DNA from: Pedobacter sp. MR2016-24
GTDB lineage: Bacteria; Bacteroidota; Bacteroidia; Sphingobacteriales; Sphingobacteriaceae
Assembly: GCF_026239655.1 (NCBI RefSeq)
Contig: NZ_JAPIVO010000001.1
Coordinates: 868,001 to 932,000 of the forward strand
Reading direction: 5' to 3'
DNA length: 64,000 bases
The first letter of the stretch is position 1. Every line of letters starts with the position of its first letter. A model generated the notes under the pieces. It was given only the letters and a program-made list of their open reading frames with translations, did no database searches and was not told the DNA's origin. Both the position numbers and the translations under genes were made by a program. This document shows positions 1 through 64,000 of the stretch, piece after piece.

Positions 1-317
1 AATTCTTCGGAAACTTCATCAAAGGGCGTATTGTTTTGTTGTTTCTTTTTATTCAGAAACGTGATGGATTCATTGGTAGCAATACGGTAAATCCAGGTAT
101 ACAGCTTCGAGTCGCTGCGGAATTTTTCCAGGTTTTTCCATACTTTGATAAAGACTTCCTGAACCAGGTCGTCTGCATCATCATGGTCAATTACAAGCCT
201 GCGTACATGCCAGTAAATCTTCTCCTGATATTTTGATATAAGCAGGTTAAAGGCTTCATTACGCGTCCGCTCTACAGCGAACAATGCTAAAATTTCTTCG
301 TCTTCAACCTGCTTCAT
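1..317 (-). CDS. ECF-type RNA polymerase sigma factor, C-terminus cut by window edge
   Basis: The reverse strand reads from ATG at 317 as MKQVEDEEILALF... and stays open to the window edge, giving about 105 residues. It shows sigma region 2: a first helix with NEAFNLLISKYQEKIYWHVR, then DDADDLVQEVFIKVW and the core-binding/-10 part with KLYTWIYRIATNE. That order is typical of extracytoplasmic-function sigma-70 factors, which direct RNA polymerase to specific promoters. Region 4 lies outside the window. The start is 3 nt after the stop of the transketolase C subunit, so the two are probably cotranscribed. No anti-sigma gene is visible here, so the stimulus cannot be inferred. Confidence 0.88.
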   Translation of the reverse strand, partial: MKQVEDEEILALFAVERTRNEAFNLLISKYQEKIYWHVRRLVIDHDDADDLVQEVFIKVWKNLEKFRSDSKLYTWIYRIATNESITFLNKKKQQNNTPFDEVSEE

Positions 318-320
318 CAA

Positions 321-1277
321 TTATTTCTTTCTTTTTATTACTTTTTGAGCTGCTTCAACAATGTTAATTGTATCCAAACCGTATTTTGTCATTAGTTCAT
401 CAGGCGTACCACTCTCGCCAAAACTGTCATTTACTGCCACAAACTCTTGCGGTGAAGGAAGCTCTGTAGATAGTAAACGTGCAACACTCTCTCCTAATCC
501 ACCAAATTTATTATGTTCTTCACAAGTAACCACACAACCGGTTTTTTTAAGTGATTTTAAAATCGCCTCTTCATCTAACGGTTTAATGGTGTGAATATTA
601 ATAATTTCAGCATCAATTCCTAATTCTGCTAATTGTTCTCCGGCTTCAATTGCTTTCCAAACCATGTGTCCTGTAGCAACAATAGTTACATCAGTACCTT
701 CATTTACCATCCAGGCTTTCCCGATTTCGAATTTTTGATCCGGATCAGTAAAAACAGGAATGGCTGGTCTGCCAAAACGCAGGTAAACCGGTCCTTCATA
801 TTCTGCAATGGCTAAAGTAGCTGCCTTAGTCTGGTTATAATCACATGGATTAATAACAACCATGCCAGGAAGCATTTTCATCAGGCCTATATCTTCAAGG
901 ATCTGGTGTGTAGCACCATCTTCTCCTAACGTCAATCCCGCGTGTGAAGCACAGATTTTTACATTTTTGTTGGAGTAAGCTACAGATTGTCTGATCTGGT
1001 CATAAACCCTGCCTGTTGAAAAGTTGGCGAAAGTACCGGTAAATGGAATTTTACCACCAATAGTCATACCTGCTGCAATACCTATCATGTTCGCTTCAGC
1101 AATACCAACCTGTACAAATCGCTCTGGAAAGTCGTTAGCAAAAGCATCCATTTTTAATGATCCTTTTAAGTCGGCACATAGTGCTACGACATCAGGATTT
1201 TTCTGACCGGCTTCATGTAAACCAACACCGAAACCAGAACGGGTATCTTTCTTTTCTGTATATGTATATTTTTTCAT
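321..1277 (-). CDS. Transketolase, C-terminal subunit
   Basis: This 318-residue protein is the second half of a split transketolase: the pyrimidine-binding domain followed by the C-terminal transketolase domain. Glu61 in VGIAEANM fits the conserved glutamate that activates thiamine diphosphate. GLTLGEDGATHQ at about 114-124 is the usual family block, and the RFGRPAIP region fits the end of the Pyr domain. With the N-terminal subunit it would move two-carbon ketol units in the non-oxidative pentose phosphate pathway in the cytosol. Split transketolase genes are common in Bacteroidota and archaea. The ATG at 1275-1277 lies inside the first copy of an 84-bp tandem repeat, which places two further identical ATG contexts upstream. 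Confidence 0.94.
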   Translation of the reverse strand: MKKYTYTEKKDTRSGFGVGLHEAGQKNPDVVALCADLKGSLKMDAFANDFPERFVQVGIAEANMIGIAAGMTIGGKIPFTGTFANFSTGRVYDQIRQSVAYSNKNVKICASHAGLTLGEDGATHQILEDIGLMKMLPGMVVINPCDYNQTKAATLAIAEYEGPVYLRFGRPAIPVFTDPDQKFEIGKAWMVNEGTDVTIVATGHMVWKAIEAGEQLAELGIDAEIINIHTIKPLDEEAILKSLKKTGCVVTCEEHNKFGGLGESVARLLSTELPSPQEFVAVNDSFGESGTPDELMTKYGLDTINIVEAAQKVIKRKK

Positions 1278-1479
1278 TAGTTGCTTATGATTTTAAAGGT
1301 AATGAAGCTATCGGGAGCATTTTTTGTTGCTGTTTGAGCTGTATGCCCGCGATGGTTTCATTAGTTGCTTATGATTTTAAAGGTAATGAAGCTATCGGGA
1401 GCATTTTTTGTTGCTGTTTGAGCTGTATGCCCGCGATGGTTTCATTAGTTACTTATGATTTTAAAGGTAATGAAGCTAT
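1272..1479. repeat. 84-bp tandem repeat, 2.5 copies, in the leader of the transketolase C gene
   Basis: Copies lie at 1272-1355 and 1356-1439 and look identical. A third partial copy spans 1440-1479 (40 nt, one difference: TTAC against TTGC on the plus strand). On the coding (minus) strand every copy begins just upstream of an ATGAAA. The copy nearest the gene provides its real start. The other two ATGs (1361 and 1445) open identical 17-codon mini-ORFs, MKPSRAYSSNSNKKCSR, each ending at TAG. The period is divisible by three. The repeat accounts for most of the 253-nt spacer between the two transketolase genes, which would otherwise be short. Confidence 0.95.
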
Positions 1480-1530
1480 TATGGACATTTCATCCTCATG
1501 CAAACCCACTATCTCTTTTTGTTAACTATA

Positions 1531-2376
1531 TTAATAATCTCCTAGTGTTTCTTTATTCTGGCTTAATGCTGAAGCTAGCTGTTCATCATTTGGAGCAGTA
1601 CCATGCCATTTATGTGAGCCAACCATAAAGTCTACACCGTAGCCCATTTGTGTGCTCATTAAATTTAAAATTGGTTTTCCTTTGCCAGTAAGAGATTTTG
1701 CGTATTCAAGCGTTTTAACAATATCTTCCATATTATTACCATTTGAAGTGATTACATGCCAGCCGAAAGCTTCGAACTTAGTTTGCAGATTTTCAAGAGA
1801 TAATATTTTTTCTGTCGGGCCATCGATTTGCTGACCATTATAGTCGATTGTAGAGATCAGGTTATCTACTTTATTATGTGGTGCAAACATGATTGCTTCC
1901 CAGTTCTGACCTTCCTGCAATTCTCCGTCACCATGAAGTGTAAACACTAATGAATGGTCTTTATTCAGTTTCTTAGTTAATGCTGCACCGATAGCAACAG
2001 ACATACCCTGACCTAAAGATCCGGAAGCGATTCTGATACCTGGTAATCCTTCATGCGTTGTAGGGTGACCCTGTACACGTGAATTCAGCTTTCTGAAAGT
2101 AGCAAGCTCACTTGTTTCGAAGTAACCTGATCGGGCTAAAACACTGTAAAATACAGGAGAAATATGGCCATTTGAAAGGAAGAATATATCTTCACCAGCA
2201 CCATCCATTTTGAAGTCGCTGGAATGGTTCATCGTTTCGAAATATAACGCAGTCATAAATTCAGCGCAGCCTAATGATCCACCAGGGTGGCCAGATTGAC
2301 AGCTGTGTACCATTCTTACTATATCTCTTCTTACCTGAGAAACAATGTCCTCTAACTCATTAATTGTATGTTTCAT
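1531..2376 (-). CDS. Transketolase, N-terminal subunit
   Basis: The 281-residue protein is the thiamine diphosphate (PP) domain of transketolase. GHPGGS at 29-34 is the conserved diphosphate-side loop. GDGELQEG at 149-156, followed by an Asn at about 180 in STIDYN, forms the GDG-(X)n-N motif that binds the metal and diphosphate. LSNGHISP at 67-74 and GSLGQGMS at 119-126 are further family blocks. It needs the C-terminal subunit encoded downstream to make an active enzyme. A TAnnTTTG box sits 29 nt upstream of the ATG. The gene follows bcp but has its own promoter-like sequence. Confidence 0.94.
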   Translation of the reverse strand: MKHTINELEDIVSQVRRDIVRMVHSCQSGHPGGSLGCAEFMTALYFETMNHSSDFKMDGAGEDIFFLSNGHISPVFYSVLARSGYFETSELATFRKLNSRVQGHPTTHEGLPGIRIASGSLGQGMSVAIGAALTKKLNKDHSLVFTLHGDGELQEGQNWEAIMFAPHNKVDNLISTIDYNGQQIDGPTEKILSLENLQTKFEAFGWHVITSNGNNMEDIVKTLEYAKSLTGKGKPILNLMSTQMGYGVDFMVGSHKWHGTAPNDEQLASALSQNKETLGDY

Positions 2377-2405
2377 TAAAATTTGGATTGTTTAACTAAT
2401 GCTAA

Positions 2406-2413
2406 CAAATATA
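2406..2413 (-). promoter_or_regulatory. Bacteroidota -7 promoter box for transketolase N
   Basis: The minus strand reads TATATTTG, a full match to TAnnTTTG, 29 nt before the ATG at 2376. No clear TTTG -33 box is at the expected distance, so the call rests on the -7 box and its location. Confidence 0.55.
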
Positions 2414-2498
2414 ATATATTCCAAGTACCGCCTTATCATATTGTTGCCATTTATAGTTGATAATAAGCCTGGAAAGGGGGCTTGTGATCTTTTTTTAT

Positions 2499-2963
2499 TT
2501 AATTTTCTAATAATCCCAGCACCTGTGCCGTTGGACTTTTGCTGTCTACCTTTTTAATCACATGTAAGATATTGCCGGCTTCATCTATGATGAACGTTGT
2601 ACGGTTTGTCCCCATATACTTTTTCCCGTACATGTTTTTTTCGCCCCATACACCATAAGCCTCCACAATCTTTTTGTCTGTATCTGCCAGTAAAGTAAAA
2701 GGCAGGCTGTGTTTAGCTACAAACTTCTGGTGTGATTTTTCGTCATCAGTACTTACGCCGAGCACAATGATGCCTTTTGCTATTAGTCCCTGGTAATTAT
2801 CCCTGAAGTCGCATGCCTCTGCTGTGCATCCGGGCGTATCATCTTTGGGATAAAAATATAATACTACTTTTTTTCCTGAAAACTGGCTAAGTGTGACTGT
2901 ATTGCCATCCTGATCTGCAGCAGTAAACTCAGGCGCTTTCTGGCCTTCTTTTAAATCGCTCAT
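2499..2963 (-). CDS. bcp: Thioredoxin-dependent thiol peroxidase (peroxiredoxin Q/Bcp)
   Basis: This 154-residue protein has the Bcp layout: the FYPKDDTPGCTAEACDF block carries peroxidatic Cys46 and resolving Cys51, the four-residue spacing typical of atypical two-cysteine PrxQ enzymes. It reduces hydrogen peroxide and organic hydroperoxides with electrons from thioredoxin in the cytosol. Length and the conserved GTNRTTFIID segment near the C-terminus agree with the family. It is the last gene of a tight minus-strand series: its ATG is 5 nt after the stop of the M23 peptidase gene. Confidence 0.96.
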   Translation of the reverse strand: MSDLKEGQKAPEFTAADQDGNTVTLSQFSGKKVVLYFYPKDDTPGCTAEACDFRDNYQGLIAKGIIVLGVSTDDEKSHQKFVAKHSLPFTLLADTDKKIVEAYGVWGEKNMYGKKYMGTNRTTFIIDEAGNILHVIKKVDSKSPTAQVLGLLEN

Positions 2964-2968
2964 CTTTT

Positions 2969-4687
2969 CTATTTATAAAAAGTTATTGAATATGTTTTGG
3001 CATTTCCTTTCATGTCCTCAACTACCAGTTTCAGCTGATGTTTACCTGTACTGGTAAGGTCATCGAAAGTATGCCATAGTGTCGCAGTTTTGGTGTCGAA
3101 CTCCATCAATACCCATTTGCCGTCAATGTAACCATTAAAACTCTTAATGCCTGACAGGTTATCACGAATTTTAAAATTCATTCTCGAGATTCCAGCCATA
3201 TTTTTACCATCAGCAATGTTCATGGGGATAATTGACGGGGAGATGGTATCTACAGCAATATAATAGCTGCCAAAATTTCTTGGCGTGGCCCTGATGTAGC
3301 CATTTTCCATTACTCCGCCCTGAGATGAACCACCCGTACTTACAATTACTGCCTTTTCGGCCAGACTTCCCAGACCTGCATCAGGCTTAATCCATAAATT
3401 GAATCCAACATGCAAAGGTGTATAATTATTATGCAGTTGGTAGATTTGTGAATACGCACCCTTTAAAGGCCTGGGCTTTACCTTGTAAACAAAGTTAAAA
3501 TCGTTATACAAAGTACCTTTAGGCAATACAACTTTTACTCCATCGGCACTAAATTCATTCTCTATGGCATAAGAGAATGGAATTCCGTCAGGCTGATCAG
3601 GTGTGCTGATTACAGATTTACCATCTGACTGTACCCTGAAGGGCAGAATACTTTTATTGCCTTTAGCATCTGTAACGATATACCTCACCTGGTGAATATT
3701 AAGGTCATTCAACTCAATCCTTCCATTATTGATCAGGCGACTATAGATTTGCAATGGATTCCCCGGATCGACAAAGCTTTTCTGAATACTTCTTTTAGTA
3801 CTCAGGAAGGCAGGGTAATCGATATGTGAATTAATCGCTTTACTGTTTTCAAATGAAAATCTTTCCAGCGAAGAGGTAAATACTATTTTGCCGTCCACTT
3901 CCAGCTCTATCGAATACACACCATTTGTGCCCGACGCGCCGTTATGTTTATCCGTTACTGTGATTCCAAATCCTGTCTCACCACTTATGCTGAGATGAGG
4001 ACTATTTATTTTGTAATTTCCATTGGCACCTGTTACCTGGAAATACTGTTTAGGTGTGAATTCATTGAATGGTTTTTTATTCAGCTTATACACATACAAT
4101 GAGTAAATGACCGGCGGGATATTATCAGGAATCTGAATACCAAACAGCTGAGGGTTAATGGTGCTCTCTGTTTTCGTATCCCTGATTTCAAAATGTAAAT
4201 GTGGCCCCCCGGAGCTTCCTCTGTTTCCGGAGTAAGCAATGATATCACCTTTATGTACCGGTAGAAGATCTGCATCCGGAAATTCATCCAGCTCGAACGT
4301 TTTCTTCTCGTATTCCAGTGCTTTCACCCTTTGTGCAGTTTTGGGTGCAAACCTGGAAAGGTGACCGTATACTGAAGTAAAACCATTGGGATGATTGATA
4401 TACAAGGCCAACCCGAATCCGCTGTTCTGAACCCTTAAACGGGAGATGTATCCATCTGCTATAGCATATACAGGATATCCTTCACGCTGGTTGGTACGGA
4501 AATCTATTCCGGAGTGAAAATGATTAGGTCTTAATTCACCAAAAGAACCAGCTAATGCAGGGGGAATGATATCTAAGGGCGACCTGAAATCTACCAGTGG
4601 ATATTTATTTGTACTAAAAATCTGTTGTGCCAGGGCACCAAGCGTAAGCGTTGTTAAAAAAATCAGGAGGAGACCTCGTTTAATCAT
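2969..4687 (-). CDS. M23 (LytM) family metallopeptidase, exported
   Basis: The 572-residue protein starts with a signal peptide (MIKRGLLLIFLTTLTLGALAQ, cleavage probably after ALA). The peptidase domain follows directly, with zinc ligands His58 and Asp62 in HSGID and the second motif HLH at 163-165 in GPHLHFEIRD. The remaining 400 residues are beta-rich and look like Ig/fibronectin-type modules, including DNLSGIKSFNGYIDGKW near the end. M23 enzymes cleave peptidoglycan cross-links or act as non-catalytic amidase activators; the intact motifs favour catalysis. It lies 5 nt downstream of the FAH-family gene and 5 nt upstream of bcp, so the three are probably one transcript. Confidence 0.9.
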   Translation of the reverse strand: MIKRGLLLIFLTTLTLGALAQQIFSTNKYPLVDFRSPLDIIPPALAGSFGELRPNHFHSGIDFRTNQREGYPVYAIADGYISRLRVQNSGFGLALYINHPNGFTSVYGHLSRFAPKTAQRVKALEYEKKTFELDEFPDADLLPVHKGDIIAYSGNRGSSGGPHLHFEIRDTKTESTINPQLFGIQIPDNIPPVIYSLYVYKLNKKPFNEFTPKQYFQVTGANGNYKINSPHLSISGETGFGITVTDKHNGASGTNGVYSIELEVDGKIVFTSSLERFSFENSKAINSHIDYPAFLSTKRSIQKSFVDPGNPLQIYSRLINNGRIELNDLNIHQVRYIVTDAKGNKSILPFRVQSDGKSVISTPDQPDGIPFSYAIENEFSADGVKVVLPKGTLYNDFNFVYKVKPRPLKGAYSQIYQLHNNYTPLHVGFNLWIKPDAGLGSLAEKAVIVSTGGSSQGGVMENGYIRATPRNFGSYYIAVDTISPSIIPMNIADGKNMAGISRMNFKIRDNLSGIKSFNGYIDGKWVLMEFDTKTATLWHTFDDLTSTGKHQLKLVVEDMKGNAKTYSITFYK

Positions 4688-4692
4688 TTACC

Positions 4693-5304
4693 TTATTTTA
4701 TATCAAAATTTAAAAATTGTTCACCAGCCATCCATGCTTCGAGTTTATCACCCTGGTGTACCTGACCAACACCCTCAGGGGTTCCTGTGAAAATGAGATC
4801 ACCTTTTTTCAAAGTGATGTACTGGGATACAAATGCAATGATCTTTTCGAATGAGAATAAGATATTCTTCGTATTTCCGTTTTGTCTTGTTTCGTTGTTA
4901 ATTTTCAGTTCAAACTGCAGGTCTTTTAAGTCGGCAATCTGATCTTTAGGTATAAAATGACTGATTGCTGCAGAATTGTCAAATGCTTTAGCTAATTCCC
5001 AGGGCAATCCTTTTTCTTTATGTACCGTCTGGATATCTCTTGCGGTGAAGTCAATACCCAGGCCTATTTCATCAAAATAATTGCCTGCAAATTTCTCTGC
5101 TATATGTTTACCTTCCTTACATACTTTGAGTACTACCTCAAGCTCATAATGGATATCAGACGAAAATTCGGGAATGTAAAATGGTTTATTATCCTTCAAT
5201 ACAGCCGTATCAGGTTTTAAAAATATAACAGGGCTTGAAGGGAGCGGATTGTTTAATTCTTTAGCGTGTGCGGCATAGTTGCGGCCAATAGCAATTACTT
5301 TCAT
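4693..5304 (-). CDS. Fumarylacetoacetate hydrolase (FAH) family protein
   Basis: This 203-residue, single-domain FAH fold protein has metal-binding acidic residues in YELEVVLK (Glu54 and Glu56) and GLGIDFTARD (Asp85), and the C-terminal GDLIFTGTPEGVG signature. Short FAH proteins act as acylpyruvases, oxaloacetate decarboxylases or hydratases of aromatic ring-cleavage products; the exact substrate cannot be read here. The reverse strand just upstream carries TACTTTTA, one base off a TAnnTTTG box, 5 nt before ATG. It leads the FAH / M23 / bcp series. Confidence 0.88.
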   Translation of the reverse strand: MKVIAIGRNYAAHAKELNNPLPSSPVIFLKPDTAVLKDNKPFYIPEFSSDIHYELEVVLKVCKEGKHIAEKFAGNYFDEIGLGIDFTARDIQTVHKEKGLPWELAKAFDNSAAISHFIPKDQIADLKDLQFELKINNETRQNGNTKNILFSFEKIIAFVSQYITLKKGDLIFTGTPEGVGQVHQGDKLEAWMAGEQFLNFDIK

Positions 5305-5344
5305 AGCGATAAAAGTAATAAATAATGGTGAATGCTGATATAAG

Positions 5345-5860
5345 TTATAAAACAGAAATACGTTTTACCACTGTTTCTGAGCCTGTAACTATTCTAAGAA
5401 AATAGATACCACTGTTTAAACGGTTTGGAATAGTGAAGGTTTTTGTCTGTTCACCAGATGAAAGACGTTCATTTGCAAGTGTTACCACTTCATTTCCTAA
5501 CAGGTCCATTATTTTAATGGAAATATTGGATTCCCTTTCCAGACGTAATACCAGATTGATCTGGTCATCCACAGGATTCGGATAAACTTTTAAAACCGAA
5601 AGTACTTTATCTGATTTTCCTCCGTTTTTACCGTGAGCAGCAACACTGTTATAAGGGGTGAAATTGGATCCCGGAGTATAATTAGGCCTGTAAGAGGGTA
5701 CATCGCCTTTAATCTGGGGAGTTTTTACGATCCTTTTATATTTCGAATTATTGGTAATACTATCAGAACGTTGGGCAAAAACAGCGGAATTGCAACATAT
5801 ACTGATGCATATCATGCAAAAGACATATATAAGCGAGACCGTTTTAGTTTTTATATTCAT
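5345..5860 (-). CDS. Secreted protein with a type IX secretion C-terminal sorting domain
   Basis: I place the start at the ATG ending at 5860 because MNIKTKTVSLIYVFCMICIS begins a normal signal peptide; an upstream in-frame start would put 24 polar residues before it. The product is about 171 residues. Residues 30-85 are low-complexity and unrecognised. The last 80 or so form a T9SS type A sorting domain (VLSVLKVYPNPVDDQINL ... NRLNSGIYFLRI ... KRISVL). Such domains direct passage through the outer membrane and are then removed. The mature part is so short that it may be a small surface adhesin or filler protein; its role is unknown. It fits with the PorT and PorG genes in this window. Confidence 0.85.
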   Translation of the reverse strand: MNIKTKTVSLIYVFCMICISICCNSAVFAQRSDSITNNSKYKRIVKTPQIKGDVPSYRPNYTPGSNFTPYNSVAAHGKNGGKSDKVLSVLKVYPNPVDDQINLVLRLERESNISIKIMDLLGNEVVTLANERLSSGEQTKTFTIPNRLNSGIYFLRIVTGSETVVKRISVL

Positions 5861-6039
5861 ACTTCCGGAACAAAAGTAGAAATAATTCCCCGAAAAAATT
5901 AAACATTTTCTTGCCTGGGCAATATTTAACACAATTTAACAGTTGTGAGTGTTAATGAGTGGTTGTTAAATGCGGTTCCATTCCTGGAGTTTCATTTGCA
6001 GGCATCTATTTGTTTACCTTTTAATCATATTTTATTAAC

Positions 6040-7990
6040 GTGTCTGAACATAAAAACCTGAATAAACTTTCTGCAGCGGGACTGCTGATTAGTCTGGGAA
6101 TAGTTTATGGTGATATTGGTACCTCTCCGCTCTATACGCTCCGAGCTATATTCAATACTGTTGATCAGGGGCATCAAGCCATCACACCATTAGTTGTATT
6201 GGGTTCACTTTCATGTATTATCTGGACGCTGACTTTGCAGACTACCATTAAATATGTGCTGATTACTCCGGGCTGATAATAAAGGGGAGGGGGGGATATT
6301 TTCCTTATACTCCCTGGTTCGCAAGAAAGCCAAATGGCTCGTAGTTCCCGCTGTAATTGGTGGCTGCGCATTGCTGGCAGATGGTATTATTACACCAAGT
6401 ATTACTGTAACTACCGCAATAGAAGGATTGCAGGTTAAGTTTCCATCCGTAAGCGTTATCCCTATCGTCATCTCAATTATCACCCTGTTATTCATTATAC
6501 AACAGTTCGGTACCAGTCTTGTGGGCAAGTTATTCGGACCAATTATGTTTTTATGGTTTACCGCACTGGGTGTGCTGGGGATTAGTTATGTGGTGCAGGA
6601 TTTTAGCATTTTGAAAGCACTTAACCCTTATTATGCTGCACATTTAATTTTTACAAATCCAATGGCACTGGTGATACTTGGAGGAGTATTTTTATGTACT
6701 ACTGGTGCAGAAGCTTTATATTCTGATCTGGGACACTGTGGCAGGAACAATATCCGCATCAGCTGGATCTTTGTTAAAGCCACACTGATCATCAACTATC
6801 TTGGGCAGGGGGTATGGTTGCTGCAGCACCCGCATTACGATAGCAGTTTAAACCCCTTTTATGAGATTGTGCCTGCTCCTTATTTGCTCTCTATGGTAGC
6901 CCTGGCTACAGTTGCAGCAATCATTGCCAGTCAGGCTATGATTACGGGTTCCTTCACACTGATTTCAGAAGCGGTGAGACTAAATTTATGGCCGAAAGTA
7001 AGAATCAATTATCCAAGCAACCAAAAAGGGCAGATTTACGTTCCGTCCATCAACTGGTTACTTTGCGCCGGCTGTATAGGTGTAGTGCTGATTTTCGAAA
7101 AATCAATCAACATGGAGGGGGCCTATGGTTTAGCCATTAATATGACATTTTTGGCGACAACGATATTGGTTGCTGTATATATGCGGATAAAGAAAGTGCC
7201 AAGATATGCCATACTGATCTTCCTGATCGTATACGGTTTGCTTGAGCTTTCATTTTTGGTAGGTAATATGACTAAATTCCTGCATGGCGGTTTTGTGACC
7301 CTGCTTATCGGCGCTGCATTGTTTACCGTGATGTGGAGCTGGTTTGTATCCAGAAAAATCAAGAACCGCTTTGTTAAATATGTAGAGATTGAAGACTATT
7401 TTCAGATCATTTCTGAACTCAGCGAAGATGAGACTGTCCCAAAATATTCTTCACAGCTCGTCTATCTTACCAGTGCTAATTTTAAAACGGAGATAGAATC
7501 GAAGATCATTTATTCCATCATTCAGAAGGAGCCGAAGAGGGCGGATATTTATTGGCTGGTACATGTTGACGTGGTAGATGAACCTTTCACACTGGATTAC
7601 AAGGTTGAGTTTTTAATACCTGGCAAGCTGATACGGATAGATTTCAGATTAGGCTTCAGAGTAGAACAGCGCGTGAACCTGTTGTATAGAAAGGTAATTG
7701 AAGAGCTGGTAAAGAATGGAGAGGTGGATATCACGAGTCAGTATAAATCTTTGAACAAACACAAAATTGCTGGTGATTTCAGGTTCGTGATACTGGAAAA
7801 ACATTTGTCTAAATTTTCAAAGCTCAGCTTCTACGAAAGGACAATTATGCATTATTATTTTGTGCTGAAAAAGCTGAGTTTGTCTGAAGAAAGAAGCTTT
7901 GGTCTGGATTCCAGTTATGTGGATGTGGAAAAGGTTCCGCTGATATTTGTTACACCTGATGATATAGAGCTGAACAGGCTGCCTGTATAG
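6040..7990 (+). pseudogene. kup: Kup-type potassium uptake protein, frameshifted
   Basis: The reading frame opens with GTG at 6040 ([20 protein letters not shown]) and has the Kup signature [13 protein letters not shown]. After KYVLIT it runs into CCG-GGC-TGA at 6268-6276. From 6269 another frame continues the family sequence at once ([18 protein letters not shown]) to TAG at 7988-7990. Restoring one CT in ACTCCGG (to ACTCTCCGG) gives [16 protein letters not shown], the expected motif, so the lesion is most simply a 2-nt deletion in a CT repeat. Kup proteins are K+/H+ symporters with 12 membrane helices and a cytoplasmic C-terminal domain, all present downstream. The rest of the gene is clean, so the lesion is recent or a sequencing error. 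Confidence 0.88.
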
Positions 7991-8061
7991 TGTCTTATCC
8001 TTCAATAGTTATACAGGTTCTTTGGTATCAATAAGAATCACATCGATTTTCTGCAAAGCAT

Positions 8062-8107
8062 AAATCCTGGTATCCATTTACAAATTAGCAAATGGATACC
8101 AGGATTT
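8062..8107. terminator. Bidirectional hairpin terminator between kup and the permease
   Basis: Perfect 18-bp inverted repeat: arms at 8062-8079 and 8090-8107, loop ACAAATTAGC. The arms begin with AAA and end with TTT on both strands. It lies between two convergent genes. Confidence 0.7.
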
Positions 8108-8127
8108 CATAAAACTGCTTTTATTGT

Positions 8128-10077
8128 TTAAGCAATGTTTTTCTCATTCAGCTTACTGTGTTTAAAACCATAAAGGAAATAAACAATCAGTCCGACGATC
8201 AGCCAGATGCCGAACCCTATCCAGTTTGATATACCCAACTCGCACATCATGTACAAACAGCTCAGCAGACCGAGCACAGGGATAAGTGATAAGTTTTTAG
8301 TGATGCAATAATAGGTAATGACAACGCAGATAAAGAAGAATATCCACATGGGTATTTTATGCTTAAATAATCCCCAGCCGCTTTCGAATTTTTTATCCGG
8401 ACTTACTGTGCTTCTTTCAATGAAACTTTGGTACTGTGCTGCACTCAATCCGTTTAGATAAGCTTCTGTATCAATGTTTTTCTCAATTACATTAACTTGT
8501 TGCTGCTCGTTTTTAATCTGCGTCTGCACACTACTTAGTTCTGCTGAATTCAGAGAGGTAATAAAACTGATCGGATCATGAACTTTCGCTTTATTGGTAA
8601 TAAAGTCAGTTGTCTGTGATTTAAGCACGGTAAATCCGGCAATAATTAAAGCAAGAAATACAACAGGGATAATGTATTTAGAATTTGCGTAGGGAATCCT
8701 GAACTTACCACGCTGAATATTTGGCTTGTTCTGTAATACCAGAACACCCGCACATACCAATACAAAGGCAAAGAGTGTTCCTATAGAACAAAGATCAGTA
8801 ACAATGGTAAGGTTCATGAACAGGGAAGGAACGGCAACTACAAATCCAACTACAATTGTGGCGAAGGAAGGTGTTTTATACACGGGGTGTATTTTCGAGA
8901 ATCTTTTTGGCAGCAGACCATCACGACTCATACTCATCCATATACGTGGCTGCCCCATTTGAAAAACAAGTAGTACACTCGCCATAGCGAAGACCGCACT
9001 CACTGCGATTATTCCGCTCATCAATTTAAGATCAATCTGGTCAAATACGAATGCCAGCGGATCACCCACAGCAAGCAGGTCGTATCTCACAATACCAGTC
9101 AGTACCAACGCAATGGCGACATATAAAACGGTACAAATAATAATTGCCCACATCATTCCTCTCGGCAAATCTTTTTGCGGGTTTTTGCATTCCTCAGCAG
9201 TTGTGGATATTGCATCAAAACCTATATAAGCAAAGAATACAGCTGAAACACCTTTCAGGACGCCAGAGGCTCCGTTAGGTGCAAATGGATTCCAGTTTTT
9301 AGTGTCGATATAAAAGACCCCTACAGCAAGTACCAGCAGAATCACAGCTAGTTTAACAATTACCATTGCGTTACTTGCGTTTTTAGACTCTTTCATCCCC
9401 CTGTAAACCAGCCAGGTGATGAGTATGATAATACCCAGCGCAGGTAAATCTGCAACAATATGAAAATCACCAATTCGGGGAGCTGTAACCCATGCATTAT
9501 TTGCAATACGCGTTGCATCATCCAGATTAGCGGAACTTTTTCCGGCATTCATCAGGGCATCTGCATGGGTATGTCCGTTAAATGCGGTAAGGTAGTCCAT
9601 CGTCATCCAGTCGGGCAGATGAATTCCGTCAATGCCCAATGCGGGTATATGTATGGAGGATAACAAACCCGTGAAATAATCGGACCAGGAAATGGCTACG
9701 GTAATATTGCCAATAGCATACTCCATAATGAGTGACCAGCCTATGATCCATGCAACAAGTTCTCCAAATGCTACGTAAGAGTAAGTATATGCACTTCCTG
9801 AAACCGGAACCATAGAGGCGAACTCAGCATAGGCAAAAGCGGCGAAACTACAGGCGATAGCGGTAAAAATAAATAAGAATATCACTGCGGGGCCACCGTC
9901 TGCACTCGCTTTTCCGATAGTACTGAAAATTCCGGCACCTATAATTGCAGCAATTCCGAATGCAGTCAGATCTCTAACACCAAGTGTTTTATTCAAAGAT
10001 GCATGATCGCCGTAGCCTTTTTCTGCATCTTCCAGTATTTTAGTAATTGACTTTTTTCGGAAAAGATTCTCAAACAT
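8128..10077 (-). CDS. APC-family amino acid permease with a long loop near the C-terminus
   Basis: I use the ATG ending at 10077 (MFENLFRKKSITKILEDAEK, 649 residues); an upstream TTG is less likely. The protein has the APC superfamily glycine-rich first helix (GIAAIIGAGIFSTIGKAS), a PVSGSAYTYSYVAFGE block in helices 2-3, and about 12-14 hydrophobic helices, resembling cationic amino acid transporters. A hydrophilic stretch at about residues 490-568 (including QTQIKNEQQQVNVIEKNIDT) separates the last helices. The related permease at 34682-36196 lacks it, which makes this protein about 145 residues longer. It would import amino acids across the inner membrane; the substrate is not determined. 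It follows the M3 peptidase gene by 51 nt. Confidence 0.88.
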   Translation of the reverse strand: MFENLFRKKSITKILEDAEKGYGDHASLNKTLGVRDLTAFGIAAIIGAGIFSTIGKASADGGPAVIFLFIFTAIACSFAAFAYAEFASMVPVSGSAYTYSYVAFGELVAWIIGWSLIMEYAIGNITVAISWSDYFTGLLSSIHIPALGIDGIHLPDWMTMDYLTAFNGHTHADALMNAGKSSANLDDATRIANNAWVTAPRIGDFHIVADLPALGIIILITWLVYRGMKESKNASNAMVIVKLAVILLVLAVGVFYIDTKNWNPFAPNGASGVLKGVSAVFFAYIGFDAISTTAEECKNPQKDLPRGMMWAIIICTVLYVAIALVLTGIVRYDLLAVGDPLAFVFDQIDLKLMSGIIAVSAVFAMASVLLVFQMGQPRIWMSMSRDGLLPKRFSKIHPVYKTPSFATIVVGFVVAVPSLFMNLTIVTDLCSIGTLFAFVLVCAGVLVLQNKPNIQRGKFRIPYANSKYIIPVVFLALIIAGFTVLKSQTTDFITNKAKVHDPISFITSLNSAELSSVQTQIKNEQQQVNVIEKNIDTEAYLNGLSAAQYQSFIERSTVSPDKKFESGWGLFKHKIPMWIFFFICVVITYYCITKNLSLIPVLGLLSCLYMMCELGISNWIGFGIWLIVGLIVYFLYGFKHSKLNEKNIA

Positions 10078-10128
10078 AATTAGCAATTGGGGTGGTTTTT
10101 CGCCTAAATTATAAAAATACTATTAAAA

Positions 10129-11844
10129 CTAGTCTAGTTTAGCGAGTTCATCTTTTACAAATAACGCTAAATCCTTAATATAGCTGCTGCTGAAATCAAA
10201 TTTGATACCTGCAGTTTCATATATTTCGTTCATTGGTTTTGTATAGCCTAATGCCAGGGCATCCAGGTACTGCTGTAAGGCTTTCTCCGGGTTTTCCTTG
10301 TAGTTTTTCCATATTGCTATTGCACCAAGCTGCGCAATGGCATACTCAATATAGTAAAAAGGAACCTCAAAAAGGTGTAGTTGTTTTTGCCATACGTTAC
10401 CAAATTCATGTTCTAATCCATCCCAGTTTGCGAAACCAGCACCAAAACGGTTATAGATTTGTTTGAAAGCCTCTTCTCTGTCGGCCGCATTATGGGAAGG
10501 ATTGGTATAAATCCAGTGCTGAAACTGATCAATTACGGCTACCCATGGTAATGTTTTTAATACATCAAGCAATTGTTCTTTTTTTGCACGGATCAGGTCG
10601 CCTTCATTGTCAAAATAAACCGGCCACTGATCCATTGAAATTAATTCCATGCTCATCGAAGCAAGTTCGGCAACTTCAGACGGGCAATGTTTAAAGTCGT
10701 TCAGCTCCAGGTTTGCCGTTAGAAAAGTATGCACAGCATGACCACCTTCGTGAACCATTGTCGTCAGGTCTCTCAACGATCCCGCAGAGTTCATGAAGAT
10801 AAATGGAGCGCCGGTTTCTGCAAGCGGGTAATTGTATCCGCCCGGAGCTTTACCTTTTCTGCTTTCTACATCAAAAAGGTTATTCGCCTTCATGGTATTC
10901 AGCATTTGTCCCAGTTTAGGGTCAATCGAGGTGAAGGCTGTAATGGTTTTATCAATCAGTTCTTCACCGTTTTTAAACGGTTTAAGTGCTGGTTTGCCGG
11001 AAGTACTCACTTCCATATCCCATGGCTTTAATTCTTCCAGTCCTAATAACTCTGCTCTTTTTTCTGCCTGTTCTTTTAATAGGGGAACAATTTCCTTTTC
11101 AATAGCTTCATGGAATTCGTAACAATCCTTAACATCATAATCGAATCTGCCCAGGGCCTGGAACATGTAATCTCTGTAGTTTTCAAACCCAGCATTTAAT
11201 GCTACCTGATGGCGCATTACGATGAGTTCGTCGAACAATATATTCAATGCGTCTTTATCTACCAGACGCCGTTGCTGTATGGTTTCCCAGGCCTGCTGAC
11301 GAACGGCTCTGCTGATATCTTTTATGAAATTTGAGGCTTGTTCCAGCGTATATTCCTGGTCATTCAGCACCACGCTCATTGCACCTGTTGTAGACTGATA
11401 TCTTTGTTGTGCTACCTGTAATTTGGTAAACAGCGCTACGTTTTCTTCCCTGTAAATTTCCAGCGACTTTCTAATGGCACGCAGGTATACAAAGTATTTT
11501 TCCTGATCCAGTTCTTCTGCAAATTCGCTCGCAATCAGTTTCTTATTGAGCAGGTTGGCTACAGGAGAAATTTTCGGTTCAATTTCGGTAGCAAAATACT
11601 GGAATTTTTGTACTAGGTCTTCATTTGCGGTATCGCAACTCATCCGGATATATCTCCATGCAAAATCTTCTTCCAGTGCTGCTTCCAGTTCACTTTTATC
11701 TTTTAACCATTTTTCCAGCTCTTGTACGCTATTGATCTCGCGGTTTAACAACTCGTCCAGTATAGGTGAAAGGTTGTCCCATTTCATTTCTATGGTTTGT
11801 GGTATATAGGTTCTGGTTTTTTTAGGGATGATAAGATTAATCAT
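10129..11844 (-). CDS. M3 family oligoendopeptidase (PepF-like)
   Basis: This 571-residue cytosolic metallopeptidase has the zinc motif HEGGH in TMVHEGGHAVHTF and the third ligand region ELASMSMELISM, about 25 residues later, as in thimet/oligopeptidase F enzymes. Upstream it is helical, as expected for the domain that closes over the peptide channel. It degrades short peptides. It starts 5 nt after the UbiA-type gene and precedes an amino acid permease, a plausible but not necessarily functional pairing of peptide breakdown with amino acid transport. Confidence 0.93.
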   Translation of the reverse strand: MINLIIPKKTRTYIPQTIEMKWDNLSPILDELLNREINSVQELEKWLKDKSELEAALEEDFAWRYIRMSCDTANEDLVQKFQYFATEIEPKISPVANLLNKKLIASEFAEELDQEKYFVYLRAIRKSLEIYREENVALFTKLQVAQQRYQSTTGAMSVVLNDQEYTLEQASNFIKDISRAVRQQAWETIQQRRLVDKDALNILFDELIVMRHQVALNAGFENYRDYMFQALGRFDYDVKDCYEFHEAIEKEIVPLLKEQAEKRAELLGLEELKPWDMEVSTSGKPALKPFKNGEELIDKTITAFTSIDPKLGQMLNTMKANNLFDVESRKGKAPGGYNYPLAETGAPFIFMNSAGSLRDLTTMVHEGGHAVHTFLTANLELNDFKHCPSEVAELASMSMELISMDQWPVYFDNEGDLIRAKKEQLLDVLKTLPWVAVIDQFQHWIYTNPSHNAADREEAFKQIYNRFGAGFANWDGLEHEFGNVWQKQLHLFEVPFYYIEYAIAQLGAIAIWKNYKENPEKALQQYLDALALGYTKPMNEIYETAGIKFDFSSSYIKDLALFVKDELAKLD

Positions 11845-11849
11845 GAGGT

Positions 11850-12716
11850 TTAGAATTTTAAATAAGTTCTTAAAAAGGCATCCAGTAAAAAACAGACAGC
11901 AAAAACTACCGAAGCAATGCCGTTTGATGTCTGAAATGCACGATTTACTTTACTGATATCATTAGGTTTTACCAGCAGGTGCTGATAAATAAGCATAGAG
12001 CAGAAGAAAGCTACTCCCAGATAATAAGCCCAGCTGAATGTAGTGAAGAAAATAGGCAATATCACACATAAAGCAGAGAAAACGTGAAGGAATTCAGAAA
12101 GGCGCAGTGCTTTTTTTCTCCCGAGTGCGGAAGGGATGGAGTGCAGCTGCTCTCCTTTATCAAATTCTTCATCCTGGAGCGCATAGATAATATCAAATCC
12201 GCTTACCCAGAATAATACCGCAAAGGAGTACAGCACAGGAACAATATTAAACTGGCCTGTAACAGCGATATAAGCACCTATTGGTGCAAGTGATAAACCC
12301 AGACCAAGTACCAGGTGACATAGCGCAGTAAATCTTTTGGTATAGCTGTAAAATAAAACTACAAATAGCGCTACTGGTGAAAGATAAAGGCAAAGGGAGT
12401 TAATGAAGGCAGTTGTGGCTACAAAGAGTATACAATTGACAATCACAAAAATAAGTGCCGAATTTGCAGACACCTTTCCTGCCGGAATATCACGCATTTG
12501 TGTACGCGGGTTTTTCGCATCAATGTCTCTGTCCAGATACCTGTTAAAGGCCATTGCTGCGTTACGGGCAAATACCATACACAGCAATACCAGAACCAGC
12601 AGCAGCCAGTTGAAAGGATGATCAGTAGTCGTTACTCCCAGGAAGAAGCCTATCATTGCAAAGGGGAGTGCAAAAACTGAATGTGCAAACAGCACAAGCG
12701 AGAAGTACTTTTTCAT
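11850..12716 (-). CDS. UbiA-family prenyltransferase (MqnP/UbiA-like)
   Basis: This 288-residue integral membrane protein has about nine hydrophobic helices. The first Asp-rich motif is NRYLDRDIDAKNPRT (Asn58, Asp62, Asp64, Asp66). The second is DIIYALQDEEFDKG at about 174-187, which binds prenyl diphosphate through Mg2+. The pattern matches the putative 4-hydroxybenzoate polyprenyltransferase subgroup that includes MqnP of the futalosine menaquinone route, rather than MenA. It would attach the isoprenoid tail in quinone synthesis. A ubiE/menG methyltransferase, a later step of the same pathway, lies 0.7 kb away on the other strand. Which menaquinone route this organism uses cannot be decided here. 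Confidence 0.85.
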   Translation of the reverse strand: MKKYFSLVLFAHSVFALPFAMIGFFLGVTTTDHPFNWLLLVLVLLCMVFARNAAMAFNRYLDRDIDAKNPRTQMRDIPAGKVSANSALIFVIVNCILFVATTAFINSLCLYLSPVALFVVLFYSYTKRFTALCHLVLGLGLSLAPIGAYIAVTGQFNIVPVLYSFAVLFWVSGFDIIYALQDEEFDKGEQLHSIPSALGRKKALRLSEFLHVFSALCVILPIFFTTFSWAYYLGVAFFCSMLIYQHLLVKPNDISKVNRAFQTSNGIASVVFAVCFLLDAFLRTYLKF

Positions 12717-12790
12717 TAATATATTCTTTTGATGAGCAAGACCTGCACATAAATAAGGGTTATTAAGGCCTTATGATGCAGGTTTTATAA

Positions 12791-13420
12791 TTAGCTGTTA
12801 TCGTTAGGCGTAAGTATCGGCATGGCGAAATCCAGGTTCGTCTGCTCAATGAAATTCAAAATCTCCTCTTTTCCTATTCCTTTTTCTGAGGAAGTGGTGA
12901 ATGTTGGTGGTACTTCTTCAAACCAGCCAGATAATTCCTTCTTAAAAAGCGCGATATTCTGATTTGTTTTTGAGGGCGACTGTTTATCTGTCTTCGTAAA
13001 GGCCAGAACAAAGGGAATCTGAATCTCTCCCATCCAGCAGCAAAACTCAATATCAATCTTTTGCGGTGGTATTCTGCTGTCAATTAAAACAAATACACAC
13101 TGTAAACTTTCTCTTTTTGTGATGTAATTACGGATGAATTTCTCCCAGCTTTCACGGCTGTTTTTAGAAACTTTAGCATAACCGTAACCGGGTAAATCTA
13201 CGATATACCATTTTTCATTAATCAGAAAATGGTTGATTAACTGCGTTTTTCCAGGTTTCTGCGATGTTTTTGCCAGACCATGCTGGTTAACAAGCATATT
13301 GATAAGTGAAGATTTTCCTACATTTGAACGGCCTATAAAAGCATATTCCGGCATGTTCGCTACCGGTAGTGCAGCCATCTTCGTGTTGCTGCAAATAAAA
13401 GTTGCTGATTTTATAATCAT
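12791..13420 (-). CDS. engB: Ribosome biogenesis GTPase EngB (YsxC/YihA)
   Basis: The 209-residue protein has the small Ras-like EngB layout: G1 GRSNVGKS at 30-37, G3 DLPGYGYAKV from 75, G4 TKTD at 142-145, and the TSSEKGIG block as G5. EngB helps assemble the large ribosomal subunit in the cytosol. The start is supported by the conserved N-terminus (KSATFICSNTKMAALP). A TACCTTTG promoter box ends 4 nt before this ATG on the minus strand, so the mRNA probably begins at or next to the start codon. The gene is divergent from ubiE. Confidence 0.95.
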   Translation of the reverse strand: MIIKSATFICSNTKMAALPVANMPEYAFIGRSNVGKSSLINMLVNQHGLAKTSQKPGKTQLINHFLINEKWYIVDLPGYGYAKVSKNSRESWEKFIRNYITKRESLQCVFVLIDSRIPPQKIDIEFCCWMGEIQIPFVLAFTKTDKQSPSKTNQNIALFKKELSGWFEEVPPTFTTSSEKGIGKEEILNFIEQTNLDFAMPILTPNDNS

Positions 13421-13424
13421 TTGA

Positions 13425-13432
13425 CAAAGGTA
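13425..13432 (-). promoter_or_regulatory. -7 promoter box for engB, 4 nt before its ATG
   Basis: The minus strand reads TACCTTTG, then TCAA, then the ATG of engB. It is a full TAnnTTTG match. With transcription starting about 4 nt after the box, the mRNA would be leaderless or nearly so. Confidence 0.6.
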
Positions 13433-13455
13433 GAAAATTAGTTTTCAACAATACT

Positions 13456-13463
13456 TATCTTTG
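13456..13463 (+). promoter_or_regulatory. -7 promoter box for ubiE, 9 nt before its ATG
   Basis: TATCTTTG, a full TAnnTTTG match, is followed by nine nucleotides and the ATG of ubiE. It is paired back to back with the engB box 23 nt away. Confidence 0.6.
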
Positions 13464-13472
13464 CTCCACACC

Positions 13473-14204
13473 ATGAACGAAAAAATAACACCATACCAAT
13501 CTGAGACGATTACAAAGAAAGAACAGGTAGCTACTATGTTCAATAATATTTCAGGTACTTACGACTTTTTAAATCACTTTCTTTCTCTTGGAATTGATAT
13601 CATATGGCGTAAAAAAGCGATCAGAGAGCTGAGTGCCCTTCGGCCACGCGTAATGCTTGATGTAGCTACCGGCACAGGCGATTTCGCTTTTGAGGCTATA
13701 AAAATATTGAATCCTGAAAAAATTACGGGTGTAGATATTTCTGTGGGTATGCTTGATGTGGCACGTAAGAAGATCGCTGAGCGCAATTTACAGCATGTGT
13801 TTTCGGTGCAGACTGGTGATTCTGAGGGTTTGCATTTTGAAGATAACCACTTTGATGCGATTACAGTGGCTTTTGGGGTCAGGAATTACGAAAATCTGGA
13901 GAAAGGATTAGCGGATATGCTGCGTGTACTTAAACCAGGTGGGAAAATTGTGATTTTAGAATTTTCCAAGCCAACAGCTTTTCCCGTGAAGCAGACCTAT
14001 AACTTCTATTTTAAATATCTGCTGCCTGTTTTTGGTAAATTATTTTCAAAAGATGCCAGAGCTTACACTTATCTGAACGAATCTGTGATTGCATTTCCTG
14101 ATGGTAAATCTTTTACGCAATTAATGGATAAAGTAGGCTATCTTCAAACTAAACACAGGCCATTAACATTTGGAATAAGTGCTATATACACGGGTATAAA
14201 ATAA
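13473..14204 (+). CDS. ubiE: Demethylmenaquinone methyltransferase (UbiE/MenG)
   Basis: I take ATG at 13473 (MNEKITPYQSE, 243 residues) rather than an in-frame TTG that overlaps the promoter box. Class I SAM-dependent methyltransferase motifs are present: DVATGTGDFAFEA (motif I), GVDISVGMLDVAR (acidic residue for the ribose), VAFGVRNYENLEKG (UbiE signature), and LKPGGKIVILEFSKP. It methylates demethylmenaquinone to menaquinone at the inner membrane. The gene after it is porT-like, an order I recall from other Bacteroidota. Confidence 0.95.
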   Translation: MNEKITPYQSETITKKEQVATMFNNISGTYDFLNHFLSLGIDIIWRKKAIRELSALRPRVMLDVATGTGDFAFEAIKILNPEKITGVDISVGMLDVARKKIAERNLQHVFSVQTGDSEGLHFEDNHFDAITVAFGVRNYENLEKGLADMLRVLKPGGKIVILEFSKPTAFPVKQTYNFYFKYLLPVFGKLFSKDARAYTYLNESVIAFPDGKSFTQLMDKVGYLQTKHRPLTFGISAIYTGIK

Positions 14205-14250
14205 TTTGTTAAAGAACCAGCATACAGTAAAACGAAAGCTATAAATAGGT

Positions 14251-15000
14251 ATGAAAATAAAACTGAGTTTTCTTGTGCTGTTCACGTTTATCTTTGCTGC
14301 GGCCAGGGCCCAGAACTGGGGCGGCGGTGTAGATGATGAGAAGGTACATTTCGGATTTACCTTCCAGTATACCAATTCACTCTATAAAATCCAGAAGAAG
14401 TCCGGCTGGAGAGCTCCATTCCTGGATCCGGAAACTGGTGCTCAGCTCACAGATTCGTTGTCTGCCCTCTACGGCAAATCATCACCTGGCTTTGGGATCG
14501 GCTTTGTCATCAATGGCAGGATCAGTAATCATGCAGATGTGCGTTTAACCCCGGTTCTTGTTTTCACAGACCGGATCATTTCTTACGATTATGTGCAGCC
14601 TACTACGGTGAACATGCCTTTCAGTACGATCGACCAAAAGGTACAGGCTACGATGGTGGAATTTCCATTAGGCATCAAGATAAAATCTAACAGGCGGAAT
14701 AACTTTAGGGCCTATATGTTATATGGTGCGAAGTATTCAATGGATATCACATCGAAAAAAAAGACAGAAGACGGGGGGAATGATTATTTATACAAATTCC
14801 TGAAAAACAAAAAGAGTTACCTGTCTTACGAAGCCGCCTTTGGGATGGATCTGTACTTTGAGTATTTCAAAATGTCTCCCGAGATAAAATTCTCCTATTC
14901 TCCAAAAAATATATTGGATACTAATTCTCCAAATCCATATAATATGCCAATTGATAAGCTAACGTTACGTCATGTTACGTTCAGTTTATTTTTTGAATGA
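14251..15000 (+). CDS. porT: PorT-like outer-membrane beta-barrel protein (type IX secretion)
   Basis: The 249-residue protein has a signal peptide (MKIKLSFLVLFTFIFAAARA|Q). The mature sequence alternates as expected for an eight-stranded PorT-family barrel and ends in an aromatic strand (HVTFSLFFE). Characteristic features are HFGFTFQYTNSLYKI after the signal, PFLDPETGAQL, and VEFPLGIKIKSNR. Its place directly after ubiE supports true PorT (SprT) over a generic porin. PorT is needed for T9SS-mediated protein secretion. The T9SS cargo gene at 5345-5860 and porG at 18779 agree with a working system in the genome. Confidence 0.75.
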   Translation: MKIKLSFLVLFTFIFAAARAQNWGGGVDDEKVHFGFTFQYTNSLYKIQKKSGWRAPFLDPETGAQLTDSLSALYGKSSPGFGIGFVINGRISNHADVRLTPVLVFTDRIISYDYVQPTTVNMPFSTIDQKVQATMVEFPLGIKIKSNRRNNFRAYMLYGAKYSMDITSKKKTEDGGNDYLYKFLKNKKSYLSYEAAFGMDLYFEYFKMSPEIKFSYSPKNILDTNSPNPYNMPIDKLTLRHVTFSLFFE

Positions 15001-15021
15001 TGGAGCAACATTAAAAAATCA

Positions 15022-15029
15022 TAGCTTTG
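15022..15029 (+). promoter_or_regulatory. -7 promoter box upstream of the SDR gene
   Basis: TAGCTTTG is a full TAnnTTTG match, 49 nt before the SDR ATG at 15079 and just after the porT stop. No clear -33 element was found. Confidence 0.45.
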
Positions 15030-15078
15030 CGCTATCAATGCTTAATTGCAGATCAATTTCGAATTTAATATCAGACAC

Positions 15079-15834
15079 ATGAAAACCGCATTAATTACTG
15101 GCGCAACTTCGGGCATAGGGAAAGCTTGTGCGCACACCTTTGCACAACAGGGATACAGATTGATTTTAGTTGCAAGACGAGAGCATGAACTGGTTAAGAT
15201 AGCAAAACACCTGGCGGATAAATACGCTGTTGCTGTAGAAACGCTTGTTGCGGATGTAAGAGATAATACGGTGCTTACACAAGTATTGGAAAGCCTGGCA
15301 GAAGACTGGAAGACTGTTGATGTACTGGTGAATAACGCCGGACTGAGTCAGGGTTTGGATCCAATTGATAAGGGTGATACGAATGATTGGGATACAATGA
15401 TTGACACCAATGTGAAAGGATTGCTTTATGTGACGAGGATTGTATCGGGCTGGATGGTGAGTCATAAAAAAGGCCACATTATCAATATCGGTTCAATAGC
15501 AGGTAAAGAAGTTTATCCAAACGGTAATGTATACTGTGCTACAAAACATGCGGTTGATGCACTAAATAAAGGAATGCGGATGGATCTTCTTCCTCATGGC
15601 ATTAAAGTAACAGCAATTAATCCCGGAATGGTGGAAACGGAATTTTCTGTGGTCCGCTTTAAAGGAGATGAAGATAAAGCGAAAAAAGTTTATGAGGGAC
15701 TGGAGCCTTTGCTTGCTGATGATATTGCAGAAGCGATCTGGTTTGTGGTTAGTCGCCCCGCTCATGTAAATATAAATGATATGCTGATTATGCCAACGGC
15801 GCAGGCATCAGCTACATTAGTACAAAGAAATTAG
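15079..15834 (+). CDS. Short-chain dehydrogenase/reductase (classical SDR)
   Basis: Starting at ATG 15079 (MKTALITGATSGIG, 251 residues), the cofactor loop TGATSGIG is at 7-14, NNAG at 85-88, catalytic Ser139 and the pair Tyr152/Lys156 in VYCATKHAVD. Arg residues after strand 2 (VARREHEL) suggest NADP(H). It resembles YdfG-type enzymes that act on serine or 3-hydroxy acids, but the substrate is an inference only. Upstream in-frame TTG codons add an unlikely N-terminus. The YqeY gene follows after 14 nt. Confidence 0.92.
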   Translation: MKTALITGATSGIGKACAHTFAQQGYRLILVARREHELVKIAKHLADKYAVAVETLVADVRDNTVLTQVLESLAEDWKTVDVLVNNAGLSQGLDPIDKGDTNDWDTMIDTNVKGLLYVTRIVSGWMVSHKKGHIINIGSIAGKEVYPNGNVYCATKHAVDALNKGMRMDLLPHGIKVTAINPGMVETEFSVVRFKGDEDKAKKVYEGLEPLLADDIAEAIWFVVSRPAHVNINDMLIMPTAQASATLVQRN

Positions 15835-15848
15835 TAAAAATTAAATAT

Positions 15849-16295
15849 ATGGTATCGACTACTATCGATCAGAAAATAAAAGAAGCCATGTTGGCTAAAG
15901 ATCAGGCTAAATTGAGAGGCTTCCGTGCAATAAAGGCTGCTTTATTACTGGCAAGAACAGAAAAAGGCAGTTCAGAAGAGATTGATGAAGAGGCAGAACT
16001 GAAAATCCTTCAGCGTTTAATTAAACAAAGAAAAGAGTCGTCTGATATTTACAAGCAACAGGGAAGGGCAGATCTTGCGGTTATCGAAGATGAGGAAATT
16101 GAAGTTATCAGTCAGTTTATGCCCCAGCAAATGAGCAAAGAAGAGATAGAGGCAGTAATAGCCAATATCATCACGGCTTCCGGAGCATCTTCAGTAAAAG
16201 ATATGGGAAAAGTGATGGGCCTTGCAAATAAAGAACTGGCTGGTAAAGCAGATGGGAAATTAATTGCTGAGATTGTGAAGACCCAATTGGCATAA
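15849..16295 (+). CDS. GatB/YqeY domain protein
   Basis: This 148-residue all-helical protein has the YqeY features: KDQAKLRGFRAIKAALLLART near the N-terminus, a KILQRLIKQRKES helix, and the C-terminal VKDMGKVMGLANKELAGKADG block related to the tail of GatB. The GatB tail binds tRNA, but the free-standing protein has no firmly assigned role. It is probably cotranscribed with the SDR gene. Confidence 0.93.
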   Translation: MVSTTIDQKIKEAMLAKDQAKLRGFRAIKAALLLARTEKGSSEEIDEEAELKILQRLIKQRKESSDIYKQQGRADLAVIEDEEIEVISQFMPQQMSKEEIEAVIANIITASGASSVKDMGKVMGLANKELAGKADGKLIAEIVKTQLA

Positions 16296-16407
16296 ATTGT
16301 GTTACCTATCTTTTTGTGAAGCTTAAATTTTAAAAATTAACACATTATATTGTTTTAATTTAACTTTAGTCTACTAACTTAGTAGCACATCTTACAGATA
16401 ATTAATT

Positions 16408-17172
16408 ATGAAATACGAGGTAATAGAAGACGACGGGTTTAATTATATAGAAGCTGGAAAAGGAGAAACCCTGGTATTACTTCATGGTTTGATGGGAGAG
16501 TTAAGTAACTGGGAACCTACAATTGATTATTTTAAAGATCGTTATCATGTTCTTGTACCAATTTTGCCCATTTATGAATTGCCTTTGCTTACTTTAGGTG
16601 TAAAGAGTCTAGCGAAGTATGTTCATAAATTTATTAAATTTAAAAAGCTTGGCCAGGTTGTGCTTATTGGTAACTCTCTAGGCGGACACGTTGGTTTGGT
16701 AGTTACTGCGGCTCATCAGGAAAGTGTAAAAGCACTGGTGCTTACCGGAAGTTCTGGCTTATATGAAAATGCTTTTGGAGGTTCATTTCCAAGAAGAGAA
16801 AGTTATGATTATATTCGTGAAAAGGTAGCTTTTACTTTTTACGATCCTGCAATAGCAACAGATGAACTGGTTGATGAAGTTTTTAAGTCTGTGAATGACA
16901 GGTCCAGGGTAATTCGTATTCTGGCATTAGCAAAATCTGCTATCCGTCATAACATGTCGAAGGATCTTTCGAAAATCACTATTCCGGTTTCACTGATCTG
17001 GGGCAAACAGGATAAGGTTACCCCACCAGAAGTTGCTGAAGAGTTTCATCAGCTGTTACCGAACTCTGAATTGAACTGGGTCGACAAATGCGGGCACGCA
17101 CCAATGATGGAGCGTCCTGAAGAATTTATCACTTATCTAAACACGTTTTTAGATAGAATATTGCTGAAATAA
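16408..17172 (+). CDS. Alpha/beta hydrolase
   Basis: The 254-residue protein has the alpha/beta hydrolase core: LLHGLMGELSNW for the oxyanion region, nucleophile elbow GNSLGG (Ser about 91), the Asp strand LIWGKQDKVTPP, and the catalytic His in KCGHAPMMERPEEF. The acyl substrate cannot be predicted. The stop codon shares its last A with the start of the CBS gene (TAATG), so translation of the two is coupled. This pair stands directly upstream of nadK and porG. Confidence 0.9.
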   Translation: MKYEVIEDDGFNYIEAGKGETLVLLHGLMGELSNWEPTIDYFKDRYHVLVPILPIYELPLLTLGVKSLAKYVHKFIKFKKLGQVVLIGNSLGGHVGLVVTAAHQESVKALVLTGSSGLYENAFGGSFPRRESYDYIREKVAFTFYDPAIATDELVDEVFKSVNDRSRVIRILALAKSAIRHNMSKDLSKITIPVSLIWGKQDKVTPPEVAEEFHQLLPNSELNWVDKCGHAPMMERPEEFITYLNTFLDRILLK

Positions 17173-17834
17173 TGTTTGCATCTGAACTCATATCCAACTC
17201 CATTCCACCGCTGCGAACGTCTGACTCTGTACAGACCGCACTGGATAGATTGGCTGAGTTCAAATTATACCATTTGCCGATAGTGAATGATACCCAGTTC
17301 CTGGGTATTGTTGCTGAAGACGAATTGCTGGAAATCAGGAATACTGAAGAAGCTATCGGCGCACTTTCACTGACGATTCTTAATCCTTTTGTTTATCAGG
17401 ATGTACATGTTTATGATGTCATTAGAATATTTGATCAGTTGAAGCTTTCTATAGTGCCTGTACTGGACTACAAAAAAAACTATCTTGGAATTATTTCTGT
17501 ACACAATATACTCAGTTATAGCTCAGAGATTTATGCCGTTAAAGAGCCCGGTGGTATCATTGTGCTGGAGATTAACAACAGGAACAACTCCTTGTCGCAT
17601 ATGGCCCAGATCGTTGAAGGCGATAATGCACAGATTCTTTCTTCTTATGTACAGTCTTTCCCTGATTCCACAAAATTAGAAGTGACTTTAAAAATCAACA
17701 AAACAGAGCTTTCAGGAATTATATCTTCTTTTGAACGTTATAATTACCAGGTCAAAGCTGTATTTAACAGCACTATTACCGATAATGGTACAGAAGACAG
17801 GTATAATTCACTTATGAACTACTTAAACATATAA
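17172..17834 (+). CDS. CBS-domain protein, possible energy or nucleotide sensor
   Basis: This 220-residue soluble protein contains two CBS motifs in residues 1-120 (IPPLRTSDSVQTALDRLAEF / LPIVNDTQFLGIVAEDELL, then YQDVHVYDVIRIFDQLKLS / VPVLDYKKNYLGIISVHNIL). A C-terminal half of about 100 residues looks like a small alpha/beta, perhaps ACT-like, domain (GGIIVLEINNRNNSLSHMAQI). Tandem CBS pairs bind adenine nucleotides and regulate partners; none is evident here. It overlaps the hydrolase by 1 nt and precedes nadK by 61 nt. Confidence 0.88.
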   Translation: MFASELISNSIPPLRTSDSVQTALDRLAEFKLYHLPIVNDTQFLGIVAEDELLEIRNTEEAIGALSLTILNPFVYQDVHVYDVIRIFDQLKLSIVPVLDYKKNYLGIISVHNILSYSSEIYAVKEPGGIIVLEINNRNNSLSHMAQIVEGDNAQILSSYVQSFPDSTKLEVTLKINKTELSGIISSFERYNYQVKAVFNSTITDNGTEDRYNSLMNYLNI

Positions 17835-17895
17835 TTCCGGTATGGAATCTGGTTTATATACGCTTCATCACCTATAAAAATTCAAATTTATTCTA

Positions 17896-18777
17896 ATGAA
17901 AATTGCAATATACGGTAGAGAGTTTAATAACAGCGTTTTACCTTTTGTTCAGGATGTATTTGATGCCTTGCAGCAGTTTGAAATTCAAACCCTGGTCTAC
18001 CACAAATATTACGAATTTATACAGGATAAAGTAAAGCTTCCGGCTAATCTGGAGACCTTCTCCAGCCATCTTGACCTGGAAAATAATGCAGATGTGTTAA
18101 TCAGCCTTGGTGGCGACGGTACCTTACTGGATACGCTGGCTTTGGTCAGAAAATCCGGCACTCCTGTTATCGGGATCAACTTCGGGCGACTGGGATTTCT
18201 GGCCAGTATCAATAAAAACGAAATTAAAACTGCTATTGAGGCCCTGCTGAACAAACAGTTTTCTATTGATAAAAGAAGCCTGCTGAATATAGAGTCCAAA
18301 CACCATCTTTTCGGAGAAGAAAATTTCGCATTGAATGATATAACTATTCATAGACGTGATAATACGGCGATGATGATCATACATGCGTATATGAATGATG
18401 AGTTTATCAATTCATATTGGGCAGATGGATTGATCATTGCCACTCCTACAGGTTCCACGGCTTACTCTTTGAGTTGCGGCGGACCAATTATATTCCCAAG
18501 TTCACAAAATTTTGTAATTACTCCCATTGCTCCGCATAACCTGAATGTACGTCCGGTCATTATTCCTGATGATGTAAATTTAAGGTTTGAAGTGGAAGCC
18601 AGAAGTACCAAGTTTCTCGTATCTTGTGATTCAAGAACGGCTACAGTAGACCGCTCTGTGAAAATAACGATTAGTAAGGCTGATTTTTATGTGAACCTGA
18701 TCAGGTTAAATAATGAAAGTTACCTGACTACATTAAGGAATAAATTACTTTGGGGTATCGATACCCGTAATTATTAA
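17896..18777 (+). CDS. nadK: NAD kinase
   Basis: This 293-residue enzyme phosphorylates NAD to NADP. It shows GGDGT at 72-76 (nucleotide binding and catalysis), GRLGFLA, the LNDITIHRR block, and the second conserved region TPTGSTAYSLSCGGPI with PIAPHNLNVRP. The stop is 1 nt before the porG-like gene. In this cluster nadK links the CBS protein to genes for outer-membrane assembly, an order I recall as conserved in Bacteroidota. Confidence 0.96.
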   Translation: MKIAIYGREFNNSVLPFVQDVFDALQQFEIQTLVYHKYYEFIQDKVKLPANLETFSSHLDLENNADVLISLGGDGTLLDTLALVRKSGTPVIGINFGRLGFLASINKNEIKTAIEALLNKQFSIDKRSLLNIESKHHLFGEENFALNDITIHRRDNTAMMIIHAYMNDEFINSYWADGLIIATPTGSTAYSLSCGGPIIFPSSQNFVITPIAPHNLNVRPVIIPDDVNLRFEVEARSTKFLVSCDSRTATVDRSVKITISKADFYVNLIRLNNESYLTTLRNKLLWGIDTRNY

Positions 18778-18778
18778 G

Positions 18779-19576
18779 ATGAGGTTTATAAAGGTTTTAT
18801 CGTCTGTTTTTCTGTTCATTGCGGCTACTGTTGCTTCACAGGCACAAACTATGGAGGTTGGTGTAAATGTTGGTGCTGCGGGTTATATGGGAGACTTAAA
18901 TCAGACTAATCCGTTCGACTTCAGTGGAATTGCTTTTGGTGGTTTTGTGAAAGCTAACCTGGATCCGTATTGGGCAATTGGCATCCATTATAATCATGGC
19001 AGAGTGAAAGACAACGACGCTTTTTCAGCTAATGCCGATTTCAGGGCAAGAAATCTGAATTTCTCCACTCCTCTGAATGAACTGAGTCTGCAGGTTGACT
19101 TTAACTTCCTTGAATACTTTGCAGGAGGTGGAACTAAAGGTTTTACACCTTATATTTTTACGGGAGTCGGAGGTGTATTATTTAATCCCAAAGCAGTTTA
19201 TCAGGATCAGGAATACCAGTTGCGCTACTATGAGACAGAAGGAAAATCCTATAAAAATTATGCGCTAAGTATTCCCTATGGAGTGGGCGTAAAGTACCGC
19301 ATTGCAGACCGTTTGGGGCTATTTTCCCAATTGGGCTACCGCACCGTAAGTTCTGATTATCTGGATGATGTGGGTGATAAATATCCCCTAAATGCTGTTT
19401 ATGGTGCAGTTGACGCTGATCATCAGCAGCGGATTAACCTGTCCAACCCTTCCGCCTTTCCGGAAAGAATGAATCCTGGTGGACAGCGGGGAGATTTTGT
19501 TAAAAAAGATACCTATTTCTTTTTCCATATAGGCATTTCATATACCTTCCTGTCCGACAAATGTTTTACCTTTTGA
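18779..19576 (+). CDS. porG: DUF6089 family protein, PorG-like T9SS outer-membrane component
   Basis: The 265-residue protein has a signal peptide (MRFIKVLSSVFLFIAATVASQAQ) and a predicted small beta-barrel starting MEVGVNVGAAGYMGDLNQ and ending FFFHIGISYTFLSDKCFTF. This MGDL.../NP...G pattern is the DUF6089 family, to which PorG of the type IX machinery belongs. The nadK / porG / uppS / bamA / skp order supports the assignment. PorG is thought to anchor the periplasmic PorK/PorN ring at the outer membrane. The family name is fairly sure; orthology to PorG is inferred. Confidence 0.75.
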   Translation: MRFIKVLSSVFLFIAATVASQAQTMEVGVNVGAAGYMGDLNQTNPFDFSGIAFGGFVKANLDPYWAIGIHYNHGRVKDNDAFSANADFRARNLNFSTPLNELSLQVDFNFLEYFAGGGTKGFTPYIFTGVGGVLFNPKAVYQDQEYQLRYYETEGKSYKNYALSIPYGVGVKYRIADRLGLFSQLGYRTVSSDYLDDVGDKYPLNAVYGAVDADHQQRINLSNPSAFPERMNPGGQRGDFVKKDTYFFFHIGISYTFLSDKCFTF

Positions 19577-19782
19577 TGCCGGCTTCCGCCGTACTGTAAA
19601 GCTGTATAAATTTATGGTAGAAATAAACAAATAACTTATAACTTTGGCCTCTTGTTTCAGGGGATGCAGACTAACAATTTGATTAACAAATTATTAAAAT
19701 GGGCATTATAGGTGCCGATCTTTATAAAATCAATGTTGATTCTTTTGAATGTTAGACATTTTAGCCATATTTGCACAAATAC

Positions 19783-20523
19783 ATGGGATTTAAAGAACAA
19801 ATCGATAAAAATCGTTTACCGGAGCACATTGCCATTATCATGGATGGTAACGGCAGGTGGGCGAAAAATCAAGGTAAATTCAGGTCTTTCGGTCATGAAA
19901 GCGGAGTTTTATCTGTGAAAGATATTGTAGAAGGATGTGCTGAAATAGGTATAAAATATCTTACTATCTATGCTTTTTCTACAGATAACTGGAACAGACC
20001 TGTTGAAGAAGTGAATGCATTGATGGAGCTTTTTATAGCAACTATCAACAATGAAACTGACACGCTTAATGCCAATAATATCCGGTTAAATGCCATTGGT
20101 GATATTGCCTCTTTACCTCAGCAATGCATTGAAGATTTAAAAAGCGCAATGGATAAAACTGCAAATAATACCACCTGCACACTTACTCTTGCCTTGAGTT
20201 ACAGTGCCAAGTGGGAGATCCTGGATGCAGCAAAAAAACTGGCTAAACAGGTGCAGGATCAGCAGCTCACTATTGATGAGATTACTGAGGTTAAATTTTC
20301 TTCTCAATTAACAACTGTAGACATGCCGGATCCGGAACTGATGATCAGAACCAGTGGCGAACACAGAATCAGTAACTTCTTATTATGGCAAATGGCCTAT
20401 ACCGAATTATATTTCACTGAAAAATTATGGCCTGATTTCAGGAGAGAAGACCTTTTTGAAGCTATTGTAGACTACCAGAAACGCGAGCGTCGCTTCGGTA
20501 AAATTAGTGAACAGTTGAACTAA
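19783..20523 (+). CDS. uppS: Isoprenyl (undecaprenyl) diphosphate synthase
   Basis: I choose ATG 19783 (MGFKEQIDKNRLPEHIAIIM, 246 residues); an in-frame TTG 12 nt earlier overlaps the promoter-like CATATTTG. Catalytic Asp21 lies in IIMDGNGRWA. IYAFSTDNWNRP and the C-terminal LMIRTSGEHRISNFLLWQ and FTEKLWPDF blocks are typical cis-prenyltransferase regions. It makes the C55 lipid carrier for peptidoglycan and O-antigen synthesis at the inner membrane. It lies upstream of bamA, as in many bacteria. Confidence 0.96.
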   Translation: MGFKEQIDKNRLPEHIAIIMDGNGRWAKNQGKFRSFGHESGVLSVKDIVEGCAEIGIKYLTIYAFSTDNWNRPVEEVNALMELFIATINNETDTLNANNIRLNAIGDIASLPQQCIEDLKSAMDKTANNTTCTLTLALSYSAKWEILDAAKKLAKQVQDQQLTIDEITEVKFSSQLTTVDMPDPELMIRTSGEHRISNFLLWQMAYTELYFTEKLWPDFRREDLFEAIVDYQKRERRFGKISEQLN

Positions 20524-20586
20524 TTTTACTTTTAACACTTTTTAACATGTGTTTAAATTAACTTAGCAACGTTTTTTAGATTGTAA

Positions 20587-23127
20587 ATGAAAAGAATATA
20601 CCAACTCATATTATTGTTATTGGTCGGCTTACCGACAATGGCACAAATTACCCGTCCACAGTCGAATCCTGCTACCCCCAGCTTAAAAGTTAAAGGCACG
20701 GATTTAGATTATTTTCAACCTAAGGAATATATAATAGGAGGAACAACTTTAAGTGGTGCAAAGTTTATTGATAAAGAAGTTATTATCACACTTTCTAAAT
20801 TAATAAAAGGTGAAAGGATTTTACTGCCAGGCGAAGCTACTTCTGCAGCAATAAAAACACTATGGTCGCAGGGATTGTTTGATGATGTAGAATTGAATAT
20901 TGATAAAATAGTGGAAGACACTGTTTACTTTGACATTCAGGTGGTGGAACGTCCGCGTTTAAGCTCATTCGAACTTAACGGACTGACCAAATCTCAGAAA
21001 ACGGATATTACCGAAAAACTGAATTCAAAATCGGGGAAAACGATCATCAATGAGAATACTTACAATAGTACCACCGGTACGATCAATAAGTACCTCGCAG
21101 AAAAGGGATATTTTTTCACTAAGATAGAATACAAAACAAAACCAGATCCTAATATGGAGAATGGAGTTGTTTTACAGGTTTTTGTAGATAGAGGCCGTAA
21201 GGTTAAAGTCCATGAGGTATTATTTACGGGGAATAAAGATTTCAAATCTTCTCAACTGCGTAAATATCTCAAGAAAACCAAGCAGCAGGCATTTTATAAA
21301 GTATTTGGTTCCGGTAAATTCAGCAAGGAGAAATACGAAGAAGATAAGGAAAAGCTGATTGCTAAAATGCAGGAAAAAGGTTACCGTGATGCGGTAATCA
21401 TTAAGGATACTACGTATAAATACAATGAAAAATCTATAGGTGTTAAAATAGATCTTTATGAAGGACCTAAATATTATGTTGGTAATATCAGCTGGACCGG
21501 AAATGCAAAGTATGCTACAAAAGATTTAACAAAAGTATTGGGTATAGAAAAGGGGGAGATTTTCAGTGAGGAGAAGTTGAATGTTAAATTACACGGTAAT
21601 GGTGCTGAGAGTGATGATGTGTCGAGTATATATCTGAACGATGGTTACCTGACTTTTAACGTTGAGCCTGTACAAACTAAGATTTATAATGATACAGTAG
21701 ACCTGGAAATCAGAATCTATGAAGGTCCGCAGTACACGAACAACAGGATTACGGTAAAAGGTAATACGATTACAAATGACCGTGTAGTATTGCGTGAGGT
21801 ACGTACAAAACCGGGAGATAAATTCTCTAAAGAAGCACTGGTACGTACGGTAAGGGATCTTGGTCAGTTAGGAAACTTTGATGAATCCAAAACTGTGCCT
21901 ACGCCTAAGCCAAACCCTTCTGATGGTACTGTTGATATTGAATATGCTGTAGAAGAAAAACCTTCTGATCAGGTGGAGTTATCTGGTGGTTTTGGTGGTG
22001 GCCGTGTAATTGGTACTATCGGACTAACGTTTAACAACTTCTCTTTAAGAAATATTCTGAACCCTAAAGCTTATCGCCCGCTTCCAAAAGGAGATGGACA
22101 GAAATTGAGTTTGCGCGGTCAAACAAATGGTAAATACTACCAGTCTTACAGTTTCTCTTTCTCAGAGCCATGGTTAGGTGGAAAGAAACCGGTTAGTTTT
22201 GGTTTAAGTGCTTTTACTTCGTTGCAGTCGAACAATGTTACAGGCGCTCAGGGAACCAAAATACGTTTAAATGGTGTTACTGTCAGTTTAGGTAGAAAAT
22301 TGAACTGGCCGGATAACTATTTCCAGTTGGTTCACTCCATCAATGCACAACAGTATATCCTGAATAATTATGGTGGTTACCTGTTCAGTACCGGTACTTC
22401 ATATAACTTTAACTTAACACAGGAATTTAGCAGGGATTCGAGGAATTCACCGATTTTCCCTACAGAAGGTTCGTATTTCAAATTCACTATCCAGGCTACG
22501 CCACCATATTCATTACTAAATAACACGAACTATGCAACAGCATCGGACAAACAACGTTATAGGTTCACTGAATATCACAAATGGAAATTTGAAGGACAGT
22601 GGTTCCAGAGATTAGCCGGTAAGTTTGTGGTTAAAGCTCAGGCTCAGTTTGGCTTCTTGGGCTTGTATAATAAAGCTGTTGGTCAGTCTGCCTTTGAAAG
22701 ATTTAAGTTAGGTGGAGATGGTATGCAGGGATTTGACTTCCTTCAGGGATCTGAATTGATTACAATGCGTGGTTATGCTAATAATGTGGTTATCCCGGTT
22801 GGAGCGGATGTGAATACAGCGAGACAATCTGGTAGTCCGATCTTCAGTAAATATGTAATGGAATTACGTTATCCTGTTATTGCCAGTCAGTCTGCAACAG
22901 CATATCTGATTGGATTTGCAGAGGGTGGAAATACATGGAACAGGTTTGCTGATTTCAATCCATTTAACGTTAGAAGGTCTGCAGGTATTGGAGCTAGAAT
23001 ATTTTTACCGATATTTGGAATGTTGGGTATAGATTACGGACATGCATTTGATAATATTCCGGGAATCAGAGATGCTAAACAAAACTTTACATTCAGTATT
23101 GCTCAGCAATTGGGAGGATTTAATTAA
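20587..23127 (+). CDS. bamA: Outer-membrane protein assembly factor BamA
   Basis: This 846-residue protein has a signal peptide (MKRIYQLILLLLVGLPTMAQ), then five POTRA-like repeats up to about residue 455 (for example FELNGLTKSQKTDITEKL and EVLFTGNKDFKSSQLRKYL). A 16-strand Omp85 barrel follows, beginning VELSGGFGGGRVIGTIGL. The barrel contains the conserved DRYRF-like lid region (KQRYRFTEYHKW), MRGY and a C-terminal strand ending in hydrophobic residues. BamA inserts beta-barrel proteins into the outer membrane. Two Skp-type chaperone genes follow at once. Confidence 0.96.
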   Translation: MKRIYQLILLLLVGLPTMAQITRPQSNPATPSLKVKGTDLDYFQPKEYIIGGTTLSGAKFIDKEVIITLSKLIKGERILLPGEATSAAIKTLWSQGLFDDVELNIDKIVEDTVYFDIQVVERPRLSSFELNGLTKSQKTDITEKLNSKSGKTIINENTYNSTTGTINKYLAEKGYFFTKIEYKTKPDPNMENGVVLQVFVDRGRKVKVHEVLFTGNKDFKSSQLRKYLKKTKQQAFYKVFGSGKFSKEKYEEDKEKLIAKMQEKGYRDAVIIKDTTYKYNEKSIGVKIDLYEGPKYYVGNISWTGNAKYATKDLTKVLGIEKGEIFSEEKLNVKLHGNGAESDDVSSIYLNDGYLTFNVEPVQTKIYNDTVDLEIRIYEGPQYTNNRITVKGNTITNDRVVLREVRTKPGDKFSKEALVRTVRDLGQLGNFDESKTVPTPKPNPSDGTVDIEYAVEEKPSDQVELSGGFGGGRVIGTIGLTFNNFSLRNILNPKAYRPLPKGDGQKLSLRGQTNGKYYQSYSFSFSEPWLGGKKPVSFGLSAFTSLQSNNVTGAQGTKIRLNGVTVSLGRKLNWPDNYFQLVHSINAQQYILNNYGGYLFSTGTSYNFNLTQEFSRDSRNSPIFPTEGSYFKFTIQATPPYSLLNNTNYATASDKQRYRFTEYHKWKFEGQWFQRLAGKFVVKAQAQFGFLGLYNKAVGQSAFERFKLGGDGMQGFDFLQGSELITMRGYANNVVIPVGADVNTARQSGSPIFSKYVMELRYPVIASQSATAYLIGFAEGGNTWNRFADFNPFNVRRSAGIGARIFLPIFGMLGIDYGHAFDNIPGIRDAKQNFTFSIAQQLGGFN

Positions 23128-23135
23128 TAGAGATT

Positions 23136-23663
23136 ATGAAAAAAGTTATTTTAATAGGATTTTTAGTTTTTGCAGGATTTGGCGCTTTTGCACAGAAGTT
23201 TGCCTATGTGGATACGGAATATATTCTTAAAAATTTGCCGGAATATAAGTCGTCCCAAAACCAGCTGAACGTTTTGTCTCAGCAATGGCAGAAAGATGTT
23301 GACGCTAACTTTACGGCAATCGATAAAATGTACAAAGCTTATCAGGCTGATCAGGTTTTATTGACTGATGATATGCGTAAACGCAGGGAGAACGATATCA
23401 TTGAAAAAGAAAAAGAGGCTAAAGAATTCCAGCGTCAGAAATTTGGTCCGGATGGAGAACTTTTCCAGACACGTAGTAAATTGCTGAAACCGATTCAGGA
23501 TAAAGTGACTGCAGTGATTGCTGATCTTGCCAAGTCTAAATTCCTTGATTTCATTTTTGACAAAAGCAGTGAAGCTACGATGATGATTTATTCCAGTAGC
23601 AATTATGACTTAAGTAATGATGTTATCATTAAATTGGGTTATAAACCAGGGACAGTTAAATAA
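23136..23663 (+). CDS. OmpH/Skp-family periplasmic chaperone (first copy)
   Basis: This 175-residue protein has a signal peptide (MKKVILIGFLVFAGFGAFAQ), then KFAYVDTEYILKNLPEY and a long helical segment rich in Lys/Glu/Gln, as in the tentacle helices of trimeric Skp. The C-terminal half returns to a short core (VIADLAKSKFLDFIFDKSS). It would hold unfolded outer-membrane proteins between the Sec machinery and BamA. It is 8 nt downstream of bamA, so cotranscription is likely. Confidence 0.92.
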   Translation: MKKVILIGFLVFAGFGAFAQKFAYVDTEYILKNLPEYKSSQNQLNVLSQQWQKDVDANFTAIDKMYKAYQADQVLLTDDMRKRRENDIIEKEKEAKEFQRQKFGPDGELFQTRSKLLKPIQDKVTAVIADLAKSKFLDFIFDKSSEATMMIYSSSNYDLSNDVIIKLGYKPGTVK

Positions 23664-23706
23664 ACACACATAAATAAATTTAAAACCATTATTAAGAACA
23701 ATAGAA

Positions 23707-24276
23707 ATGAGAAAGTTAATTAACGTATTTTTTGTAGCAGCTGGCTTATTGTTTACTGCTAATGTTGCCAGTGCCCAACAAAAAATTGCACACCTGGATT
23801 CTGAATCAATTTTTGCAAGTATGCCTGAAGCGAAAACTGCTACAGCTTCTCTGGAAACTCTTCAGAAACAAAAACAAGCTGAAATTGAAAAAATGCAGGC
23901 AGAATACACAACTAAGTATGAAGCTGCTGTTGCAAAAAACAAAACATTGAGCGAAGCCAATAAAGAAATTGTTGGTAAAGAATTACAAGCAATGGGTGTT
24001 GAATTAGATGATATGAAAAAACGTATCGGTGAAGCAACTCAGAAAGCGCAACAAGATATCGCTACTAAACAAGGCGAACTGTTGGCTCCGTTAAACACTA
24101 AATTTATCACAGCGGTTAAAGCGGTATCTAAAGAAAAAGGATATGCTTACGTATTTGATATCTCTTCACAACAAGGTGCAAACAACCTGTTGGCATGGGA
24201 AGGTGGTGATGATGTTACTGCTGCTGTTAAAGCTAAATTAGGTATCTCGGCAACTGCTGCAGCACCAAAAAAATAA
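23707..24276 (+). CDS. OmpH/Skp-family periplasmic chaperone (second copy)
   Basis: The 189-residue protein has a signal peptide ending ANVASA|Q, a core start KIAHLDSESIFASMPEA, and long helices (TLQKQKQAEIEKMQAEYTTK) before a closing EKGYAYVFDISSQQG strand. It is a paralogue of the preceding gene. Its Ala/Pro/Lys tail (ISATAAAPKK) is specific to this copy. Two adjacent Skp paralogues after bamA are usual in Bacteroidota. The operon ends with a strong terminator 21 nt downstream. Confidence 0.92.
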   Translation: MRKLINVFFVAAGLLFTANVASAQQKIAHLDSESIFASMPEAKTATASLETLQKQKQAEIEKMQAEYTTKYEAAVAKNKTLSEANKEIVGKELQAMGVELDDMKKRIGEATQKAQQDIATKQGELLAPLNTKFITAVKAVSKEKGYAYVFDISSQQGANNLLAWEGGDDVTAAVKAKLGISATAAAPKK

Positions 24277-24297
24277 TCTTAAAAAAATGTTAAATTG

Positions 24298-24332
24298 CGG
24301 GGCCGGGATATATATCCCGGCCCCGTTTTTTT
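24298..24332 (+). terminator. Rho-independent terminator of the bamA-skp operon, abutting murI
   Basis: A perfect 28-nt palindrome (24298-24325, CGGGGCCGGGATAT mirrored) is followed by seven T. It is the most GC-rich hairpin in the window. The T-run ends 3 nt before the murI ATG. Confidence 0.9.
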
Positions 24333-24335
24333 GTT

Positions 24336-25166
24336 ATGATACATAAAAAATCTATAGGTATTTTTGATTCAGGTTATGGTGGGCTGACCGTATTTAAGGC
24401 AATTGCCAATAAACTTCCTGATTACAATTATATCTACCTGGGAGATAATGCCCGCGCTCCTTATGGAGACCATTCTTACGAAACTGTTTACCAGTATACA
24501 CTGGAATGTGTGGAATGGTTATTTGAACAGGGATGTCCCCTGGTTATTCTGGCCTGTAATACCGCATCGGCTAAAGCGCTGCGTACTATTCAGCAAAAAG
24601 TACTTCCGGTAAAGTACCCACACCATCGCGTATTGGGTGTTATAAGGCCCACAGCAGAAGTGATCGGAAACTATACTGCTTCTGGTAAGATTGGTGTAAT
24701 GGGGACGAGAGGAACGATCAATTCTGAGTCTTATCCGATAGAGATCCACAAGTTTTTTCCTGAACTGGATGTGGTTCAGCAAAGCTGCCCGATGTGGGTA
24801 CCTTTAATTGAAAATAATGAACACCTGCAGGAAGGGGCTGATTATTTTGTGCAGGAATACATGGACCAGTTACTGGAAAAATCTCCGGATATTGATGCCA
24901 TACTTTTGGCCTGCACACATTATCCTTTACTGATCCCAAAAATCAGTAAATTATTGCCGGAGGGTTTCAAACTGATTGCACAGGGGGATATCGTAGCAGA
25001 CAGTCTGTCGCTCTATCTGGTCAACCATCCTGAAATAGAGGAGCTGCTGAACAAGGACGGAGAGAAACAATTTTTTACGTCCGGTGATCACCTGGTCTTC
25101 GATAAAAATGCATCCATATTTTTTGATAAAGAAGTGATGTCGCAACAAATAAATCTTAAGATTTAG
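24336..25166 (+). CDS. murI: Glutamate racemase
   Basis: The 276-residue enzyme converts L- to D-glutamate for peptidoglycan. IGIFDSGYGGLTVF is the N-terminal motif, Cys74 in LACNTASA and Cys193 in LACTHYPLL are the two catalytic cysteines, and GDNARAPYG is the substrate loop. The start is fixed by the family N-terminus, which leaves almost no room between it and the upstream terminator. The gene must therefore either have a transcript that starts at or inside the hairpin or depend on read-through. Confidence 0.96.
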   Translation: MIHKKSIGIFDSGYGGLTVFKAIANKLPDYNYIYLGDNARAPYGDHSYETVYQYTLECVEWLFEQGCPLVILACNTASAKALRTIQQKVLPVKYPHHRVLGVIRPTAEVIGNYTASGKIGVMGTRGTINSESYPIEIHKFFPELDVVQQSCPMWVPLIENNEHLQEGADYFVQEYMDQLLEKSPDIDAILLACTHYPLLIPKISKLLPEGFKLIAQGDIVADSLSLYLVNHPEIEELLNKDGEKQFFTSGDHLVFDKNASIFFDKEVMSQQINLKI

Positions 25167-25301
25167 GTTTTTATTTTAGAATTAAATTACGATATAGAAA
25201 GCTGTTCTTCTGCCTTTAAGGTACTGAAAACGCCTGTTTTTTGATAAGTCAGAATAATGAAAGATTATACTTCTTTCTAGGTTCTGATTATTATTAACGG
25301 T

Positions 25302-25309
25302 AAATTTGC
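25302..25309 (+). promoter_or_regulatory. -7 promoter box for the PurF-like gene
   Basis: TAAATTTG, a full TAnnTTTG match, 17 nt before the ATG at 25327. Immediately upstream an imperfect hairpin pairs TCAGAA with TTCTGA and GAAAG with CTTTC around a short loop (about 25248-25287). Confidence 0.55.
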
Positions 25310-25326
25310 CGCTCAATTAACACACA

Positions 25327-27228
25327 ATGAGCGATCAGATCAAACACGAATGCGGAATTGCCTTTATCCGTCTCTTAAAACCTCTCTCATACTATCAGGA
25401 AAAGTACGGTACTGCACTTTATGGCTTAAACAAGCTATACCTGCTGATGGAGAAACAACACAACAGGGGACAGGACGGAGCCGGGATTGCAACGATTAAA
25501 TTGGATGTAAAGCCGGGACACCGCTACATTAGCCGTTACCGATCGATGGCACAGAATGCCGTCGCAGATATCTTCGGATATGTACACAACAAATTTGTCG
25601 ACATCCAGAATGATACTCCTGAATTGATGCAGGATGCAGAGTGGTTAAAACAAAATGTAAGTTTCATCGGGGAGGTATTGTTAGGACACCTTCGTTATGG
25701 TACTCACGGACAGAACAGCATAGAAAACTGCCACCCATTTTTACGTCAGAATAACTGGATGACGCGTAACCTGGTTATTGCTGGTAACTTCAACATGACA
25801 AATGTTGATGAGCTGCTGGAACAATTGTATGAGCTTGGTCAGCATCCAAAAGAGCAGGCAGATACTGTTACTGTTTTAGAAAAAATCGGTCATTTCCTGG
25901 ATGATGAAAACCAGGAGTTATTTGACACTTATAAAAAAGAAGGACTCTCTAATGTAGAGATCACCCAAAAAATATCCAATAATCTTAACATTGGTAATAT
26001 TCTTCGCCGCTCTGCCAAAACATGGGATGGCGGATACGCTATTTCAGGTATCGTAGGTAACGGAGATGCGTTTATATTGCGTGATCCATCTGGAATCAGA
26101 CCAGCCTATTTTTATCAGGATGATGAGATTGTTGTTGCTGCGTCTGAGCGTCCTGCCATCCAGACTGCATTTAATGTTGCTTTTGACAGTGTTCAGGAAA
26201 TTAAACCAGGACACGCACTGATCGTTAAAAAAGATGGTACTGTTTCACAGGAAATTTTCAGGGAGCCTCAGGAAAAAAGAGCCTGTTCTTTTGAACGGAT
26301 CTATTTCTCCCGTGGCAGTGATGCAGAAATCTATAAAGAAAGAAAACATTTAGGAGAACTATTGATTCCACAGGTTTTGGGAGCAGTAAATTCTGACCTT
26401 AAAAATACTGTTTTTTCATTCATTCCAAATACTGCAGAAATTTCATTCTATGGTATGGTGGAAGGCTTGCACCAGCATATTAAAAAAGTACAGAAAGACA
26501 CTTTAATTGAACGCAAGGAAAGCCTGACAGATACTGAGCTGGATGAATTGTTATCAATGTCTCCGCGTGTAGAGAAGCTGGCTATTAAAGATGTAAAACT
26601 ACGTACGTTTATTACAGCTGATGCCGATCGTAAAGAGATGGTAGCGCATGTTTATGATACTACGTACGGGGTGATTAAAAATCATACCGATACGTTGGTT
26701 GCTGTTGATGATTCGATTGTTAGGGGTACTACACTTAAACAAAGTATCATCAAGATCATCGATAGATTACAACCTAAAAAAATCATCATCGTTTCTTCTG
26801 CGCCGCAGATCCGTTACCCGGATTGTTATGGTATAGATATGTCTAAAATGGGACAGTTTGTTGCTTTTGAAGCGGCTATACAACTGTTAAAAGAACGCGG
26901 ACTGGAGCATATCATTGAAGAGGTTTATCAGAAATGTAAAGCTTCCCTGCTTTTACCTAAAGAAGAGATTGTGAATCATGTGAAAGATATTTACAGACCT
27001 TTCAGACAAGAGGAGATATCAGCACAGATCACTAAAATCATTACACCTGAGGGCACTAATGCAGAGGTAGAAGTGATTTATCAGACTTTGGATAATTTAC
27101 ATGTTGCTTGTCCGAATCATACAGGCGATTGGTATTTCTCAGGTAATTACCCAACACCTGGTGGTAATAAAGTAGTAAACAAAGCTTTTGTGAACTGGAA
27201 AGAAGGTAACAACCAGAGAGCGTACTAG
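25327..27228 (+). CDS. Amidophosphoribosyltransferase-type protein (PurF family, long form)
   Basis: The 633-residue protein has an Ntn glutaminase domain followed by a phosphoribosyltransferase domain. HECGIAF puts Cys at position 9, so an eight-residue propeptide would have to be removed to expose the catalytic cysteine. RGQDGAGIA and LGHLRYGTHGQNSIENCHPF are glutaminase-domain blocks. VAVDDSIVRGTTL at about 458-470 is the PRPP-binding motif. The protein is 120-160 residues longer than ordinary PurF, with extra segments in the glutaminase half and at the C-terminus. It would transfer glutamine ammonia to PRPP, the first purine step; it may be a Bacteroidota-specific second form, so I give no symbol. 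Confidence 0.85.
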   Translation: MSDQIKHECGIAFIRLLKPLSYYQEKYGTALYGLNKLYLLMEKQHNRGQDGAGIATIKLDVKPGHRYISRYRSMAQNAVADIFGYVHNKFVDIQNDTPELMQDAEWLKQNVSFIGEVLLGHLRYGTHGQNSIENCHPFLRQNNWMTRNLVIAGNFNMTNVDELLEQLYELGQHPKEQADTVTVLEKIGHFLDDENQELFDTYKKEGLSNVEITQKISNNLNIGNILRRSAKTWDGGYAISGIVGNGDAFILRDPSGIRPAYFYQDDEIVVAASERPAIQTAFNVAFDSVQEIKPGHALIVKKDGTVSQEIFREPQEKRACSFERIYFSRGSDAEIYKERKHLGELLIPQVLGAVNSDLKNTVFSFIPNTAEISFYGMVEGLHQHIKKVQKDTLIERKESLTDTELDELLSMSPRVEKLAIKDVKLRTFITADADRKEMVAHVYDTTYGVIKNHTDTLVAVDDSIVRGTTLKQSIIKIIDRLQPKKIIIVSSAPQIRYPDCYGIDMSKMGQFVAFEAAIQLLKERGLEHIIEEVYQKCKASLLLPKEEIVNHVKDIYRPFRQEEISAQITKIITPEGTNAEVEVIYQTLDNLHVACPNHTGDWYFSGNYPTPGGNKVVNKAFVNWKEGNNQRAY

Positions 27229-27245
27229 TAAATATGCTGAATCAT

Positions 27246-27280
27246 AAAACAGGCTGCAATCGAAGATTGCAGCCTGTTTT
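27246..27280. terminator. Bidirectional terminator between the PurF-like gene and LysE
   Basis: Perfect 15-bp stem (27246-27260 and 27266-27280), loop CGAAG, with AAAA/TTTT at the base on both strands. The lysE-type stop codon (27279-27281) lies in its right arm. Confidence 0.85.
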
Positions 27281-27905
27281 ATTTATAATATTTGATCACT
27301 ACCTCGATAAATAACCTGATCGCAAAAATGATAATCACGCAGCCGGCAATCCTGTTTAATGCGCGGATATTCTTCTCCTTAATCTTGTAACGGAGTTTGG
27401 CAGCATAAAATGTTTTAAGAAAGTCGACGAATAGCTGTGTAGCCATTGCCACGATAAAGAATACAACCTTCTCCGCCATCGCATAATGCAGTTGTCCTGA
27501 AACAATACCGCCGACCATGATCCAGAACATGAGTGTGGTAGGAGACAACAGGCACATCAGGAAACCTTTGATGATATATCCGCGCTTACGGACCTTGATG
27601 ATTTCTGAGGTTTCGTAATTCACTTTCACTTTATTGATCAGATAATAGAGACCTACTCCCAATAAGAATAAACCACCTATGATGCCGATATAAATATTAT
27701 ATGTGGAATTGTAATCTACAAACTGGGAGCTGAAGATCGTCAGACTAATAAAGATGATGTCACTCAGGATAACGCCTATTGCTAAAGAAAAACCTGCTTT
27801 GAAGCCCTTTTCAATACTGGTCTTTATCATGGAAAAAAAGACGGGCCCGGTTAAAAACGAAAACAAAATACCCGCACCAATCCCTTGTAATATTGCTTCA
27901 ATCAT
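27279..27905 (-). CDS. LysE family amino acid exporter
   Basis: The 208-residue inner-membrane protein has about six hydrophobic helices and the LysE/RhtB N-terminus GIGAGILFSFLTGPVFFSMIKTSIEKGFKAG. A charged cytoplasmic loop (NKVKVNYETSEIIKVRKRG) separates helices 3 and 4, followed by LLSPTTLMFWIMV. The family exports basic or hydrophilic amino acids. It is convergent with the PurF-like gene and the stop lies within the shared terminator. Confidence 0.9.
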   Translation of the reverse strand: MIEAILQGIGAGILFSFLTGPVFFSMIKTSIEKGFKAGFSLAIGVILSDIIFISLTIFSSQFVDYNSTYNIYIGIIGGLFLLGVGLYYLINKVKVNYETSEIIKVRKRGYIIKGFLMCLLSPTTLMFWIMVGGIVSGQLHYAMAEKVVFFIVAMATQLFVDFLKTFYAAKLRYKIKEKNIRALNRIAGCVIIIFAIRLFIEVVIKYYK

Positions 27906-28055
27906 TAAATGTCACATATGTTCGGCGCTAATATCCGATTTTATACCTTAAATACGCCTATTTTTTTTCCTTCATTTATTGTGCATATTGCAAACTTTTA
28001 CATACAGTTTATTTTATCTATGTTTATGCGCTTCAAATAGAGCGTTAACAATTTT

Positions 28056-29663
28056 ATGGAACAACAAACAAAACAAAATTACGGGACTGCGTTGTATTCA
28101 ATCATCACAGTATTCTTTTTCTGGGGCTTTGTAGCTGCATCCAATGGTATATTTATCCCATTTTGCAAGACTTACTTCCACCTCACCCAATTTGAATCTC
28201 AACTGATAGATTTTACTTTTTATGGAGGTTATTTTATTGGGTCTTTGATTCTATATTTTGCTTCTCAGGCGAGCAGAGTCGACATTCTTAATAAAATAGG
28301 CTATAAAAAAGGGATCATAGCCGGATTGGTAATTTCAGCCGTAGGTGCTTTATTAATGGTTCCTGCAGTACATTCAGGTTCTTTTGCTTTTATCCTTGTT
28401 GCTTTTTTTGTTATCGCAATTGGATTTTCTTTGCAGCAGACCGCTGCCCAGCCATTTGTTGTGGCCCTGGGTGCACCTGAAAGCGGAACACACCGCTTAA
28501 ATCTGGCCGGGGGATTAAATAACTTTGGTGGTTTAATGGGACCTGTAATTGTAAGTATCGTCTTATTCGGCTCTGCCAGCGATGCTGTTCCTAAAATAGT
28601 AGAAATATCTTCCATCACAACTTTATACTACGCACTTGCAGGGCTATTTTTATTAGTAGCTGTCTTTTATGCAATCACTAAATTACCTGATGTAACCAGT
28701 ACGGAGAAAATAGAAGCAAGTCCTAAATCCAATGGTCCTTTAGTGGTCATGATACTTGGATTCTTAGTGGTTTTGGCTGCACAGCCTTTATCCAAAATGA
28801 CCGGACTGGCAGAAGCTAACTTTGTATATTCTTCGCTGGTATTTATCATAGGCTCGCTGATCTATGTTTATCTTAAAAAGAAGGAGAATCTAAACCAATG
28901 GGGAGCAATGCAGTATCCTCAACTCATTCTGGGCATGATTGCCTTATTTACTTACGTAGGTGTAGAAGTAACTATTCAGAGTAATTTAGGGGCCTTGCTG
29001 CAACTGGAAAATTTTGGTGGTTATGCTGAATCCAGTATCAAGCCTTTTATTGCGCTGTATTGGGGAAGTATGATGATAGGTCGCTGGACGGGTGCAGTAA
29101 GTGCATTTGATTTGAGTAAAACGACTAAAAACATATTGACAGTTATCGTGCCTTTTGTAGCTTTTGGTGTGATCCTGCTGGTTAACCACTTTACAGGGAC
29201 AAATGTAGATAACTTATATATCTATGCGATTTGTGTTGCTGTTCTCGTTGTCGGATTTTTTATTGGTCAGGAAAAACCGGCAAAAACACTAGCGATATTT
29301 GCTACGCTTGGGGTGGTGTCTATGGTCATAGGATTATTTACTACAGGAATTGTTGCCACCTTGGCATTTATTAGCGGGGGACTCTGCTGTTCTATCATGT
29401 GGCCGTCTATCTTTGCGCTGTCGATCACCGGTTTGGGTAAGTATACCAGTCAGGGTTCTTCATTTTTAATTATGATGATTTTAGGCGGGGCAATCCTTCC
29501 GCCTGTTCAGGGTAAATTGGCAGATACACATGGTATTCACAGTTCCTATATTATTCCTGCAATCGGATTTGTTTACCTGATCTTTTTTGCCTGGAAAGTA
29601 AGCGGTGTACTGAAAAAACAAGGGATTAATGTAGAAGCTATTGAAGCTGAAGGAGGACATTAA
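28056..29663 (+). CDS. FucP-like sugar MFS transporter
   Basis: This 535-residue major facilitator protein has about 12-14 helices. The N-terminus [41 protein letters not shown] and the [33 protein letters not shown] block place it in the fucose/glucose permease group (proton symport). It is about 100 residues longer than E. coli FucP. The sugar is not determined. It lies 4 nt upstream of the dCMP deaminase. Confidence 0.88.
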
Positions 29664-29667
29664 TTTA

Positions 29668-30120
29668 ATGAAGATTAAACCTGGTTTCGACCATATTTAT
29701 ATGAATTTAGCTGTCGACCTGGCTGCCCGCTCGCATTGCGTGAGGGCCCAGGTCGGCGCTGTTTTAACAAAAGATACCCGTATCATCTCTATAGGTTATA
29801 ACGGGCCACCTGCCGGGACACATAACTGCGATGAGGAATGGCCTGAGACAGGATGTGACCGGGATTCCCGCGGAAGCTGTTCACTCGCCCTGCATGCGGA
29901 AGAGAATGCCATCCTTTACGCTACCAAAAACGGATCCAGACTGGAAGGATCAACACTGTATACCACCTTGTCTCCCTGCATCGCCTGTGCCAGGTTAATC
30001 CTGTCCTCAGGCATCAAATATGTCATATTTAAAGACTCCTATGCAGCCTATAAGGGTTTGGCAAGTGATGAAGGTGTGGATTTCTTAAAAAGATTCGGTG
30101 TTGAAGTGAATAAATACTAA
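29668..30120 (+). CDS. dCMP deaminase (ComE-like cytidine/deoxycytidylate deaminase)
   Basis: Starting at ATG 29668 ([20 protein letters not shown], 150 residues), the zinc site is His76-Ala-Glu78 with Cys104 and Cys107 in SPCIACARL. The [11 protein letters not shown] insert with extra Cys is common in bacterial dCMP deaminases. It makes dUMP for thymidylate synthesis. An earlier TTG in the same frame overlaps the sugar transporter and is rejected. The stop TAA is part of the guaA promoter box. Confidence 0.93.
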
Positions 30121-30125
30121 CTTTG
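30118..30125 (+). promoter_or_regulatory. -7 promoter box for guaA, 3 nt before its ATG
   Basis: TAACTTTG matches TAnnTTTG; its TAA is the stop of the dCMP deaminase gene. Only GCC separates it from ATG, so the predicted transcription start falls on the start codon. Confidence 0.55.
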
Positions 30126-30128
30126 GCC

Positions 30129-31658
30129 ATGCTAGAAAAAATCATCATTATCGATTTTGGATCTCAATTTACACAATTGATAGCCCGTAGGGTACGAGAA
30201 TTGAATGTTTATTGTGAGATACATCCATTTAATAATATTCCGGAGACCTTATCAGACGTTAAAGGTATCATCTATTCAGGTAGCCCTTACTCTGTGCTTC
30301 AGGAAGATGCCCCTCAAATTGATTTAAAACGCTTTCACAACAATTATCCTGTACTGGCGGTATGTTATGGTGCGCAGTATCTTGCACAGCAGTCTGGCGG
30401 TCAGGTACATGCTTCGTCTTCCCGTGAATATGGAAGGGCGAATCTGAATTTTATCAATACAGAAAACAAACTCTTAAAAAATATAGGATTAGGCTCGCAG
30501 GTATGGATGTCACATGGTGATACGATTACTGTTGTACCAGAATCTTTTGAGATCATAGCAAGTACTGACAGTGTAAAGGTTGCAGCCTTCCAGGTGAAGG
30601 ACTCTTCTACTTATGCTATTCAGTTTCACCCTGAAGTAACGCACAGTACTGATGGTAAACAACTACTGGAAAACTTTTTGGTAGATATCTGTGGTTGTGC
30701 CCAGTCATGGACACCTGATGCATTTGTAGAAACTACTATTGCAGACCTGCAGGCGAAATTAGGAAATGATAAAGTAGTCCTTGGTCTTTCAGGTGGTGTA
30801 GATTCGAGTGTAGCAGCTATATTGCTTCACAAAGCTATCGGGAAAAACCTGCATTGCATTTTTGTTGATAACGGACTGCTGCGTAAAGATGAATATGAAG
30901 CTGTTTTAGAACAATACAAACATTTAGGATTAAATATAAAAGGTGTAGATGCGAAAGACAGGTTTTTGAGTCAGCTTGCTGGTCTTAAAGATCCTGAATT
31001 GAAACGTAAAGCGATAGGACGTGTATTTATCGAAGTTTTTGATGATGCAGCCCATGAGGTACAGGATGTGAAATGGCTGGCTCAGGGTACTATTTATCCT
31101 GACGTAATTGAGTCGATTTCTGTGAAGGGACCTTCTGCAACTATTAAATCTCACCATAACGTTGGTGGTTTGCCTGATTTCATGAAGTTGAAAGTGGTTG
31201 AGCCATTAAATACTTTATTCAAGGATGAAGTGAGAAGAGTAGGTAAATCATTAGGCCTGGCTGATTTTATTTTAGGTCGCCACCCTTTCCCGGGACCGGG
31301 ACTGGCGATCAGAATCCTGGGTGATGTAACTGCAGAAAAGGTTGCTATTTTACAGGAAGCAGACGCGATTTATATAAACAATTTGAGAGAAGCGGGGTTA
31401 TATGATCAGGTTTGGCAGGCTGGAGCAATCTTTTTACCTGTTCAGTCGGTAGGAGTAATGGGCGATGAACGTACCTACGAGAATGTGATTTGCCTTCGCG
31501 CTGTAGAATCTGTGGATGGTATGACTGCCGATTGGTGTCATTTGCCTTACCCTGTACTTGCGAAAATTTCCAATGAAATCATCAATAAAGTAAAAGGTAT
31601 AAACCGGGTTGTATATGATATTAGTTCAAAACCACCCGCTACAATTGAGTGGGAATAG
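30129..31658 (+). CDS. guaA: GMP synthase (glutamine-hydrolysing)
   Basis: From ATG 30129 ([13 protein letters not shown], 509 residues) the protein has a class I glutaminase with Cys79 in [11 protein letters not shown] and His166/Glu168 in FHPEV. The ATP-pyrophosphatase P-loop SGGVDSS is at 220-226, and the dimerisation domain ends [13 protein letters not shown]. It converts XMP to GMP. It is flanked by a nucleotide salvage gene and, overlapping its 3' end, a lipoprotein gene. A TTG 6 nt upstream is also in frame but lies inside the promoter box. Confidence 0.97.
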
Positions 31659-32853
31659 AATATTAAGTTTTTTGTTGATCTGTTTTTGTCTGGGTGCGTG
31701 TTCACCCAGGACAAAAACAGTTAAACAGCCTCAAAAAGACGTAGTAAAAAAAGACGATCCTGCTGGTAAAAATACGACCAGGAAACTCACCGAAGCCAAT
31801 ATTTCATTATTGCTTCCTTTCAATGTTAATCAGCAGAAAGTACATACTGGTAAGAAGGCCGAGATAGAAAAATCTGCTATGGCGATTGACTTTTATCAGG
31901 GCTTTAAAATGGGCTTGGATTCGGCTGCCGCTTCAACCGGACTGGATTTCAGGTTGAAGGTGCTGGATACTAAAGATAATGCCGTTCAGATCAGTAATCT
32001 GATTAAAGGCGGGCAGCTCAATGGCAGCGACCTGATTGTGGGACCTGTATTTCCAGATGGAATAAAGTTTATCACTAATTATTCCATTGCAAATCATTTA
32101 CCTGTCATCTCTCCGCTGGCAGCGTCTCATCCGGATGAGTTTAACAATCCCAACCTGATTTCGGTAGTTAATAATATTGAACTGCATGCGCAAAAAATAG
32201 GTGATTATATCAGAAGAGCGTACAATTCTCAAAATACCATTGTGGTTCTGATTAATCCGAAAAAGTCTACTGATGAAGTGATGGCCGTGCCTTTAAGAAA
32301 ATATTTTCAGGAAGGAAAAGGAATAGCTTATAAATTTCAGGAATACAGTTCTGTTTATACGATGGAAACCAAACTCCTTGCAGATAAACAATATGTTGTA
32401 TTAATGTCTACCGCCGACCGTCAGTTTGTGGTTGCTACCTTGGATAAGCTGGCTAAAATGAAGACTAAAGGACTGCAGGTAAGTTTATTTGGTCATCCAA
32501 ACTGGATAAAGCAAAATTACAATACAGATAAACTGCAATTGCTGAATACCAGAATTACCTCGTCGTACTATATCAATTATAAGAGCAGTGAGGTCATCAG
32601 GTTTGTTAAAGCTTACCGCAAGCTCAACAGTTTCGAGCCCGGAGAGTATGCATTTAAAGGTTTTGACATCGGACTTTACTTTGGGACAGTATTCTCCAGA
32701 TATGGATATAACTATCTCAAATACCTGCCTGCAGAAAAGTATACCGGATTTCACAACTCTTTTTCCTTTATCAAGGAAGAAAGATTGGGGTATATCAATA
32801 CCAGTTTAACCTTGCTGGAATATAAAAATTATGCACTTAAACCAATAGAATGA
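31615..32853 (+). CDS. Lipoprotein with type-1 periplasmic-binding (ABC substrate-binding) fold
   Basis: From ATG 31615 the product is about 412 residues. A hydrophobic stretch ends in the lipobox LGAC (Cys29), so it is a lipoprotein. The body ([11 protein letters not shown] ... [15 protein letters not shown] ... [14 protein letters not shown] ... [15 protein letters not shown]) fits the receptor family of ligand-binding regions seen in Leu/Ile/Val-binding proteins. No permease or ATPase gene is nearby, and some Bacteroidota relatives carry LysM domains, which this one lacks. The start is uncertain: the ATG lies 44 nt inside guaA in another frame, and a TTG at 31645 would also do. The stop overlaps the next gene by ATGA. 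Confidence 0.8.
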
Positions 32854-34019
32854 GAATAGAGCATCAGATCCGTTCCTTTGAACAGGCATTCGAAAATTAT
32901 GATGGTAAATTGCCTTTGCACAGGTTCCTGGTGGGTTACTTTAAGCAGCATAAACAAATGGGTTCGTCTGACAGGCGTTGGGTGACGCGATACCTTTACA
33001 GTTACTTCAGGTTGGGTAAGGCGCTGAAAAATGAAGACCGCCTGTTGCGACTGGCCATTGCGGATTTCCTTTGTAACCAAACCATCAGTTTAATGATTAC
33101 GCAGTATCTGCCCGATTTTGCGGATCAGATTGTGCTGCCCGTTCAGGCGAAAATTGTCCTGATAGAAGATAGATTTCCATTATTTGATCTGGCTGATGTT
33201 TTTCCTTTTGAAGCTGACTTGTCTGATACTATTGTAAAAACTGATTTTCTACAATCGTTTTTCATTCAGCCTGATTTATTCATTCGTGTTTTACCGGAAG
33301 AACATCAAAAAATTGTGGGGCAGCTGATTAAGGAAGAGGTTACTGTCAGGGAAATCAGTGAGTATACACTGGCTTTGCCTAATGGTACTAAACTGGAAAA
33401 ACTGATTCCTGAAGCTAAATTTTATCAGGTACAGGATTTGTCTTCTCAAAAGACAGGGGAATTATTTGATCCTAAGCCTTATGATTACTGGTGGGACTGT
33501 TGTGCTGCTTCAGGAGGTAAATCTCTGCTGCTGCATTCTATAGAGCCTAAAATCCAATTGCTGGTAAGTGACGTAAGAGAGAATAGCCTGCATAACCTGG
33601 ATGACCGCTTTTTATCGGCCGGACTAAAAAAGTATCAGAAAAAAGTGCTGGACCTGCTGCAGAATAATGAGCTGGAAATGCATCATTATGAATTCGATGG
33701 AATTATATTAGATGCGCCATGTTCAGGATCTGGTACCTGGGGAAGGACACCGGAAATGCTTTATCATTTTGAAACGTACAAGATTGCTTATTTCTCTAAC
33801 CTGCAGCAAAGCATAGCTTCCAATGTAGTTAAATATTTAAAACCGGGAAAGCCGTTGATTTATATCACCTGTTCTGTTTTTAAAGAAGAAAATGAGCGGG
33901 TAATTGATTATCTGATCAACAGGCTTCCGTTAAAATTGGAGTCGATGGAAACTATCAAAGGTTACAACGACAAGGCGGATACCATGTTTATCGCACGCCT
34001 GATCAGACAGGAAGGTTAA
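32850..34019 (+). CDS. RsmB/NOP-family RNA (cytosine-5) methyltransferase
   Basis: The 389-residue protein has a helical NusB-like N-terminus, the SAM-binding WWDCCAASGGKSLLL block, DAPCSGSGTWGRTPEM with the motif IV cysteine, and YITCSVFKEENERV with the motif VI catalytic cysteine. It would methylate a cytosine in rRNA or tRNA. It overlaps the lipoprotein gene by 4 nt (ATGA), so translation is coupled, and overlaps marC convergently by 4 nt. Confidence 0.92.
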   Translation: MRIEHQIRSFEQAFENYDGKLPLHRFLVGYFKQHKQMGSSDRRWVTRYLYSYFRLGKALKNEDRLLRLAIADFLCNQTISLMITQYLPDFADQIVLPVQAKIVLIEDRFPLFDLADVFPFEADLSDTIVKTDFLQSFFIQPDLFIRVLPEEHQKIVGQLIKEEVTVREISEYTLALPNGTKLEKLIPEAKFYQVQDLSSQKTGELFDPKPYDYWWDCCAASGGKSLLLHSIEPKIQLLVSDVRENSLHNLDDRFLSAGLKKYQKKVLDLLQNNELEMHHYEFDGIILDAPCSGSGTWGRTPEMLYHFETYKIAYFSNLQQSIASNVVKYLKPGKPLIYITCSVFKEENERVIDYLINRLPLKLESMETIKGYNDKADTMFIARLIRQEG

Positions 34020-34582
34020 AGTCCTGTATTGTTACGGAATAACTTAATGGCGATAGCCAGCAGAATTACGCCAAAAGCCTTTCTCAATACATTTAAGCCT
34101 GATTTGCCAAAAAGCTTTTCCAGGCGTTCTGTATTTTTAAGCACAATGTAAACAAATATGATGTTGATTACGATGCCCACTACTATATTCTGTGTGGCAT
34201 ATTCTGTTTTCAGAGAGAGCAGGGTAGTCATTGTCCCTGCACCCGCAATCAATGGAAAAGCAAGTGGTACAATAGAAACTGTTTCCGGAGCTTCCTCTTT
34301 AAAAATGGTTAAGCCCAATACCATTTCCATTGCAATGAAAAAAATCACCAGCGATCCTGCTATAGCGAAAGACTCTACATCGAGGCCAATTACTTTTAAC
34401 AGGGTTTCACCCGCAAAAAGGAATATAATCATGAGCGTAGCCGCTACCAAAGTGGCCTTTTCCGACTCTATATGACCTGCCTTACGTCTTAATTCAATCA
34501 CAACAGGTATAGAACCTAAGATGTCAATGATGGCAAACAAGACCATTGACGTAGAAAGTATCTGGCTAAAATTGAATTCCAT
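34016..34582 (-). CDS. MarC family integral membrane protein (UPF0056)
   Basis: The 188-residue protein has six hydrophobic helices and the MarC signature positions: DILGSIPVVIELRRK near the N-terminus and PLAFPLIAGAGTMTTLL in the middle. MarC proteins have no settled function, and the old link to antibiotic resistance was not confirmed. Its 3' end overlaps the RsmB-type gene by 4 nt. A TACATTTG box lies 17 nt upstream. Confidence 0.93.
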   Translation of the reverse strand: MEFNFSQILSTSMVLFAIIDILGSIPVVIELRRKAGHIESEKATLVAATLMIIFLFAGETLLKVIGLDVESFAIAGSLVIFFIAMEMVLGLTIFKEEAPETVSIVPLAFPLIAGAGTMTTLLSLKTEYATQNIVVGIVINIIFVYIVLKNTERLEKLFGKSGLNVLRKAFGVILLAIAIKLFRNNTGL

Positions 34583-34599
34583 ATTGCATGATTTTTATG

Positions 34600-34607
34600 C
34601 AAATGTA
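34600..34607 (-). promoter_or_regulatory. -7 promoter box for marC
   Basis: The minus strand reads TACATTTG, a full TAnnTTTG match, 17 nt before the ATG. No convincing -33 element is at the right distance. Confidence 0.5.
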
Positions 34608-34622
34608 GAATTATTTGGCAAT

Positions 34623-34652
34623 AAAAAAGCCACTCCTGAGAGTAGCTTTTTT
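34623..34652 (-). terminator. Terminator of the 34682-36196 permease gene
   Basis: Stem of 8 + 4 bp with one mismatch (34623-34635 pairs with 34640-34652), loop CTGA, T-run on the minus strand. It separates the permease from marC. Confidence 0.8.
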
Positions 34653-34681
34653 ATTAAATTTTAAATAAGATTTGAAGCAGA

Positions 34682-36196
34682 TTATTTCAATGAATTATTG
34701 TACTCATTTCTTATTTTACTATGTCTTTTACCGTATGCATAATAGATAGCTATACCCAATGCCATCCAGATTGCTAAACGCTCCCAGCTTACAATTGGTA
34801 AAGAAGCCATCATCACTACGCATACAATAATACCCAGAATCGGAACAAGAGGTACCAATGGTGTACGGAAAGGTCTTACCAGATCAGGATCAGACTTTCT
34901 CAGGATCAATACACCTATACATACCAGGGAGAATGCAAATAATGTACCTATACTTACCATATGGCCTAAATCAGATACCGGTACAAATCCTGCAAAAATA
35001 CTTACAAAAACCATGAACATTAAATTGGTTTTCCATGGTGTCTGGTTTTTCTTGTGCAGGTCAGAGAATACTTTTGGTAATAACCCGTCTTTACTCATGC
35101 TGTAAAAAACACGGCTCTGGCCTAATAACATCACGAGGATTACTGATGTATAACCGGCAAGAATGGCAACAATCAAAAATTTATTTAAGAAAGTATAACC
35201 TGTTTGTGCAAATGCTGTGGCAACTGGTTTCGCATCACCAGCAAATTTGGTGTAGTTTTCCAGACCTGTCATTACATAAGAGAACAGTACATATAATAAT
35301 GTACAAACAACCAGGGAACCGATGATCCCGATTGGCATACCCTTTTGTGGATTTTTAGCTTCCTGAGCAGCTGTACTTACAGCATCAAAGCCAATAAACG
35401 CAAAGAATACCACACCTGCACCACGCAAAATACCGCTGATACCAAAATGGCCGAATTCATCACTGGTGAAAAATTCCATAAATCCTTTTGTGCCGGATTT
35501 TACGGCTTCTTCTCCTAAGTTAACCGGAATGAATGGCGTATGGTTGGCCGGATTAATGAAACCCCATCCCAATGCAATAAATACCAATACTACGGCTACT
35601 TTAACAATTACAAGGATGTTGTTTACTGCTGAAGAGTCTTTTGTACCTCTCATCAGTAATAGCGAAAGCAGACAAACGATTACAATAGCAGGCAGGTTAA
35701 TCATACCACCAGCATTGGTCATTGTTCCGTTCACATCTACTTTGTCCCACGGACCGTGCAATAAGGTACCCGGGAAGTGAACGCCGAATCCTTCAATGAA
35801 CTGAGAAAAATACTGAGACCAGCTGGCAGCAACAGTTGCCGCACCCAGGGCATACTCCAATACTAAATCCCATCCGATGATCCAGGCCATAAATTCGCCC
35901 ATTGTAGCATAAGAATAAGTATAGGCACTACCCGCTACAGGAATCATTGAAGCAAATTCAGCATAACAAAGACCTGCGAAACCACAACCAACTGCAGCAA
36001 CAATAAATGAGAGTATTACAGCGGGACCTGCATTATCTGCGGCAGCAATACCAGTTAGTGAGAATAAACCCGCACCTATAATTGCTCCAACGCCTAAGGC
36101 AACTAAATTGAAACTTGTTAAAGAGCGATGTAATGTACCCTCACCACTTTCATTAGCCTCCGCTAATAATTGTGGAATAGATTTTTTGAATAACAT
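34682..36196 (-). CDS. APC-family amino acid permease
   Basis: The 504-residue inner-membrane protein has the APC core: ALGVGAIIGAGLFSLTGIAAAD in helix 1, PVAGSAYTYSYATMGEFMAW, and FFAFIGFDAVSTAAQEAKNPQKGMP in the helix 6 region, with 12 or more helices. It is clearly paralogous to the permease at 8128-10077, sharing SIPQLL/SITKIL N-termini and nearly identical helix 2-3 blocks, but is shorter. It is probably a cationic or general amino acid importer. Promoter and terminator signals bound it as a single transcription unit. Confidence 0.9.
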   Translation of the reverse strand: MLFKKSIPQLLAEANESGEGTLHRSLTSFNLVALGVGAIIGAGLFSLTGIAAADNAGPAVILSFIVAAVGCGFAGLCYAEFASMIPVAGSAYTYSYATMGEFMAWIIGWDLVLEYALGAATVAASWSQYFSQFIEGFGVHFPGTLLHGPWDKVDVNGTMTNAGGMINLPAIVIVCLLSLLLMRGTKDSSAVNNILVIVKVAVVLVFIALGWGFINPANHTPFIPVNLGEEAVKSGTKGFMEFFTSDEFGHFGISGILRGAGVVFFAFIGFDAVSTAAQEAKNPQKGMPIGIIGSLVVCTLLYVLFSYVMTGLENYTKFAGDAKPVATAFAQTGYTFLNKFLIVAILAGYTSVILVMLLGQSRVFYSMSKDGLLPKVFSDLHKKNQTPWKTNLMFMVFVSIFAGFVPVSDLGHMVSIGTLFAFSLVCIGVLILRKSDPDLVRPFRTPLVPLVPILGIIVCVVMMASLPIVSWERLAIWMALGIAIYYAYGKRHSKIRNEYNNSLK

Positions 36197-36252
36197 AAGT
36201 TAGTTTGATAGTTAAGTTTTTATGTATTTTTTGTTTTGGATGAATTCAATTT

Positions 36253-36260
36253 CAAACCTA
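36253..36260 (-). promoter_or_regulatory. -7 promoter box for the APC permease
   Basis: The minus strand reads TAGGTTTG, a full TAnnTTTG match, 56 nt before the ATG. TTTA lies 19 nt further upstream, one base off the -33 element TTTG. Confidence 0.5.
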
Positions 36261-36280
36261 ATTAAAATTATTATAAAAAT

Positions 36281-36309
36281 AAAAGGGATTTCTCACAAGA
36301 ATCCCTTTT
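36281..36309 (-). terminator. Terminator of the pyrophosphatase gene
   Basis: Perfect 10-bp stem (36281-36290 with 36300-36309), nine-base loop, T-rich on the minus strand after the stem. It lies 24 nt downstream of the pyrophosphatase stop. Confidence 0.8.
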
Positions 36310-36333
36310 ATTACTAACAATAATACATAATTA

Positions 36334-38586
36334 CTAATAATTTGTCAGTGTATCGGTGATATTCTTCAGCGTATCTGTTTTTTGGACACCTAAAGCGTTA
36401 GTATGTTTAAGAATACTGATCTCTCTGCGTACTTCTGTGTTTCCTGCCTTCACAATACTTACTGCAATGTGCGGAGCGATGATTAAAGAGACAATAGACA
36501 TGAGTTTAATGAGGATATTCATGGATGGGCCGGAGGTATCTTTAAACGGATCACCTACCGTATCCCCGGTAACAGAAGCTTTGTGTGGTTCGGATCCTTT
36601 ATATTCCATTACACCATTAATGAGTACTCCTTTTTCGAATGATTTTTTTGCATTATCCCATGCGCCGCCTGCATTGGATTGAAAAATGCCCATCAGCACG
36701 CCGGCAACTGTTACCCCTGCCAGCAATCCGCCTAAAACCTCAGGACCAAATATAAAGCCTATTACTATAGGTACAACGATAGCAATTGCACCAGGCAGCA
36801 TCATTTCCCTGATGGAAGCATCTGTAGAGATGGCAACGCATTTTTCATATTCAGGCTTCGCCTTATATTCCATAATTCCCGGTATTTCTTTAAACTGACG
36901 CCGTACTTCCTGCACCATGGCCATCGCTGCACGCCCCACTGCCGAAATACAAAGGGAAGAAAATATGAAGGGAATCATCCCACCCACAAACAAACCGGCC
37001 AGTACATCAGCTTTGTAGATATCTATGGAGGTAATCCCCGATATGCCTGCAAATGCCGCGAATAATGCGAGGGAAGTTAGGGCCGCTGAAGCGATTGCAA
37101 ATCCTTTCCCTGTCGCCGCAGTGGTGTTTCCGACCGCATCCAGGTTATCTGTCCGCTCTCTTACTTCTTTCGGCAGACCGCTCATTTCTGCAATGCCGCC
37201 TGCATTATCTGCTATAGGACCAAAAGCATCGATTGCCAGTTGCATCGCTGTAGTGGCCATCATCCCTGCTGCTGCAATAGCTACACCGTAAAAGCCAGCA
37301 AAATAATAAGAACCGTAAATGCCCCCTGCCAGCACTAATATAGGAAGGACAGTAGATTCCATACCGACAGACAACCCGCCGATAATATTGGTCGCATGCC
37401 CGGTTGAGGACTGATTAATAATGGACTGTACAGGTCGTTTGCCCATCGCGGTATAATATTCTGTGATAAAACTCATCAGGGTACCTACTAAGAGTCCGAC
37501 AAGTATGGAGTAATAAACCGCATCAGGTGTGAATTCAAAACCGCGAATAGACATTACCGGTGGTAATAACCATTTTACAGCAAAGTAGGCGGCGACTGCA
37601 GTAAGTAAGATGGAGAGCCAGTTACCTATATTTAAAGCTTTCTGTACACTGTCGGTCTCCTTGTTGATTTTCACGAATACAGATGCGATGATGGAAAAGA
37701 TGAGCCCCAAACCCGCAATCAGCATAGGCAATAACACCGGTGCCATACCGCCAAAGTTGTCAACAGATACGATTTCCTGTCCCAACACCATGGTTGCCAA
37801 TATGGTCGCCACATAAGAACCAAATAAATCTGCTCCCATGCCTGCTACATCACCTACATTGTCTCCTACATTATCTGCAATAGTAGCAGGGTTTCTCACG
37901 TCATCTTCAGGAATGCCCGCTTCTACTTTTCCTACCAGGTCGGCCCCCACATCTGCAGCCTTGGTATAAATACCACCGCCAACTCTGGCAAACAGTGCAA
38001 TACTTTCTGCTCCGAGAGAAAATCCTGCCAGTACTTCAATCGTCTTTTTCAATTCAGCAGCGGAACCCGCAGTTCCGGGATGTACAAATGTATGATACAA
38101 CACGATGAATAAACCGCCGAGTCCGAATATGGCCAGACCTGCAACACCGAAGCCCATCACGGTGCCGCCTGTAAAGGATACTTTCAGCGCTTTCGCCAGA
38201 CTGGTTCTTGCTGCCTGTGTAGTACGGACATTAGCTTTTGTAGCGATCCTCATGCCTATATATCCTGCAAAGGCAGAAAATACGGCTCCAAGCAAAAAAG
38301 CAATGGCAATGACGGGACTGGAATGTATCGGGGTGGAAGGTGTACCTTTCATGGTGCCTGACCATCCCAATAAAATGCCTGCAATAATCACAAAGTAGGT
38401 TAGTACTTTCCACTCTGCTTTCAGAAAAGCCATCGCACCATCGGCGATGTAGCCGGCCAGTTCAGACATGTTTTTGTCCCCGGCATCCTGCTTTGAAACC
38501 CAGGCACTTTGTATGGCCATTACAAGTATTCCAATTAACCCGAAAAGCGGAATAAAATAAATTAAGTTGTGCTGTAAAAAATTCAT
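36334..38586 (-). CDS. hppA: K+-dependent membrane-bound ion-pumping pyrophosphatase
   Basis: This 750-residue protein has about 16 hydrophobic helices. [22 protein letters not shown] is the substrate-binding block, [19 protein letters not shown] the second, and [16 protein letters not shown] the third. In [10 protein letters not shown], Ala at the K/A position and Gly three residues on mark the K+-dependent class rather than the K+-independent one. These enzymes pump Na+, H+ or both on PPi hydrolysis; Bacteroidota members are known that move Na+ and H+, but the ion here is inferred. About 35 soluble residues after the last helix ([20 protein letters not shown]) are unusual. Confidence 0.94.
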
Positions 38587-38632
38587 ATGTTAGTTTATAT
38601 TTGGTTGCAGGTTATTAAGATAGAGCGTTATA

Positions 38633-38663
38633 CAAATTTAAGAGAGTTTCTCTCATTGCCAAA
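38633..38663 (-). promoter_or_regulatory. Promoter of hppA with an inverted repeat in its spacer
   Basis: On the minus strand TTTG (38660-38663), a 19-nt spacer, then TAAATTTG (38633-38640): the best full Bacteroidota promoter in the window. The spacer holds the perfect inverted repeat GAGAG-3-CTCTC (38642-38654), a candidate operator. The leader is about 45 nt. Confidence 0.75.
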
Positions 38664-38734
38664 TAAATCATCAATTGAATCAACCAGCAGAATACTAAAA
38701 TAGGCCAGATGACCTTTTCTGCTATTTTTATTCT

Positions 38735-38750
38735 GATATTTTTAAATATC
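38735..38750. other. Inverted repeat upstream of the 38798 permease
   Basis: GATATTT-TT-AAATATC, a perfect 7-2-7 inverted repeat, 47 nt before the ATG. It could be an operator; being AT-rich, it could also be chance. Confidence 0.35.
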
Positions 38751-38797
38751 TTAGCCCATGATTCTAACGCAATTTAATTCAAATCACAAATAACAAT

Positions 38798-40225
38798 ATG
38801 AATAACGAAAATCAGGACAGCTCTTTTAAAAGGGAATTAGGACTTTTAGATGGTACAATGCTGGTTGTAGGATCAATGATCGGGTCTGGTATTTTTATTG
38901 TAAGTGCAGATATCGCCCGTCAGGTCGGGTCTGCCGGCTGGCTGATACTGATCTGGGTATTGTCTGGTTTGATTACTGTAATTGCTGCTGTGAGTTATGG
39001 AGAATTGAGCGCCATGTTTCCAAAAGCCGGCGGGCAATACGTTTATCTTAAAGAAGCATACAATAAGCTGATTGCATTTTTATATGGGTGGAGCTTTTTC
39101 GCTGTCATACAAACAGGTACCATTGCGGCTGTTGGTGTGGCCTTCTCCAAGTTTGCCTCTTATCTGTATGAGCCGCTGAGTGAAAAAAATATCTTGTTTC
39201 ATATCCAGGGATTTGAATTCAGTGCTGCTCAGCTGGTTTCTATCGTGACTATAATTTTGCTGACTTATATCAATAGCCGCGGGGTTAAAAACGGAAAGAT
39301 GTTGCAAACGATCTTAACGCTGATTAAAATACTTTCCCTTGCCGGACTGATTCTTGGAGGCTTTTTTATTGCTGCCAACACTGAGGTATGGGATGCCAAC
39401 TGGGCTGATGCCTGGAATACGAGAGCATTCGATAAAGAGAGCGGATCCTGGATGGTGATAGGTGGAGGAGCCCTGCTTTCCGGTATTGCGGCATCCATGG
39501 TGGGATCTTTGTTTTCAAGTGATGCCTGGGTGGGTGTAACCTTCATCGCCGGAGAAATTAAAAATCCGCAGAGAAACGTGGGTCTCAGTCTTTTCCTGGG
39601 AACATTCATTGTCAGCGTCATTTATATTCTTGCCAATCTGATGTATATCTCCGTGATGCCCTTAAATGATATTGCTTTTGCAAAATCGGATAGGGTAGCA
39701 GTGGTAGCTGCACAATATATATTTGGTCCCATAGGAACTACGATCATTGCTTTAATGATTATGATATCAACTTTTGCCTGCAATAACGGATTAATTATGG
39801 CTGGTGCCAGGGTTTACTATACGATGGCCAATGATGGTCTTTTCTTTAAAAAAGCGGCCGAACTCAATCAATCAGGTGTTCCTGCCTGGGCACTTTGGTT
39901 TCAGTGTATCTGGGCTTCGGTACTGTGTCTGACCGGTAAATACGGAGCACTACTGGATTTCGTGATGATTATTGTGATCATTTTTTATATCCTGACCATC
40001 TATGGTATTTTTATCCTTAGAAAGAAAATGCCTGACGCTGAACGTCCTTATAAAGCGATTGGCTACCCTGTTCTTCCCTTCATTTATATTATTGTGGCGA
40101 CTGCTATCTGTGTTGCCTTATTGATTACGCGACTAAACACCTGTGGCTGGGGAGTACTGATCATGCTGGCAGGAATTCCGGTATATTATTTTTCCAAACC
40201 TAAAGACGACACAGTTTTAAATTAA
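38798..40225 (+). CDS. APC-family amino acid transporter (LAT/SteT-like)
   Basis: The 475-residue protein has 12 helices, with LVVGSMIGSGIFIVSADIARQVGSAGWL as helix 1 and LSAMFPKAGGQYVYLKEAYN as the helix 2-3 junction, typical of the L-type/SteT exchanger branch and different from the other two permeases here. VTFIAGEIKNPQRNVGLSLF is the conserved loop after helix 6. It would exchange or import neutral amino acids. It is divergent from hppA. The radical SAM gene follows after 30 nt, with its own promoter-like box. Confidence 0.9.
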   Translation: MNNENQDSSFKRELGLLDGTMLVVGSMIGSGIFIVSADIARQVGSAGWLILIWVLSGLITVIAAVSYGELSAMFPKAGGQYVYLKEAYNKLIAFLYGWSFFAVIQTGTIAAVGVAFSKFASYLYEPLSEKNILFHIQGFEFSAAQLVSIVTIILLTYINSRGVKNGKMLQTILTLIKILSLAGLILGGFFIAANTEVWDANWADAWNTRAFDKESGSWMVIGGGALLSGIAASMVGSLFSSDAWVGVTFIAGEIKNPQRNVGLSLFLGTFIVSVIYILANLMYISVMPLNDIAFAKSDRVAVVAAQYIFGPIGTTIIALMIMISTFACNNGLIMAGARVYYTMANDGLFFKKAAELNQSGVPAWALWFQCIWASVLCLTGKYGALLDFVMIIVIIFYILTIYGIFILRKKMPDAERPYKAIGYPVLPFIYIIVATAICVALLITRLNTCGWGVLIMLAGIPVYYFSKPKDDTVLN

Positions 40226-40231
40226 AAGCTG

Positions 40232-40239
40232 TATTTTTG
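40232..40239 (+). promoter_or_regulatory. -7 promoter box for the TIGR01212 radical SAM gene
   Basis: TATTTTTG, a full TAnnTTTG match, between the permease stop and the TTG start 16 nt downstream. Confidence 0.45.
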
Positions 40240-40255
40240 CCAAAAAAAGAAGCAA

Positions 40256-41215
40256 TTGGGAACTCCACTGGATTTAGGCATAAAAGGATATAATAATTAC
40301 GGCACACACCTTAAAGAAAAATATAAAGGTCAGCGTGTGTTTAAGGTAATTGTTGATGGCGGGTTTACTTGTCCTAACCGTGATGGCAGTAAAGGTTACG
40401 GAGGCTGCACCTATTGCAATGTCGATTCCTTTACACCTGAACTTTCCAGAAAACTACCTACTGTCCGCGAACAACTGGAGCAGGGTATGGAGCGTGGAAA
40501 GGGTTTTTATAAAGCAGATAAATTCATTGTTTATTTTCAGCCCAATACCAATACTTATGCGCCGGTGCATTACTTGAAAATGATGTATGACGAAGCTTTG
40601 TCGATCAATACCGGGGATGTAGTCGGCTTTTCTGTAGGAACACGTCCGGATTGTATTGATGCAGAAAAGGTTGCCTTGCTGGAAAGTTACGCCGATCGCT
40701 TTGACGTAGATCTGGAGATGGGTATGGAATCGATTTATGATGATACCTTAGATCAGATTAACAGAGGTTGCAGTCACGCTGAATTTGTTGCTGCCGTTAA
40801 GTTGCTGGACAACAGTAAACTGGATTTATGTGTACATACTATTTTCGGTTTTCCCTGGGAAACTGAAGACATGATGCTCAATTATATCCATGAGATCAAT
40901 AAATTTCCAAAGATCAAATTTGTTAAATTTCATCATTTACACATTGTTGAAGGCTCAATTATGGGTGCGAAATATAAAAAGGCACCATTTAAATTGTTCT
41001 CCCTTGAAGAATATACTGATTTATTATGTAAACTGATTCCCTTGCTCAGACCCGATGTTGTCATTCAGCGTTTATTTGGTATATCTGACTGGGATTTATT
41101 AATTGCGCCGAACTGGGGCTTGAATAAATCTGCTATTCAGACTTATATTGATAAAGAAATTGAGAAGAGAGGAATTATACAAGGTTCCGCTTATATTCCG
41201 GAAGCTGTAGTATAG
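40256..41215 (+). CDS. TIGR01212 family radical SAM protein (YhcC-like)
   Basis: The 319-residue protein carries the family cluster site FTCPNRDGSKGYGGCTYCNVDSF, where three cysteines bind the [4Fe-4S] cluster. Further blocks are YFQPNTNTYAPVHYLKMMYDEAL, VVGFSVGTRPDCIDAEKV, and VCVHTIFGFPWET-like LCVHTIFGFPWET. The reaction of this family is unknown to me; it is related to tRNA and coproporphyrinogen radical SAM enzymes. No ATG lies before the conserved region, so TTG at 40256 is the likely start (GGA ACT follows). Its 3' end overlaps the SRPBCC gene by 25 nt. Confidence 0.88.
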   Translation: MGTPLDLGIKGYNNYGTHLKEKYKGQRVFKVIVDGGFTCPNRDGSKGYGGCTYCNVDSFTPELSRKLPTVREQLEQGMERGKGFYKADKFIVYFQPNTNTYAPVHYLKMMYDEALSINTGDVVGFSVGTRPDCIDAEKVALLESYADRFDVDLEMGMESIYDDTLDQINRGCSHAEFVAAVKLLDNSKLDLCVHTIFGFPWETEDMMLNYIHEINKFPKIKFVKFHHLHIVEGSIMGAKYKKAPFKLFSLEEYTDLLCKLIPLLRPDVVIQRLFGISDWDLLIAPNWGLNKSAIQTYIDKEIEKRGIIQGSAYIPEAVV

Positions 41216-41676
41216 TCTCCAAATAATTCGATCACTTTTTTCTTCCTGTAGTCAAATATCTGTTGTAGTTTATTTGCGACAAACAGGCTGTTGGCTATTC
41301 GGCCGAATATACCCATGGGTAAACCATATGTAAGGATGTCATTCATTTCGACGCCTCCCGGTATTTGTTTGAAATGGTGCTGATGGTGCCAGAATTGATA
41401 TGGGCCAAATCTCTGTTCATCAATAAAGTACTGCTGGTCAGCCACCTGAGTGATTTCTGTCATCCAGTTCAGTTTAATACCTGCCAGCGGGGAAACTTTA
41501 TATGTGATAATCATTCCCGGGTACATCTTCTCTTCCTGGTTTAGCTCTGAGGTGACCGTAAAGGCCATTTCTTTGGGCGTAATCTTCGCAAGATTCATTG
41601 GGGATGAAAAAAAATCCCATGCCTCGGCAACACTGACCGGAACACTTTGAGAGAATTTAAGATGATATGCTTGCAT
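41191..41676 (-). CDS. SRPBCC (START-like) family protein
   Basis: This 161-residue single-domain protein has the helix-grip pattern: LKFSQSVPVSVAEAWDFFSSP at the start, TPKEMAFTV, WMTEITQVADQQYFIDEQRFGPYQFWHHQHHF in the central strands, and a long C-terminal helix (IANSLFVANKLQQIFDYRKKKVIEL). It resembles proteins annotated as cell division inhibitors or ligand-binding SRPBCC, but nothing indicates a ligand. It ends inside the convergent radical SAM gene. Confidence 0.88.
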   Translation of the reverse strand: MQAYHLKFSQSVPVSVAEAWDFFSSPMNLAKITPKEMAFTVTSELNQEEKMYPGMIITYKVSPLAGIKLNWMTEITQVADQQYFIDEQRFGPYQFWHHQHHFKQIPGGVEMNDILTYGLPMGIFGRIANSLFVANKLQQIFDYRKKKVIELFGDYTTASGI

Positions 41677-42011
41677 AGATAATATGAGGTGTCCAGATGA
41701 ATGGATATCTCTTATAAACAGAATGTTGATAAAAATGTTTATAATTTTTTTTATTTAATCTTCAAAAATGAGTTTCGCATAATTTCTTGAGTTTTTTTAA
41801 AATTACCGTTAAAAAATGCTTTTTGGAAAGGATAAAATCAAAAAATCGCAAAATGTAAACGATTTCTCATTGTATAAATGTAAAATAACAGCCGAAAATT
41901 CTTTTTGTTTTGAATATTATGGGTCAAATATTGTAAAAAGTTCAATTTTATTTGTATTTTCATAATTCAAAGCATTAAAAACTATTTTTTAAACCAAAAA
42001 ATCAAGTAATT
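41677..42011. other. 335-nt AT-rich intergenic region upstream of amtB
   Basis: The stretch is strongly AT-rich with many A and T runs. I find no ORF, no full TAnnTTTG box, no sigma-54 element (TGGC-N-TGC) and no strong hairpin. It presumably contains the amtB promoter and that of the divergent SRPBCC gene, but I cannot point to them. Confidence 0.6.
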
Positions 42012-43388
42012 ATGAGTAAAATTTTATTTAAACAGGTCATCCCCTTTGCTATCTTGGCGATAGTAGCAATTGCGGCATTATTTATACCCCTGCATCCGAA
42101 TTTTGATGAGGGTAAATATAATGCTTCTGATATTGCCTGGATATTAGTTGCAACTGCAATGGTGTTTTTAATGACACCGGGATTAGCATTTTTCTATGGC
42201 GGTATGGTTCACAGAAAAAATGTACTTTCTACGATGATCAAAAGTATCGTATCTGCAGGTGTAATCAGTGTACTTTGGGTAGTTGTTGGTTTTAGTCTTG
42301 CCTTTGGAGACAGCATTAATGGATTGATCGGTAATCCTTCAACCTTTATGTTCTTTCAGGGTGTAAATTCAGGTCCGGCCTGGAGTCTTGCCCCAACCAT
42401 ACCGCTTACTTTATTTGCTCTTTTTCAATTGATGTTTGCCATCATCACACCAGGACTGGTAGTTGGTGCTGTGGCGGAGCGTATTCGCTTTACATCTTAT
42501 ATTTTATTTATTGTTTTATTTGCAATTTTCGTGTACTCACCGCTGGCACACTGGACCTGGCATCCTGACGGCATCCTGTTTAAAATGGGTGTCCTGGATT
42601 TTGCTGGTGGTACAGTTGTACATATCTCTGCTGGTATGGCCGCCCTTGCCGGTGCCATCGTATTGAAAAGAAGAAGAGTTCACCAGGACCATCAGGAAAT
42701 ACCTCCTGCAAATATTCCTTATGTATTGATCGGTACAGGTTTATTATGGTTCGGTTGGTTCGGCTTTAACGCTGGATCTGCATTAGGCGCGAACAGTCTT
42801 GCGGTATCAGCTTTCGCAACAACAAATATTGCGGCAGGTGCTGCCGGTCTTTCATGGATGTTCTTTGATGTATTGAGAGGTAAAAAACCTTCTGTACTGG
42901 GATTCTGTATCGGTGCAGTTGTTGGTCTCGTGGCCATTACTCCGGGTGCTGGTTTTGTAGCTATTCCACAAAGTATATTTATCGGTGCTGCTGCGGCTAT
43001 TATATCTAATCTTGCTGTAGTATGGAAATCAAAAACCAGTCTGGATGATACTTTAGATGTATTCCCTTGTCATGGTGTAGGTGGGATAGTTGGTATGCTG
43101 CTTACTGGTGTGTTCGCGACTAAAACGGTTAACTCTGCAGGTGTTGACGGATGGTTTTACGGAAATCCGGATTTCTTCTTTACACAATTGAAAGGTGTGG
43201 TGATTGTAGCTGTATTCAGCTTTGTTGTTTCATTCATCATCTTCAAACTGGTTAATCTGATTCAGCCAATTCGTGTAACTTCTGAAGAAGAAGAATTAGG
43301 ACTAGATGCAAGTCAGCACAACGAAAAATACTCTCAGGGTACTTTAGTAGTTGCTTCTACAGGTGCGGAAATGGACCACAATCCGTAA
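42012..43388 (+). CDS. amtB: Ammonium transporter AmtB
   Basis: The 458-residue protein has an N-terminal signal-like helix and 11 further helices. Family blocks are FLMTPGLAFFYGGMVHRKNVLSTM, SPLAHWTWHPDGIL, DFAGGTVVHISAGMAALAGA (first pore His in VVHISAG), and FPCHGVGGIVGMLLTGVFAT (second pore His in CHGVGG). It conducts ammonia/ammonium through the inner membrane. No glnK/glnB gene accompanies it, unusual for amtB in general; a porin follows 44 nt downstream. Confidence 0.96.
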   Translation: MSKILFKQVIPFAILAIVAIAALFIPLHPNFDEGKYNASDIAWILVATAMVFLMTPGLAFFYGGMVHRKNVLSTMIKSIVSAGVISVLWVVVGFSLAFGDSINGLIGNPSTFMFFQGVNSGPAWSLAPTIPLTLFALFQLMFAIITPGLVVGAVAERIRFTSYILFIVLFAIFVYSPLAHWTWHPDGILFKMGVLDFAGGTVVHISAGMAALAGAIVLKRRRVHQDHQEIPPANIPYVLIGTGLLWFGWFGFNAGSALGANSLAVSAFATTNIAAGAAGLSWMFFDVLRGKKPSVLGFCIGAVVGLVAITPGAGFVAIPQSIFIGAAAAIISNLAVVWKSKTSLDDTLDVFPCHGVGGIVGMLLTGVFATKTVNSAGVDGWFYGNPDFFFTQLKGVVIVAVFSFVVSFIIFKLVNLIQPIRVTSEEEELGLDASQHNEKYSQGTLVVASTGAEMDHNP

Positions 43389-43432
43389 CCTGTATTCAAT
43401 CGTCTAAATTATCAACCTCAACCAAAACTAAT

Positions 43433-44488
43433 ATGAAATTAAGATCACTCTTCACAATTTCTGCCCTGTCAATGAGCGCAGCCACTTACGCTCAGGAAAC
43501 TACAACTTCTTCACCTCTGCAGATCTCCGGATCTGCAGATACTTATTATAAGTACGATTTTTCTAAAAAACAGAATATCGGTACCAGTTTTGCGAACGAT
43601 CAAAACTCTGTTTCTTTGGGTATGATTGACCTTGCCCTGAAAAAAACAACTGGTAAAGCTTCGTTTGTAGGTGAATTGTCTTTTGGGCCAAGAGGTCAGT
43701 ATGCTTCTATACCGACAGGTGATGCTACAGATGACAGGAATTCTTTTCATATTCAGAATTTATATACATCTTACGCTTTTACTGATAAATTTTCAATGAC
43801 AGCAGGTTATATGGGTACGTTTATCGGATATGAAGTGATTGCGCCAACCGGCAATTACAATTATTCGACTTCTTATCTTTTTACGAGCGGCCCGTTTCAG
43901 AATGCCGGAATCAAGGCCAACTACACATTTTCGCCCAAAGTGGCTTTAATGGTAGGCCTGTTCAATGACTGGAATGTATATAGTGACGATAATGGCGTTT
44001 CGCATTTTGGTGCACAGTTAACGTTGTCTCCTGTTGAAGGATGGACCGCTTATCTGAACGTATTAACTGGCAAATCTGCCGGAGCACCTGGAACGGGTTC
44101 AATTTATGACCTGACTACCTCTTACCAGGTGACGGAGAGTGTAAAACTTGGACTGAATGCTGCAGATTATTCCATCTCCAATGATAATGGCGGATATAGC
44201 GGTGTTGCATTGTATGCACAAAATGCGTTCACCACTAATTTCTCTTTAGGTTTAAGAGGGGAGTATTTTAAATCCAAGTCAGATGTAAACGCCGCTACAA
44301 TATCCACTGTTCCTCCCGGGGAGTCAGTAGTGGCATTAACTTTATCAGCTAACCTGAAAGCCGGAGGATTAACATTTATCCCGGAGATCAGATTTGATAA
44401 TGGATCATCATCTCAATTCATTAAGAACAATCTCGATCCAACAAAAACTGCTTCCCAATTCTCATTAGCTGCTGTATATGCTTTTTAA
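43433..44488 (+). CDS. Outer-membrane porin (BBP2/OmpL-like)
   Basis: This 351-residue protein has a signal peptide (MKLRSLFTISALSMSAATYA|Q), then an amphipathic beta-strand series (LQISGSADTYYKYDFSKKQNIG, NSFHIQNLYTSYAFTDKFSMTAGYMGTFIGYEV) and an aromatic final strand (ASQFSLAAVYAF). This fits the putative beta-barrel porin-2 family. It directly follows amtB and is probably cotranscribed, so it may be the outer-membrane entry for ammonium or small nitrogen compounds; that is inference. The last strand overlaps the next gene's start by 11 nt. Confidence 0.85.
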   Translation: MKLRSLFTISALSMSAATYAQETTTSSPLQISGSADTYYKYDFSKKQNIGTSFANDQNSVSLGMIDLALKKTTGKASFVGELSFGPRGQYASIPTGDATDDRNSFHIQNLYTSYAFTDKFSMTAGYMGTFIGYEVIAPTGNYNYSTSYLFTSGPFQNAGIKANYTFSPKVALMVGLFNDWNVYSDDNGVSHFGAQLTLSPVEGWTAYLNVLTGKSAGAPGTGSIYDLTTSYQVTESVKLGLNAADYSISNDNGGYSGVALYAQNAFTTNFSLGLRGEYFKSKSDVNAATISTVPPGESVVALTLSANLKAGGLTFIPEIRFDNGSSSQFIKNNLDPTKTASQFSLAAVYAF

Positions 44489-45110
44489 ATTTGATACCTC
44501 TAAAAACATCCATCAGATCGTAAGATCTGGTGGGTTTTTATTTATAATGACTGTTTTGTTCTGTCTGCCCGTATTGGCACAGACCAGTACCGTGGCGGAG
44601 CTGATGCCGCTTGATGAGAGAGGGAAATATATTTATTATGAAGTGGTAGAAAAAAATACGGCGCCTGCCGATTCCCTGCAAATCAGGGCGAAAGAATTTT
44701 TAAACGCAAAAAAACTGGATGGGGTAAAATCGAATAAAGATCAGCTCACTGCGTCGGGTAAATTTTTGATCAGTAAAACGGCTTTTGTGCTCACCCGCCC
44801 GTCTGGCGAAGTGCTGTATAATTTTGTATTTGAAATCAAAGAAGGGAAATACAGATTCTGGATGACTGACTTTGCTTTTATCGCGTATAAGCGAGACCGG
44901 TATGCTAATTACGTTCCGGCAACTGTTAAAGGCATTCCGCTGGAAAGAGAGCCTGGAAAGTTAAATGCAGCTGAATGGACATCCTATATCGCTGCGGCAA
45001 GTAAACAAGCAGATTTATTTGCGAAGGACTTTAAACAGTATTTGTCTGCAGGCAAAAAAATAGTGGTTCAGCCCAAAGCAAAGCCATCTGTTTCTACAAA
45101 AAGCTGGTAG
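44478..45110 (+). CDS. Exported DUF4468-type protein
   Basis: The 210-residue product has a hydrophobic segment at about 18-34 ending VLAQ, a signal peptide; a start at the internal ATG 44547 would shorten this. The body (VAELMPLDERGKYIYYEVVEKNTAPADSLQIRAKEF ... NFVFEIKEGKYRFWMTDF) matches the DUF4468 pattern, a TBP-like fold found in Bacteroidota exported proteins. Function is unknown. It overlaps the end of the porin gene by 11 nt, so amtB, porin and this gene probably form one transcript. Confidence 0.75.
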   Translation: MLFKFDTSKNIHQIVRSGGFLFIMTVLFCLPVLAQTSTVAELMPLDERGKYIYYEVVEKNTAPADSLQIRAKEFLNAKKLDGVKSNKDQLTASGKFLISKTAFVLTRPSGEVLYNFVFEIKEGKYRFWMTDFAFIAYKRDRYANYVPATVKGIPLEREPGKLNAAEWTSYIAAASKQADLFAKDFKQYLSAGKKIVVQPKAKPSVSTKSW

Positions 45111-45120
45111 TTATCAAAAA

Positions 45121-45594
45121 CTAATGCACCATTTTATCTGCACAGGTAGAACTGGCAAAAGCTTCCGGTTTAGCTTTGAAAATAAATCCCATGCTCAGGA
45201 TATAACCCATTGCTTCATTTAATGCCTTGTTGGATTTAAACATAGGATTGGTATTGATATCCGCATGTACCTCCAGGTCTACATCATACAAATCAAGCAG
45301 ATCGCAAACTGCATAAGCGGTTTCAATTGATTTTTGTACTTCAATCAGCATTCTTTCCTTGATGCTCATTTTCTGGGTCGTTTTCTCCTGATGGATATAC
45401 ATAAATCCGCCATGGTGTTCTCGGAGCAAGACGATCACCGTTGCAAAATCTGTCAGCGGACCTTTAACCTGTGAATCTGTTCCTATACAAACTTTCAAAT
45501 GATAGCCGTTTTCAGTTTCCCTGATAATCGCTTGTTCTACTTCTTCTATAATTGACGAATGGATGATTTCGCCATTGAATTTTTTCCAGGTCAT
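45121..45594 (-). CDS. YkuK/DUF458 family RNase H-like protein
   Basis: This 157-residue protein has a GTDSQVKGPLTDFATVIVLL block near residue 40 that resembles the first strand and acidic residue of the RNase H fold, and DVDLEVHADINTNP later. YkuK is known only as a conserved family without an established reaction. It is convergent with the DUF4468 gene, with 10 nt between the stops. Confidence 0.88.
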   Translation of the reverse strand: MTWKKFNGEIIHSSIIEEVEQAIIRETENGYHLKVCIGTDSQVKGPLTDFATVIVLLREHHGGFMYIHQEKTTQKMSIKERMLIEVQKSIETAYAVCDLLDLYDVDLEVHADINTNPMFKSNKALNEAMGYILSMGFIFKAKPEAFASSTCADKMVH

Positions 45595-45810
45595 ACGTTA
45601 AGGTGTTAGATAAACAACCCGTAATCAGGTTTCCTAAAAATAAGGTCTTTACATTAAAGATACGTTAAATATTTGTTGTTTATTTACTAACAATCAGGCT
45701 ATTGCTAACAAATTGCCCGGCTGTGTGACATGTAATTTCAACCTCCTTTTTCCTCAGGAAAACAAAAAAGGAAAACAATCCTCAGCAGGAAAAGTTATTT
45801 ATAGTATAAT

Positions 45811-48003
45811 ATGGTAAACAAGACAGTAATAATATCAAATCGCTTACCCGTTAAAATAGTAGAACAAGACGGGGAATATCTCCTTAGTCCGAGTGAAGGA
45901 GGATTAGCCACAGGCTTAGGCTCAGTTTATAAAAAGGGCGGTAACATCTGGATCGGATGGCCCGGAATTGATGTCCCGGAAGACCGGCAGGAAGAAGTGA
46001 CCAAACAACTGGCTGAATTAAACCTGATCCCGGTTTTTTTAAGTGCAGAAGAAATCAATCTCTATTACGAAGGATTTTCCAATGAAGTATTGTGGCCCGT
46101 ATTCCACTATATGGTTACCTATGCAAACTTTGAACAAAACTATTGGGATTTCTACAAAAGTGTAAACCGTAAATTTCAGGAAGCAACGCTTGCCCATTTG
46201 AATGAAGGGGATACGATCTGGATACATGATTACCAGCTGTTGCTGTTACCTTATATGATCAGAAAAGCTCAGCCGAATGTAATCATCGGTTTCTTTCAGC
46301 ATATCCCTTTTCCTTCTTATGAGATTTTCAGGTTAATTCCCTGGAGAGAGGAACTGATTAGCGGGATGTTTGGGGCCGACTTATTAGGTTTCCATACTTT
46401 CGATGATGTCAGACATTTTCTGAGTGCCGCATCCAGATTATCGGGTGCAAAAATTTCTGATAACGTGATTACGCATAATGACAGACAAATTGTTGTAGAG
46501 TCATTCCCGATGGGTATAGATGCGGAGAAATTTGAGAATCTGATTGGAGATTCTCTGGTAAAGGAATATGTAGAGTCATTTAAAGAGTCCGTTCAGGACC
46601 GGAAGGTGATTGTGACAATAGACCGGCTGGATTACAGCAAGGGTATTCTACAGCGGTTACAGGCCTATGAATTGTTATTGCAGGTGCATCCTGAGTATGT
46701 AGATAAATTATCATTGTATATGATTGTTGTTCCCTCCAGAGACACTGTTCCCCAGTATAAAGAATTAAGGGATCAGATTGATCAGCTGGTGGGAAATATC
46801 AATGCACGTTTCAGGACACTGAACTGGCTACCTGTTCATTATTTTTACCGTTCATTTCCAATAGAATTTTTATCGGCGCTCTATTCCTCTGCCCATATAT
46901 GTCTTGTTACGCCTATGCGTGACGGGATGAACCTGGTGAGTAAAGAGTACGTAGCCAGCAGGACAGATGACACGGGTGTACTGATCTTAAGTGAGATGGC
47001 AGGTGCCTCAAAAGAGTTAAATGATGCATTGATCGTTAATCCTAATAATATAGGTGATGTAATGAATGCGATTGTTAAGGCAGTCAGCATGCCGCTGGAG
47101 GAACAAAAGAGGCGCATGCATGTTATGCGGGGGTTGGTTAAAAAATTTGATATACACCTTTGGGTGAAAAATTTTATGGATAAGTTAGAAGAAGTGAAAC
47201 AGATGCAGGAGTCGTTATTAACTAAACATGCAGTAGTTGCAGTAAGAGAAGAAATTGGAAGAGCCTATACAGGGGCAGCAGACAGGTTTATTTTTCTTGA
47301 TTATGACGGTACACTGGTCGGTTTCAATGGAGATATTGACAGGGCTTCGCCTGACGAGGAATTGTATCAGATTCTTGAAAATTTATCTGCAGATCCGGCA
47401 AACAGGGTAGTCATCATCAGCGGTCGCAGACACGAAACACTGGAAGAATGGTTTGGTCACCTGAAACTGGATTTAATTGCAGAACATGGTGCCTGGCAGA
47501 AACATTATCAGGAGGAATGGAAATCATTGCCTTTACTGACTGACAAGTGGAAACATGAGGTCAGGACAGTATTGGATACTTATACTGACAGAACTCCTGG
47601 ATCATTTATTGAGGATAAAAGTTACTCCCTGGTATGGCATTACCGGAAAGTTGAAGAAGGGCTGGGCGAATTGAGGGCTAATGAAATCATCAATCACCTG
47701 AAAGTGACTGTAGCAGATAAAGGACTTCAGCTGATGCCCGGGAATAAAGTCATAGAATTTAAGAATATTGAAGTCAATAAAGGAAAGGCCGCACTAAACT
47801 GGCTTTATGGAAATCATCCCGATTTTATTATTGCCTTCGGCGATGACCATACAGATGAAGACATCTTTAAGGCATTACCGGATGAAGCTTATACCATCAA
47901 GGTTGGTAGTAATATTTCGGCAGCGAAGTATTATCTGAGGAATTTTGTAGAAGTAAGGGACTTTTTAAGAACACTTTATGCAGCAACACCGCATAGGGTA
48001 TAA
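45811..48003 (+). CDS. Bifunctional trehalose-6-phosphate synthase/phosphatase
   Basis: The 730-residue fusion begins with a GT20 synthase domain (about 1-465): ISNRLPVKI, GLATGLGSVYKKGGNIWIGWPG, IHDYQLLLLPYMIR, RLDYSKGI, and MRDGMNLVSKEYVAS. A HAD-type phosphatase follows (about 485-730) with FLDYDGTLVGF and GDDHTDEDIFKAL. It makes trehalose from UDP-glucose and glucose-6-phosphate via trehalose-6-phosphate, in the cytosol. The GH15 gene downstream on the other strand may hydrolyse the product. Similar otsA-otsB fusions exist in other Bacteroidota and in plants and yeast. Confidence 0.95.
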   Translation: MVNKTVIISNRLPVKIVEQDGEYLLSPSEGGLATGLGSVYKKGGNIWIGWPGIDVPEDRQEEVTKQLAELNLIPVFLSAEEINLYYEGFSNEVLWPVFHYMVTYANFEQNYWDFYKSVNRKFQEATLAHLNEGDTIWIHDYQLLLLPYMIRKAQPNVIIGFFQHIPFPSYEIFRLIPWREELISGMFGADLLGFHTFDDVRHFLSAASRLSGAKISDNVITHNDRQIVVESFPMGIDAEKFENLIGDSLVKEYVESFKESVQDRKVIVTIDRLDYSKGILQRLQAYELLLQVHPEYVDKLSLYMIVVPSRDTVPQYKELRDQIDQLVGNINARFRTLNWLPVHYFYRSFPIEFLSALYSSAHICLVTPMRDGMNLVSKEYVASRTDDTGVLILSEMAGASKELNDALIVNPNNIGDVMNAIVKAVSMPLEEQKRRMHVMRGLVKKFDIHLWVKNFMDKLEEVKQMQESLLTKHAVVAVREEIGRAYTGAADRFIFLDYDGTLVGFNGDIDRASPDEELYQILENLSADPANRVVIISGRRHETLEEWFGHLKLDLIAEHGAWQKHYQEEWKSLPLLTDKWKHEVRTVLDTYTDRTPGSFIEDKSYSLVWHYRKVEEGLGELRANEIINHLKVTVADKGLQLMPGNKVIEFKNIEVNKGKAALNWLYGNHPDFIIAFGDDHTDEDIFKALPDEAYTIKVGSNISAAKYYLRNFVEVRDFLRTLYAATPHRV

Positions 48004-48026
48004 GTAAAAAATCCCTTTGAATATTT

Positions 48027-48064
48027 GGACAGGCCTGTTTTCTTAAAAGAATACAGGCCTGTCC
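48027..48064. terminator. Long bidirectional hairpin between the trehalose and GH15 genes
   Basis: Twelve perfect pairs (48027-48038 with 48053-48064), one T/T mismatch, then five more pairs around an AA loop. The GH15 stop (48043-48045) and its last codons lie inside the hairpin. Confidence 0.75.
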
Positions 48065-49824
48065 AGTTTAATTGCTATTCTATGTGCAGCGTTCATTAAG
48101 CCTACATGACTATAAGCTTGCGGGAAATTACCCCACTGACTGCCATCGTTCTCATCAATGTCTTCAGCAAACAGATCAAGATGATTACCATATTGAACCA
48201 GAGACTCAAATTCTCTTACCGCGTCATCCACTCTTCCTACAATAGCCAAAGCCTCTACATACCAGAATGCACAGATCAGAAAAGTAGTTTTGGGTTTTCC
48301 AAAATCGTCAGTATGGCGATAACGGTAGAACAGACCATTTTTGCCCTTTAATTCCTGCTCCAGTGCAATCAGGTGGTCTTTAGCCCGCTGAGAGTCCGGA
48401 TCAAGATAATTCATTAAGATCAGCTGTAAAGTACTCGCATCAAGATGGGCACTGCCCACAGCATGGTTATATACTTTTCGCTCTTCATCATAACAAGCCT
48501 CTATATGTGCAGCAGCACGGTCCATCAAACTTTGTGCACGTTCTGCAAACTCCTGGTTCCCGATAGTTGTTGCCATTTTCAAAGCCGCTTTTGCACCTGC
48601 CCACTGAAACAGGTTGGTATAACAGTGCATGTTGGCGAGGTTTCTGAATTCCCAGATACCTGCATCTTTCTCGTTAATCGTATGCTCTATCTTGCGGAGC
48701 AGGTAATCCAGCCATTTGGTAGAATCTTTACGCTCACTATAAATAAACCTGCTATCAGTATATAAAGGCAGCATGGAAATCAATACCTGTCCGTAGATAT
48801 CATTCTGAATATGCTCATAGGCCTGATTTCCTACACGTACAGGCTGATTGCCCATATACCCTTTCAGGTTAGTCAGGATCCGTTCCGTTAATACTCTTTC
48901 TCCGGCGATTCCGAAAAGCGGTTGATAGCGTTCATCATCTCTGAACGAGATATCGGTGATATAGTTAAAGTAACGCTCCATCTCTTCGAAATGTCCGATA
49001 TGATTTAGTGCCGTAATCACGTAATAGGTATCACGCATCCAGCAGTAACGGTAATCCCAGTTACGCGTGCTTCCCGGTGATTCCGGTAAACTTGTTGTAC
49101 TTGCTGCAATGATTGCTCCTGTATCTTCATACTGATGTATTTTCAAAACCAGTGCAGATCTGATAACGAGCGACTGATGAAAACCAGCGATAGTGGAATG
49201 TTTAATCCAGGTTCTCCAGTATTTCCTGGTCTCAATCAAAAAACGTTCGGCAGTACTTTCAATTGGGGCTTCAAGTTTGTATCCATAGGTAAGGATCAGG
49301 TATTTTGTGTCATTCAGGGCAAAATACTTCTCATCTTCGATATATGACAGTGAGATATTACTGCTCAGCTGCATATCATTCTCATCACCAGTAAAAGCGA
49401 TGTGGTTACTTCCTCTGGAACCGGTTTGTTTTCCTTCTCCATAATCAAAAACAGGTCTGCAACTTACTTTAACTCTTGGATTACCCTCTATAGGTTCTAT
49501 TTTACGGATCAGCATCAGTGGTTTATAGAATCTTTCATACTGATGAAAACGTGGTGCAAAATCTGTTATTCTGTATTTACCTTCGTCATTGCTGATTTCT
49601 GTAACTAATATATTTGTGTTTTCCAGATAATTTTGCTCAGATGTATATTCGCCGTGAGGAAGAATAGAAAATTCTCCGCCGGCCTCTTTATCCAATAATC
49701 CTCCGAATACAAAAGAACTATCAAATCTTGGCCAGCATAACCAATCTATATTTGTATTTTTATTCACGTGAGCAAGGAAAGCGCAGTTTCCGATGATGCC
49801 TGTCTGGTAGGTGTGTCTCTCCAT
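48043..49824 (-). CDS. Glycoside hydrolase family 15 protein (glucoamylase/trehalase type)
   Basis: The 593-residue protein has an N-terminal beta-domain (TGIIGNCAFLAHVNKNTNIDW) and a GH15 (alpha/alpha)6 barrel with ESPGSTRNWDYRYCWMRDTYYV. AGIWEFRN carries the likely acid glutamate; LFAEDIDENDGSQWGNFPQAYSH has Glu-Asp where Glu-Glu is common. There is no signal peptide, so it is cytosolic. Because it faces the trehalose synthase fusion and some GH15 enzymes hydrolyse trehalose, trehalase is a plausible activity; maltooligosaccharide hydrolysis is the alternative. Confidence 0.88.
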   Translation of the reverse strand: MERHTYQTGIIGNCAFLAHVNKNTNIDWLCWPRFDSSFVFGGLLDKEAGGEFSILPHGEYTSEQNYLENTNILVTEISNDEGKYRITDFAPRFHQYERFYKPLMLIRKIEPIEGNPRVKVSCRPVFDYGEGKQTGSRGSNHIAFTGDENDMQLSSNISLSYIEDEKYFALNDTKYLILTYGYKLEAPIESTAERFLIETRKYWRTWIKHSTIAGFHQSLVIRSALVLKIHQYEDTGAIIAASTTSLPESPGSTRNWDYRYCWMRDTYYVITALNHIGHFEEMERYFNYITDISFRDDERYQPLFGIAGERVLTERILTNLKGYMGNQPVRVGNQAYEHIQNDIYGQVLISMLPLYTDSRFIYSERKDSTKWLDYLLRKIEHTINEKDAGIWEFRNLANMHCYTNLFQWAGAKAALKMATTIGNQEFAERAQSLMDRAAAHIEACYDEERKVYNHAVGSAHLDASTLQLILMNYLDPDSQRAKDHLIALEQELKGKNGLFYRYRHTDDFGKPKTTFLICAFWYVEALAIVGRVDDAVREFESLVQYGNHLDLFAEDIDENDGSQWGNFPQAYSHVGLMNAAHRIAIKLDRPVFF

Positions 49825-49845
49825 TAATGTATGAGGTGTTTATTG

Positions 49846-49861
49846 TAATCTAATAAGATTA
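49846..49861. other. Inverted repeat between the GH15 gene and the small ORF
   Basis: TAATCT-AATA-AGATTA (6-4-6 perfect) lies 22 nt upstream of the GH15 ATG in a 94-nt divergent intergenic region. It is a candidate operator only. Confidence 0.35.
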
Positions 49862-49918
49862 GAACAACTTACCTCCTTATTTGTTGTATAAATGGTTTAA
49901 CATATATAAAAAAATAGC

Positions 49919-50137
49919 ATGAACACAGAACTCATTCAGGAATTCTATTTGCTTCAGCAAAGCAGGTCGAATGCAAAATATCAGGATATGTTATCAGAAA
50001 AAGTCTATTCCCCTATTCAGGAAGCCAATAAAAATGTGACTTCATGGATGTCTAAAAGAGGAAAGATGCTGATGAAACTCGAAACAAAGGTGCAGCTTAC
50101 CATGAGAATCCTGCAGCGGAAATTCCTTAAGTTCTAA
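49919..50137 (+). CDS. Small hypothetical protein
   Basis: This 72-residue, Lys/Gln-rich protein starts MNTELIQEFYLLQQSRSNAK and ends TMRILQRKFLKF. It appears fully helical with a basic C-terminal half (SKRGKMLMKLETKVQ). It fills the gap between the divergent GH15 gene and the helicase gene without overlap. I do not recognise it; it could be an RNA-binding or regulatory peptide. It has no signal peptide or membrane helix. Confidence 0.55.
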   Translation: MNTELIQEFYLLQQSRSNAKYQDMLSEKVYSPIQEANKNVTSWMSKRGKMLMKLETKVQLTMRILQRKFLKF

Positions 50138-50174
50138 TCCTTCGCTTTTAGGGACATTCTTATCTTAATTCCCT

Positions 50175-50182
50175 TATCTTTG
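50175..50182 (+). promoter_or_regulatory. -7 promoter box for the helicase, 4 nt before its ATG
   Basis: TATCTTTG, a full TAnnTTTG match, then CGCC and ATGATG. A leaderless transcript could begin at either of the two ATG codons. Confidence 0.6.
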
Positions 50183-50186
50183 CGCC

Positions 50187-51494
50187 ATGATGGTAGAAAA
50201 GGTATTGGGCAATTTAAAAATTGCTTCTCTTAATGAAATGCAGCAGGCGGCAGTCGCTGCGGCTGGTAAGGAGAAAGATGTGGTTTTGCTTGCACCTACG
50301 GGTTCTGGTAAAACACTGGGATTTTTATTGCCTGTATTATCGCATCTGAATGCTGAATCAAAAGGTGTACAGACTTTAATTCTTGTACCTTCAAGGGAAC
50401 TTGCTTTACAAATTGAGCAGGTTTTTAAACAAATGGGAACCGGATTTAAGGTAAACTGCTGCTATGGCGGGCATCCTGTACGAACAGAGAAAAATAATTT
50501 CGAGCAGCCTCCTGCAGTGCTGATCGGTACGCCTGGTAGAATTGCCTACCATTTGAGAAAGGAAAATTTTGATGAGTCTGCTATCACTACACTCGTACTT
50601 GATGAATTTGACAAGGCACTGGAATTCGGTTTTCAGGAAGATATGGCTTATATCATCAGCAACCTGAAATCACTTAAGCAGCGTATACTGACGTCGGCAA
50701 CTGCAATGGATGCGATTCCTGATTTCACAGGCGTCTCTAAACCGATCAACATCGATTTTCTAAAGGATGTAAAGGTGGTGCCGGATTTGAAAATGAAAAA
50801 GGTGCTGACTACTGCAGAAGATAAACTGGATACGCTTTTCGAATTGATTTGTAAAATCGGGGAGAAAACAATGCTTATTTTCTGCAACCACAGGGAGACG
50901 GTAGACCGGATCAGCGATTTATTAATTGATAAGGATCTGGCGCACGATATTTTTCATGGTGGTATGGAACAGGATGAGCGTGAACGTGCCCTGCTGAAAT
51001 TCAGGAACGGCAGTATCAAGATATTAATTACTACTGACCTGGCTTCCCGCGGTCTGGATATTCCTGAGGTAGGGTCTATCATTCATTACCAGTTACCCTA
51101 TACAGAAGATGCTTTTCTTCACCGGAATGGTCGCACCGCACGTATGAATGCAAAGGGCAGTGCTTATCTGATGATTGCAGATGATGAAAAGTATCCATTT
51201 CTAAAAAGTGATATTGAGACTGAAAAACTTACCGGTAAATATGATTTACCAAAAGATAGTCAGTGGCAGACGCTCTACATCGCAGCCGGTAAAAAAGACA
51301 AGATCAATAAAATTGATATCGTTGGATTGTTATTGAAAAAGGGTGGATTGCAAAAGGAAGATGTAGGTCTGATAGAAGTGAAAGATCAGAGTTCTTATGT
51401 TGCCGTTAAACGGAAGATGGTAAATAAGGTACTTTCTGCGCTTAACAATGAGAAGATCAAGAACAAAAAGGTTAAAATAGAAATAGCAATGTAA
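50187..51494 (+). CDS. DEAD-box-family RNA helicase with DEFD motif II
   Basis: The 435-residue protein has a Q-motif-like SLNEMQQAAV, Walker A APTGSGKT at 36-43, PSREL, TPGR, motif II DEFD at 139-142 (instead of DEAD), SAT at 170-172, ITTDLASRGLDIPEV, and motif VI HRNGRTAR (instead of HRxGRTGR). After about residue 340 comes a short tail with AAGKKDKINKIDIVGLLLKKG, similar to the RNA-binding domain of DbpA-type helicases, suggesting ribosome assembly. ATG 50187 is followed by a second ATG at 50190. The DUF1456 gene follows after 2 nt. Confidence 0.93.
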   Translation: MMVEKVLGNLKIASLNEMQQAAVAAAGKEKDVVLLAPTGSGKTLGFLLPVLSHLNAESKGVQTLILVPSRELALQIEQVFKQMGTGFKVNCCYGGHPVRTEKNNFEQPPAVLIGTPGRIAYHLRKENFDESAITTLVLDEFDKALEFGFQEDMAYIISNLKSLKQRILTSATAMDAIPDFTGVSKPINIDFLKDVKVVPDLKMKKVLTTAEDKLDTLFELICKIGEKTMLIFCNHRETVDRISDLLIDKDLAHDIFHGGMEQDERERALLKFRNGSIKILITTDLASRGLDIPEVGSIIHYQLPYTEDAFLHRNGRTARMNAKGSAYLMIADDEKYPFLKSDIETEKLTGKYDLPKDSQWQTLYIAAGKKDKINKIDIVGLLLKKGGLQKEDVGLIEVKDQSSYVAVKRKMVNKVLSALNNEKIKNKKVKIEIAM

Positions 51495-51496
51495 TT

Positions 51497-51745
51497 ATGA
51501 GTAACAATGACATCTTAAAAAAACTTCGTGTAGCGCTGGAGCTCAATAATGAAGACATTATACATATATTAGGTCTTGTCAATTTTAAAGTGACTAAAAG
51601 TGAACTGGGCTCATTTTTCAGAAGTGAGGATCACCCTAATTTTAAACCTTGCGGGGATCAGATCCTGCGTAATTTTCTGAATGGACTGGTAATCTTTAAG
51701 AGAGGACCAAGACCTGAGAAAGCTGCAGCTACGCCGATAGATTAG
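51497..51745 (+). CDS. DUF1456 (YehS-like) protein, one repeat only
   Basis: This 82-residue protein resembles the second half of E. coli YehS: NNDILKKLRVALELNNEDII, then VTKSELGSFFRSEDHPNFKPCGDQ and ILRNFLNGLVIFKRG. YehS has two copies of this module (about 156 residues); here a single module and a short tail make a complete protein. Function is unknown. It is 2 nt after the helicase gene, so coexpression is nearly certain and an RNA-related role is possible. Confidence 0.85.
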   Translation: MSNNDILKKLRVALELNNEDIIHILGLVNFKVTKSELGSFFRSEDHPNFKPCGDQILRNFLNGLVIFKRGPRPEKAAATPID

Positions 51746-51854
51746 TACATAATTCTTTAACAACTGTAGAAATTTTAATATCTTCTTTAAAAATCTGTAA
51801 GATTAATAAGACAAACCACTATACTTGTGAAAAAGAGCATAGGTTTGCATTCTT

Positions 51855-51883
51855 GCCTGGTAAGATATGCTATGATACCAGGC
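51855..51883. other. Inverted repeat upstream of the TonB-receptor-like gene
   Basis: GCCTGGTA at 51855-51862 pairs perfectly with TACCAGGC at 51876-51883 around a 13-nt AT-rich loop, 22 nt before the ATG. It is not followed by a T-run on the plus strand, so an operator or 5'-leader hairpin is more likely than a terminator. Confidence 0.45.
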
Positions 51884-51905
51884 TAAAAAATGGATTGCAG
51901 GGTAA

Positions 51906-54578
51906 ATGGTTAAGTTTTTGAAAATTCCTATACATTCTTTCTGCTGCATCATCCTGTTATGTGCGCTGATACTGAGTTGTTCGGTCGCCCGTGCCCAGAA
52001 CCAACGCAGACTTAACGGACTAGTGCTTGACTCTCTTAAGCAGGCAGTTCCGGGTGCCGATGTATATCTCATCGCAGATAAAGATACCCTTAACACCATC
52101 ACAGATAATAATGGTAAATTTTCATTTGCCGGTTTTGGGGCGAGCCGGATTTCCTTACTGATCATGAGCGTAGGTTTCCGTCCTTATAACAAATCGTTTA
52201 GCTACAAAACAGATCAATTTGTTATGGTTCTTGATCCTATTTCACTGGTGCCTGAGTCAAAGCTGCTAAATGAGGTGGTTATCAGTAATAAAGATCTTCC
52301 TATAAGGATAAAAAAAGATACCATAGAATATAATGCCTCTTTTTATCAGACTGCTGAGAATGACAGGGTAGAGGATCTGCTGAGGCTATTGCCGGGAGTA
52401 GAAATTGATGCGGCTGGAAATGTGACCACTATGGGTAAGCCACTGCTGAAACTAAGAGTAAATGGAGAGGATTTTTTTACCAGTAGCGTGAAAGATTTTA
52501 TGAACCAGCTTCCTGCAAATGTGATTGACAAGCTGCAGATCATTAACGATTACGGTGATGAGGCCAACTTTACAGGAATTAAAAACGGTGAACCTCAGAA
52601 AATGCTGAATCTGGTAACAAAGGAGGGGCAGAATAAAGGAACGTTCGGAAATATTGCATCAAGTGGCGGAACAAATGACCGTTATGGTCTGGCCCTCAAT
52701 GGAAACCTATGGCAGGACAGTAAGCAAGTAGGTGTAAATGCCAGCTCCAACAATACCAACAATGAAGCGGGAATCAATACTACGGCTACTACAGGGATCA
52801 GTTATAGAGATAAATTGGCAAACGGCCTTACTGCAAGTGCGGGATATAGTTATGCCTATAATAAGAATTTATCCAGGCAGCTTAATTTTATTGAAACCAT
52901 CAATCCCCGGGGGGGCACTATCTTTAACAGATCTGAGTCTGCCAGTAATGCTGAGGACAACAACCATAATATCAATTTTAATGTTCAGTCCATTGCCAGC
53001 AAAAGCTATTTTCAGGCTTCACTCACCGGATCAATGTCCAACCGTAACCGTGATGGAAATGTTTTGTCCAGTCAGACAGGTTTAATTTTTCAGGATCTTA
53101 ACAGTAATAATTCTGCGAATTCAGAAGTGCCTAATATCAATGGCAATTTTGTCTGGGCCCGTAGTATGGAAAAACCCGGCAGGAGCATGTCGGCCGGAAT
53201 TGATCTGACCAGTGGTATCAACCAGGTGAATGAAGATCTTCGTAATCAGATTACCAATTATAATATAGATAATGACCTTTCACCTGAAATTCTTTCCGTG
53301 AACAGACTGGTGGAGACAGAAAACAGGACGAACAGCATGACTGCGGATTTCAGGTACAGTGAACCAATAGGAGCAAGTCAGGATTCAGCGATCAAAAAAA
53401 ATATAGATTTTTCTTATTTTTTCTCCCTTAACAATACCAGAAACAGTTTTAATACCAGGGCATTTGACGATCAGGGTAACGTAAATCTTGTGGATTCCTT
53501 AAGTTCTCTTTATTCCTCTTCCTTTATTTTGCAGCGATTTGCTGTCAGTTACAGATATCAGTCTGCCCGCTTAAATTATAGTCTTGGGATCACAGCACAA
53601 CCAAGTCAGCTTACCGGGCAATACAGAGGCAATGAAACCAGGATTAATCATACAGAACTTAATTTGTCGCCCATCATCAACCTGAGTTATAATATATCCG
53701 ACTGGGAAAATCTGTCTTTCGTTTACACCGGGAGTAATACTGCACCAGATTTCTATCAGTTGCAACCCGTACCAAATATCAGCAACCTGCAGAATGTAGT
53801 GATCGGTAATCCCAACCTTAAATCCAGTTTTACCCATTCAGGTAATTTGACCTATCAGCATACCAATGCGATCAATGGGTCAACTTTTCAACTGGGTCTG
53901 GCAGCATCTGTATTACGCGATCAGGTGGTCAGTAATGTGGTGTTAACGCAGGACACTTTAAAAAGTCTGGAAACCAGATTTGAGAATGCAAATGGCGCAT
54001 ATTCGCTGGGAAGTATGTATTCTTTTGCGGTTCCTTTTGCAAAGAATAAATTCAATGCAGAACTGCGCGGCACTTTTGATTACAACAACAGCATTTCCTT
54101 TGCGGAATACCTGTTAAATAAAAACAGGAGTATTGCTTTCTCACAATCTTTGAGGTTAAAAATGAATCTCCGTCGTCTTACAATGGGTGCAGCAGCAAGT
54201 TATAACTATAACAGCAACCGGTATTCTATTGCCTTGTTAAAATTGAGAAATGTAGAGACCTGGCAGTTTAACCTGAACAGTCGCGCCTTTTTTGGGAAAG
54301 GCTTCTCCGCGATACTGGATTTTTCCAAGAGAATAAACTCTGGTTATGCTTTATATGTATCGAATCCATTGCTGATCAATACCAGCATTGAAAAAACATT
54401 GTTTAAAAATAAGCAGGCTACACTTGCTTTGCATGCATATGACCTGCTGAATCAGGGTAATAATCTAACCAGAATAATAACTGATAACTCAATCACTGAT
54501 AGTAAGTTCAATCAAATTACCAGGTATTTTCTGGTTAGTTTTAATTATCGTTTACAGAACTTCGGTAAAAAAAAATAG
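51906..54578 (+). CDS. TonB-dependent-receptor-like outer-membrane protein
   Basis: The 890-residue protein has a signal peptide (to about residue 30, SVARA|Q), then a carboxypeptidase-regulatory-like domain (RRLNGLVLDSLKQAVPGADVYL to about residue 110). A plug region follows (VEDLLRLLPGVEIDAAGNVT, LKLRVNGEDFF, KLQIINDYGDEANFTGI), then a large beta-barrel ending YFLVSFNYRLQNFGKKK. This fits the outer_membrane beta-barrel (PF14905-type) relatives of TonB receptors. No SusD-like partner or TonB gene is adjacent, so the ligand is unknown and siderophore or peptide uptake are both possible. Its stop is 3 nt from that of ettA. Confidence 0.88.
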   Translation: MVKFLKIPIHSFCCIILLCALILSCSVARAQNQRRLNGLVLDSLKQAVPGADVYLIADKDTLNTITDNNGKFSFAGFGASRISLLIMSVGFRPYNKSFSYKTDQFVMVLDPISLVPESKLLNEVVISNKDLPIRIKKDTIEYNASFYQTAENDRVEDLLRLLPGVEIDAAGNVTTMGKPLLKLRVNGEDFFTSSVKDFMNQLPANVIDKLQIINDYGDEANFTGIKNGEPQKMLNLVTKEGQNKGTFGNIASSGGTNDRYGLALNGNLWQDSKQVGVNASSNNTNNEAGINTTATTGISYRDKLANGLTASAGYSYAYNKNLSRQLNFIETINPRGGTIFNRSESASNAEDNNHNINFNVQSIASKSYFQASLTGSMSNRNRDGNVLSSQTGLIFQDLNSNNSANSEVPNINGNFVWARSMEKPGRSMSAGIDLTSGINQVNEDLRNQITNYNIDNDLSPEILSVNRLVETENRTNSMTADFRYSEPIGASQDSAIKKNIDFSYFFSLNNTRNSFNTRAFDDQGNVNLVDSLSSLYSSSFILQRFAVSYRYQSARLNYSLGITAQPSQLTGQYRGNETRINHTELNLSPIINLSYNISDWENLSFVYTGSNTAPDFYQLQPVPNISNLQNVVIGNPNLKSSFTHSGNLTYQHTNAINGSTFQLGLAASVLRDQVVSNVVLTQDTLKSLETRFENANGAYSLGSMYSFAVPFAKNKFNAELRGTFDYNNSISFAEYLLNKNRSIAFSQSLRLKMNLRRLTMGAAASYNYNSNRYSIALLKLRNVETWQFNLNSRAFFGKGFSAILDFSKRINSGYALYVSNPLLINTSIEKTLFKNKQATLALHAYDLLNQGNNLTRIITDNSITDSKFNQITRYFLVSFNYRLQNFGKKK

Positions 54579-54581
54579 GAT

Positions 54582-56261
54582 TTAAACCAGTTTCTTGTAT
54601 TTAATTCTGTGTGGCGTTACATCTCCTAAACGTTTCTTGCGGTTTTCTTCGTAATCGCTGTAATTTCCTTCAAAGAAGTAAACCTGTGAATTTCCTTCAA
54701 ACGCAAGGATGTGTGTACAAATACGGTCCAGGAACCATCTATCGTGACTAATCACAACAGCACAGCCTCCAAAGTTTTCGAGGGCTTCTTCCAGTGCACG
54801 TAAGGTGTTCACATCAATATCATTCGTGGGCTCATCCAGTAATAAGACATTTGCTCCTTTTTTCAGCGTAATGGCTAAATGTACCCGGTTTCGCTCACCA
54901 CCAGAAAGTATGCCTACCTTTTTCTGCTGATCGCCACCATTGAAGTTAAATTTGGATACATAAGCTCTTCCGTTGGCAGTTTTATTACCCAGCTGGATAT
55001 TATCCAAACCGTCAGTGATATTTTCATATACTGTTTTCTCCGGATCAAGATCGTTGTGCATCTGGTCCACATAACCCAAAGCTACAGTTTCGCCGACCCT
55101 GAAAGTACCTTCATCAGGCGTTTCCTGTTCAGTAATCAAGCGGAATAAAGTAGTTTTTCCTGCACCATTTGGCCCAATAATACCTACTATCCCCGCCGGA
55201 GGTAAAGAAAAACTCAGGTTTTCGAATAATATCTTATTTCCATAAGACTTAGTTACATTATTCGCTTCAATCACAACATTTCCTAAGCGCGGACCAGCGG
55301 GAATAAATAACTCCAGCTTGTCTTCGCGTTCTCTGGAATCTTCCGATGCCAGTTTATCATAATTTGATAAACGTGCTTTAGATTTTGCATGCCTTGCTTT
55401 TGGTGCCATACGTACCCATTCCAGCTCACGTTCCAGCGTTTTCTGGCGTTTGCTTTCTGTTTTTTCTTCCTGTGACAGGCGTTTTGCTTTTTGGTCTAAC
55501 CATGAAGAATAATTTCCTTTCCATGGAATACCTTCCCCACGGTCAAGTTCCAGAATCCATCCGGCTACGTTATCCAGGAAGTATCTATCATGGGTTACTG
55601 CAATTACGGTACCTTTATATTCTTTAAGGAATTGCTCCAGCCAGTCGATGCTCTCTGCATCAAGGTGATTCGTTGGCTCATCAAGTAGTAATACATCCGG
55701 TTCCTGCAATAACAGCCGGCACATGGCTACACGGCGGCGTTCACCTCCGGATAACACACCGATTTTCGTTTCAGGATCCGGGCAGCGCAGGGCGTCCATT
55801 GCCCGTTCCAGTTTATTGTCCAGTTCCCAGGCGTTCACTGCATCAATTTTGTCCTGCAGTTCTCCCTGTTTTATCATCAGCTTATCCATCACATCGGCAT
55901 TTTCATAAACCTCAGGAAGGCCAAACTGCTCATTGATGGCTTCGTATTCTTTTAAGATTGCGGTAATTTCGGCAACACCTTCTTCTACAACTTCTCTTAC
56001 TGTTTTATTTTCATCTAATTCTGGCTCCTGAGCTAAATATCCAACAGTATATCCGGGAGAAAATACAACTTCACCCTGAAATGCTTTATCAATTCCGGCG
56101 ATAATCTTTAATACGGAAGATTTACCAGAGCCATTGAGTCCGATTACACCAATCTTTGCACCATAGAAAAAGGAAAGATATATGTTTTTTAGTACTTGTT
56201 TTTGAGGAGGATAAATCTTATTCACCCCCGCCATTGAAAAAATTATTTTTTCGTCAGCCAT
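54582..56261 (-). CDS. ettA: ABC-F translation factor EttA
   Basis: This 559-residue protein has two ABC domains and no membrane part. The first has Walker A GLNGSGKS and signature LSGGERRRVAMC with DVLLLDEPTNHLDAES. The second has GPNGAGKT, LSGGERNRVHLA, and LLLDEPTNDIDV. The linker (KAKRLSQEEKTESKRQKTLERELEWVRM) is typical of ABC-F proteins, and the N-terminus IIFSMAGVNKIYPPQKQVLKNI is that of EttA. EttA binds the ribosomal E site and gates early elongation by ATP/ADP ratio. Convergent with the TonB-like gene. Confidence 0.96.
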   Translation of the reverse strand: MADEKIIFSMAGVNKIYPPQKQVLKNIYLSFFYGAKIGVIGLNGSGKSSVLKIIAGIDKAFQGEVVFSPGYTVGYLAQEPELDENKTVREVVEEGVAEITAILKEYEAINEQFGLPEVYENADVMDKLMIKQGELQDKIDAVNAWELDNKLERAMDALRCPDPETKIGVLSGGERRRVAMCRLLLQEPDVLLLDEPTNHLDAESIDWLEQFLKEYKGTVIAVTHDRYFLDNVAGWILELDRGEGIPWKGNYSSWLDQKAKRLSQEEKTESKRQKTLERELEWVRMAPKARHAKSKARLSNYDKLASEDSREREDKLELFIPAGPRLGNVVIEANNVTKSYGNKILFENLSFSLPPAGIVGIIGPNGAGKTTLFRLITEQETPDEGTFRVGETVALGYVDQMHNDLDPEKTVYENITDGLDNIQLGNKTANGRAYVSKFNFNGGDQQKKVGILSGGERNRVHLAITLKKGANVLLLDEPTNDIDVNTLRALEEALENFGGCAVVISHDRWFLDRICTHILAFEGNSQVYFFEGNYSDYEENRKKRLGDVTPHRIKYKKLV

Positions 56262-56731
56262 AATTGGTTTTTGTATTTGCCTAAATCGCAGGATTGCGAA
56301 TCAAGCTTGATAAAATCAAATGATCCAGCTGTATGGCTGGAAAATATCAGCGCAAATATAAATAATCCCTATGTAGAAATCCAATTACGGCCTGCCATTT
56401 TAGTACTAAAATTAAACCTTTAGATACAAAATGACAGGTACATATTTGTTAAGAAATCATTACAAATTATCGACAATTGTATGTCTCCTGATGATGATAT
56501 TTATGTCAATGATTATTTAAATACTTATCAGGCTAGTTTTTAATAATTCGGGATCAATAAAATATTATTGGTATTCGTGTCAAAAGTTAGTAAGTTTAGT
56601 GAAATAACGTCAGCTGCTAAATCTTTGTAAGTCTATATGGCGTAATTGTTGATAAATTAAATCAGATTGGTAGCGCTTATTTATAAACAAATTGTATAGT
56701 TTAGGGCGTTCCCGTTTTAGAAAAGGTATAT
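56262..56731. other. 470-nt intergenic region between ettA and clpC
   Basis: This divergent region contains no ORF of note. On the minus strand it has TATATTTG (56353-56360) with TTG 21 nt upstream, the likely ettA promoter, and a perfect 12-nt palindrome ATCAAGCTTGAT at 56300-56311 in the ettA leader. For clpC, AATCTTTG near 56627 is one base off TAnnTTTG. I see no CIRCE heat-shock operator. Confidence 0.5.
56353..56360 (-). promoter_or_regulatory. -7 promoter box for ettA
   Basis: The minus strand reads TATATTTG, a full TAnnTTTG match, with TTG 21 nt upstream. The leader would be about 88 nt. Confidence 0.55.
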
Positions 56732-59260
56732 ATGGAAGCTAAATTTTCACCACAAGTAAAAGACGTGATTTCGTTTAGCAGGGAAGAAGCCCTGAGATTA
56801 GGTCACGATTACATAGGCGCTGAACATCTTTTGTTAGGTCTGATTCGCGAAGGCGATGGTATGGCCATCAAAATATTGAAATCACTGGGTGTTGATACAT
56901 CTAAATTACGTCGTTCAATCGAAGAAGCTGTAAGAGGTACTTCGAGTGTGACGGTTAATTTAGGCAATATCCCATTGACTAAGCAAGCCGAAAAAGTTTT
57001 AAAAATCACCTACCTTGAAGCTAAGATCTTCAAGAGCGATCTGATTGGTACAGAGCATTTGTTATTGTCTATTCTGCGTGATGATGACAATATTGCTTCT
57101 CAGATTTTATTACAATACAGCATTAACTACGAAGTTTTCAAACAGGAAGTAGAAGTAAATAAAAACGGTTTCAGAGATGAAACTCAGAACAGTGCTTCAA
57201 CTGGTGGTGATGACGATTATCGTGAAGAAGAGAGCTTCAGCAGCCCTAAGAAAGTTTCTGATATCAAATCTAAAACTCCTGTATTGGATAATTTCGGTAG
57301 AGATTTAACCAAAGCAGCGGAAGAAGGACGTCTTGATCCGATAGTTGGAAGAGAGAAAGAAATTGAACGTGTTTCCCAGATTTTATCCAGACGTAAAAAG
57401 AACAATCCGATATTGATAGGTGAGCCCGGTGTTGGTAAATCCGCAATTGCGGAAGGTTTGGCATTACGCATCGTTCAGCGTAAGGTATCGCGTGTTTTAT
57501 TCAATAAACGTGTAGTAACATTAGATCTTGCTTCTTTGGTTGCAGGTACTAAATATCGCGGACAGTTTGAGGAACGCATGAAAGCGGTAATGAACGAACT
57601 GGAAAAATCTACTGATGTGATTTTATTCATTGATGAGATCCATACTATTGTTGGTGCTGGTGGAGCTTCCGGCTCACTTGATGCATCGAACATGTTCAAA
57701 CCTGCATTGGCAAGAGGAGAAATACAATGTATAGGAGCAACTACTTTAGATGAGTATCGTCAGTATATCGAGAAAGATGGTGCATTAGACCGTCGTTTTC
57801 AGAAAGTGATGATCGAACCTGCTACGCCTGATGAGACTATCGAAATACTAAACCGTATTAAAGAGAAATATGAGGATCACCATGGTGTAACTTATACTGA
57901 TGAAGCGATCAATGCTTGTGTGGCATTAACTTCGAGGTATATTACCGACAGGTTCCTTCCTGATAAAGCGATTGATGCTTTGGATGAGGCTGGTTCAAGA
58001 GTGCATTTAACGAACATTCATGTTCCTGAAAACATCATTGATATCGAAAATAAAATTGAAGATATCAAAGTTGAAAAAAATAAAGTTGTTAAAAGTCAGA
58101 AGTATGAAGAGGCAGCGAAACTGAGAGATACAGAGAAAAATCTCTTAGAAGAACTGGAGCGCGCTAAAGCAGAGTGGGAAGCAGAAACCAAAACTAAACG
58201 TTATGTGGTATCTGAAGACAATGTAGCTGAAGTAGTTTCGATGATGACTGGTATTCCTTTACAGCGTGTTGGACAGACAGACAGTATTAAGTTACTGAAT
58301 ATGTACGAGACCGTGGCAGAGAAAATTATTGGTCAGGATGATGCCATTAAAAAACTGACTAAAGCTATCCAACGTACAAGAGCGGGCTTAAAAGATCCAA
58401 AAAAACCTATAGGTTCATTTATATTCTTAGGTCCTACAGGAGTTGGTAAAACAGAATTGGCCAAAGAATTAGCCAGATTCATGTTTGATAGTGATGATTC
58501 ACTGATTCAGATTGACATGTCTGAATACATGGAGAAATTTGCTGTATCACGTTTAGTGGGAGCGCCTCCGGGATATGTAGGTTATGAAGAAGGTGGTCAG
58601 TTAACTGAAAAAGTACGTCGTAAACCATATGCTGTAATTCTTTTGGATGAGATTGAAAAAGCTCACCCTGATGTATTCAATATATTACTGCAGGTTTTAG
58701 ATGAGGGACAACTGACTGATAGTTTAGGTCGTAAAGTTGATTTTAGAAATACAATCATTATCATGACCTCAAATATCGGTGCCCGTCAGCTGAAAGATTT
58801 TGGTCAGGGAGTAGGTTTCTCTACTGCAGCTAAAACTAATCAGGTTGATGCACATTCAAGAGGGGTGATTGAGAACGCATTGAAACGTGCTTTTGCACCT
58901 GAGTTCTTAAACCGTGTTGATGATGTTGTTGTATTCAATACCCTGGGTAAAGATGAGATCTTCAAAATTATTGATATAGAGTTGAAATCATTATTTGGCC
59001 GTGTACATAACTTAGGTTATGAGATCAAATTAACTGATGTAGCTAAAGAATTTATTGCTGATAAAGGTTTCGACAGTAACTTTGGTGCGCGTCCGTTGAA
59101 ACGTGCGATTCAAAAATATCTTGAAGATCCTATTGCTGAAGAAATCCTTAAAGGAGAAATCAATGATGGTGATACTTTAGAGATTGACTACAATAAAGAG
59201 ACAGATTTGATTGTTGTAGAGAATAATACTCCAGGTAAAAAGAAGAAAAGAGAAGCTTAG
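56732..59260 (+). CDS. clpC: ATP-dependent Clp protease ATPase ClpC
   Basis: The 842-residue AAA+ unfoldase has the double Clp N-domain (SREEALRLGHDYIGAEHLLLGL, then LTKQAEKVLKITYLEAKIF), a first ATPase with GEPGVGKS and FIDEIHT, and a central UVR/M-domain with KYEEAAKLRDTEKNLLEEL. The second ATPase has GPTGVGKT and LLDEIEKAHPDVFN, followed by a C-domain ending in a basic tail (PGKKKKREA). ClpC feeds proteins to ClpP for degradation. The short middle domain separates it from ClpB. It is followed by a terminator and an unusual structured region. Confidence 0.96.
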   Translation: MEAKFSPQVKDVISFSREEALRLGHDYIGAEHLLLGLIREGDGMAIKILKSLGVDTSKLRRSIEEAVRGTSSVTVNLGNIPLTKQAEKVLKITYLEAKIFKSDLIGTEHLLLSILRDDDNIASQILLQYSINYEVFKQEVEVNKNGFRDETQNSASTGGDDDYREEESFSSPKKVSDIKSKTPVLDNFGRDLTKAAEEGRLDPIVGREKEIERVSQILSRRKKNNPILIGEPGVGKSAIAEGLALRIVQRKVSRVLFNKRVVTLDLASLVAGTKYRGQFEERMKAVMNELEKSTDVILFIDEIHTIVGAGGASGSLDASNMFKPALARGEIQCIGATTLDEYRQYIEKDGALDRRFQKVMIEPATPDETIEILNRIKEKYEDHHGVTYTDEAINACVALTSRYITDRFLPDKAIDALDEAGSRVHLTNIHVPENIIDIENKIEDIKVEKNKVVKSQKYEEAAKLRDTEKNLLEELERAKAEWEAETKTKRYVVSEDNVAEVVSMMTGIPLQRVGQTDSIKLLNMYETVAEKIIGQDDAIKKLTKAIQRTRAGLKDPKKPIGSFIFLGPTGVGKTELAKELARFMFDSDDSLIQIDMSEYMEKFAVSRLVGAPPGYVGYEEGGQLTEKVRRKPYAVILLDEIEKAHPDVFNILLQVLDEGQLTDSLGRKVDFRNTIIIMTSNIGARQLKDFGQGVGFSTAAKTNQVDAHSRGVIENALKRAFAPEFLNRVDDVVVFNTLGKDEIFKIIDIELKSLFGRVHNLGYEIKLTDVAKEFIADKGFDSNFGARPLKRAIQKYLEDPIAEEILKGEINDGDTLEIDYNKETDLIVVENNTPGKKKKREA

Positions 59261-59284
59261 GTTTTATTTGCTTCGATATAATTT

Positions 59285-59312
59285 AAGGCTGCCTGCAAAG
59301 GTGGCCTTTTTT
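59285..59312 (+). terminator. Terminator of clpC
   Basis: Nine-pair stem with two G-T pairs (59285-59293 with 59300-59308), loop TGCAAA, T-run to 59312, 24 nt after the stop. The stem contains the octamer CTGCCTGC, which occurs again in IR1. Confidence 0.8.
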
Positions 59313-59322
59313 GGTTAAGATT

Positions 59323-59409
59323 AAAAAAAATAGCTTGTCATATTTTCACCTGCCTGCTTTTTGCGCTGCAAAAACCAGAAGGTCGAAAATATGACAAGCT
59401 ATTTTTTTT
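59323..59409. repeat. Long inverted repeat IR1 with structured loop
   Basis: The arms 59323-59347 and 59385-59409 are perfectly complementary over 25 nt (A8 and T8 at the base). The 37-nt loop (59348-59384) folds further: ACCT with AGGT, CTG with CAG, and TTTTTGC (59358-59364) with GCAAAAA (59368-59374) around GCT. With its T8 it could terminate transcription in both directions, but it is far larger than needed, since clpC already has a terminator. Confidence 0.9.
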
Positions 59410-59631
59410 AGATCCTGCAACCTTGGATAATGTACAAGGGATTCTGCAAACCTGTATGGTGTTTATAGATACGGAAAATATAGACGTTACTATTAGGGTA
59501 AAATGTAAGGTGTCTGATACTGTATGAATATATGGATGCATACATGATAGTATGCTTTTCGTGCAAACTGAAAATGATCTGATCGTCGCATATAGAACTA
59601 TGCGTGGTGGATAATCCCAAGATGATCTTAA

Positions 59632-59712
59632 GCTGGAAAGAACCTTTGTTTTGTGGCCTTCTAAATTTGCGCAGCAAATTCAGGCAGACACAAAACAAAG
59701 GTTCTTTCCAGC
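59632..59712. repeat. Long inverted repeat IR2 with a loop related to that of IR1
   Basis: The arms 59632-59655 and 59689-59712 are perfectly complementary over 24 nt and unrelated in sequence to the IR1 arms. The 33-nt loop contains GCCT/AGGC and AATTTGC/GCAAATT around a three-base tip. Read on the minus strand the loop has CTGCCTG, then the small hairpin, then AGAAGG, the same order as in IR1 on the plus strand. There is no T-run after it, so it is not a classical terminator. Confidence 0.9.
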
Positions 59713-59718
59713 CAGATT

Positions 59719-60771
59719 TCAGAACAAACTCATTTGGGAACCCGGAACAGCAAACAGCTTTGAATTTAATACTAGAGGCCTAATATTCAGCTGATTCAAT
59801 CTGCAATGCAGTTTAAATGTATCCCTGATCAGCTTAGCAATGTTGCCTCCCCCCATCATACGGTCTCCAAAGCGGCTGTCATTAACCGCCCCTCCGTGGC
59901 AGGACTGAATCGCATGCCATACTTTATCAAACCTATCCGGATAATTACTCCGCAACCAATCTTCAAATATCGAAGCCACTGCGCCATTCAATCGTACAAC
60001 TGTGTAGCCTGCACTTCTTGCACCGGCATCCGCTACAGCTTTCAGAATGTTCGGAATTTCATGATCACTTAATCCGGGAACCAGAGGTGCAACCATAACA
60101 CCAGTGGGTATTCCTGCCTTACTCAGTTCTTCTACCACTTTTAATCTCTGTTTTGCAGTTGCTGTTCTGGGTTCCATCTTCAAACGCAGGTCCTCGTTCA
60201 GGCTATTGATTGAGATGTAAACCATGCAAAGATCAAGTCTTGCCATTTCTTTTAAGATATCCAGGTCACGTAAGATTAATGCATTTTTCGTAATCATTCC
60301 AATTGGCTGTTTATATTCCAATGCGATTTCCAGGAGTTGCCGCGTAATTTTGTATTGCCGCTCTGCAGGTTGATAACAATCTGTATTGCCGGATAAGGAT
60401 ATGGTTGTGGCATCCCAGCCTTTGCGTTCCAGGAAATTCCTGAATAATGCAGGGGCATCTTTTTTGACTATAATTTTGCGTTCAAAATCCAGCCCCGCAC
60501 TAAAGCCCCAGTATTCGTGTGAATTTCTCGCATAACAGTAAGTGCAACCATGTTCACACCCCTGGTAGGGGTTAAGTGAGTAGTCCATTCCTACATCAGG
60601 ACTGGTAACCTTATTCACGACTGACTTTGATTTGCCAGTTATAAATGTAGTTTTTACATTCTCTACTTCCCAGTCATCGATCCCTTCGTCATGTTCCTGA
60701 ACGTAGGTATTTGCTGAAAATTTATTGTGCGGATTGAATTGGGCGCCTCTGCCCTTAAGATAGGTATCCAT
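59719..60771 (-). CDS. PA0069-family radical SAM protein (SPL-like)
   Basis: The 350-residue protein has the cluster motif YQGCEHGCTYCYARNSHEYW (CX3CX2C), then SLSGNTDCYQPAERQYKITR and PIGMITKNALILRDLDIL, the pattern of the PA0069/Rv2578c family, related to spore photoproduct lyase. The N-terminal KGRGAQFNPHNKF is also typical. The reaction is not established to my knowledge, though a DNA-repair link has been suggested from homology. Its gene ends 7 nt from IR2. Confidence 0.9.
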   Translation of the reverse strand: MDTYLKGRGAQFNPHNKFSANTYVQEHDEGIDDWEVENVKTTFITGKSKSVVNKVTSPDVGMDYSLNPYQGCEHGCTYCYARNSHEYWGFSAGLDFERKIIVKKDAPALFRNFLERKGWDATTISLSGNTDCYQPAERQYKITRQLLEIALEYKQPIGMITKNALILRDLDILKEMARLDLCMVYISINSLNEDLRLKMEPRTATAKQRLKVVEELSKAGIPTGVMVAPLVPGLSDHEIPNILKAVADAGARSAGYTVVRLNGAVASIFEDWLRSNYPDRFDKVWHAIQSCHGGAVNDSRFGDRMMGGGNIAKLIRDTFKLHCRLNQLNIRPLVLNSKLFAVPGSQMSLF

Positions 60772-60830
60772 AATTGTCCCGTTGATGCTCGTGTAAAATT
60801 ACTAAAAAAATTAGCAATACACAAAGGGAG

Positions 60831-62060
60831 TTATCTTTTATTTACAGGGATGTAATCCATAGGGACCATGTCACCAATTTTTTCATAAGCCCAGAAGCCT
60901 TCATATAATAATGATTTTGCATCATGCATGCTGCCATTAGCATAAAAATTTACCGGTCCCTGTAGCATATGAACTACTGATATCTCATAATTGGGGATAT
61001 TTAAAGGACGCATTACATAATGTCCGGAATTGGAATAGACATTTGATTCCTGCTCCTTCGTATACATTACATATAGTTCATCCTTGTAATTTATCGTTTT
61101 TAGGTTGGCATGTCTCGCAGTGACCAGCGTATCTGTATTTACACCGGAGGTATCTAAAGCAACGTATTCCTTTGGGAGATCCTGCAGGTGTGCCAGCGTC
61201 TGCAAGGAATCAGCTGTAGCCGATCCGGGATTAACTACGTTACGGATTTTCAGTAACAGTCTTGCTCTTGTTGTTCTGATATAGCTATCAGATGGTCTGT
61301 TAGGGTTTGGAATTTTAATTCTTTTATAAATAATAAATCCTTCTTCTTTGATTGTATTCCGGTAGAGTGATTGGAAAAAGTGCTGCGGGGAACCCATATA
61401 GGCTGTTTCACGGTTCTTTAACCAAAGTTTTCTTTTGGTACCTGAACCCTTTAAGTCTTCGAATACGGGTAATCCCGCAAAATAAACGATCCTGGTATTG
61501 TAATTATACTCAAACAGATTGAGCATGTACTTGAGTCGGTAGCCGAGCGCTTTATTTTCTACTACTAAAAACTCATTGCTTGTGACATTCAGGATATTGT
61601 GGTCGCCATCATATTTTACATACAACACCTGCGGATTCAGGATCTTGCATTTCTGAGAATTCGGCGTCCTGCCAATAAAAAACTCTTTGAATACCTGCAG
61701 ATACTTTTCCCGATTGGGATCGGCCTGAATCACTACTTCATTTAATTGAATGGTGTTTTCTGATAATACTACCGAAATGTTCATCGGACGATCTGAGATC
61801 ACTACGCTCTTACTAAAAGGCAGATAGCCGATCATTTGTACTACCACTTCATAGGAACCCGGTTTCAGTTTGCTGAGCACAAACTGGCCATCATTGTTGG
61901 TTACCGTTGCGATAGTATAACCGCTCAGATAGATTCCGGCCCCTGGTAAGGTTTCTCCTTTTTTGTCTTTCACTACGCCACTGATAGCATATAATGTTTG
62001 TGCATCAGTAGCGATACAGCAACATATAAAGAATATAGTAAGAAACAGGGCTTTAAACAT
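60831..62060 (-). CDS. Exported protein with carboxypeptidase-regulatory-like domain
   Basis: I use ATG at 62060 (MFKALFLTIFFICCCIATDAQ, about 409 residues) because it begins the signal peptide; a TTG 18 nt upstream is possible. Residues 22-110 form a carboxypeptidase-regulatory-like beta-sandwich (YAISGVVKDKKGETLPGAGIYL ... LNEVVIQADPNREKYLQVF). The rest (about 300 residues) has no motif I can name, but resembles the family annotated only as carboxypeptidase-like regulatory domain proteins. It is too short for a TonB barrel. It is probably an envelope protein of unknown role. The minus strand reads TAAATTAG 5 nt before the ATG, one base off a promoter box. Confidence 0.8.
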   Translation of the reverse strand: MFKALFLTIFFICCCIATDAQTLYAISGVVKDKKGETLPGAGIYLSGYTIATVTNNDGQFVLSKLKPGSYEVVVQMIGYLPFSKSVVISDRPMNISVVLSENTIQLNEVVIQADPNREKYLQVFKEFFIGRTPNSQKCKILNPQVLYVKYDGDHNILNVTSNEFLVVENKALGYRLKYMLNLFEYNYNTRIVYFAGLPVFEDLKGSGTKRKLWLKNRETAYMGSPQHFFQSLYRNTIKEEGFIIYKRIKIPNPNRPSDSYIRTTRARLLLKIRNVVNPGSATADSLQTLAHLQDLPKEYVALDTSGVNTDTLVTARHANLKTINYKDELYVMYTKEQESNVYSNSGHYVMRPLNIPNYEISVVHMLQGPVNFYANGSMHDAKSLLYEGFWAYEKIGDMVPMDYIPVNKR

Positions 62061-62100
62061 GGGCGCTAATTTAGCCAATATGGCTGTTCTTTTGCAAAAG

Positions 62101-62120
62101 AAAAAAGCCCTTTTGGGCTT
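62101..62120 (-). terminator. Terminator of recN
   Basis: AAGCCC (62105-62110) pairs with GGGCTT (62115-62120) around TTTT; on the minus strand the stem is followed by six T. It lies 45 nt after the recN stop. Confidence 0.8.
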
Positions 62121-62164
62121 GTGAAATGTTAAAAAAATTAAGGCTATTCTATTAATCTGCTGAT

Positions 62165-63823
62165 TTATTTATAACTGAGCAGATCTTCCGCATTTTTGAG
62201 CGCTGATTCCCCCGGGTTTTTACCACTCAGCATTTCTGCAATTGCCGCAATTCTTTCTGTCTGACTCAAACGGCGAATGGCAGTAGTCGTGCGGTTCTTC
62301 TGCTCATCTTTGTAAACAAAATAATGGGCAGTGCCCTTGGCTGCAATCTGTGGAAGGTGCGTGATACATATCACCTGCATATTGTGTTCCAGTTCTCCGA
62401 TTACATCACCAACCCTCAATGCTGTTTCACCAGAGATCCCGGTATCGATTTCATCGAAGATTAATGTAGGCAATGAAGTATGTTTCGATATAATCGACTT
62501 TATGGCCAGCATTAATCTGGAGAGTTCACCGCCCGAGGCAACTTTACTCACTGGTGCCGGAGGCTGGCCGGTGTTGGCGGAGAATAATAAAGAAATCATA
62601 TCCTTTCCATCCTTATTCAGGTTGGTCACGACTGTCTGCTCAATTTTTATCTTTGCATTCGGCATGCCTACTCTCACCAGAATTTGTCCTACCTGATTTT
62701 CGGCGACAGTGATTGCCTTGCTGCGGTTTTTAGATAATTTATCCGCGATTGTTTCAAGCCCGGTTCTTAAAAGATCAATCTCTTTGATGAGCCGCTCTAT
62801 TTCTTCATCACTATTTAGAAGTGTACTCAGGTTATCAGATAATTCACTTTGAATTACTATTAGTTCCTCAATACTGGCTACGCGGTGTTTTTGCTGTAAA
62901 GTATAGATGGTATCCAAACGAAGATTAATGTCTTCAATTCTGGTCGGGTTAAAAACGATATCTTCCTCCAACCCTGATGCTTCCTGGGCTATGTCCTTGA
63001 TCTCAATTAAAGCAGATCTTAATCTTTCATTTAAAGAGTTATAAAGCGGATTGAATTTTTCAATCGTTTGAATCTGGCTGACTACTTCTTTCAGTATCGG
63101 TAATACTGCAGTTTCCTCACCATCTATCAGATTGTAAGCATTTAATAATCCCCGTTTAATACTTTCAGAATTATTCAGGGCTTCCAGCTCAATTTCCAGC
63201 TGAGCCTGTTCACCTTCTTTCAAATTTGCATTTTCGAGCTCGTTGAATAGAAACTGCTCATAATCCTGCCTGCTTCTCGCTTCATCAGCAGAGCTTTGTA
63301 TATTTAACAGGTGCTGGAGGTTTTTCTTATATAATTTAAACTTTTGCCTGTATTCCGTCAATAATGGCAGATGGTCTGCCAGTGTATCCACTACCGAAAG
63401 CTGGAAACCCGGATCATTTACTTCTGCTGTAGCATGCTGTGAATGGATATCGATCAGTTTTTCTCCTATTTGCTTCATGACACTCAGAGTTACAGGTGTA
63501 TCATTAATGAAAGCTCTGGATTTGCCGTCAATAGAAATTTCTCTCCTCAGGATACTCTCTTCATGGAAGTCCACATCAGATTCTTCAAAAAAAGACTGTA
63601 GTCCCGTACCTGACAATTTAAATTGTCCTTCAATAACACATTTTTTTTCCTGATTATAAAAGTACTTGGTTTCGGCACGCTGACCCAATATCAGCGATAG
63701 GGCACCCAGCATGATTGATTTACCTGCACCGGTTTCTCCGGTTATAATGTTCAGACCTTTATCAAGCTCAAGATCAACACTGTCTATCAGTGCATAATTA
63801 CGTATGGAAAGTTTCTGTAGCAT
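62165..63823 (-). CDS. recN: DNA repair protein RecN
   Basis: The 552-residue SMC-like ATPase has ITGETGAGKSIMLGALSLILG (Walker A at 29-36), a long coiled-coil middle (about 150-360), the signature KVASGGELSRLMLAIKSI, and Walker B LIFDEIDTGISGETA. RecN acts at DNA double-strand breaks and sister-chromatid cohesion with RecA. The C-terminus ends SALKNAEDLLSYK. It is alone between two terminators, so it probably forms a single-gene transcript. A LexA box is not evident upstream. Confidence 0.96.
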   Translation of the reverse strand: MLQKLSIRNYALIDSVDLELDKGLNIITGETGAGKSIMLGALSLILGQRAETKYFYNQEKKCVIEGQFKLSGTGLQSFFEESDVDFHEESILRREISIDGKSRAFINDTPVTLSVMKQIGEKLIDIHSQHATAEVNDPGFQLSVVDTLADHLPLLTEYRQKFKLYKKNLQHLLNIQSSADEARSRQDYEQFLFNELENANLKEGEQAQLEIELEALNNSESIKRGLLNAYNLIDGEETAVLPILKEVVSQIQTIEKFNPLYNSLNERLRSALIEIKDIAQEASGLEEDIVFNPTRIEDINLRLDTIYTLQQKHRVASIEELIVIQSELSDNLSTLLNSDEEIERLIKEIDLLRTGLETIADKLSKNRSKAITVAENQVGQILVRVGMPNAKIKIEQTVVTNLNKDGKDMISLLFSANTGQPPAPVSKVASGGELSRLMLAIKSIISKHTSLPTLIFDEIDTGISGETALRVGDVIGELEHNMQVICITHLPQIAAKGTAHYFVYKDEQKNRTTTAIRRLSQTERIAAIAEMLSGKNPGESALKNAEDLLSYK

Positions 63824-63876
63824 ATTTGTTTGCTAAATTATGAAAACTTAGCCATTCAAAGTTTATTCTTTTTTAA

Positions 63877-63905
63877 CAAAAAAAGGCAGAAGATGTTCTT
63901 CTGCC
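63877..63905 (-). terminator. Terminator of the gene entering from the right edge
   Basis: GGCAGAAG (63885-63892) pairs perfectly with CTTCTGCC (63898-63905) around ATGTT; on the minus strand the hairpin is followed by a T-run (63878-63884). Confidence 0.85.
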
Positions 63906-63926
63906 CTTAGTGTTTTATTTGTGTTT

Positions 63927-64000
63927 TTACCAATTGTCTTTCCCCTTTTGCTGCTTCTTATCTAAAAGGGCCTTCACATCATCATCGAATTTCTTTTTCA
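63927..64000 (-). CDS. C-terminus of an unidentified protein, cut by window edge
   Basis: The minus strand reads ...KKKFDDDVKALLDKKQQKG then KDNW and TAA at 63927-63929, at least 24 codons. The tail is charged and helical and cannot be assigned to a family. A strong terminator 22 nt downstream supports a real gene end. In other Bacteroidota a DUF4835-type gene often lies before recN, but this fragment does not allow a check. Confidence 0.6.
   Translation of the reverse strand, partial: KKKFDDDVKALLDKKQQKGKDNW

Follow-up and report, generated by a model that had tools for sequence, protein, structure and literature searches.

Histone mRNAs of eukaryotes end in a hairpin with a short stem and a known protein partner. 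In bacteria, bidirectional intrinsic terminators are long hairpins between convergent genes, flanked by an A-run and a T-run, whose stem may vary as long as it remains paired. REP and BIME repeats with RAYT, 20-40 bp long, are dispersed palindromes that often stand head-to-head behind genes, and REPs sit mostly between convergent and co-directional ORFs (PMC3733652). Among RNAs of Bacteroidota, FopS (RF04319) comprises paralogous sRNAs and is a multi-copy family ending in a terminator hairpin (PMC11697453), while Pedo-repair RNA (RF01715) is listed as a candidate structured RNA for Pedobacter (PMC2864571).

Upon analysing a window of 64,000 nucleotides (the whole stretch of DNA under analysis) from Pedobacter sp. 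MR2016-24, we found two long hairpins, IR1 and IR2, of an undescribed, covariation-supported family that resembles two-way transcription stop signals with a conserved, oriented tip that ordinary ones lack. Besides this apical module, which contains an internal loop, the stems of about 25 bp and the missing T-run of IR2 set these hairpins apart from known bidirectional terminators. They differ from REPs and BIMEs in their size of about 86 nt, in combining a conserved tip with a variable stem, in bearing scarcely any GTAG or CGTC tag and in the absence of a Y1 transposase from this genome. FopS, in turn, is built of a single-stranded seed and a terminator, and IR1 scored 18.2 bits against its cut-off of 56. 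Pedo-repair RNA gave no match to IR1 or IR2 up to an E value of 10, and it reached its cut-off neither in the window nor in 20 of the fetched family loci. No other family of Rfam 15 reached its gathering cut-off there either, consistent with the statement in an initial annotation of this DNA that no named family is known to have this core. Matches of IR1 and IR2 to miRNA families, all below cut-off, were set aside as expected of any long hairpin. In a search of open-access papers, we recognised no description of a tip-hairpin family. The likeness to the histone hairpin, a conserved mRNA 3' end read by a protein, is one of analogy only.

Two hairpins between clpC and a convergent gene

The gene clpC, an ORF of 842 aa called at 56732-59260 on the plus strand (the gene name fits the sequence by eye), is followed by a terminator-like hairpin at 59285-59308 (plus strand) and, 61 nt behind the stop codon, by IR1. 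The first of these hairpins, which is also present in several relatives that have no long hairpin, agrees with the claim of the initial annotation that clpC has its own terminator; hence, IR1 would be a second one. IR1 (59322-59410, plus strand) consists of perfect 26-bp arms (59322-59347 and 59385-59410) with an A-run at the 5' foot and a T-run at the 3' foot. IR2 (59632-59712, minus strand) consists of perfect 24-bp arms (59632-59655 and 59689-59712) with neither run and lies 6 nt 3' of the stop of a convergent minus-strand ORF of 350 aa (59719-60771), radical-SAM-like by eye. Both were thus located where the initial annotation had put them, with a T-run, as it had said, in only one of the two and with arms unrelated in sequence to each other. 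The loop core that it had described in both was likewise confirmed by pattern matching and alignment: an apical module of CTGCCTG, an inner stem and AGAAGG occupies 59350-59382 on the plus strand in IR1 and, with the same order of parts, 59657-59687 on the minus strand in IR2. In each hairpin, CTGCCT...AGAAGG reads in the sense direction of the gene upstream of it, and since the two genes converge, the two hairpins have opposite orientations.

Folding energies of IR1 and IR2 were 11-13 s.d. below those of dinucleotide shuffles on either strand. Such strong folding of both strands would also be expected of a DNA site that folds single-stranded for recombination or integration. We consider this extremely improbable, as the orientation of the hairpins tracks transcription, no transposase or cassette gene was seen by eye in four regions, and a blastn search with 59262-59718 retrieved nothing among phage or plasmid records.

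A covarying hairpin family with a common tip

A relaxed form of the core pattern matched 15 places in this genome and none when the pattern was read backwards, and it was absent from 98 other genomes (59 of the genus and 39 of the class). While conservation of the letters that the pattern requires is a given in these matches, the arms are invisible to it, and the arms paired into long hairpins in all 15. In an alignment of the 15 members over 87 columns, 93.8% of cells were paired in the named structure and 22 of 35 pairs had changed on both sides, yielding a covariation score of 0.519 compared to 0.114 in shuffles, none of which scored as high, and at most 0.134 when slid. The consensus tip of these members comprises a C-G and a U-G pair, a 2x2 internal loop (GC versus AA/GA), a C-G and a U-A pair, and the inner stem. 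At E<=1.2e-4, a covariance model, R1, found 26 distinct places in this genome, among them IR1 (G000:C1:927323-927409) and IR2 (G000:C1:927630-927714), as well as one further place at E=0.2; R1 was trained on 15 of its 26 places, and its search scored 150 of 3690 first-look candidates and returned 48 rows with both strands counted. A stricter hairpin script found none at six of the R1 places (L009, L010, L140, two sites of L181, and L182), indicating that some members are imperfect. The core shared by IR1 and IR2 is not a product of chance, and the initial annotation understated its observation: the two hairpins are members of a larger family. A public collection was scanned with the core pattern as well, for which the pattern was too loose, and one match had long arms among the 111 core matches listed.

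Distribution and inheritance in related species

Across the genus, R1 matched 24 of 145 genomes at E<=0.001, with a single row in 14 of them and with 16 to 28 rows in G018, G120, G153, G155 and G164. The recurrence of the core and hairpin proposed as a check by the initial annotation is therefore found both in this genome (15 pattern matches, 26 model places) and in relatives. Hairpins of related species had other inner stems and mostly shared 5'-CUG(C/G), a small hairpin, and AAGG or AGG-3'. A second model, R2, was built from 35 of 103 listed hairpins, and 27 of its 29 stem pairs had changed on both sides, with no shuffle scoring as high; compensating change in the arms, which the initial annotation had implied, thus appears in both alignments. 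With at most 30 candidates scored per genome and a threshold of E<=1e-4, R2 had matches in 24 of the 145 genus genomes, and in 12 of these it gave at least 12 rows. Among 399 family genomes, it matched 16, all of this genus, and gave no match in 24 other genera sampled in the family, in a scan of 11 candidates per genome under strict filters that weak members may escape. In the searches made, the hairpin family, as recognised from sequence, is restricted to one genus.

As a site picked independently of any hairpin, we also examined the region downstream of clpC in the 30 genomes that matched best. A long tip-bearing hairpin was present in eight (two hairpins in this genome, G000), the tip being edged 5' by C(T/C)(G/A) and 3' by AAGG, AATG or AGAAGG, whereas two genomes had short-loop hairpins and 20 had no hairpin. 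The site was empty in G018, G120 and G164, though such hairpins abound elsewhere in these genomes, indicating that the element is dispensable there. The idea of the initial annotation that the tip is conserved while the arms vary is supported. Between species, the CUG-like and AAGG-like edges are kept and the inner stem is not conserved, and part of the tip conservation seen in the models and counts comes from the way members were found and oriented.

Upon comparing orthologues at 28 loci in eight groups (27 of the 40 fetched loci plus L261), we found that close species have inherited their hairpins in place and that the stems have undergone paired changes. In pairs whose flanks were less than 30% different, 26 of 876 arm pairs carried two-sided and 43 one-sided changes, counts in which species pairs overlap and events are not independent. 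At one locus compared between G023 and G126, the tip was identical, while the arms had diverged by 33% (10 double and two single changes) and the flanks by 34%. At two G018/G164 sites, arms had been replaced far more than the alignable flanks; a general hypervariability of the arms, seen at these two sites, was not borne out in the close clade. Tip pairs of at least 80% identity within one genome were present in G018 (71 of 120), G120 (56 of 171) and G000 (44 of 210) and absent from G019 (0 of 21), G013 (0 of 28) and G107 (0 of 36). Tips have thus undergone some spread or homogenisation in some lineages, whose near-identical tips at many loci are not accounted for by descent in place alone.

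Similar tips at many loci (71 of 120 pairs in G018, 44 of 210 in G000) are what a REP/BIME-like repeat would produce, if a mover that recognises the tip spread copies into convergent intergenic DNA and the stems then drifted pairwise. The head-to-head pairs in 19 of 24 multi-hairpin regions, the occupation of the clpC site in some genomes and not in others, and the preference of REPs for gaps between convergent and co-directional ORFs (PMC3733652) fit this reading too. We nevertheless regard it as unlikely. No Y1 transposase was found in this genome or in G018, G120, G153, G155, G161 and G164, while such an enzyme is present in 82 of the 145 genus genomes; GTAG/CTAC stood at 1 and CGTC/GACG at 4 of 139 stem feet; and direct repeats at the hairpin edges, as a target duplication would leave, were as frequent as in one shuffled control (n=139). 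Orthologous sites are kept in close species, in which tips at different loci rarely match (none of 21 pairs in G019 or of 28 in G013). The stems would also have to be copied, yet they differ. Conserved ends as in MITEs were also lacking in the R1 and R2 alignments, in which the arms are not conserved. The suggestion of the initial annotation that these hairpins are a non-autonomous mobile element or a single-strand integration site is thus not supported, given the lack of a Y1 transposase in this genome and of target duplication, the near absence of the tags and the sites kept in close species; RAYT/IS200 mobility by Y1 enzymes likewise found no support, in view of their absence here, the lack of edge duplication and in-place inheritance in close species. 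A mover of another kind may nonetheless be at work.

Genus-wide, Y1_Tnp and tip hairpins tended toward mutual exclusion, the hairpin-rich genomes being without Y1_Tnp except for G006, which has 13 R2 rows and one Y1 transposase; this is probably a clade effect.

Genomic position, tip orientation and a proposed two-way terminator

A model-free search for hairpins with arms of at least 18 bp, covering the window and 20 stretches of 20 kb each (464 kb of this genome in all), found seven, all between convergent ORFs and five of them tipless, whereas convergent ORFs bounded 21 of the 186 gaps of at least 50 bp in the same sequence. That all seven are convergent and five tipless suggests that long hairpins share a common task at such places. 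Two perfect 18-bp hairpins with short loops in the window (8062-8107 and 27244-27282), tipless and between convergent ORFs, are probably plain bidirectional terminators.

The tip allowed 139 distinct hairpins from the fetched loci to be oriented, with ties dropped and a few possible non-members among them. Those flanked by an ORF on both sides (n=136) were convergent in 105 cases, compared to the 21 of 186 background gaps, co-directional in 29 and divergent in two; an earlier count with other cut-offs (n=101) gave 83, 15 and 3, both counts being based on ORFs from a crude script and on orthologues counted separately, and hence not made up of independent cases. Of the 139, 119 were flanked by an A-run and a T-run, IR1 among them and IR2 not. 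The contention of the initial annotation that the hairpins fit a recognised structure better than plain terminators hence stands in so far as they are more than terminators with random loops, but draws the contrast too sharply: most look like terminators with an added tip, with IR2, which lacks a T-run, as an exception. Set against a terminator reading are IR2 itself, with neither run, the terminator-like hairpin that clpC already has, the empty clpC site of G018, G120 and G164, and the 29 co-directional and two divergent hairpins among the 136.

The tip was sense to the gene whose stop is nearer in 87 of the 105 convergent hairpins, with a median distance of 32 nt to that stop, and in 21 of the 29 co-directional ones. 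In hairpins taken as single, some of which have a partner missed by the script (e.g. L003 and L012), the tip was sense to the nearer-stop gene in 33 of 40 (p=2e-5), and in regions with several hairpins the order was plus then minus, i.e. head-to-head, in 19 of 24. This orientation of the tip points to RNA, in which the apical module is probably recognised. Among 3639 arm pairs, 166 were non-Watson-Crick, and G-U (52) was not clearly more frequent than A-C (34; p=0.066), as would suit a stem functioning on both strands; selection of the stem in the sense RNA only was rejected on this ground.

Plain bidirectional terminators, with loops alike only by descent from a few copies and a tip without function, would account for the five tipless long hairpins between convergent genes in the 464 kb and for inner stems that vary between species. 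We find this improbable, given the biased orientation of the tip, the persistence of CUG-like and AAGG-like edges across species whose inner stems are unrelated, the clpC site included, and the G023-G126 comparison, in which the tip was unchanged while arms and flanks had diverged by a third. The near-perfect duplex of about 25 bp under an internal loop and a second stem, positioned 3' of stops, could alternatively serve RNase III processing or 3'-end protection, with the internal loop placing the cut or blocking exonucleases and termination being secondary; this seems to us quite improbable, as the A- and T-runs at the feet would be unneeded and G-U pairs are not favoured in the sense strand.

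Several further arrangements were noted separately. Tandem tip hairpins of the same orientation occur at L189 (G155:C82; three, with a spacing of 173 bp) and L188 (G155:C148; two, about 202 bp), and at L220 (G018) two tip hairpins flank a degenerate short-unit array (e.g. GCATGATGCAGAAGCATGG) at about 1650-2300. Palindromes of another kind, outside the tip-hairpin family, occur at L231 (about 1943; G023) and L232 (about 1865; G013); these are short-looped, perfect 31-bp hairpins whose edges are similar in the two species. Outside the hairpins, no 10-mer was common to more than four loci of one genome, and a composite unit with a conserved spacer was rejected accordingly; gene cargo between paired hairpins was rejected as well, since four regions inspected by eye held ordinary-looking genes only.

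With somewhat more confidence than doubt, we interpret the hairpins as bidirectional intrinsic terminators that form a clade-specific family and bear a conserved apical module, which is probably bound at the mRNA 3' end. We propose that RNA polymerase arriving from either convergent gene would be halted by the stem, which is about 25 bp long and usually has a 5' A-run and a 3' T-run, and that this stem would be selected for pairing, such that its letters drift in pairs. The apical module of 5'-CUG, a small hairpin, and AAGG or AGG-3', predicted to form a small internal loop, would be constrained in sequence as well as in orientation, which would place it at the 3' end of the nearer gene's transcript, where a putative protein or RNA may bind the tip and either aid termination or protect or process the 3' end. 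The family itself, the covariation of its stems, the conserved tip, the placement between convergent genes, the biased orientation and the inheritance in place were observed here; termination, transcription of the tip and a binding partner are what we infer. More tentatively, and with doubt prevailing, CUG...AAGG may be a dedicated mRNA 3'-end recognition site for an RNA-binding factor that has co-evolved with lineage-specific tips, mounted on two-way terminators such that either convergent gene could have its own sense tip, in a logic like that of the histone mRNA 3' stem-loop.

Overall, the hairpins form a multi-copy structured family with strong covariation and without an Rfam entry, confined to one genus in the searches made, and close species offer a natural series of stem and tip changes in which recognition of the tip can be tested. 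If the tip is recognised, intrinsic terminators would bear factor-binding sites on mRNA 3' ends, and the tip, used as bait, could reveal a global 3'-end factor of Bacteroidota.
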